Source: Flavobacteriales bacterium
GTDB taxonomy: Bacteria > Bacteroidota > Bacteroidia > CAIKAF01
Assembly (NCBI GenBank): GCA_025055635.1
Contig: JANWWQ010000017.1
Span: 1 to 34,652 of the forward strand
Length of the DNA: 34,652 nucleotides
Direction: 5' to 3'
The stretch's first letter is position 1. Each line of letters begins with the position of its first letter. Shown one piece after another: positions 1 to 34,652 of this stretch. Under the pieces are notes generated by a model. The model saw only the letters and a list, made by a program, of their open reading frames with translations, was not told where the DNA came from and did no database searches. The translations under genes were made by a program, and so were the position numbers.

Positions 1-1
1 C

Positions 2-2704
2 GGCACCTACAATGCTTACACTATAGCCAACGGATGTACCTCACAAGTCGCTTCCACCAACGTTCTGGTGGATATGCTATCGGCTACGGCTACTGTGAAC
101 CATGTCACATGCCACGGCTTGGCAAACGGCAGCGCCGTTCTCAATGCCCAAAATCCGCAGGGTCAGGTGTCTTACCTATGGATGCCAGGTTTCGTTTTGA
201 ATCAGAATTTGGGTCCTGTGGGCCCGGGCACCTACACCGGTTATGTGGCTGATGCCCAGGCCTGCACGGCTCAGGTGCAAGTGACCATCACCCAACCTCC
301 GCCCCTCTCAGCCGCGGCCGCTACTACGCCGGTTACTTGCCATGGTCTTTCCAATGGTTCTGCTACTATCACGGCTTCCGGTGGTACGCCAGGTTATTCC
401 TATGCCTGGTCTCCAATGGGAGGCCCCGGCAACAGCAGCACTTCATTGCCCGCTAACAACTACACAGTGGTTGTAACCGACGCTAACAACTGCCAGTCCA
501 CTGTGAACTTTGCCATAACACAGCCGCCTCCCCTCCAGGTGGCACCTCAATCTGTGACGCCCGTATCTTGCTATGGGGGTAACAATGGCTCAGCTACCGT
601 GGCAGCTACCGGAGGCACCCCAAATTATCAGTATGCCTGGTCTCCCGGCGGAGGTTCAGGCCCCACCGCTTCCAATCTCTCCGCAAATACTTACACCGTT
701 ACCGTTACCGACCAAAATAACTGCCAGGCTCAGGCCACCATTAGCATCACCCAACCGCCCCCACTCACTGCTTCCATTAGCAATATTAACCATGTATCTT
801 GTCATGGACTGAGCGACGGCTCAGCCACTGTTACCGCCTCAGGGGGTACCGGCAGCTACTCTTACTCGTGGGCTCCCTCGGGAGGCAACCAGTCCACGGC
901 TTCTGGACTGGCCGCCAATACCTACACTGTTACTGTGACCGATCAAAACAACTGCCAGACCCAGGCCACAGCTACCATCACCCAACCTCCCCCGTTGAGC
1001 GTCAATGTGACCACCCAGGATGCCTCCTGCAATGCCTCTGCCACAGGGTCGGCCACTTCTTCGGTGACGGGGGGAACCCCTGGATACTCTTACAACTGGT
1101 CCCCAGGAGGCATTACAACTCCTAATCTCACAAATGTTCAAGCCAACACCTATAACCTTACTGTTACGGATGCCAATAATTGCACGGCCACCGCTACCGC
1201 CGTCATCGGGCAGCCCCCGCCATTGCAGGCTTCGGTTACCAGCATCACCAACGTTACGTGCCACAACGGCAACGATGGCGCTGCTACGGTAATGGCCAGC
1301 GGAGGTCCCGGAGGTTTTAACTTCCTCTGGCTGCCCATCAATGCGACAGGTCCCTCTCAATCAGGTCTTTCGCCCAATAATTATACTGTGTTGGTGTATG
1401 ATAATTTGAACTGCGACACGGTAACCCTCTCTATTCAACTTTCAAATCCTGCCCCTGTGCAGTTACAAATCACCGCTTCAGACTCCGTGATTTGTAATGG
1501 AGAATCCACCACTTTAACAGCTACGGGGGTGAGTTCCTGCGTATGGACACCTTCCTCTTCCCTCAATACTTCCACGGGTTTACAAGTGGTGGCCACCCCT
1601 TCCTCTTCCACCACCTACACGGCCAATGGTGCCGATAACAACGGGTGCACGGCCACAGCATCCATTCAGATCCAGGTACTTCCTGTTCCGCAGGCGCAAA
1701 TCAGCGGGCCCACAGAGGTGTGTGAAGGTGTGCCGTTTGAGTTAAACGCCAGCGGCTCCACCATCCCGGCCCCCGGCTCCATCGCTTCCTTTGCCTGGGA
1801 CCTTGACAACGACGGGCAATCCGACAATAATGATGCCCAGTTCAACCACTCCCTATCCACAACGGGTAACAACACCATCACCCTGCTGGTTATCTCTGCC
1901 GATGGGTGCACTGACCAGGCCACTCTCAACCTGTATGTGAACCCGGGAGTGCAGGCATCCTTTGTTTCCGACGTTTCCTGCCAATCGGTGCCGGCCCTAT
2001 TCACCAATACCAGCGTCACCACCGGCAACCTGTCCACCATTCAATGGAATTTTGGGGACAACAACACAGCCAACGGACATCAAGTCTCCCACCAGTACAC
2101 CTCTCCGGGCACTTACACTGTTACCCTCATGGTGGCCACAGACCAAGGCTGCTCTGACACCATTTCGCAGGATATCCTTATAGGAACGAACCCGGCAGTC
2201 TCATTCACCGCAGCCCCCCAATGCTTTAACGCCGTGATATTTGTGGCCACCTCTGATGTAGAGGATGCTGCTCTGGCTTGGGATTTCGGGGATGGCGCTC
2301 AAGCCTCAGGGGACTCCCTCATGTATGTGTATGGCAGCCCAGGCACCTACAATGTGACTCTCACTGGTACTGATCCCAGCGGCTGTACGGGGACTTTTAC
2401 CCAAGCCGTAACTGTAGAGGCCACTCTTTCATTGGATAAATTTGAAATTCCGAACATCATCACACCCAACGGAGATGGCCTGAACGATGCCCTCCATATT
2501 GGGGGTACATTTGGAGAATGCCAGGACTACGAGGTTCTTATATTTAACCGCTGGGGCCAACTCGTGTATGAATACAGAAAAGGAGGTAAGGAATTCCAAG
2601 GAGAAAGTAAAAGCGGTGTACAGTTAAACCCTGGGTCCTATTTCTTGGTGCTCCGGAGTGGGGCAATTCAAAAAAATAGTACCCTCACAATTGTGAGGCC
2701 TTAG
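2..2704 (+). CDS. Partial SprB-repeat / PKD surface protein with T9SS-type C-terminal domain
   Basis: The reading frame is open to the left edge, so this is the C-terminal ~900 residues of a larger protein; no start is present. In order it shows a short N-terminal piece, six tandem ~76-residue SprB-type repeats (80-1459), each normally with a Cys near its start, an NNC near its end and a QPPPL-like boundary, then an Ig-like segment (to about 1690), three PKD-like domains (about 1690-2430; WDFGDG and WNFGD motifs, Y..PGTY.VTL strands) and a CHU_C/gliding-type C-terminal domain with ITPNGDGLNDAL and FNRWGQLVY. Such C-terminal domains are known to direct export by the type IX secretion system. 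The inferred role is a cell-surface adhesin or gliding-related filament; the ligand is unknown. A gap of about 780 bases follows, so it is probably the last gene of its transcription unit. Family assignment is firm, function is not. Confidence 0.9.
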   Translation, partial: GTYNAYTIANGCTSQVASTNVLVDMLSATATVNHVTCHGLANGSAVLNAQNPQGQVSYLWMPGFVLNQNLGPVGPGTYTGYVADAQACTAQVQVTITQPPPLSAAAATTPVTCHGLSNGSATITASGGTPGYSYAWSPMGGPGNSSTSLPANNYTVVVTDANNCQSTVNFAITQPPPLQVAPQSVTPVSCYGGNNGSATVAATGGTPNYQYAWSPGGGSGPTASNLSANTYTVTVTDQNNCQAQATISITQPPPLTASISNINHVSCHGLSDGSATVTASGGTGSYSYSWAPSGGNQSTASGLAANTYTVTVTDQNNCQTQATATITQPPPLSVNVTTQDASCNASATGSATSSVTGGTPGYSYNWSPGGITTPNLTNVQANTYNLTVTDANNCTATATAVIGQPPPLQASVTSITNVTCHNGNDGAATVMASGGPGGFNFLWLPINATGPSQSGLSPNNYTVLVYDNLNCDTVTLSIQLSNPAPVQLQITASDSVICNGESTTLTATGVSSCVWTPSSSLNTSTGLQVVATPSSSTTYTANGADNNGCTATASIQIQVLPVPQAQISGPTEVCEGVPFELNASGSTIPAPGSIASFAWDLDNDGQSDNNDAQFNHSLSTTGNNTITLLVISADGCTDQATLNLYVNPGVQASFVSDVSCQSVPALFTNTSVTTGNLSTIQWNFGDNNTANGHQVSHQYTSPGTYTVTLMVATDQGCSDTISQDILIGTNPAVSFTAAPQCFNAVIFVATSDVEDAALAWDFGDGAQASGDSLMYVYGSPGTYNVTLTGTDPSGCTGTFTQAVTVEATLSLDKFEIPNIITPNGDGLNDALHIGGTFGECQDYEVLIFNRWGQLVYEYRKGGKEFQGESKSGVQLNPGSYFLVLRSGAIQKNSTLTIVRP
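80..1459 (+). repeat. Six tandem SprB-type coding repeats (~230 nt each)
   Basis: Unit boundaries set on the QPPPL-like ends are 80-307, 308-535, 536-766, 767-997, 998-1225 and 1226-1459, i.e. 228-234 nt. Units 3 and 4 are the closest: thirteen consecutive residues (TYTVTVTDQNNCQ) are identical at 689-727 and 920-958, yet six of the thirteen codons differ synonymously. Unit 6 ends in NPAPV instead of QPPPL. The repeat probably continues upstream of the window. Confidence 0.9.
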
Positions 2705-3448
2705 ATTTAGAGAAAAAACGATGTGACTCATAAAGTCCACGCAAACCCCCTTGTTTTAATTTAAAAAAACTAAATAATTCCTGCTATGGGTAAGCTTGGG
2801 AATTTTCATATTGAAGTAATAAGCAAGCAATATTCAAGAATGAAAGTTAAGCAGGTGTTTTAGGCTATTTAGATGGTTTGCAGAGATTCTGAATTATTTT
2901 CTTGCTCCCTTTATAATTTAAAAAAATATTTTTATTTTTCCCTATTTGCGCTACTGACTACAAATTCTCAAATTTGTGTTTATCAGAAAGATAATTTTAT
3001 CATTTACCGAAGTCCATGTGTGTCCATTATGTAAAGTTTTGCTTGGGTACCCAGCGATACATTATCTCCGCTTTATCTGATGAAGCAGCTTTACTACATT
3101 CAAAACAATTACTTTTCCGAATGAATGACTATTTTATCATTTTAAATTAAAAAATTTATTTTAAAAATTTGAATGAGTGAACAAAAACGGATCGGATACT
3201 CTCAGGGATTAGCCTAAAAATAAGTTTTAAATTTCCATAAGAGAGATTAAGTAATTCATCGTTTTTCTAGCGAAGTGATCATTCACATTTAAAAGTTTTA
3301 AAATCAGAATATAATATTGGCAGGTTTTCTGTGATTCTGGGAAAAATTTTTTGAGTGTGGCAAGGTTTACAAGGTGTTTGAAAATTTAAACCTACTAGAA
3401 TTTTTAATTTTAGCAAAGAAAATAATAATCCCTGATCCATATATTTTC
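2705..3448. other. Long AT-rich intergenic region, no gene seen
   Basis: About 740 bases of strongly AT-rich sequence with many runs of A and T. I see no convincing open frame, tRNA or repeat. It separates the adhesin gene from the prfB promoter. Any small RNA here would not be recognisable by eye. Confidence 0.6.
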
Positions 3449-3479
3449 TTTGAAAGATTTTTGAGATTGCTTACTTTTG
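3449..3479 (+). promoter_or_regulatory. Bacteroidota-type promoter of prfB
   Basis: TTTG at 3449-3452 and TACTTTTG at 3472-3479 are separated by 19 nt, matching the published Bacteroides consensus TTTG / TAnnTTTG. The -7 element ends only six bases before the ATG at 3485, so transcription should start at about the start codon and give a leaderless or nearly leaderless mRNA (inference). Confidence 0.75.
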
Positions 3480-3484
3480 TGCCC

Positions 3485-4580
3485 ATGTTACAGACTATAA
3501 CCCTAGACCAGATAAAAGTTCTGGATGAGCGCCTGGCTGCGCTGAGGAGGTTTCTTTGACCCGGAAGGGTTGAGCATACAGATACAAGAACTGGAAAAAG
3601 AGAGCGCTGACCCTGCTTTCTGGGAGGATGTACGGCGGGCTGGAGATGTATCCCGCCGCCTCACCGAATTGCGGCGTCGCCTTTCGTCCTACCAAGAGGC
3701 TCGTCGGCAGTTGGATGATTTGATGGTACTCTATGAATTCCTGAAGGAGGGGGAAGCCGATCCTAATGAAGTGCTTCAGCAGTATAAGAAAGCTGAAAAA
3801 CACATAGAAAATCTGGAGCTACAGCGCATGCTCTCCCGTCCAGAGGACAACATGGACGCTATCTTACAAATTACTGCTGGTGCGGGGGGCACAGAAAGCT
3901 GTGACTGGGCTGCCATGCTCATGCGTATGTACATCATGTGGGCCGAAAAAAACGGCTACACTGTCACGGAACAGGACATTCAGGAAGGGGAAGTGGCAGG
4001 GATAAAAAGCGTCACACTTCAAATATCAGGGCCTTATGCTTATGGTTACCTCAAGGGAGAAAATGGGGTTCACCGCCTGGTGCGCATCTCTCCCTTTGAT
4101 GCCAATGCCCGTCGCCACACTTCCTTCGCCTCAGTATATGTGTACCCACTGGTGGATGATAGTTTCAATATAGAAATAAAAGAATCGGATATAGAATGGG
4201 ACACCTTTCGGAGTGGAGGTGCCGGAGGCCAGAACGTCAATAAGGTGGAAACCGCCGTCCGGCTTTATCACAAGCCTACAGGTATTGTCATCAAAAACCA
4301 GGAATCCCGCTCCCAACTTCAGAATAAACAGAACGCGCTGCGTATTCTCAAATCCATGCTGTATGAAATGGAAATGCGTAAGCGCAACGAAGAGCGCGAA
4401 AAAATCGAAAGTTCAAAGAAAAAAATTGAATGGGGCTCCCAGATCCGTTCCTATGTGCTGCATCCTTACCAACTTGTTAAGGACCTTCGCACCGACTACG
4501 AAACTAGTGATACGCGGGGTGTGCTCGACGGAGATATCAATGAATTTTTGCGTAGTTACCTGATGCAGTATGCCGAATAA
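3485..4580 (+). CDS. prfB: Peptide chain release factor 2 with programmed +1 frameshift
   Basis: Release factor 2 recognises UGA and UAA stop codons and triggers peptide release on the ribosome. Frame 1 runs from ATG 3485 for 24 codons to an in-frame TGA at 3557-3559; shifting +1 after CTT (3554-3556) continues in the frame that ends at 4580, giving about 364 residues, the normal RF2 length. The downstream part carries the SPF tripeptide used for stop-codon recognition (within [12 protein letters not shown]), the catalytic GGQ ([10 protein letters not shown]) and the usual C-terminal [16 protein letters not shown]. The start at 3485 is preferred over an upstream in-frame codon at 3374, because the extension has no RF2-like sequence and would lie across the promoter. 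This is a functional recoding site and not a broken gene. It appears to be a single-gene unit. Confidence 0.97.
3545..3560 (+). promoter_or_regulatory. prfB programmed frameshift signal
   Basis: An internal Shine-Dalgarno hexamer AGGAGG (3545-3550) lies three bases before the slippery CTT-TGA-C (3554-3560), the same spacing as the classic prfB signal. Known mechanism: the in-frame UGA is read by RF2 itself, so low RF2 favours the +1 slip and restores synthesis. The strong SD stands out, because most gene starts I examined in this window lack one. Confidence 0.93.
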
Positions 4581-4587
4581 CTAGCAA

Positions 4588-4609
4588 ATCTCCTGAGTGT
4601 AGGGGAGAT
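4588..4609 (+). terminator. Weak hairpin after prfB, possible terminator
   Basis: ATCTCC (4588-4593) can pair with GGAGAT (4604-4609) around a 10-nt loop. No clean T tract follows, so the call is tentative. Confidence 0.25.
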
Positions 4610-4888
4610 CCATAGTTTCTTATCACTTAATCGATCAGTTAACAAATAGAGAACACAGATAACAGGGCTCCATAAAATCTAATGGCTTTTAAGGATTAAT
4701 TTAGAAGAAAAAAGTTTTATAGAAGAAAGAAGTAGAATTTAATTATCACCGACTTAAATTCCTTAGTTTTTGAATCTCCCCTTTGAAATATGATAAATTT
4801 AATGAAAAGTTTTAATCAACTGGGCCGTGAACAAGATAGTAGCATTGAATGTTATTTTTAGTTGGTTTTGTCAACTTGTTTATCTCTC
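4610..4888. other. AT-rich gap between prfB and the DUF218 gene
   Basis: About 280 AT-rich bases without a convincing frame or RNA. It presumably contains the promoter of the next gene, but I could not find a clear TTTG / TAnnTTTG pair close to its ATG. Confidence 0.5.
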
Positions 4889-5569
4889 ATGCGCACATAC
4901 TTTTTCTTATTTATTTTATTAATTGTTTGTATGGGGGCATGGGGGTGTTTAGCCCTCACGGGCTCACAGAGTTTAGCCATTGCCCGGCGTTTAGGGGGGT
5001 ATGATGCCATTATTGTCCCCGGCGTGCCCTTTGGAGATTCCGCTACCAGCGATCTCATGAAGATGCGTGTTCTCTGGGCCACTTGGCTGTACAAACAAGG
5101 GGTAGCCCGGAACATAATTTTCAGCGGATCCGCCGTTTACACCCCTTACGTTGAAGCCCGTGCCATGGGTGAAATGGCTATTAAAGCCGGTGTGCCGGCC
5201 TCTCATATTTTTTATGAAGAACTGGCTGAGCACAGCACTGAAAACCTGGTTCTGGGCTATCGGTTAGCCCGCCAGCTGGGCTTTAAACGGGTGGCTCTGG
5301 CTTCTGACTTTGTCCAAACCTGGCTTTTGGATCAAGTGATGGACCGCTTAGGCGTCGCAGGGGTAGGGCTATTGCCCCTTGTGCCTGGTCGGATTAGGCA
5401 TTTGATGAACAGTTGCGATCTCACGGTCCATGTGCCACCCGTTAACACAGCCGAATTTGTTCCATTGTCGCAGAGGGAAGCTCCCAAGGAACGTCTTCGG
5501 GGCACCATGGGCCGCAAAATCCCTGAAAAGCTATATCAGCAGGCTTCTATAGAAAGTTTTCAACAATAA
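4889..5569 (+). CDS. DUF218 / YdcF-ElyC-like membrane-anchored protein
   Basis: About 226 residues. ATG 4889 is chosen because it gives an N-terminal hydrophobic segment right after a short basic start (MRTYFFLFILLIV), which fits a membrane anchor or signal; a TTG nine codons upstream is possible. The rest resembles the DUF218 fold: YDAIIVPG strand, an IIFSG strand, EARAMGEMAIKAGVP, then EELAEHSTEN, which corresponds to the family's conserved E..S.(S/T)xEN element, and a later VALASDF strand. DUF218 proteins such as ElyC, SanA and YdcF are linked to envelope biogenesis, but their biochemical activity is poorly defined. The family's usual GG after the first strand is replaced by VPGVPFG. It sits alone between two gaps. 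Family moderately sure; function unknown. Confidence 0.75.
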   Translation: MRTYFFLFILLIVCMGAWGCLALTGSQSLAIARRLGGYDAIIVPGVPFGDSATSDLMKMRVLWATWLYKQGVARNIIFSGSAVYTPYVEARAMGEMAIKAGVPASHIFYEELAEHSTENLVLGYRLARQLGFKRVALASDFVQTWLLDQVMDRLGVAGVGLLPLVPGRIRHLMNSCDLTVHVPPVNTAEFVPLSQREAPKERLRGTMGRKIPEKLYQQASIESFQQ

Positions 5570-5631
5570 ACCGAATTTTTCTAACCTTTAATTAAAGCTG
5601 GTGCCCGTTCGAGAGTATCTTTACTCCAGCT

Positions 5632-6057
5632 ATGGAAAAGGTTCAGTTGATAATTACACATAGTCAGGCCTTGCGGCTTTCTGAATATCTCATAGAATCC
5701 AAAACGGGATTTTTCATTCTTCCTAAAGGGAATGGACGTTGGTGCTTAGAACCTCAGTGTGCGTCCATGATTGAGGCCTTAAAACTCGGCATGGCTTTAA
5801 AGGAGATGCGGATTGAGCCTGAAAATCTCCCTCTACCAGTGCCCAAAGAAGTACTACGAGAAAAGCGCCAGGCAGGACGGGCTACCAGGAAAGTCACTGA
5901 AACAGACCATTTGACTTCTTTTCCAGTGGAAATAGATCTCTCCCAACCCATTTCAATAAACCCAGAAAGCCCCTCTTCCCATTCTGCGGAGCCCGAAACT
6001 TCAGGCAATGAGGGCTTCCTGTTTGAAATGAACGGAAGCACGCATCCTCTCTCCTAA
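5632..6057 (+). CDS. Hypothetical protein, unrecognised
   Basis: 141 residues from ATG 5632. The first ~75 residues look like a small folded domain with alternating strands and helices (KVQLIITHSQALRLSEYL, then GFFILPKGNGRW, then a helix ending GMALKEMRI). The remainder is rich in Pro, Ser, Glu and Thr and is likely disordered. There is no signal peptide or membrane segment, so a cytoplasmic location is expected. I do not recognise the family. It lies 62 nt after the DUF218 gene and 45 nt before the rhomboid gene on the same strand, so co-transcription is possible. A TATCTTTA (5616-5623) near its start is an imperfect -7-like match. Coding status rests on the clean frame, normal start and absence of a competing frame. 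Confidence 0.65.
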   Translation: MEKVQLIITHSQALRLSEYLIESKTGFFILPKGNGRWCLEPQCASMIEALKLGMALKEMRIEPENLPLPVPKEVLREKRQAGRATRKVTETDHLTSFPVEIDLSQPISINPESPSSHSAEPETSGNEGFLFEMNGSTHPLS

Positions 6058-6102
6058 GCCTAACTTTAATTTCTTTGGCCTCCGGGCTTTTCTCGGAGTT
6101 AG

Positions 6103-6753
6103 ATGGATCCATCCGTGACATTGCTCCTGGTGGCTTTCACCTGTGGAACTTCTTTACTGGCATTTCAGGATGAGGGCGTTTTTAGCGGGTTTAGTTTCAA
6201 TCCGTACCTGATTAAACACAAGAGGGAGTTTCACAGGTTTTTGACATCGGCGTTGATACATGCCAACTATATCCACCTAGTGCTCAACATGTATGTCCTA
6301 TACATGTTTGGCCCGTTCGTGGAAGAGATGCTCGGTTATCTGGAAGGTAATACGGCCATTGGCCGGCTGCTTTTTGCTCTGCTCTACGTCTCTGCTGCTC
6401 CCATCTCGGCGATTTATTCTTTTGAAAAACATAAACACAACCCCCATTACAATGCTGTGGGGGCCTCCGGTGCTATTTCCGCCGTGGTGTTTGCTTTTAT
6501 TGTACTGAGACCCGGCTCCTCCATGGGGTTGGTGTTTCTGCCTTTCCTTCGCTTGCCGGCCGTATTATTTGGGGTATTGTACTTATGGTATTCCTGGGTC
6601 ATGGCAAGGCGGGGTGGGGACAAAATCGGCCATGATGTCCATTTTTTCGGGGCGCTCTATGGCATGGCATTCATGTTCATTTACAAACCAGGGCTTTTTA
6701 AAAGCCTTCTGGAGAAGATGGCCGAATTTTCGCCCCTGTCCCTATCGTTTTGA
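6103..6753 (+). CDS. Rhomboid-family intramembrane serine protease
   Basis: 216 residues with about six hydrophobic segments. Visible rhomboid hallmarks are the HxxxN element in an early membrane helix (HLVLN near residue 58), the catalytic serine in GASG (Ser122) and a histidine in a late helix (GHDVHFFGALYG, His180 or His177), which together form the Ser-His dyad. Rhomboids cleave membrane proteins within or next to their transmembrane helix; the substrate here is unknown. Length is typical for a minimal bacterial rhomboid. The ATG at 6103 has a GGAG four bases upstream that falls in the 3' arm of a small CTCCG/CGGAG hairpin (6080-6098), a possible but weak translational control. The promoter for the next gene overlaps its stop codon. 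Confidence 0.88.
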   Translation: MDPSVTLLLVAFTCGTSLLAFQDEGVFSGFSFNPYLIKHKREFHRFLTSALIHANYIHLVLNMYVLYMFGPFVEEMLGYLEGNTAIGRLLFALLYVSAAPISAIYSFEKHKHNPHYNAVGASGAISAVVFAFIVLRPGSSMGLVFLPFLRLPAVLFGVLYLWYSWVMARRGGDKIGHDVHFFGALYGMAFMFIYKPGLFKSLLEKMAEFSPLSLSF

Positions 6754-6780
6754 CATACAGGAACGAGCCATGTAGTTTTG
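6749..6780 (+). promoter_or_regulatory. Bacteroidota-type promoter of the scoB-glycosyltransferase pair
   Basis: TTTG (6749-6752) and TAGTTTTG (6773-6780) are 20 nt apart. The upstream element overlaps the rhomboid stop codon (6751-6753). The predicted start near 6785 leaves a leader of about 16 nt before ATG 6801. Confidence 0.65.
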
Positions 6781-6800
6781 TGGTGCAATAGGCTATTTAT

Positions 6801-7457
6801 ATGCTTGATAAGGAAGGTATTGCCCGGCGTATCGCCCGCGAGGTGAAGCCCAACAGTTATGTTAACCTGGGTATTGGTATTCCCACGCTTGTTGCCAACT
6901 ACATTGACCCATCCATGAACGTTGTTCTCCAAAGCGAAAATGGTATTCTGGGCATGGGTCCCTTCCCCTACGAGGGGGAGGAAGATCCTGACTACATCAA
7001 CGCTGGAAAGCAAACGGTGACTGTGTTGCCCGGGGCTTCTTTTTTTGACTCAGCCCTGAGCTTCGGGATGATACGCGCCGGAAAAATTGACCTTACCATC
7101 TTAGGGGCCATGGAGGTGAGTGAACGGGGCGACATTGCCAACTGGAAGATTCCTGGTAAAATGGTAAAAGGTATGGGTGGAGCCATGGACCTAGTAGCCT
7201 CTGCACGCCATATCATCGTAGCAATGCAACATGTGAACAAGGCTGGCCAGAGCAAGTTGTTGCCGGCCTGTACTCTGCCCATAACCGGCCTGAGGTGTGT
7301 GAAGCGGGTGGTGACTGAGCTGGGCGTATTTGACATTCATCCGGAAGGGGGGTTTGTTTTGCGGGAATATGCTCCTGGCGTGTCCATAGACTACATTCGG
7401 GCCCATACTGCCGGGAAATTGATTATCCCCGAAGATGTAATAGAAATGCAGATCTGA
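6801..7457 (+). CDS. scoB: 3-oxoacid CoA-transferase subunit B
   Basis: 218 residues, the usual length of the B (beta) subunit of class I 3-oxoacid (succinyl-CoA:acetoacetate-type) CoA-transferases, which move CoA between succinyl-CoA and a 3-oxoacid in ketone-body and short-chain fatty acid use. The N-terminal VNLGIGIPTLVANY and the SENG motif with the catalytic glutamate (Glu46), which forms the CoA-thioester intermediate, are clear. Later GDIANWKIPGKMVKGMGGAMDL and ITGLRCVKRVVTELGVF are typical. The A subunit, normally directly upstream, is absent: the upstream neighbour is a rhomboid protease and the downstream one a glycosyltransferase (4-nt gap). The partner is presumably elsewhere in the genome. 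It has its own promoter. The exact acyl substrate cannot be read from sequence. Confidence 0.93.
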   Translation: MLDKEGIARRIAREVKPNSYVNLGIGIPTLVANYIDPSMNVVLQSENGILGMGPFPYEGEEDPDYINAGKQTVTVLPGASFFDSALSFGMIRAGKIDLTILGAMEVSERGDIANWKIPGKMVKGMGGAMDLVASARHIIVAMQHVNKAGQSKLLPACTLPITGLRCVKRVVTELGVFDIHPEGGFVLREYAPGVSIDYIRAHTAGKLIIPEDVIEMQI

Positions 7458-7461
7458 TATC

Positions 7462-8412
7462 ATGCAAAGCCACACCCGGCCCCGGTTGTCGGTGGTGCTG
7501 CCGGTGCATAATGAAGAATGTTCCTTGCGCCCTCTTGCAGAACAATTGGAAGCAATTTTGGGGTCTCTTGTAGGCGAGGATTGGGAAATTTTGTGGGTGG
7601 ATGATGGCAGCACGGATAGCAGCCTCCGCGCCATAAAAAGTTTGTGTGAAAAAGATGGTCGCCATAAGTTCCTTAGTTTCAGCCGCAACTTTGGCCATCA
7701 GCAAGCATTGCTGGCCGGTTTGAGGAATTGTAAAGGAGAGTGTGTGGTGGTGATGGATGCCGATTTTCAGGACCCTCCGCATGTGATCAATCAGTTTTGG
7801 GCCTTAAGTCAACAGGGTTATGATGTGGTGTACGGCCGGCGTATTATACGGCACGAGGGGTGGTGGAAAAGATTTACGGCTGCGTTGTTTTACAGGCTTT
7901 TAAATCGACTGGCGGAGGTGCCCATTCCGCTGGATGCGGGCGACTTTAGGTTGATGCGGCGCAGGGTAGTGGAGGCTTTGCTTTCCATGCCTGAGAGCGA
8001 TCGTTTTCTTAGAGGACAGGTGGCCTGGTTGGGGTTTCGCCAAGCCGAGGTAGCCTATGAACGGCCGCCGCGCAGCGCTGGTCGGCCTTCTTACACTCTG
8101 GCTCGCTCTGTGGGACTAGCGGTGAGCGCCCTCACAGGCTTCAGTGCCGTACCCTTGAGGGTGGCTTCGTGGCTCGGTTTGTTGGGAAGCTTAGCCACTC
8201 TGCCGGTAGCGGCATGGGCCCTGTATGCGCGTTTTGTGGACCATGATTATGTACCTGGGTGGGCCTCCCTCATGCTGACAGTCCTGTTTTTCGGTAGTAT
8301 TCAGCTGGTTTGCCTGGGAATCATTGGGGAATATCTACACAGGATTTATAACGATGTAAGGCGTCGGCCCCACTATGTTATCGCTGAAAGCAATATTCCG
8401 GATGTGAAGTAG
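7462..8412 (+). CDS. GT2 glycosyltransferase, GtrB/ArnC/DPM1-like
   Basis: 316 residues. The N-terminal GT-A domain has LSVVLPVHNEE, VDDGSTD and the DxD-type VMDADFQDPP (Asp99-Ala-Asp101) that binds the metal-nucleotide sugar; SRNFGHQQALLAGL is typical of dolichyl/undecaprenyl-phosphate sugar transferases. Two hydrophobic segments lie at about residues 228-250 and 268-292, followed by the family's GEYLHRIYNDVRRRPHYV ending. The likely reaction is transfer of a sugar from a nucleotide to a polyprenyl phosphate at the inner membrane for later use outside. It starts 4 nt after scoB, so the two are co-transcribed, though no functional link is evident. A weak terminator-like hairpin follows the stop. 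The sugar is unknown. Confidence 0.92.
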   Translation: MQSHTRPRLSVVLPVHNEECSLRPLAEQLEAILGSLVGEDWEILWVDDGSTDSSLRAIKSLCEKDGRHKFLSFSRNFGHQQALLAGLRNCKGECVVVMDADFQDPPHVINQFWALSQQGYDVVYGRRIIRHEGWWKRFTAALFYRLLNRLAEVPIPLDAGDFRLMRRRVVEALLSMPESDRFLRGQVAWLGFRQAEVAYERPPRSAGRPSYTLARSVGLAVSALTGFSAVPLRVASWLGLLGSLATLPVAAWALYARFVDHDYVPGWASLMLTVLFFGSIQLVCLGIIGEYLHRIYNDVRRRPHYVIAESNIPDVK

Positions 8413-8415
8413 GTG

Positions 8416-8434
8416 AAAACCTTGGCGGTTTTTT
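8416..8434 (+). terminator. Possible terminator after the glycosyltransferase
   Basis: AAAACC (8416-8421) pairs with GGTTTT (8427-8432) around loop TTGGC, and more Ts follow. It sits directly after the stop codon. The stem is A/T-rich and short, so it may be weak. Confidence 0.4.
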
Positions 8435-8461
8435 CGTACAGAGGTAAGCTACGCGTAAGGT

Positions 8462-8555
8462 ATGCAGAGGGCGGCCTTAGGCCGGTCCTGACTTGCTCCC
8501 AGAGCTTGGTCCAAAAGGCAACAATGGCAGGAACCCAAGTGCTGCCTGGGGCCAC
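8462..8555. repeat. Decayed copy of the GC-rich palindromic element
   Basis: Positions 8462-8485 match 16966-16989 at 21 of 24 bases (ATGC, then GAGGGCGGCC, then AGGCCGG). Further scattered matches follow, including GACTTGC versus GCCTTGC and GGAACCC-TGC-GCC. The long hairpin of the other copy is not preserved. The element occupies most of the 8413-8643 gap, which otherwise shows no gene. Confidence 0.55.
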
Positions 8556-8643
8556 GCCGTATCCCGCCGTGTGGCAATTGCTGCTGTCGGGAGCACGCCC
8601 AAATCCACCAAAAAACCATACGGTAAAACCCCGCTAGAAGAAG

Positions 8644-8675
8644 TTTGGCTGTTTAGGGTCATGACCTTATTTTTG
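8644..8675 (+). promoter_or_regulatory. Bacteroidota-type promoter of the zapB-like/zapA/rny operon
   Basis: TTTG (8644-8647) and TATTTTTG (8668-8675) are 20 nt apart. The predicted start near 8680 gives a leader of about 24 nt to ATG 8704. The tight spacing downstream suggests one transcript through zapA, rny and perhaps the flippase. Confidence 0.65.
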
Positions 8676-8703
8676 CCATAACAGTTCAGGATTGTATTCC
8701 AAT

Positions 8704-9006
8704 ATGATTGAATTGGCTAAACAATTAAGGGAAAAGGTGGATATGCTGATGGAAGAGCATAGTCGACTAAAGAGGGAAAATGAGTTTCTGATAAAAGAAA
8801 ACAGCCAATTGCGCAGTACTGTCTTCCGACTCAGTGAATTACTTAAAAACAATAATAAAAACGCAGAAGACAATAGTTCGGAAGGGTTACATGTGGAAGA
8901 GCTGTGCCGCCTCGGGCAGGAGAGCCTGCAGGCTTTGGAAAGCGTGAAGGTAGATATTGAGTATTGCCTTGCCAAGCTCAATGAACAAGTGGCCCGCCAT
9001 GCCTGA
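8704..9006 (+). CDS. Small coiled-coil protein, ZapB-like by position
   Basis: 100 residues from ATG 8704 (a TTG four codons upstream lies nearer the promoter and is less likely). Residues ~5-50 form a heptad-rich coiled coil (KQLREKVDMLMEEHSRLKRE, then NSQLRSTVFRLSELL). A polar linker and a second helix (ESLQALESVKVDIEYCLAKL) follow. It has no signal or membrane segment. Its stop overlaps the zapA start by 8 nt, which implies translational coupling. Small coiled-coil proteins are commonly found directly before zapA in Bacteroidota, and ZapB in other bacteria is a coiled-coil partner of ZapA at the division ring. A ZapB-like role is inferred from shape and position, not from recognisable homology. 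Confidence 0.75.
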   Translation: MIELAKQLREKVDMLMEEHSRLKRENEFLIKENSQLRSTVFRLSELLKNNNKNAEDNSSEGLHVEELCRLGQESLQALESVKVDIEYCLAKLNEQVARHA

Positions 9007-9310
9007 CAAACCCCATACAGTATTGGTTAAAATTTCCGGGAAGGACTACAGGCTGGTTGTGGGCGCTGACCAAGAAACTACTCTCTTGAGAGCCGCTGAC
9101 ATTGTCAATGCCGGTATAGAGAAATACAAGCAATCGCCCAGTGTTTCCCTGTTGGGCGATGCGCTGGCATTATGTGCCCTGGAATTGGCCATGCGTCTGC
9201 TGAAAGGCAACTCAACGGCGACGGAAGCCGATAGTCAGGGGTGGCATATACTTAAAGAGCTTGACAGAGAGCTGAGCGAATACCTGGCCCTCCACGTGAA
9301 GCCCCAATGA
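8999..9310 (+). CDS. zapA: Cell division protein ZapA
   Basis: 103 residues. ZapA binds FtsZ and cross-links its filaments at the division site. The N-terminal [17 protein letters not shown] strand pair, the helix with [16 protein letters not shown] and then [18 protein letters not shown] are the family's globular-head pattern, followed by a C-terminal helix. ATG 8999 is preferred because it gives the normal family start; upstream codons would lengthen the overlap with the previous gene. RNase Y follows after 34 nt, an arrangement common in Bacteroidota. The gap is too short for a 6S RNA, which sits next to zapA in some bacteria. Confidence 0.88.
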
Positions 9311-9344
9311 CTGTTGCCTCTGCCGCATCCAGTCTGATAGCACT

Positions 9345-10895
9345 ATGGAAATTACCTACGTCGCCATTCTTTTAGCAACTTTGATTGTGGGCCTTGCTGT
9401 GGGGTATTTGTGGGGCTATGCCTTTTTGAAAAGGCTAAATACCACGAAGGCAGCGCAAATCATTAAGGAGGCCGAAGCGAAAGCTGAGACCTTGTTAAAA
9501 GACAAAATGTTGGAGGCCAAGGAAAAAATCCTGGCCATGAAAGCGGAGCACGAAAATTATGTGAGAGAAGTTGAAAAAAAACTTCAGGAACAGGTGCAGC
9601 GTCTAAAAGGCAAAGAACAAGCCTTACAGCAGAAGCTGGAGTACACCAATAGACTCCAGCATGCCTTACAGGAGAAGGACAAGGCCGCAAAAGAGAAGCT
9701 GGATATGCTACAGAAGCGAGAAGAGGAGTTGGAAAAGATTAAGGTTCGTAGTATCCAGCAGTTGGAGGCCTTATCGGGACTTTCTCGGGAAGAGGCACGA
9801 CGTCAGCTGGTAGAAACCATTAAAAATGAAGCCCGGGCGGAAGCGGCCGCATTCATTCAAAGTACTATGGAGGAAGCCCGACTTACTGCTCAAAAAGAAG
9901 CCCGTCGCATTGTCATTCAGACTATTCAGCGTATAGGTACAGAGACGGCTGTAGAAAATGCCATCACCGTATTTCCATTGGAAAACGATGATATCAAAGG
10001 GCGTATCATCGGACGGGAAGGCCGCAATATCCGAGCCTTGGAGGCCGCAACCGGCGTGGAATTTATTATAGACGATACTCCCGAAACCATTGTACTTTCC
10101 TGTTTTGATCCTGTTCGGCGCGAAATAGCTAGACTGGCACTGCAACAATTGGTTTTGGACGGACGCATTCATCCCGGACGTATTGAAGAGGTGGTAGAAA
10201 AAGTGACTAAGCAAATAGAAGATGAAATTGTAGAGGTGGGTAAACGCACGGCCATTGACTTGGGTATTCATGGCCTGCACCCAGAACTTATTCGCTATGT
10301 GGGCCGAATGAAATACCGTTCTTCGTATGGCCAGAATCTGCTTCAGCATTCCCGAGAGGTGGCCAACCTGTGTGCTGTGATGGCCGCTGAGCTAGGGCTT
10401 AATCCAAAGCTGGCCAAGCGGGCTGGTTTGCTGCACGACATCGGCAAAGTGTCGGACGTGGATAATGAGTTACCCCATGCCTTGCTGGGCATGAAGCTGG
10501 CCGAGAAATACAAAGAAAATCCGGAAGTATGCAACGCCATAGGGGCCCACCATGACGAAATTGAAATGACCAGCCTGATTTCCCCGATTGTCCAAGTGTG
10601 TGACGCCATTTCTGGGGCCCGACCAGGGGCACGGCGCGAAGTTACCGCCTCCTATATCCAGCGGATTAAAGATTTGGAAAACTTGGCCATGGCCATGCCC
10701 GGTGTGTCTAAGGCGTTCGCCATTCAGGCGGGCCGTGAGCTTCGCGTGATAGCGGAGAGCGATAAGGTCTCCGATCAGGAAGCTGATGCTCTGGCTCTTT
10801 CCATATCGCAAAAAATCCAGAAAGAGCTGACTTACCCTGGTCAGGTGAAGGTGACTGTGATCCGTGAAAAGCGCTCAGTGGCCATTGCCCGCTGA
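9345..10895 (+). CDS. rny: Ribonuclease Y
   Basis: 516 residues, close to the usual ~520. RNase Y is a membrane-anchored endoribonuclease that starts mRNA decay. Domains in order: an N-terminal transmembrane helix (about residues 3-25, [20 protein letters not shown]), a long charged coiled coil (~30-190), a KH RNA-binding domain with [15 protein letters not shown] (from about residue 219) and an HD phosphohydrolase domain with the metal-binding LLHDIGK (His364-Asp365) and GAHHDE. The C-terminal [20 protein letters not shown] is typical. It lies 34 nt after zapA and its stop is followed within one base by a possible GTG start of the flippase gene, so it sits inside an operon. All key residues appear intact. 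Confidence 0.97.
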
Positions 10896-10896
10896 A

Positions 10897-12204
10897 GTGT
10901 CCAGCTCCCCTGACTCCGAAGCCTCTGTAGCAGATTTTGCGACATTTCGTCGCCACGCCACAGTATCGATTATTGGCACCCTCGTGGCTCAGGGTCTGGT
11001 GGTGGCAGCCCAGCCTTTATTACGCAGATGGTATCCCCCAGAAGCCTTCGGGGAATTATCGCTGTATATCAGTGTTGTGGGTGTGCTTTCTGTAGTGGCT
11101 CCTTTCCGTTACGACTTGGCCCTGGCAGTGCCTCGGAACAGAGATCGCGCCATGCGCCTGTTCTGGGGTGGCCTGATGTTATGCACTGCTTTTTCCGTCC
11201 TGGTTTCTGGGACATTTTTGTTGATGGACGACCTGCTGATCAGGGTCCTAAAATTTCCACCGAGCGCCCGGTGGTGGCTTCCGCTGACGGGCCTATCTGT
11301 GTGGGCATACGGCTTTTTCCTACTGTTACAGAGCCTTTTTTCACGAGATCATCGCTACATGGCCGTCAATGGATTGAAAATATTTCGCCGGGTGCCCGAA
11401 GTGATTCTTCAGATTTTGGGGTCGGGGCTGAGCCAGGCTGGCTTATTGCTCGGTGAACTGGTCGGCCGATTGTGTTCAGTGCTATGGGGGGTCTGGTGGC
11501 TTCGTCGATATGAAAAACCTAAACTATTCAGAAGTTTGGTCCTCATGGATGTGTGCAAACATTTGTGGGCTTTTCGGCGTTACCCAGCGAGTTCATTTTT
11601 CCCTACCCTATTCAATGCTCTGGCCTTGCTTGCCCCTGGTCTTCTCGTGAATTACCATTTTGGGGTGATAGAGAACGGACTTTTTGACATGGGTCTGATG
11701 GTGGTCGCCTTCCCGGTCACCTTTTTGATAAATTCTTTGTCCAACGTTTTGCTGGCCTACCTTTCCCAACTTTATCGTGAGAAAGCACCTATGAAAAAAT
11801 TTCTATTGCGCACTTTACGGGGTCTAGGACTTGGGGTGTTGGGGCTCTTTTTGGTGGTGTGGACCCTGGGTCCATCAGGCTTTGAATTTTTATTCGGGCC
11901 ACCTTATAGGGTCAGCGCTTTCTATGCCCTGATTCTATTACCTGCGCTGGGGTCACGGCTTATGGCAGCCCCTCTGGCCGTTGTATTTGCAGCAGTCAAC
12001 AGAATACACGGGAGCGTGTGGTGGCAATACACTTATACAGCGGCAATATTGCTTTTTTTCCTGCTACCTTTTAGGTCCATGGAAACCTTTTTGTGGAGTT
12101 TTTCCCTCACGGAAACCGTTTTGAATCTTCTCTATTTGTGGCACATTTATGGTACAGTCAACAGGGTTGAAAAAATGTATTGTTTAAAAAAAATTTATAT
12201 GTAA
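10897..12204 (+). CDS. Polysaccharide (Wzx-type) flippase family membrane protein
   Basis: About 435 residues with roughly twelve hydrophobic segments. The start TVSIIGTLVAQGLVVAAQPLL, then LYISVVGVLSVVAPFRYDLALAVP, is characteristic of oligosaccharide flippases of the MOP superfamily (the stretch usually reads F...YE.AI..P). These move lipid-linked sugars across the inner membrane. GTG 10897 is chosen because it follows the rny stop by one base; GTG 10864 would overlap rny by 32 nt. No polymerase or glycosyltransferase cluster surrounds it, although GT2 genes occur at 7462 and 20062. The substrate is unknown. Its 3' end is close to the next gene. Confidence 0.83.
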   Translation: MSSSPDSEASVADFATFRRHATVSIIGTLVAQGLVVAAQPLLRRWYPPEAFGELSLYISVVGVLSVVAPFRYDLALAVPRNRDRAMRLFWGGLMLCTAFSVLVSGTFLLMDDLLIRVLKFPPSARWWLPLTGLSVWAYGFFLLLQSLFSRDHRYMAVNGLKIFRRVPEVILQILGSGLSQAGLLLGELVGRLCSVLWGVWWLRRYEKPKLFRSLVLMDVCKHLWAFRRYPASSFFPTLFNALALLAPGLLVNYHFGVIENGLFDMGLMVVAFPVTFLINSLSNVLLAYLSQLYREKAPMKKFLLRTLRGLGLGVLGLFLVVWTLGPSGFEFLFGPPYRVSAFYALILLPALGSRLMAAPLAVVFAAVNRIHGSVWWQYTYTAAILLFFLLPFRSMETFLWSFSLTETVLNLLYLWHIYGTVNRVEKMYCLKKIYM

Positions 12205-12213
12205 AATAAGATG

Positions 12214-12221
12214 TACCTTTG
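12214..12221 (+). promoter_or_regulatory. Possible -7 promoter element before the coiled-coil gene
   Basis: TACCTTTG fits TAnnTTTG, but I see no TTTG at the proper upstream distance. If used, transcription would start near 12226, downstream of the TTG at 12219, and the true start codon would have to be later. Confidence 0.35.
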
Positions 12222-13928
12222 CAATATATTAAAGTAGGCAGATTCATAAAATTGATTTTTGCCTGCGGGGGCATTTTTTCCCTATACCCCCGGGGTATGG
12301 GCCTTTTTGCTCAATCTTACAGTATAGGACTGGTAGGTTACATAAAGCCTGAAGGCGGTTCAGCGGCAGAAGCCGTTGTAGTGGTTCGGAAGAATGGAGT
12401 AAAAATCGGAGAATATGTTCCCAATCAGTCGGGCATGTATAGCATTGAGCTGGAGTATCAGAACGAATTTGTGATTGAGTTTACGGCCCCTGGTTATGTG
12501 ACAAAGCGGGTGGAAGTGAATACGGCTATTTTGAAGGAATTGGAGGCCCAGGATGTGGCACCGCTGGAATTTAACATCAGCTTGCCTAAAGCTACCGGAG
12601 GCCCTGTGGACAAGGCTTATGAAAAGCCCGTATCCAGATTTTATTTTGAAAAAAGTGTCATGGATTTTGTGCGGGACAAAATTGTGGAAGATGCCTTCAA
12701 GGCGGAGTTGAAGGCTCGCCAAGAGGAACAGAAGCGGCTGGAGGCTGCTCAAAAGCAGCAGCAGAAGGAAGAGGAAGCCCGCAAAAAGGCCGAAGAGGAG
12801 GCGGCCCGAAAAGCTGCCGAAGAGGAAGCCCGTCGTAAGGCAGAAATGGAGGCCCTGTTGGCCAAGAAGAAAAAGCAGATGGAAGAAGAGGCCCGCCGAA
12901 AAGCAGAGATGGAAGCCAAAGCACGGGCTGAAGAAGAGGCTCGTCAGCGTTTCCTTGAGGAGCAAAAGAGAAAATTGGAAGAGGAGGAGCGTCGTCGCAT
13001 GGAGGAAGCCAAAGCCTACGCTGAAAAAGAAGCCCGCCGGATGGCTGAAGAGGAAGCCCGCCGGCAGGCTGAAGCTCGCAGAAAATTTATTGAAGATAGT
13101 ATGTACGCAGCCTTAAAGGCCCAAAAAGAAGCTGAGGAAGCCCGCCGTCGCCAAGAAAAGGAATTTCTTGAGCAGCTTAAAGTGCAACGTTTAGAAGCCG
13201 AACAAAAAGCACGGAAAGAAGCCGAAGCTGAGCGCCTTCGTCAACGGATGGAGGCGGAACGCCTAGCCGCTGAACGACTTGCCCGTGAGCAGGAAGAGCT
13301 GAGGAAACGCCGCGAAGAAGAGGAGAGACGGCGTGAAGAGGAACGACGCAAAATGGAAGCTGAGCTTTTGGCAGCCAAGATTGCCCTCCAGAAAGCCGAG
13401 GAAGAAGCTGCCCGCAAGCGGGCCGAAGAAGAAGCCAAAAGAATTCGGGAAATGGGCCTTTCCCGAGCTGAACGTATGGCTGAATTGGCCCGCTGGAAAG
13501 AACAAAACACCCTGGAGGACATAAAACATTTCAAGCGCGTCCAACAAATGAAAAAGCAGAAAAAGGCGGAAATTGCTGCTGCTACGTTGCGCGCTCAGCG
13601 AGAGATGGAGCAAAACTATATGGCTATTCAAGATAAACGTATGCAATTAAGACGTGATCGGGAGGAGTATGAGCGTCAAAAACTTGAAGCAGAACGCTTG
13701 CTGGCCCTGGAAAAAGAAGAACGGCGCCTCGCTCTGCTGCGGGAACGCCAAAACATGAAAGTGGTATCTTTGGTTCCTTACACAGAGGCCGTGCGTCAAA
13801 ATCCAAGGATGCGTTATTATGGTTATGTAAACTTTGGTGATGGAACAGGGCCTATTGAGGTCACGGAGGAAGAGTTCAAAAAATACGAGAAGGAGATGGA
13901 AGAGATTTACAACGTGGTACCTCGGTAA
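12219..13928 (+). CDS. Exported protein with beta-sandwich N-terminus and long coiled coil
   Basis: Up to 569 residues. The N-terminus looks like a signal peptide (basic start, then LIFACGGIF..., ending near LFAQ). Next comes a ~90-residue domain (SIGLVGYIKPEGG, NGVKIGEYVPNQSGMYSIEL, FTAPGYVTKRVEV) resembling carboxypeptidase-regulatory-like beta sandwiches. Residues ~160-512 are an almost unbroken, highly charged coiled coil with many EEARRKAEEEA-like units rich in Glu, Lys, Arg and Ala. A C-terminal ~55-residue region (VVSLVPYTEAVRQNPRMRYYGYVNFGDG) is globular. I do not recognise a named family; TolA-like or periplasm-spanning scaffold roles are possible. The start is unsure: TTG 12219 overlaps a -7-like element, and TTG 12252 or a rare ATT at 12228 are alternatives. 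It converges with the decarboxylase gene, 13 nt away. Confidence 0.8.
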   Translation: MQYIKVGRFIKLIFACGGIFSLYPRGMGLFAQSYSIGLVGYIKPEGGSAAEAVVVVRKNGVKIGEYVPNQSGMYSIELEYQNEFVIEFTAPGYVTKRVEVNTAILKELEAQDVAPLEFNISLPKATGGPVDKAYEKPVSRFYFEKSVMDFVRDKIVEDAFKAELKARQEEQKRLEAAQKQQQKEEEARKKAEEEAARKAAEEEARRKAEMEALLAKKKKQMEEEARRKAEMEAKARAEEEARQRFLEEQKRKLEEEERRRMEEAKAYAEKEARRMAEEEARRQAEARRKFIEDSMYAALKAQKEAEEARRRQEKEFLEQLKVQRLEAEQKARKEAEAERLRQRMEAERLAAERLAREQEELRKRREEEERRREEERRKMEAELLAAKIALQKAEEEAARKRAEEEAKRIREMGLSRAERMAELARWKEQNTLEDIKHFKRVQQMKKQKKAEIAAATLRAQREMEQNYMAIQDKRMQLRRDREEYERQKLEAERLLALEKEERRLALLRERQNMKVVSLVPYTEAVRQNPRMRYYGYVNFGDGTGPIEVTEEEFKKYEKEMEEIYNVVPR

Positions 13929-13941
13929 AGAGGATTTTTAC

Positions 13942-14595
13942 TTAGGCTAAGATACTTTCTGCACCTTTAACGTAATCACCTAAATCTATCTTAGTTTTCC
14001 AAGTGGTGGGCCAAAACACATCGGTCCGGCTACCGAACTTAATAAAACCCATTTCCTGGCCGGCTGTTACCCGCTGGCCTACCACAGCGTAGTTTACGAT
14101 ACGACGAGCTACAATACCAGCTATCTGGCGTACTACTACAAGGTGACCTTCGTCGGTGCGGATTGCTGTGGTGCAGCGCTCGTTTAATTCTGAGGATTTA
14201 GGGTGCAAGGCCACGAGGTAGCGGCCGGGATGGTGTTTCACGTACACTACCTCACCTGATACTGGATAGCGATTGACATGTACATTAAAAGGACTCATAA
14301 AAATGCTGACCTTGAAAACATCGGCTTTTAGTACCTCTGTTTCCTTCGTGACGCCCGCAAAGACTATTTTACCATCCGCAGGAGAGAGCACCCGAAAATT
14401 TTTCTGTGGCACAGTGCGAGGGGGATTTCTAAAAAATTGAAGGAAAAAAAGAAATACCGCCAGTGAGCAAGTGACGACAATTCCAACAGTTTCTGGATTT
14501 CCTGGTCGGTAAATGAGCACGACCAGGATGGCCAGTCCACATAATAATCCCACATTCCAGAGAGTTTTGGATCCTTCTTTATGTATCAAGGGCAT
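13942..14595 (-). CDS. psd: Phosphatidylserine decarboxylase family protein (short form)
   Basis: 217 residues, the short membrane-bound form. It makes phosphatidylethanolamine from phosphatidylserine (or acts on an archaetidylserine-like lipid in some relatives). Two N-terminal hydrophobic segments (~12-29 and 35-54) are followed by FFRNPPR, SPADGKIV with the conserved Asp74, FMSPFNVHVNR with His106, and FGSR with Gly188-Ser189. There self-cleavage is expected to create the pyruvoyl cofactor and split the protein into beta and alpha chains. No phosphatidylserine synthase gene is adjacent. It lies 70 nt after the SH3-like gene on the same strand, so it may be the last gene of a bglA-SH3-psd unit. 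A TTTTG just before the ATG resembles a -7 core but fits the consensus poorly. Confidence 0.92.
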   Translation of the reverse strand: MPLIHKEGSKTLWNVGLLCGLAILVVLIYRPGNPETVGIVVTCSLAVFLFFLQFFRNPPRTVPQKNFRVLSPADGKIVFAGVTKETEVLKADVFKVSIFMSPFNVHVNRYPVSGEVVYVKHHPGRYLVALHPKSSELNERCTTAIRTDEGHLVVVRQIAGIVARRIVNYAVVGQRVTAGQEMGFIKFGSRTDVFWPTTWKTKIDLGDYVKGAESILA

Positions 14596-14665
14596 AGCAA
14601 AAGGATCAAAAGTGTTCCAGGGGGGAAAGGTTTAAAGTTTTCAGAAGTTCGTGTTCAATATCAAA

Positions 14666-15478
14666 TTACAGGTCCTTAATGGAGGTGTACTCAAAAATGA
14701 ATTTTCCGTTGCCTAAGTCTTCTACGTCCATTTGTTCCAGGCCTGTCATGGAGAACATATTTGGAAATACGTGCAGGCGACGCCCCCCCACGTCAGTGAA
14801 GTTTGGTTTTAGTAGGGCTTCACGGAATTCCCGAGCCAATTGCTCGCGTTTTTCTTTTTCTTGTTGGTAGGGATTATTTAGGATGTTTGACACGACCATT
14901 TCAATAGTATTTCGGTAAGCGGCACGAACAAACGCCAGCAGGTGTTCCGCGTCAAGTCCAGGGAAATGGATGGCTTCATAAATGTATTCATGGTCTCCAT
15001 ACTCTGTGGTGAGCTGTATCTTACGGCCCTTCCAAGTAAATTCTAGGACTTGCTTAAAGCATTTGTCGGGAGGAGCCTCTGCACAGGTGAGATTTTCCTT
15101 ACTCAGGACTCGGGGTTTAGGGATGTAGCGCCGTAGGTACATTTCTATTTGCCCGCCAGGCGGAGGAGCCGGCATAAACCACAGGTATCCGCCAAAAACG
15201 TAGCCCACGGCTGAATCTGTCTGAACCTTGTACCAATGGTCGCGGATGTAATCAAAAGTATCTTCGCCGTACTTGTCTTGAACTACCATCCGTTTGCCAT
15301 AACGCAGACGCTGGATGACGTTGCCTCTATCCAATTGATCATAAAGCGGAAGGCCTTCAGGCTTTAGGCAATACACGGTGTCGCCAGGGGCGTAGTTAAA
15401 CTGGGCGTAGCACCGACTGCAATTCAAAAAGGTAATGAGGGCAACTCCTATCGCTGGGAGAGAAACTTTTTCCACCAT
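14666..15478 (-). CDS. Secreted protein with SH3-like domain, function unknown
   Basis: 270 residues. A signal peptide (LPAIGVALITFLNCSRCYAQ) precedes a bacterial SH3-like region, about residues 28-105: GDTVYCLKPEGLPLYDQLDRG, ..RYGKRMVVQD.., DHWYKVQTDSAVGYVFGGYL. This resembles domains that bind cell-wall peptides or act as interaction modules. The following ~165 residues (FTWKGRKIQLTTEYGDHEYIYEAIHFPG, a helical stretch, then GGRRLHVFPNMFSMTGLEQ) are unrecognised. Its start overlaps the 3' end of the upstream GH1 gene by 31 nt, suggesting translational coupling; the ATG at 15478 is supported by the signal peptide that immediately follows. A periplasmic or outer-membrane-facing location is expected. 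Confidence 0.75.
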   Translation of the reverse strand: MVEKVSLPAIGVALITFLNCSRCYAQFNYAPGDTVYCLKPEGLPLYDQLDRGNVIQRLRYGKRMVVQDKYGEDTFDYIRDHWYKVQTDSAVGYVFGGYLWFMPAPPPGGQIEMYLRRYIPKPRVLSKENLTCAEAPPDKCFKQVLEFTWKGRKIQLTTEYGDHEYIYEAIHFPGLDAEHLLAFVRAAYRNTIEMVVSNILNNPYQQEKEKREQLAREFREALLKPNFTDVGGRRLHVFPNMFSMTGLEQMDVEDLGNGKFIFEYTSIKDL

Positions 15479-16881
15479 AGACCAGAGTCTTTTACGATAC
15501 GTTTTTGTGTTTTGTAATCCACGTAAATCAGACCAAAGCGAGGTTTATATCCTTCGGCCCACTCAAAATTATCCAAGAGGGACCAGACAAAATAACCAGC
15601 CAAGGGAACGCCTTCCTGCTTTGCCCGAAGCGCCTGGCGCAGGTAGGATTCAAAGTATTGGATGCGGCGCAGATCATGGACGCCGTCTTCGCTGACATGG
15701 TCAGGGAAGGCGCAACCGTTTTCTGTAATGATAATTTTTCGGACTCCCTTGTATCGGGCGAATTGTTTTAAGATTTCATATATTCCTAAGGGATATACTT
15801 CCCATCCCATGTCGGTGAGATATTCACGCCCTCCGGCCACTTTATGGGGCTTAACCTGCTTGGCCCACATAAGGGGCGGAAAAAGGCTGAACCGCACCAC
15901 CAACCGGGTGTAATTCTGCAAACCAATAAAGTCAAAATCAAAAGGCATTTTTTCGGTGTCGCCAGACCGCATAACCTTTTCTAAGGTCCAGAGATAGGGG
16001 AAAGAATCCACCGGATAGCCCAGACCAAGAGCGGGCTCTATGAACAACCGGTTGAAGAGGGCATCTGCGCGGGCTGCAGCTTTTTGGTCAGCTTCTTTGG
16101 CGGAGCGGGGGTGCACAGGCATCACGGAAAATGTGGTGCCAATGTGGGAATCCGGGACTTCGGAACGTAGGATTCGTCCCCCTTCGGCCTGGCATAGTAC
16201 GGCATGATGGACGGCCCGTTTGAATTTTTGGAGACCTTTTTCGCCGGGGGCATGGATTCCCAGGAGGTAGCCGAGTGCCGTGAAGGCCATGGGCTCGTTG
16301 AGGACCATCCAGTTTTTCACACGGTCGCCGAAGCGTCGGGCAGAAAGCGCCGTGTATTCTGAGAACCACCCCACGATGTCCCGGTTGGTCCAGCCGCCGC
16401 GCTGGTGCAAGGCCAAGGGAAGATCCCAGTGATATAGGGTGATCCAGGGTTGAATCCCGCGTTCCAAACAGGCGTCCACCAGACGGTCATAGAAAGCCAA
16501 ACCTGCGGCGTTGGGCGCACCGGTGCCTTCCGGAAGTATCCGGCTCCAGGCAAGGGAAAAGCGGAACACATCAAAACCTAGGCTCCGCAAAAGATCTAGG
16601 TCCTGTGGGTAGCGGTGGTAGAAGTCACAGGCCACGTCGCCGTTTTCGCCGGTCTTGATGGTACCGCGGCGGTGGGTAAAGGCGTCCCAAATGGACGGAC
16701 CCTTGCCGTCCTTATTCCAGGCGCCTTCAATCTGATATGCCGCTGTGGCCGTGCCCCACAAGAAATCTTTTCCAAATTGCGATGCGGTCAGAGGCTCATC
16801 ATGGAGAGCCTGTGACCAGCTGACGCCGGGTAAGGAAAGGGTGCAACTGGCTAAAGTTTTAAGGACTTCGCGCCTGTTCAC
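15448..16881 (-). CDS. GH1 beta-glucosidase-type glycoside hydrolase with Tat-like signal
   Basis: 477 residues. After an N-terminal MNRREVLK twin-arginine motif, hydrophobic stretch and possible cleavage near SWSQA, the GH1 barrel begins at FGKDFLWGTATAAYQIEGAW. The acid/base glutamate is in LNEP (Glu196) and the nucleophile in ITENG (Glu387); YFVWSLLDNFEWAEGYKPRFGL near the end is diagnostic. GH1 enzymes remove terminal beta-linked glucose, galactose or related sugars. Most bacterial GH1 enzymes are cytoplasmic, so a folded export route is notable. The start is GTG 16881: it sits five bases after a TAGATTTG element, implying a leaderless transcript. The downstream SH3-like gene overlaps it by 31 nt. 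Specific substrate unknown. Confidence 0.94.
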   Translation of the reverse strand: MNRREVLKTLASCTLSLPGVSWSQALHDEPLTASQFGKDFLWGTATAAYQIEGAWNKDGKGPSIWDAFTHRRGTIKTGENGDVACDFYHRYPQDLDLLRSLGFDVFRFSLAWSRILPEGTGAPNAAGLAFYDRLVDACLERGIQPWITLYHWDLPLALHQRGGWTNRDIVGWFSEYTALSARRFGDRVKNWMVLNEPMAFTALGYLLGIHAPGEKGLQKFKRAVHHAVLCQAEGGRILRSEVPDSHIGTTFSVMPVHPRSAKEADQKAAARADALFNRLFIEPALGLGYPVDSFPYLWTLEKVMRSGDTEKMPFDFDFIGLQNYTRLVVRFSLFPPLMWAKQVKPHKVAGGREYLTDMGWEVYPLGIYEILKQFARYKGVRKIIITENGCAFPDHVSEDGVHDLRRIQYFESYLRQALRAKQEGVPLAGYFVWSLLDNFEWAEGYKPRFGLIYVDYKTQKRIVKDSGLWWKKFLSQR

Positions 16882-16885
16882 GGTA

Positions 16886-16893
16886 CAAATCTA
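16886..16893 (-). promoter_or_regulatory. -7 promoter element of the GH1 gene
   Basis: On the minus strand TAGATTTG (16893 to 16886) fits TAnnTTTG exactly and is followed by TACC and then the GTG start. No TTTG is seen at the expected upstream distance. The predicted transcription start falls on the first base of the start codon. Confidence 0.5.
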
Positions 16894-16965
16894 ATGGGGG
16901 ATATAGTAGGTGGGGGAGGGGTGTGCAGGTCTACTCAGCAGCGGTGGGCCAGTTATGGGTGAGGG

Positions 16966-17135
16966 ATGCGGAGGGCGGCCGGAGGCCGGCACTGCCTTGC
17001 CGACGGGCCTGAAGCCCGTCGGCAAGGCAGTGCCAGAACGCACGCGGAACCCGGTGCAGCCCGACCCCTTGGGGGCCGGCGGCAATCGCCGGCCGACCGG
17101 ATCGGAGGCTGGCCCATCGGCCGCCGGCCCCCTGG
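16966..17135. repeat. GC-rich compound palindromic element
   Basis: It contains a perfect 21-bp inverted repeat (16988-17008 with 17014-17034, loop CTGAA), an 8-bp hairpin (17074-17081 with 17087-17094, loop GCAAT) and a 13-bp inverted repeat (17071-17083 with 17120-17132) that encloses the second hairpin. The outer arms extend further through CCCCTTGGGGG / CCCCCTGGGG with one or two mismatches. Base composition is far more GC-rich than the flanks. It lies between the 3' end of the EEP-family gene and the promoter of the GH1 gene; no transposase is present. A decayed relative lies at 8462-8555, so it is a dispersed repeat. The whole gap 16882-17189 holds no other feature. Confidence 0.8.
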
Positions 17136-17189
17136 GGACAAGCCCTAAAAGTCGATTAAAAAATTTAGGGAACCCGGGACCGACGGCAA

Positions 17190-18254
17190 TTATGGGAAAT
17201 ACAAATCAGGTATTCGGAATTGGAGCAGGACGGGCTGGTGGTCGCTATCCTGGAAGCCGAGATCAATGCCGCGGACGGAAAGCACCTCCAGATTCGGGCT
17301 GAGCAGGAAATAATCAATTACAGTGGTTGGTGAGTTGGCGGGGTCATAAGGCGCCTCCAGACTGCGATTAGTGGGGACGGAGGTTTGGAAGGCCCATTTC
17401 CAGCCTGAAGCCGGGAATTCTGTGGGCACGGAGATCGCTGGAGGCAGATGCGGATTTTGGCGGGCAGAGGAATATCCTGGAGGCGTCTGATTCCAGTCAC
17501 CTCCGGCAATGATGTAGTTCCCCTTTTCATATTCGCGGAGGAAGATGGCCTTCAGGGAGTCCATTTGTTGTTGTTTGACCGAGCCATCATCATAGGCGGA
17601 GAGGTGGAGATTGTAGAGGATGAGGTGGCGGCCATTAATAAGTGGGAAGCGCCATTCCAATAGGCAGCGGTCCAGCATGAATAGCCCCTTCGGCCAAGAT
17701 GCATCGGGGGTGAGAGCGATGCGGGTGGCCAAGGCAGGCATGTAGCGGGAGAGGGAAAGCAGGCCCGCTTCCACTTTGCCGTAAGGCGAGCGCAGAGGGA
17801 TTGGAACAAAAGGGCTGTCGTAATTTTTTGCAAACGAGGCTACACGCTCAGGCATGGCTTTCTGCAGAGCTTTTACCTGGTTAATACCGTAAGTGCGTCG
17901 GCTGTTCACGTCCACCTCTTGGAGCAGGATGAAGTCTACACTGTCCAGAGCGACCAAAAAATTTAAAATTTGATTCAGATGTTTTTCTGTGGCTTCGAGG
18001 TTAGTCCGGACCATGTGGCCCCCGTCAAAGAAAAAATCGCTTTCTGCCCCCAAGCCCGCATAGCCGATATTCCAGGTCATAACGGTGAAGTCAGCCTTGT
18101 CGTAGGGAAGGCGGAGACCCTGCCCTTCCAAATAGAGATTTTCGCGCGGTGGCGGAACGTAATCGGTGATTGTACAATATGCAAGAAATGCCGCAAAACC
18201 TAAAACAAGTATTAGGATTATTATGAAGGCGGTGCGAAGAATATGTTTTTTCAT
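17190..18254 (-). CDS. Endonuclease/exonuclease/phosphatase (EEP) family protein, membrane-anchored
   Basis: 354 residues from ATG 18254. An N-terminal transmembrane helix (about residues 9-27, IIIILILVLGFAAFLAY) places the catalytic domain outside the cytoplasm. EEP hallmarks are all present: MTWNIGYAG (Asn62), LLQEVD (Glu113), NLHLSA (His217), GDWNQ (Asp253, Asn255) and DSDHQPVL (Asp338, His339). The family covers metal-dependent phosphodiesterases that act on nucleic acids, sphingomyelin, inositol phosphates and others; sequence alone does not tell which. The extracytoplasmic location argues against a DNA-repair role. A TTG nine codons upstream is possible, but the ATG gives a better membrane-anchor start. 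The palindromic element lies just beyond its 3' end and could serve as a terminator. Confidence 0.88.
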   Translation of the reverse strand: MKKHILRTAFIIILILVLGFAAFLAYCTITDYVPPPRENLYLEGQGLRLPYDKADFTVMTWNIGYAGLGAESDFFFDGGHMVRTNLEATEKHLNQILNFLVALDSVDFILLQEVDVNSRRTYGINQVKALQKAMPERVASFAKNYDSPFVPIPLRSPYGKVEAGLLSLSRYMPALATRIALTPDASWPKGLFMLDRCLLEWRFPLINGRHLILYNLHLSAYDDGSVKQQQMDSLKAIFLREYEKGNYIIAGGDWNQTPPGYSSARQNPHLPPAISVPTEFPASGWKWAFQTSVPTNRSLEAPYDPANSPTTVIDYFLLSPNLEVLSVRGIDLGFQDSDHQPVLLQFRIPDLYFP

Positions 18255-18483
18255 ACCCGAGGAAGTTACTTGGTAGTGCAAATGTGATTACAAAGCGGTG
18301 CAGCACATAGAATGAAAGAAAAGGCATTCGGCTTGAGAGAGGTTTGGTAGGTTAACCATATTTTACTGGTGTCCAGGGGGAGGATACGTGGTCATCACCG
18401 AATGCGAAAGAAAAACAGACTTTTTAATAATTAAAGAAATTCCCCCTAGAATGATTGGATGGGCAGACTTCTCTTAAATTCAA

Positions 18484-19920
18484 CTATTGCGAGTCCGAAA
18501 TTTTTAATTTTATTTGAGACTTTCTTTTCCTGAAATAGTAGGCATACACGGGAATTCCTGATGCGATGAGGGCCATTCCGATGGCCGCTTCTCGGGGCCG
18601 TTCCAGGATGGAAATAAGGACCAGAGTGGCACAAAACAGCACAAAAGCAAGGGGCACCACGGGATAGCCAATCACTTTGTAAGGGCGGGGGGCATCAGGC
18701 ATTTTGCGGCGCAATACGAACACACCCAGGGCACCCATTCCATAAAAAATAAATGCTGCAAACACGAGCATATCGGTGAGCTGGTCAAAGGTGCCAGAGA
18801 GCACCAACACCGAACTCCAAACGCCTTGTATAAGAACGGCCACATGAGGGGTGCGATAGCGCGGATGCACGAGCCCAAAAATTGCCGGAAATAGTCCTTC
18901 CCGGGCCATCGCAAAATAGACCCGAGGAGCTCCCATAAATGTGGTGTTCGTGCATGAGAAAGTGCTGAGCAGGATCAGCACAATGACAATTACAGCACCT
19001 CGGTCGCCAATGAGACTCCGTACCACTTCCACAGCGGCAATCTGGTTTTCCCTGGCATTCACGGCCTGAAAAAAGGAGGGGGGCTCGGCGTATAGGTAGG
19101 CGGCATTGATCATAAGGTACACCGTTATCACTCCCAATGTACCAAAGGTTAGGGCCAAGGGAATGTTGCGGTGGGGATTACGTATTTCGCCCCCAAGGTA
19201 GGTAACAGTGATCCATCCTTCGTAGGCCCAAAAAGCGCTCAACATGGCCGTAAAGAAGGATGCAAAGAGGCCGGCCTGCGAGGCTTCTTTTGAGGAGGGG
19301 AGAAAACGAAAATCCGTGAGAGGATGGCCTTTACCCTTTGCCAAGCATAAGGCTGCGATTAGAAAGATGCATACTATCACTGTGGAAGCAAAGATTTTTA
19401 GCACCCATCCGCCCAGCTTCACTCCCCTATAATTAATGGCTGTAAGTATGAGTAGGAGGGCAATAGTGCAACCCTTAACACCACTGTTGGCAAAAGGCTG
19501 GAACACTCCGCCCAGATCCAGTGCTTCCACGTTTTGGGGCAGGCGCGGGAGGAGCACGAGAGCATTCAGCGATTCAGCAAATACATACGCCACACCTGCG
19601 GCCGTGGCCGACTGGATCACGGCTAAGGTGGCCCATCCGTAGAAAAAAGCAAAGGGAAGGCCGTACATATGCCGGAAATAAACGAACTGGCCTCCCGGTT
19701 CGGCTATTAGGCCGCCCACTTCGGCATTGGACAATGCCCCTAGGAGTGTGATGAGGCCTGCAGCCGCCCAGGCCCCAAGGATCAAACCCGCACTGCCTAG
19801 CTCAGCGCTCATGGGCGCTATTTTCTTAAACACCCCGGACCCGATGATGGACCCCATCACAAACAGCACGGCAGTGAACAACCCAAAAGCCCGGATTAAC
19901 TGAGGATTGGATTTTTCCAT
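18484..19920 (-). CDS. APC superfamily amino acid permease
   Basis: 478 residues with about twelve hydrophobic segments. The first helix has FVMGSIIGSGVFKK, the substrate-binding GSG-type unwound region of APC/LAT transporters, and GGEIRNPHRNIPLAL in the middle is the equivalent of the family's E..NP.R..P loop. SCTNTTFMGAPRVYFAMAREG is also typical. It likely exchanges or imports amino acids across the inner membrane; specificity is unknown. ATG 19920 is chosen over a TTG 15 codons upstream. An imperfect promoter lies ahead on the minus strand (TTTG at 19966-19963, then 17 nt, then TACCTTGA at 19945-19938). It is divergent from the methyltransferase-glycosyltransferase gene. The ~200-base gap downstream (18282-18483, up to the EEP start) shows nothing else. 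Confidence 0.93.
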   Translation of the reverse strand: MEKSNPQLIRAFGLFTAVLFVMGSIIGSGVFKKIAPMSAELGSAGLILGAWAAAGLITLLGALSNAEVGGLIAEPGGQFVYFRHMYGLPFAFFYGWATLAVIQSATAAGVAYVFAESLNALVLLPRLPQNVEALDLGGVFQPFANSGVKGCTIALLLILTAINYRGVKLGGWVLKIFASTVIVCIFLIAALCLAKGKGHPLTDFRFLPSSKEASQAGLFASFFTAMLSAFWAYEGWITVTYLGGEIRNPHRNIPLALTFGTLGVITVYLMINAAYLYAEPPSFFQAVNARENQIAAVEVVRSLIGDRGAVIVIVLILLSTFSCTNTTFMGAPRVYFAMAREGLFPAIFGLVHPRYRTPHVAVLIQGVWSSVLVLSGTFDQLTDMLVFAAFIFYGMGALGVFVLRRKMPDAPRPYKVIGYPVVPLAFVLFCATLVLISILERPREAAIGMALIASGIPVYAYYFRKRKSQIKLKISDSQ

Positions 19921-20047
19921 GGGGAATGTGCAACAAATCAAGGTATGAGAGTCGTAAAAAACCAAATCTTTAAAAAAATTTAAAATTCCGTGATTAAATC
20001 ATATGGTAGCCCAGAAATAAGCCTATAAATTCCTCCAGGTATGGCCT

Positions 20048-20055
20048 TACTTTTG
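20048..20055 (+). promoter_or_regulatory. -7 promoter element of the methyltransferase-glycosyltransferase gene
   Basis: TACTTTTG matches TAnnTTTG and is identical to the prfB -7 element. It ends six bases before ATG 20062, so the transcript would have about a 2-nt leader. The upstream TTTG is not evident. An ATG at 20041 lies ahead of the predicted start and is therefore disfavoured. Confidence 0.5.
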
Positions 20056-20061
20056 CCCCGG

Positions 20062-21489
20062 ATGAGGTCCAGAGAATCGCCAAAGGCTTATTTTGACCGT
20101 ATTGCTAAAGAATTGCCCCGTCGGAGACGTCTTTCTGCTTATTATTGGAGCGATTGTATCAATTATGCCAATTTTTTTATCCATGCACAAGATCGTGTGC
20201 TGGAAATAGGTTGTGCTAACGGCGACCACTTGGCCCAACTGAAAGGAAGTTATCGCTGCGGGATAGATTACTCTCTATCTATGATTGAAGAAGCCCGTCG
20301 CAGGCACCCTGACTTGCATTTTATCCACGCTGATGCCCAGTACACTGTTCCAGAGGAAAAATTTGATGTCATTGTCCTGATGCATGTAATTGGATGGGTG
20401 GATGATGTCCAAAGACTTTTTGAAAACCTCCATCGCTGCTGTCACAGCCGAACGCGCATCATCATCGGATACTACAATCACTTGTGGGAACCCATCATTC
20501 GCCTAGCGGAGTTCATAGGTTTGAAACCCAAAGCCCCTCAGCTGAGCTGGCTCTCTCGCACCGATATTGAAAACCTACTGTACTTAGCAGGTTTTGAGGC
20601 TTTCCGTTCCACCCGCCGCATGCTGGTGCCTCTGAATGTACCCATTCTGTCTTACATCGCCAATAAGTTTCTGGCGCCTCTACCTTTTTTCAACGCCTTG
20701 TGCCTAAATAAATATATTAACGCCAGGCCTCGCCCCTCCTGTTGCGCAAAGAATAGAAAGGAGTATTCAGTATCGGTAGTGATTCCGGCCCGGAACGAAA
20801 GTGGTAACATTGAAAATGCCATTAGGCGCATTCCCCCGATGGGATCCCAAACAGAAATCATCTTCATAGAAGGGCATAGCACTGATGATACCTGGGAAGT
20901 GATCCAGCGGGTCAGTCAGCAATATGCCTCTACCCATACAATTAAAATCGGTCGGCAGTCTGGAAAGGGAAAAGGGGATGCAGTGCGTACGGGTTTCTCC
21001 ATGGCCTCAGGCGACATTCTGATGATTTTGGACGCAGACTTAACGGTAGCGCCAGAGGATTTGCCAAAATTTTACGAAGCTTTGGTAACCGGCAAGGGGG
21101 AATTTATCAACGGTAGCCGCTTGGTGTATCCCATGGAAAAACATGCCATGCGTTTTCTGAATATGTTGGGTAATAAGTTCTTTAGCTCCGTCTTCTCCTG
21201 GCTTCTGGAACAACCTATCAAGGATACCCTTTGCGGCACTAAAGCGATGTTTCGCAATGATTACCTGCGTCTCATAGAAAACCGCAAATTTTTTGGGGAA
21301 TTTGATCCTTTCGGCGATTTTGATTTGCTATTTGGAGCATATAAATTGAATCTGAAAATCGTGGATTTGCCCGTCCGCTATCGCGAACGAACATATGGTA
21401 CCACCAACATCAGCCGTTGGAAGCATGGCCTATTGCTGCTGCGCATGTGTCTTTTTGCCGCCGGTAAAATACGTTTTGTTGGCCGCTGA
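20062..21489 (+). CDS. Fused SAM-dependent methyltransferase and GT2 glycosyltransferase
   Basis: 475 residues in two enzyme domains. The N-terminal ~215 residues are a class I methyltransferase: VLEIGCANGDHLAQL is the SAM-binding glycine-rich loop, followed by CGIDYSLSMIEEAR, HADAQYTVPEEKFDVIVLMHVI and a Methyltransf_11-like core. The C-terminal ~235 residues are a GT-A glycosyltransferase: YSVSVVIPARNESGNI, FIEGHSTDDTW, GKGKGDAVRTGF, the DxD motif LDADL and a late LPVRYRERTYGTTNISRW, as in polyprenyl-phosphate glycosyltransferases. No C-terminal membrane helices are obvious. A single polypeptide joining both activities suggests sequential glycosylation and methylation of one glycan or glycolipid (inference). 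No neighbouring sugar-biosynthesis genes identify the product. Confidence 0.9.
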   Translation: MRSRESPKAYFDRIAKELPRRRRLSAYYWSDCINYANFFIHAQDRVLEIGCANGDHLAQLKGSYRCGIDYSLSMIEEARRRHPDLHFIHADAQYTVPEEKFDVIVLMHVIGWVDDVQRLFENLHRCCHSRTRIIIGYYNHLWEPIIRLAEFIGLKPKAPQLSWLSRTDIENLLYLAGFEAFRSTRRMLVPLNVPILSYIANKFLAPLPFFNALCLNKYINARPRPSCCAKNRKEYSVSVVIPARNESGNIENAIRRIPPMGSQTEIIFIEGHSTDDTWEVIQRVSQQYASTHTIKIGRQSGKGKGDAVRTGFSMASGDILMILDADLTVAPEDLPKFYEALVTGKGEFINGSRLVYPMEKHAMRFLNMLGNKFFSSVFSWLLEQPIKDTLCGTKAMFRNDYLRLIENRKFFGEFDPFGDFDLLFGAYKLNLKIVDLPVRYRERTYGTTNISRWKHGLLLLRMCLFAAGKIRFVGR

Positions 21490-21550
21490 ATGCCCCTCTC
21501 AGTTGAGGTTTTGACGGAAGACGAAAAGGCCGCTCTAATTCAAAATCCCT

Positions 21551-21580
21551 ATTGTGGCACGCTTTTCCGTTATTCCTTTG
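21551..21580 (+). promoter_or_regulatory. Imperfect promoter before the small secreted protein
   Basis: ATTG (21551-21554) and TTCCTTTG (21573-21580) are 18 nt apart, each one base from consensus. Predicted leader about 14 nt to ATG 21599. Confidence 0.35.
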
Positions 21581-21598
21581 TACTCTAAACCCCCATTT

Positions 21599-22114
21599 AT
21601 GAGATCTATCCTTTTTATCTACCTATTACTTACTCTGGGTCTTATCCCCAACGTGAAGGCCCAACCCCCTGCCTGTGAAAAAGTAAAAGAACTCCTAGAG
21701 TGGAGTAAGGACAATTTTCGCGCTGTGCGGGGGCCGGAAGTGTCCCGAAAGAAAGAGCAGAGCGGCCGCGAAATTGTGACGTACAAGAGCCAGGCCGATT
21801 TAGAGGGCATGGACCAGGAAGAGATTGTTTATGATTTTGAATATTCCTTCCGGGCCCGCTTTGGTTCCTTCTTCAATGATCGCGAGAGTGCTATGGACCA
21901 GTTCCGTAGCCTTACGGATCACCTCAAAGGCTGCCTGGCCGGCTATCGGTACAAGGAGAGCGATAAAAACATCAATGACACTTATGAATATAAAGGAGGC
22001 TTTACGCCAGCCGGCGGCGAAACCGCCACAGTAGCCGTATTCGTCCAACGCGAGCCTCAGAGCAAAAAGTTTTATGTGCAACTGTGGGTGAAAGGTCTAA
22101 AACGGCCTTATTGA
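21599..22114 (+). CDS. Small secreted protein, unrecognised
   Basis: 171 residues. ATG 21599 starts a clear signal peptide (MRSILFIYLLLTLGLIPNVKA, cleavage near KAQ); the longer upstream frame is rejected because it would bury this signal. The mature ~150 residues are mixed alpha/beta, with two cysteines (one in CEKVKELLEWSKDNF, one in LKGCLAGYRYKES) that could form a disulfide, and a C-terminal TVAVFVQREPQSKKFYVQLWVKG strand pair. I do not recognise the family. It is followed after 24 nt by the ZIP transporter gene and is probably co-transcribed, but nothing in it suggests metal binding. Confidence 0.7.
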   Translation: MRSILFIYLLLTLGLIPNVKAQPPACEKVKELLEWSKDNFRAVRGPEVSRKKEQSGREIVTYKSQADLEGMDQEEIVYDFEYSFRARFGSFFNDRESAMDQFRSLTDHLKGCLAGYRYKESDKNINDTYEYKGGFTPAGGETATVAVFVQREPQSKKFYVQLWVKGLKRPY

Positions 22115-22138
22115 TTCCATTTTCCTGCAAACCTCTCC

Positions 22139-22957
22139 ATGTGGCACAGACTGGTTGAGTGGCTTGAAGGCCAGAATCCCGTTCTGGGAGCATTAATGGC
22201 CACCCTGTTTACATGGGGCGTCACCGCTTCTGGAGCAGCCTTCGTGTTTTTTATTCGTGATCTCAAGCGGATGTGGTTGGATGCCATGCTGGGCTTTACG
22301 GGAGGAGTGATGGTAGCCGCCAGTTTCTGGAGCCTGCTCTCACCAGCCATCCAGATGAGCAAAGGCGACGGTTTTGCGCGGGTGTTACCTGCCCTTTCGG
22401 GTTTCCTGGCCGGCGGAGCTTTCATTTTCATATTGGATAAATTGTTACCGCATCTGCATATCAATTTTCCTCAAAGTGAAGGGCTCCGCTCCTCCTGGCA
22501 AAGTACCACTCTGCTTGTGCTGGCCATCACCCTGCATAACATTCCCGAAGGTCTGGCCATTGGGGTGATGTTTGGCGGGGTGGCTGCAGGGATGCCGGAT
22601 GCCACTATTCCCGCGGCCCTTACCTTGGCCATAGGTATTGGTTTGCAAAACTTTCCCGAAGGTGTGGCCGTAGCCATTCCTTTGCGACGCATGGGACTTA
22701 GCCGTCGGCGCAGCTTCCTCTTCGGGCAAATGTCGGCCGTGGTAGAACCTTTGGCCGGAGTGGCAGGCGCTGTGGCTGTCCACCTCTTTTCCCCCATCTT
22801 GCCTTATGCCCTTGCTTTTGCGGCTGGCGCAATGATCTTTGTGGTGGTGGAAGAAGTGATCCCGGAAACCCAATTAGACGAGCACACCGACCTAGCCACT
22901 CTAGGATTCATGGCTGGATTCGCCGTGATGATGACTTTGGATGTGGCTTTAAGCTAA
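22139..22957 (+). CDS. ZIP family metal transporter (ZupT/GufA-like)
   Basis: 272 residues with about eight hydrophobic helices. The two signature metal-site helices carry HNIPEG (residues 133-138) and QNFPEG (170-175), the M1/M2-type motifs of ZIP transporters, and a late VVEEVIPE element is also typical. ZIP proteins import Zn2+ or other divalent metals. In the second motif the usual first His is Gln, as seen in GufA-type members, so metal preference cannot be inferred. ATG 22139 follows the preceding gene by 24 nt. The kinase-fold gene starts 40 nt downstream on the same strand. Confidence 0.93.
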   Translation: MWHRLVEWLEGQNPVLGALMATLFTWGVTASGAAFVFFIRDLKRMWLDAMLGFTGGVMVAASFWSLLSPAIQMSKGDGFARVLPALSGFLAGGAFIFILDKLLPHLHINFPQSEGLRSSWQSTTLLVLAITLHNIPEGLAIGVMFGGVAAGMPDATIPAALTLAIGIGLQNFPEGVAVAIPLRRMGLSRRRSFLFGQMSAVVEPLAGVAGAVAVHLFSPILPYALAFAAGAMIFVVVEEVIPETQLDEHTDLATLGFMAGFAVMMTLDVALS

Positions 22958-22997
22958 GGTCTGTCCATGAGGGAGGGCCTTTTCTTTTCCCTGTGGC

Positions 22998-23834
22998 ATG
23001 CTCCTGGAGGGCCATTATACCTATTCATTTGATCCGCAGAAACCCCTGGGATCAGGTCCTTTTGGAAAGACCTATGTAGGGCATTGCACCCAAACCGGTC
23101 AACAGGTACGCATCCGTTTTAGAAATGACCACTGGAAGCCTCCATTGGTCTTACCGGAGTCTCTTCAACCTCCGTTGCGTGAAGTTCTTACCCTGCACAA
23201 TGGGGTAGTGGTAGTGATTGAATCCTTCGTGGAGGGGCAGGACCTGAAAAGCTTTCTGGCCCAATCCGGCCGGCCCCTTCAGGTATCTCAGGCCCTCCTT
23301 TTGGCCTCCGGGTTATGCCAGCATTTGCAGCGTTTCCACGAGTTGAATTGGGTGCATGGCGACTTAAAGCCTTCCAACATCCTAATTCCTTCTCATGGTG
23401 GCCTTCAGGACGCCTGCCTCATAGATTTTGATTCCGCCGCTCCGAGCGGAAAACGTTTTGCGCCTTACAGTTTTGTATATGCCCCGCCAGAGTTGCTTCT
23501 CAATCACAAGGATCTGTACGGCCCCCACGGCGATTTGTTCAGTCTGGCGGTGGTACTATGGGAAGCCCTCACGGGGGAACCCTTTTTACAAGCCTCTCAT
23601 CCGGCTATTCTCTTTCAAATGCAAATCAGCCGGCCTATGCCAGCTCACCCTCGCATCCCTCCCCCCTTGCTGAAAGTGCTTCAAAAAGCGGCCAGCATTG
23701 CCGCCTTTGGTCGCCCTCCTCAGATGCTTGATCCCTTCCAGGTGCGCCAAGCCCTCAGGATGGCCATATCCCACAGGTATCATCAGGCATCATATTTGCT
23801 TCAGGATTTATTCCAGGCCATTGGGGAGACTTAG
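22998..23834 (+). CDS. Protein-kinase-fold protein with altered catalytic motifs
   Basis: 278 residues, essentially a bare kinase domain without sensor or membrane segment. The glycine loop [12 protein letters not shown] (17-23 onward) is intact. The beta-3 strand reads VRIRF, so the ATP-anchoring lysine position is Arg40. The stretch to the hinge ([10 protein letters not shown]) is unusually short, leaving little room for the alpha-C helix and its glutamate. The catalytic loop is HGDLKPSN (Asp122, Lys124, Asn127 present), the DFG motif is DFD (Asp143-Phe-Asp145), and the substrate-clamp YAPPEL is recognisable. It therefore keeps the metal-binding and catalytic-base residues but lacks the beta-3 Lys and DFG Gly: either an atypical active kinase or a pseudokinase. 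Target unknown; no phosphatase or FHA partner is adjacent. Confidence 0.85.
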
Positions 23835-23851
23835 ATGGCTTGGGAATTTCA

Positions 23852-23859
23852 TAATTTTG
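23852..23859 (+). promoter_or_regulatory. -7 promoter element of tRNA-Ser
   Basis: TAATTTTG fits TAnnTTTG and ends five bases before the mature tRNA 5' end at 23864. Because the primary transcript cannot begin inside the mature tRNA, this sets an upper limit of five bases between the element and the transcription start if the promoter is used. No clear upstream TTTG. Confidence 0.5.
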
Positions 23860-23863
23860 CAGT

Positions 23864-23948
23864 GGAGAGATGGCAGAGTGGTTTAATGCGGCGGTCTTGA
23901 AAACCGTTGTACCGAAAGGTACCGGGGGTTCGAATCCCTCTCTCTCCG
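23864..23948 (+). tRNA. tRNA-Ser (anticodon UGA)
   Basis: The acceptor stem GGAGAGA (23864-23870) pairs with TCTCTCC (23941-23947), followed by discriminator G. The anticodon stem GCGGT/ACCGT encloses loop CTTGAAA with TGA at 23898-23900. The long variable arm (TACC-GAAA-GGTA) is the class II feature expected for serine. The T arm GGGGG-TTCGAAT-CCCTC is normal. CCA is not encoded (CCT follows). Confidence 0.97.
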
Positions 23949-23958
23949 CCTGGCAGGT

Positions 23959-23990
23959 AACCCGTGTGATATAGAAACGGGTTTACTTTG
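23959..23990 (+). terminator. Possible terminator after tRNA-Ser
   Basis: AACCCGT (23959-23965) pairs with ACGGGTT (23977-23983), and a T-rich stretch follows. It lies 10 nt after the tRNA 3' end. Confidence 0.4.
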
Positions 23991-24476
23991 CCGTTTTTCT
24001 ATTTTAGGGGGTGTCTCCGACGGCCGTCAGTCAGTGGGCTGCCTTGTGCTTGTCCCACGCATTCGCTTTTCCTCTGCCATTGCTAGGCCCTCATGGCCGT
24101 AACAACCTGTCCCTAAGAGCCGAAAGCATTATCCTAGGCACAGCACGCAGAGTTGGGACCAGGAATTTTTTTGTTGTTTCTCTCAGAAAGGTTCTCGTCT
24201 TGCCATAACTATCCGTGGCTATCTACAACAGATTACTATTGTTGCCGTGCTCTTGGGAGAGGTTGGGTCTGCAATTAAAAGTTTCCATATGTAGGTTCTA
24301 TTTCACCAAATCAGGACTTGCTCCGGCTCGCTGAGGCCATTTAGAGGGCGGCACTAAACATTTTTTAGGTATCTCCGGCCTTTATCCAATTTTTTTGGTT
24401 ATCAATATTTTGGCGGCCGCTGTCGGACTGTTGGCCCAGTTGTGAATTAAAAGGATATTTATTGAAGTATTTTTAT
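23991..24476. other. Intergenic region without a recognisable gene
   Basis: About 490 bases between the tRNA and the 3' end of the BASS transporter gene. Composition changes from GC-rich patches (for example GACGGCCGTC and GCGGCCGC) to AT-rich. Short frames exist but show no family or signal. It could hold degraded sequence; I see no intact feature. Confidence 0.5.
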
Positions 24477-25415
24477 TTAGAATTGTTTAAGCGTTTTGCC
24501 CCATTTTCTTCTGACAAATGCAATCACAGTCCTGCGGCGCAACCACATAGCCATAGCAAGCGCCGTGAAAAAGGAAAAGGTGGCATATACGGCAGCCGGA
24601 TGCCCCAATGATGTGTCATTAAAAACCAAGTCTGAACTGGCTAACCCAATGGCCATGGCAGTATTTTGCAGGCCTACTTCGGTGGTGATGGACACACTAT
24701 TGCGTGTTCCCAAGCCCAGTAATCTGGAAAAAAATAGCCCCGCCCCCAGGCCCAATACATTCAGAGTCAGCATGTAGGGTAGCAAACTCAGAACTACCGG
24801 AAGAGAAAGCTTCTCAGAGTCTTTCTCCCAAAAAAGTACGCCCAACAAAGCCAGCATCATCAGAGCCGCTACCACTGGCTTCATCCGTTTGGCCCATTGG
24901 GCCACAGGGGGCCCCCACTTCTGGCGCAAAAAAATTCCCAGGGCTGCCGGCAACACCGTTGTGAAAAAAATGTACGTAACGGTCTCCTGTACGGGCATGT
25001 GTATTTTTCTGCCTAAGGCGGTTCCTAACAAAGACGCCGCAAGTTTCATCACCATGGGTATACTGAATAAAGTGATCAGACTGTTTACTGAGGTAATTAC
25101 AATATTTAAGGCCAAATTGCCCCCTAAAAGAAAGGCTACCAGCCCAGCCGAGGCACCTCCCGGACAGGCTGCTGTAAGGACAATCCCCATTTTAGCCGAA
25201 AGATCCAAAGGTGCCACCGAAGCCACTACAAGGGCTATTGCCGGTAATCCCAGAAGCTGTACCGCTAGTCCTGTGATAGCGGCTTTGGGAAATTTTAACA
25301 AGTAAAGAAAGTCCCACTTTGTAAGCGTGCAGCCCATGGCCAGCATGGTGAGCAGAATAGTGGCCGGCAGCAACCAATCGGAAAACACAGAGCAAAAGTC
25401 AAAAAATCCTTCCAA
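24477..25415 (-). CDS. Bile acid:sodium symporter (BASS) family transporter
   Basis: 312 residues with about nine to ten hydrophobic helices. LTMLAMGCTLTKWDF at the start, the CPGGASAG crossing motif (near residue 85) and EVGLQNTAMAIGLA in the second half are BASS-family hallmarks. These are sodium-coupled importers of organic acids, pantothenate, bile acids or other anions; the substrate here is unknown. The start is TTG 25415, the best option before an upstream in-frame stop. It is divergent from the alternative complex III operon, with about 190 bases between the two starts, and is not evidently linked to it. Confidence 0.9.
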   Translation of the reverse strand: MEGFFDFCSVFSDWLLPATILLTMLAMGCTLTKWDFLYLLKFPKAAITGLAVQLLGLPAIALVVASVAPLDLSAKMGIVLTAACPGGASAGLVAFLLGGNLALNIVITSVNSLITLFSIPMVMKLAASLLGTALGRKIHMPVQETVTYIFFTTVLPAALGIFLRQKWGPPVAQWAKRMKPVVAALMMLALLGVLFWEKDSEKLSLPVVLSLLPYMLTLNVLGLGAGLFFSRLLGLGTRNSVSITTEVGLQNTAMAIGLASSDLVFNDTSLGHPAAVYATFSFFTALAMAMWLRRRTVIAFVRRKWGKTLKQF

Positions 25416-25507
25416 CAGCTTTACTTCCTGTTGATACCTCTTTTAAGCGCCTGCTAATCAAAAGGCTGAATTCAAAAATTTGTTACCTAAAATTAGGAAG
25501 GCTTTTC

Positions 25508-25537
25508 TTTGAAATTTGGAAGGGGGCTCTATTTTTG
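25508..25537 (+). promoter_or_regulatory. Bacteroidota-type promoter of the alternative complex III operon
   Basis: TTTG (25508-25511) and TATTTTTG (25530-25537) are 18 nt apart. The predicted start is near 25542, just ahead of ATG 25550 and 68 nt ahead of ATG 25610. It probably drives actABCDEF and the following oxidase genes. Confidence 0.7.
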
Positions 25538-25609
25538 CCCCCGCAAAAAATGCCCGCCAGCAAACAATTTCCTAACAAACTCCATTATATTCTTACCTAT
25601 TCCTGTTCC

Positions 25610-26989
25610 ATGAGCCTGAGGTTCATCCGTGCCCTTTGGCTAGCCCTTTTGGTCGCCTGGGGGGGCTATCCTTTCGATGTACTAGCCGCCGATGGTAAGA
25701 AACTTTTTGAAACCAATTGCGCTCGATGTCATTATGTCTCCGATAAAAAGCTGGTGGGCCCCGGGCTGGCGGGAGTCAGGCAGCGCTGGAGCTCGCAGGA
25801 CAATCTTATAGCCTGGATCCTAAATTCAGCCGAATATCTGAAGACGGGTGATAAATACGCCTTGGACCTTTACGAAAAATTTAACAAAGCCGCTATGCCG
25901 GCTTTTCCTAACCTGAGCAAGGACGACGTACTGGCCATCCTGGATTATATAGACCAGGCTGCCCAAGAAGCTGTGGCCAAGGCTCCTGACAGTGTAACAC
26001 CGGCAGAAGGAGCCGGCAGTCAGCCAGGGAAATCCTCTGATAGCCAATATACTACGATTCTTCTTTTGGTCTTGGTGTTAGTGCTTATTCTTTTGTTGGT
26101 TTATCTAACTAACATATCCCGAAGCCTGGTACTAATTTGGCAGGCTCGTTCGGGCCAAAAGGACCCCCCTGCCAAGGATTTCTCCATTGCCGAACGACTG
26201 GAAAACTTTCTCAGGGCCGCTTGGGTGTGGGCTGGTACACCCGGGAACCGACGCTGGGCAGGTCTCATTATCCTTCTTGTTGTGCTTTATCTTCTTAAGC
26301 TCGTATGGGACGGCCTTTACGGTATAGGTGTTTTCCAAGGCTACCAACCCCAGCAACCCATTAAGTTCTCCCATGCCAAGCATGCGGGTGAACTCAAAAT
26401 TTCCTGTGTTTACTGCCACACTGGAGCTACTCAAAGTAAACATGCCACCATCCCCAGCCCCACCACCTGCATGAATTGTCATATGGCAGTGAAAGAGGGG
26501 CCCAAGTACGGGAAAACAGAGATCGCTAAGATTTATGCTTCCATCGGGTATGATCCAAACACCGATCGCTACATTGAAAACTATCAAAATCTTCCTTATG
26601 AAGAGGTGGTCAAAATTTTTACCACCTGGCTTGAAGGCTCGGGCGATGCTTTCCGGGCTGTGGAGAGATTTATTCAAAAGCCCATTGATTGGGTCCAAAT
26701 TCACAAGCTTCCCGACCACGCCTACTTTAATCACGCCCAGCATTATAATGTTGGCCAGATTGAATGTCAAACCTGTCATGGGCCCGTGGAGCAGATGGAG
26801 GAAGTGTATCAATACTCCACACTCACCATGGGCTGGTGTATCAACTGCCACCGGCAAACCCCAGTTAAGTGGGAGGGTAATGGATACTATGCCAGACTGC
26901 ATGATTACCTGAAAGCCCGTTATAAGGAAGGTGACAAATTCACCGTGTCCCGGGTGGGCGGTCTGGAATGTGGCAAGTGTCATTATTAA
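25610..26989 (+). CDS. actA: Alternative complex III subunit ActA, multiheme cytochrome c
   Basis: About 459 residues from ATG 25610, which begins a standard signal/anchor (MSLRFIRALWLALLVAWGG); ATG 25550 is an alternative adding 20 residues. An N-terminal class I monoheme domain has CARCH at ~37 and a likely Met ligand in AAMPAFPNLS. Two hydrophobic segments follow (LLLVLVLVLILLLVY; LIILLVVLYLLKLVW), then a pentaheme domain with CVYCH (~266), CMNCH (~287), CQTCH (~386), CINCH (~410) and CGKCH (~454, two residues before the end). Six CXXCH in all. ActA relays electrons within the quinol-oxidising complex, facing the periplasm. Distal His ligands such as FSHAKH and YFNHAQH precede the heme sites. 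First gene of the operon; the actB start follows 23 nt after the stop. Confidence 0.94.
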   Translation: MSLRFIRALWLALLVAWGGYPFDVLAADGKKLFETNCARCHYVSDKKLVGPGLAGVRQRWSSQDNLIAWILNSAEYLKTGDKYALDLYEKFNKAAMPAFPNLSKDDVLAILDYIDQAAQEAVAKAPDSVTPAEGAGSQPGKSSDSQYTTILLLVLVLVLILLLVYLTNISRSLVLIWQARSGQKDPPAKDFSIAERLENFLRAAWVWAGTPGNRRWAGLIILLVVLYLLKLVWDGLYGIGVFQGYQPQQPIKFSHAKHAGELKISCVYCHTGATQSKHATIPSPTTCMNCHMAVKEGPKYGKTEIAKIYASIGYDPNTDRYIENYQNLPYEEVVKIFTTWLEGSGDAFRAVERFIQKPIDWVQIHKLPDHAYFNHAQHYNVGQIECQTCHGPVEQMEEVYQYSTLTMGWCINCHRQTPVKWEGNGYYARLHDYLKARYKEGDKFTVSRVGGLECGKCHY

Positions 26990-27012
26990 AACAATTTTCT
27001 GAAATCGTCCAT

Positions 27013-30372
<3,360 letters not shown>

Positions 30373-30397
30373 CCTTTAAACAATACAATTCCTGACA

Positions 30398-31798
30398 ATG
30401 CACGGCGAATCACCATTCAGAAAACCCCTCATCCTAGGTGATAAAAGCTATCACCAAATTACCGAGGACATATGTCGTCCTATAGAGCAGAGAGCTGGCA
30501 AGCTCTATTATGTGGCATTTGCTTTAGCATTCACGGCCCTTTTGTGGGGCGTGGGGCTCATTGCCTATTTGATTGGTACCGGCGTAGGTGTCTGGGGGCT
30601 CAACCGGACGGTCAACTGGGCGTGGGATATCACCAACTTCGTCTGGTGGGTAGGTATTGGTCACGCAGGGACCCTTATATCAGCCATCTTGCTCTTATTC
30701 CGTCAGCGCTGGAGAATGTCCATTAACCGATCGGCCGAGGCTATGACCATTTTCGCAGTGATCTGTGCGGCTATGTTCCCACTCATTCATATGGGGCGTA
30801 TTTGGGTGTCCTATTGGACACTTCCCCTCCCTAATCAATTCGGCCCCTTGTGGGTGAATTTCAACTCTGCGCTTTTGTGGGACGTCTTCGCCATTACTAC
30901 CTATTTCACAGTATCCTTGGGCTTTTGGTACACAGGCCTCATTCCGGATTTTGCCACGGTGCGTGATCGGCAGACGATTCCCTTCATGAAGATTATTTAC
31001 CGTATTACAGCGATGGGCTGGACAGGTCGTGTCAAGGATTGGCAGCGTTTTGAAGAAGTTTCCCTCGTGTTGGCAGGCCTTTCTACGCCTCTGGTGCTCT
31101 CGGTACATTCCGTGGTATCGTTTGACTTTGCGACCTCCGTGATACCAGGATGGCACACCACCATCTTTCCCCCCTACTTTGTGGCGGGGGCCATTTTCTC
31201 GGGATTTGCGATGGTGCTGACCCTGTTGCTAGTGATGCGGAAAGTGCTCCACCTGGAAGACTACATCACCATTTACCACGTGGAAAACATGAATAAAATT
31301 ATTATTGTCACAGGTTCTATCGTGGGCGTGGCATATATCACAGAATTATTCATCTCGTGGTACAGTGGGGTGATGTATGAACAGTATGCCTTCATAAATC
31401 GGGCTACTGGGCCTCTATCTTGGAGTTATTGGATTATGATGTCATGCAATGTAATCTCCCCCCAACTGTTTTGGATTAAAAAGCTTAGAACCAACTTGTT
31501 GTTTACTTTCATTATGTCCCTTGTCGTGAATGTGGGGATGTGGTTTGAACGCTTCGTTATCATCGTCACCAGCTTACATCGGGATTTTCTGCCCTCCGCC
31601 TGGACGATGTTCTATCCGACATATGTGGACATTGGAATTTTTATTGGTTCGCTAGGCATTTTCTTTACACTGTTTTTGTTGTTTTCCCGTACTTTCCCTG
31701 TCATTGCTATGGCTGAGTTAAAATCCATCTTGAAAATTTCCGGTGAAGCTCAAAAGCAGAAGCAAGCTGTTCTTGAACCCGAACATGCTCAACATTGA
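30398..31798 (+). CDS. actC: Alternative complex III subunit ActC, NrfD-like quinol-binding membrane protein
   Basis: 466 residues with about ten transmembrane helices. It belongs to the NrfD/PsrC family, whose helix bundle binds menaquinol. Conserved-looking stretches include WAWDITNFVWWVGIGHAGTLISA, FPLIHMGRIWVSYW, WVNFNSALLWDVFAI and the VHSVVSFDFATSVIPGWH segment, with acidic and histidine residues expected for quinol oxidation and proton passage. ActF is its paralogue-like partner in the complex. It is placed between actB and actD with 25- and 19-nt gaps. No truncation is visible. Confidence 0.95.
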   Translation: MHGESPFRKPLILGDKSYHQITEDICRPIEQRAGKLYYVAFALAFTALLWGVGLIAYLIGTGVGVWGLNRTVNWAWDITNFVWWVGIGHAGTLISAILLLFRQRWRMSINRSAEAMTIFAVICAAMFPLIHMGRIWVSYWTLPLPNQFGPLWVNFNSALLWDVFAITTYFTVSLGFWYTGLIPDFATVRDRQTIPFMKIIYRITAMGWTGRVKDWQRFEEVSLVLAGLSTPLVLSVHSVVSFDFATSVIPGWHTTIFPPYFVAGAIFSGFAMVLTLLLVMRKVLHLEDYITIYHVENMNKIIIVTGSIVGVAYITELFISWYSGVMYEQYAFINRATGPLSWSYWIMMSCNVISPQLFWIKKLRTNLLFTFIMSLVVNVGMWFERFVIIVTSLHRDFLPSAWTMFYPTYVDIGIFIGSLGIFFTLFLLFSRTFPVIAMAELKSILKISGEAQKQKQAVLEPEHAQH

Positions 31799-31817
31799 TT
31801 TACTATAAGCAGGAAAA

Positions 31818-32348
31818 ATGGATAAAAACAATAAAGTAATCTACGGTGTATTTACCGACCCAGACGTCACGTTGGCCGCTGTGAAAGCCTTGCGCAGGGA
31901 AGGGGTGAGGATTAAGGAAGTTTATTGTCCTTTCCCTGTGCATGGCCTAGATGAAGCGATGGGTTATAAACCTACGAACATCTCTGTTTCTGCTTTTGTA
32001 TTTGGTGCCACTGGATGTTCCTTGGCTGCCTTGATGATTTGGTACATGAATATCCATGATTGGCCCATGAACATAGGCGGAAAGCCATCCTTCAGCTTTG
32101 CTGAAAATTTTCCCGCTTTTGTCCCGGTACTATTTGAGAGTACAGTCTTGTTGGCGGCCCATGGAATGATAGCTACATTTTATTTCGTCACGAAACTTTT
32201 TCCCGGTTTTCCCGGCCGTAATCCTGATAAACGCTCTACAGACGACCGTTTTGTGATGGAAATTGATCTTTCCGAGCAGTCGTTGAGCGAGGATGATATT
32301 AAACGTCTATTACAAAAGTACGGTGCCTCTGAAATCAATCACCCATGA
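31818..32348 (+). CDS. actD: Alternative complex III subunit ActD (DUF3341)
   Basis: 176 residues. The N-terminal soluble part (IYGVFTDPDVTLAAVKALRREGVRIKEVYCPFPVHGLDEAMGYK) and two transmembrane helices (ISVSAFVFGATGCSLAALMIWYM; VLFESTVLLAAHGMIATFYFV) are the DUF3341 pattern. The C-terminal tail contains RSTDDRFVMEID. It is a structural membrane subunit with no cofactor. Its stop overlaps the actE start by 4 nt (ATGA), a sign of translational coupling. Confidence 0.94.
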   Translation: MDKNNKVIYGVFTDPDVTLAAVKALRREGVRIKEVYCPFPVHGLDEAMGYKPTNISVSAFVFGATGCSLAALMIWYMNIHDWPMNIGGKPSFSFAENFPAFVPVLFESTVLLAAHGMIATFYFVTKLFPGFPGRNPDKRSTDDRFVMEIDLSEQSLSEDDIKRLLQKYGASEINHP

Positions 32349-32935
32349 GAAAGATTCATGGTATAATAACTTTTGGTGCAGTAAGTCTGGCTTTGCTGGC
32401 TGGTAGCTGTACAAAAAGCCCCCAAAGCCCGGGTTATGAATATATGCCCGACATGTACCGATCGGTGGGTTATGAGGCCTATCAACCAAATCCCAACTTT
32501 GCCGATGGTACCACGGCCCAACCTCCGGTGGAGGGAACTATGCCCTATCAATCCGACCGATCCCGACTTCTGGATTTTATGCCATACCCATTACCTAATA
32601 CACCTGAAGGCTACGCTGCTGCTGCCGCTCTTAAAAATCCCGTTCCTTTTTCGGAAGAGGCCTTAAAGGAAGGTGAAGCTCTGTTTCAGACTTTTTGTTC
32701 CCACTGTCATGGAACAAAGGGTTTGGGCGATGGAGTGGTGGGCACAAAAAACCCTGCCCTCATTCCCCCTGCCTATAACTCACCGCAGTTGAAGGATCTT
32801 CCAGAAGGACAAATTTTCCATTCCATTACCTATGGAAAAGGAATGATGGGTGCCCATCGCTACCAGCTCACTAAAACCCAGCGCTGGAAGCTGGTGCATT
32901 ATGTTCAGTCCTTGCAAAAACAACCGGCTCAGTAA
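32345..32935 (+). CDS. actE: Alternative complex III subunit ActE, monoheme cytochrome c lipoprotein
   Basis: 196 residues. A lipoprotein signal ends in LLAGSC (Cys22), so it should be lipid-anchored on the periplasmic side. The class I cytochrome c domain has CSHCH (from Cys118) and a candidate Met ligand in the YGKGMMGAHRYQL region. The segment between (YMPDMYRSVGYEAYQPNPNF) is typical of ActE. It is the likely electron exit of the complex, handing electrons to the oxidase or a soluble carrier. The start overlaps actD; actF follows after 18 nt. Confidence 0.94.
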   Translation: MRKIHGIITFGAVSLALLAGSCTKSPQSPGYEYMPDMYRSVGYEAYQPNPNFADGTTAQPPVEGTMPYQSDRSRLLDFMPYPLPNTPEGYAAAAALKNPVPFSEEALKEGEALFQTFCSHCHGTKGLGDGVVGTKNPALIPPAYNSPQLKDLPEGQIFHSITYGKGMMGAHRYQLTKTQRWKLVHYVQSLQKQPAQ

Positions 32936-32953
32936 TCAATTTATAATGGAATT

Positions 32954-34150
32954 ATGGAAACCGTTGTAAGTCAAAAATTTGTATTTCCGGCGCGACTGCG
33001 CTTGCTGAGTTTGATCATGATGGGTGTGGGTCTGATAGCCCTCATCGCCAGCTTCCTTCTGTATAGGGATGATAGTCAGAGGGTGTGGTCCAACCTGTTG
33101 GTTGCTTCTTTCTTCTTCACAGGCGTTTCCCTGGCGGGTACCTTTTTCCTGGCGGTGAATATCGTAGGAGAAGCCGGTTGGTACACTGTCCTGCGCCGCA
33201 TTCCTGAAGCCCTGGGCAAATTCATGCCTTTCGGCTTGGTTGCCCTAGCGGTGGTAGTGATCACGGGAATCCTGGGCATACACAAAACCTGGATCTGGAT
33301 GGATAAAGAAGTTGTGGCCACGGACGAAGTGGTACGGCATAAATCGGCCTACTTAAATGTACCTTTTTTCCTGGTGCGCTTTGCTGCCTACGCCGCTATC
33401 TGGTACGGATTTACAGTGATTTTTCGCCGCCAATCGCTCATGGATGAGCAGTTGGGCACTCTGGATCACTACTTCAAAATGCGTAAGTATGCAGCCACCT
33501 TTTTGGTGCTCTTCGCTATTACTTCTTCCACCTCCGCATGGGACTTCCTCATGTCCATAGATGTCCACTGGTTTAGCACCCTTTTCGGTTGGTATACTTT
33601 CGCCGGTTATTGGGTCTCCGGGGTGGCCGTAATGCTCCTCATTGTGATCTATCTGAAAAAACTGGGTTATATGCCCCAGGTTAACCTCAGCCATATCCAT
33701 GACTTAGCCAAATATCTTTTTGCATTCTCCATCTTCTGGACCTATCTGTACTTTTCTCAATTCATGCTTTACTTCTATGCCAATATTCCTGAGGAAGTTG
33801 TTTATTTTATTGAAAGATATGATACCCAATATAGGCCTTTAATACTGGTGATGGTAGCATTGAACTTTGTATTGCCTTTGCTTGTTTTAATGACGCGTGA
33901 TGCCAAAAGAAATTATTTATATACTGTAACTATTGCTACACTTGTTGTGTTAGGGCATTATTTAGATTTGTACCAGATTGTGATGCCAGGTACTGTAGGT
34001 ACCAATTTCGGTCTAGGTTTACCGGAGGTGGGATGCTTTTTGCTCTTTACAGGTCTTTTCATCTTTGCCGTATTTCGTGGATTGGAACAGGCTAATCTGG
34101 TGCCTTCCAAGGCCACGTTCCTTGATGAAAGCCTGCATCATAATTACTAA
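32954..34150 (+). CDS. actF: Alternative complex III subunit ActF, quinol:cytochrome c oxidoreductase membrane subunit
   Basis: 398 residues with about ten hydrophobic helices. It resembles ActC-like NrfD proteins but is shorter and lacks part of the quinol site in known complexes. Recognisable stretches include HKTWIWMDKEVVATDEVVRHK, TSSTSAWDFLMSIDVHWFSTLFGWY and FWTYLYFSQFMLYFYANIPEE. It is proposed to take part in complex assembly and possibly proton movement. Codon use over 33781-33970 drifts toward A/T (for example ttatttatatactgtaac), but the frame is clean. coxB starts 28 nt later. Confidence 0.94.
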   Translation: METVVSQKFVFPARLRLLSLIMMGVGLIALIASFLLYRDDSQRVWSNLLVASFFFTGVSLAGTFFLAVNIVGEAGWYTVLRRIPEALGKFMPFGLVALAVVVITGILGIHKTWIWMDKEVVATDEVVRHKSAYLNVPFFLVRFAAYAAIWYGFTVIFRRQSLMDEQLGTLDHYFKMRKYAATFLVLFAITSSTSAWDFLMSIDVHWFSTLFGWYTFAGYWVSGVAVMLLIVIYLKKLGYMPQVNLSHIHDLAKYLFAFSIFWTYLYFSQFMLYFYANIPEEVVYFIERYDTQYRPLILVMVALNFVLPLLVLMTRDAKRNYLYTVTIATLVVLGHYLDLYQIVMPGTVGTNFGLGLPEVGCFLLFTGLFIFAVFRGLEQANLVPSKATFLDESLHHNY

Positions 34151-34178
34151 TGTGATGAATAACTAAAGAATCGCAGCT

Positions 34179-34652
34179 ATGCTCAACAACATTCTTTTCG
34201 CCATCGTTACCATCCTGAGCGTGGTGACGCTCACCAAAATCATCACCGTATCCAACCTCATTGACACCATTCGCGGCAAAAAACCCTGGGAAATCACATA
34301 TAAAGAAAATGGCATCAATGGCCTTCTGTGCCTGTTCATGGTGTTTTTTGGCTGGTTCCTCTACGTTTACTTTTATATCAAGTATGTTAGGGGCGGTTAC
34401 CTGCTTCCCGAAGCAGCTTCTCTCCATGGAAAAGATATTGACCAGCTTTCTGATGTATCCTTTACAATTATTTCAATCGCTTACATGGTGGTGCAGCCTT
34501 TTCTGTGGTACTTCGCTTATCGGTACCGGATGAGGCCCAACAGCAAAGGGTACCACTTCGCCCACAACACGCGCCTGGAAATGGTCTGGACGATAATTCC
34601 GGCCATAGTCTTTTGCTCTCTTATTTATTACGGTCTCAAAATTTGGATATCG
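34179..34652 (+). CDS. coxB: Cytochrome c oxidase subunit II, 3' truncated by window end
   Basis: The first 158 residues; the frame is open to the right edge. It starts MLNNILFAIVTILSVVTLTKII, an extra N-terminal helix common in Bacteroidota CoxB, then a second helix (LLCLFMVFFGWFLYVYFYIKYV) and a third (SFTIISIAYMVVQPFLWYFAYRY). It then continues NTRLEMVWTIIPAIVFCSLIYYG, the classic subunit II transmembrane helix before the copper domain. The CuA cupredoxin domain lies beyond the window. Subunit II accepts electrons from cytochrome c or, here, probably directly from the adjacent ActABCDEF complex; a fused supercomplex is known in other Bacteroidota. Confidence 0.93.
   Translation, partial: MLNNILFAIVTILSVVTLTKIITVSNLIDTIRGKKPWEITYKENGINGLLCLFMVFFGWFLYVYFYIKYVRGGYLLPEAASLHGKDIDQLSDVSFTIISIAYMVVQPFLWYFAYRYRMRPNSKGYHFAHNTRLEMVWTIIPAIVFCSLIYYGLKIWIS

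Follow-up and report, generated by a model that had tools for sequence, protein, structure and literature searches.

Does a bacterial kinase-fold protein that carries arginine instead of the beta-3 lysine and DFD instead of DFG still bind ATP and act as a kinase, or has it become a pseudokinase? This question is raised by a stand-alone open reading frame of 278 amino acids (P0001, positions 22998-23834, forward strand) in the window, that is, the whole stretch of 34,652 nucleotides analysed here (contig JANWWQ010000017.1 of a Flavobacteriales bacterium). A first-pass annotation made from the sequence alone had proposed an atypical kinase or a nucleotide-binding scaffold. This is reasonable as a description, but it treats the two unusual marks as one kind, and comparison with the homologues separates them.

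Gene, fold and family

The frame is open from end to end, starting with ATG and stopping with TAG. The Pfam Pkinase profile scores 68.1 bits (cut-off 31.7), and as the match is restricted to residues 71-212, the N-lobe is the divergent part. Structure prediction, which had been suggested as a check, gives a confident two-lobed kinase fold (AF2 with 20 aligned homologues, mean pLDDT 92.8, pTM 0.90); together with the score over the curated cut-off this places the protein among the Hanks-type kinases. It also falls under the sequence definition of a pseudokinase (at least one of the beta-3 Lys, HRD Asp and DFG Asp gone) through Arg40, with Asp122 and Asp143 retained. The closest solved fold is the kinase domain of Mycobacterium PknB (VIA Z 25.9, rmsd 2.2 over 240 residues); POMK and TRIB1 are absent from the VIA rows shown, which is uninformative on either. 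PknB is a PASTA-repeat receptor with a canonical VAIK, alpha-C and DFG, unlike the window protein, which scores 53.8 bits against the PknB PASTA kinase equivalog NF033483 (cut-off 450). The supposed lack of a membrane domain is confirmed: the kinase domain stands alone, and hydropathy peaks at 1.25 (Kyte-Doolittle mean over 19 residues), without any transmembrane segment in the protein.

Every residue named in the first-pass annotation (Arg40, DFD, HGDLKPSN, PPE and an intact glycine loop) is right. All features lie on the forward strand. By residue reading and alignment, the glycine loop G18-S-G20-P-F-G23 (23049-23066) is intact. The beta-3 strand reads V37-R38-I39-R40 at the VAIK place (23106-23117); here Arg38, at the place of the VAIK alanine, had been overlooked, and it is also found in the sister, a full-length homologue at 51% identity from the only same-genus genome among 60 searched. 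The alpha-C region had been called very short, and indeed the model has no alpha-C helix at all: beta-3 (residues 36-42) is followed by a loop with a three-residue turn (54-56) and then by beta-4 (61-65), and residues 43-60 (23124-23177) lack the conserved glutamate in the alignment as well. The catalytic loop H120-G-D122-L-K124-P-S-N127 (23355-23378) is intact, and D143-F-D145 (23424-23432) retains the metal-binding aspartate with an acid at the DFG-Gly place, both according to the residues and the 50-row family alignment. Residues 153-190 (23454-23567) comprise the activation segment, the P+1 region and the PPE motif (P163-P-E165), and the family alignment further shows a family-typical insert with P240-P241 and the invariant R260 (23715-23777).

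Members of the family are stand-alone Hanks-type kinases of about 270-340 amino acids found in the class of the window genome. The search of 60 genomes yielded, besides the sister, matches at 24-37% identity in other genomes of the window's family and class. In the class sample a member is present in 19 of 395 genomes (E 7.7e-53 or better); at E 1e-40 members occur in 16 of 24 genomes of the family of G037 and in 29 of 60 of the family of G258. From the latter, loci from 20 of the 29 matching genomes were taken in (G258 among them again) and 9 matches were left out. A phylum sample of 395 genomes, searched at E 1e-45, gave no matches besides the window and G150, which is an ordinary kinase and had served as outgroup; this sample partly overlaps the class sample and was kept out of the counts. 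Among phage records, 10 give weak matches (24.7-27.3% identity among the five listed). We found no paper on this family in the open-licence literature, by which the absence of such work is not proven.

The 50-row alignment leaves out the ordinary kinases G150, G031out and G001out, and the 19-row table used for the sister comparison leaves out G124 in addition. Invariant in the 50 rows are HRD-His, HRD-Asp, Asn127, Pro164, Glu165 and Asp179, with DFG-Asp in 49; in the insert, P240 is found in 48 rows, P241 in 44 and R260 in all 50. A basic-aromatic C-terminal tail (e.g. KKSIWKFWE) is picked up by a simple pattern in 31 of the 50 members (L006, L009 and L112 among them), against 8% of internal 14-mers; the window copy and the sister are without it. 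It might serve as a membrane or docking tail.

Private arginine and recurrent acid

Whether Arg40 and DFD are conserved among homologues, as the first-pass annotation asked, has two different answers. At the beta-3 position the 50 rows hold 48 lysines, one gap (a truncated row) and a single arginine, that of the window. Arg40 is thus not conserved (Lys in 48 of 49), whereas an acid in place of the DFG glycine is recurrent (26 of 50; Gly 21, Glu 21, Asp 5, Ala 2, Ser 1). The sister reads VRIK and DLD and so keeps Lys40; the codon is AAA there and CGT in the window, so that a single misread base does not account for Arg40. Judged by these sequences, loss of the beta-3 lysine is confined to the window copy. 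Arg38 is a mark of the genus, with Arg at that place in 2 of 49 rows.

The acid tends to accompany a shortened alpha-C. Glu is missing from the alpha-C column in 18 rows, 17 of which carry Asp or Glu at the DFG-Gly place, and 23 of the 24 rows without acid at that place have the alpha-C-column Glu. Overall, 49 of 50 rows have an acid in one of the two places or in both, the only exception being G002. Nine of the 26 acid rows also carry the alpha-C-column Glu; in the f69 rows it is often kept alongside DxE, where the alignment is loose, and alignment over the shortened helix is uncertain in general. The length of the stretch from beta-3 to the hinge glycine follows the same pattern (49 rows, the N-terminally truncated L118 being left out): 24 rows are short with acid, 6 short without, 18 long without and 1 long with acid. 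The corresponding Fisher p of 1.9e-7 ignores shared ancestry and is descriptive only; a tree-based independent-pairs test, with 5 usable pairs, is not significant (p = 1).

Eight related sequences whose beta-3-to-hinge stretch is equally long show the exchange most directly: L096, L098 and L100 combine Ile with DLD and L102 combines Ile with DLE, whereas L099 and L101 have Glu with DLA and L097 and L103 have Glu with DFG. In a tree built without the alpha-C-Glu and DFG-Gly columns, the acid states need at least 3 changes. A tree with all 26 acid rows forced into one clade is rejected (AU p 0.0047); when window and sister are joined to the L096 group only, the result is borderline (p 0.046). 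The AF2 model of L100, which represents another acid lineage, likewise has only a five-residue stub for alpha-C.

Given the complementarity of acid and alpha-C together with the exchange among the eight members, DFD is best read as a relocation of the lysine-pairing acid from alpha-C, by analogy with the DYD pseudokinases and POMK; the acid at the DFG-Gly place would then probably substitute for the alpha-C Glu instead of reflecting a simple loss. What suggests this is covariation with few independent events, combined with predicted models, and G002, which has neither acid, speaks against it, as do the dispensable Lys-Asp pair of POMK and the beta-3 Lys of TRIB1, which meets backbone instead of an acid.

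Activity and competing readings

The window protein is a real, conserved and atypical kinase-fold protein. Taking sequence and analogy together, our preferred reading is that it may be an ATP-Mg-binding kinase of low activity, with DFD as the moved acid and the arginine as a late step; for this joint reading we estimate a probability of roughly one half (0.52). Under it the alpha-C helix would have been shortened first, perhaps already in an ancestor common with G002: a clade of window, sister and G002 is not rejected (p 0.58), and as all three are without a normal-length alpha-C stretch, helix loss may be the oldest change. Glycine would then have been replaced by Asp at the DFG-Gly place in the genus (shared with the sister), where it could pair with the beta-3 base. 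The exchange of Lys for Arg, best read from the alignment as later than the acid relocation, would have followed in the window lineage only. This order (helix loss, then Asp, then Arg) is one that we infer. The C-lobe, catalytic loop, metal ligands and activation segment would have been retained throughout, and ATP-Mg would be bound via Asn127 and Asp143, with a putative Arg40-Asp145 salt bridge. The protein that results may be a kinase that is weak or works only under certain conditions, or it may bind the old substrate in a nucleotide-gated manner. ATP binding is likely, judged from the retained residues; residual kinase activity is uncertain.

The main rival is a scaffold without ATP. Here the pocket would refuse ATP, with Arg38 and Arg40 facing inward, and the C-lobe and activation segment would form a module that binds the ancestral substrate or regulates it allosterically. 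Lys40 is gone, and by the geometry of PKA we take the side chain of the genus-specific Arg38 to share a face with Arg40 and to point toward the adenine pocket; yet Arg38 is common to the sister, which keeps the lysine and the other catalytic residues. The N-lobe also diverges faster from the sister (23 of 61 positions identical, against 111 of 205 in the rest; the ratio of 0.70 is the lowest of 8 pairs compared), whereas no stretch is better conserved than the activation segment (29 of 38, 76%). An arginine in the adenine pocket combined with faster N-lobe divergence fits a loss of nucleotide binding, but a fast N-lobe with a kept activation segment would fit a rewired kinase as well as a substrate-binding pseudokinase. 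TRIB1 offers a precedent for a pseudokinase with a short alpha-C and an acid, but KSR2 binds ATP despite its beta-3 Arg (PMC4718504). Retention of HGD, Asn127, Asp143 and the glycine loop likewise argues against an empty pocket, and we hold this reading to be possible though rather doubtful.

It might also be argued that the protein is a fully active kinase whose ATP-gripping lysine now sits in beta-2, like that of WNK and POMK. The candidate would be Lys24, which directly follows the third glycine, but by PKA geometry its side chain presumably points away from the cleft, which counts against this role. POMK does employ a Lys at the start of beta-2 (PMC5142810), but the Lys24 column is unconserved (K 3 and R 6 of 50) and the sister has Arg24 together with Lys40, which makes this account improbable. 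Finally, a decaying gene with Lys-to-Arg as an early step of loss is very improbable: the family is patchy in the class sample and the kinase is missing from two genera of the window's family (g4, g5), so losses happen, but in the codon comparison with the sister (NG86) the open frame shows dN 0.51 and dS 3.4 (dN/dS about 0.15, with dS saturated), third codon positions differ in 61% and second positions in 32% of cases, the window branch is no longer than that of the sister (0.39 vs 0.71), and the family-invariant catalytic residues remain in place, as do all nine positions without variation in the 20-row alignment. By these comparisons purifying selection acts on the gene, and it is not in decay. 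The first-pass annotation had named homologues with a normal VAIK and DFG, exposing this copy as a decaying one, as the case against it; such homologues exist, and the decay does not.

An extension of the preferred reading goes further: the transfer of the acid from alpha-C to the DFG-Gly place would have happened on three or more separate occasions, with alpha-C becoming shorter on each, kinases without alpha-C would be regulated without helix-in/helix-out switching, and the Arg40/Asp145 of the window would be the end of the series, still phosphorylating. We regard this as unlikely. If relocation is true, the family would offer a natural stepwise series (Lys, Glu and Gly; Lys, short alpha-C and Asp/Glu; Arg, no alpha-C and Asp) showing how a kinase can dispense with the alpha-C switch, and matched natural pairs (L100 and L099, window and sister) would suit testing the need for the Lys-Glu pair. 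A missing DFG glycine would then be a poor ground for calling a bacterial kinase dead.

Genome context and known parallels

The window kinase is the sole Pkinase match over the cut-off in its 94%-complete assembly, which argues against its acting as the partner of another such kinase; no ordinary kinase over the cut-off is found in this genome. A second, weaker match has a motif that we take to be like that of a UbiB/ABC1 protein. Two PP2C-type phosphatases are encoded elsewhere in the genome. The sister genome G001 has an additional ordinary kinase (L021; VAIK, HRD, DFG) at the end of contig C31.

Upstream of the kinase gene lies a ZIP transporter, and downstream are a tRNA-Ser (tga, 23864-23950, forward strand, starting 30 bases past the kinase stop codon) and respiratory-complex genes. 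These neighbours are not beside the sister kinase, which is on contig C82 with the ActB relative on C33. A conserved operon was considered and rejected: directly beside the kinase gene of relatives stand various unconnected housekeeping genes (fumarase-type lyase, MetH, ribosome recycling factor, FBPase, thymidylate synthase), and no neighbour is kept across the family in the loci compared. In several relatives (L035, L037, L038, L033, L077 and L079, from G003, G058, G007, G037, G115 and G177) the kinase gene and genes for cytochrome oxidase subunits or their assembly (COX3, COX4, UbiA-type, DUF420) are no more than about 10 kb apart; in the window, 1.7 kb separate the kinase gene from a cytochrome/alternative-complex-III-like run of genes downstream of it (from 25550). 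The proximity to respiratory genes is possibly an old synteny. A 482-aa open reading frame (20041-21489, forward strand) reads as a SAM methyltransferase fused to a family-2 glycosyltransferase. PADLOC (mad6, PD-T4-6) returns many generic kinase-domain matches, the best (mad6, 100.4 bits) covering part of the profile only, and no defence gene was recognised beside the kinase gene among the window's open reading frames.

The remaining parallels are drawn with four systems as described in the cited papers. TRIB1 has a shortened alpha-C and SLE, and its beta-3 Lys contacts backbone, not the Glu of SLE (PMC4718504). The window protein likewise has a shortened alpha-C and an acid at the DFG-Gly place, but TRIB1 has lost the DFG Asp and kept the beta-3 Lys. 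KSR2 has a beta-3 Arg, was seen with ATP and one Mg bound and is reported active (PMC4718504). The window protein shares this Arg together with the retained HRD-Asp, Asn and DFG-Asp; KSR2, however, is a Ras-pathway scaffold and its alpha-C is present (in the out position).

The acid arrangement itself is described, in the literature found, in other kinase groups only (DYD and POMK). In the crystal structure of POMK (SgK196) the Lys pairs with an Asp at the DFG-Gly place, and an Asp-to-Gly mutant does not have reduced activity, so that the Lys-Asp pair is dispensable in POMK (PMC5142810). Like the window protein, POMK lacks the alpha-C Glu and carries an acid where DFG has its glycine (DLD, against DFD), but besides the dispensable pair it differs in its beta-2 Lys, in MCD for HRD and in phosphorylating mannose on a glycan. 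The DYD pseudokinases combine a beta-3 Arg and a missing alpha-C Glu with an Arg-Asp bridge in AlphaFold3 models (O'Boyle 2025, PMC12599244). They are membrane-associated and belong to actinobacteria and firmicutes, whereas the window protein has no transmembrane segment, comes from another bacterial group and has Lys-bearing kinases as its nearest relatives; the motif agrees in the third residue but not in the second (D-Y-D, against D-F-D in the window and D-L-D in the sister). Judged from the marks described, the likeness lies in the exchange of the beta-3 Lys for Arg, the lack of an alpha-C Glu and the acid at the DFG-Gly place, all of which the window protein has in common with them.
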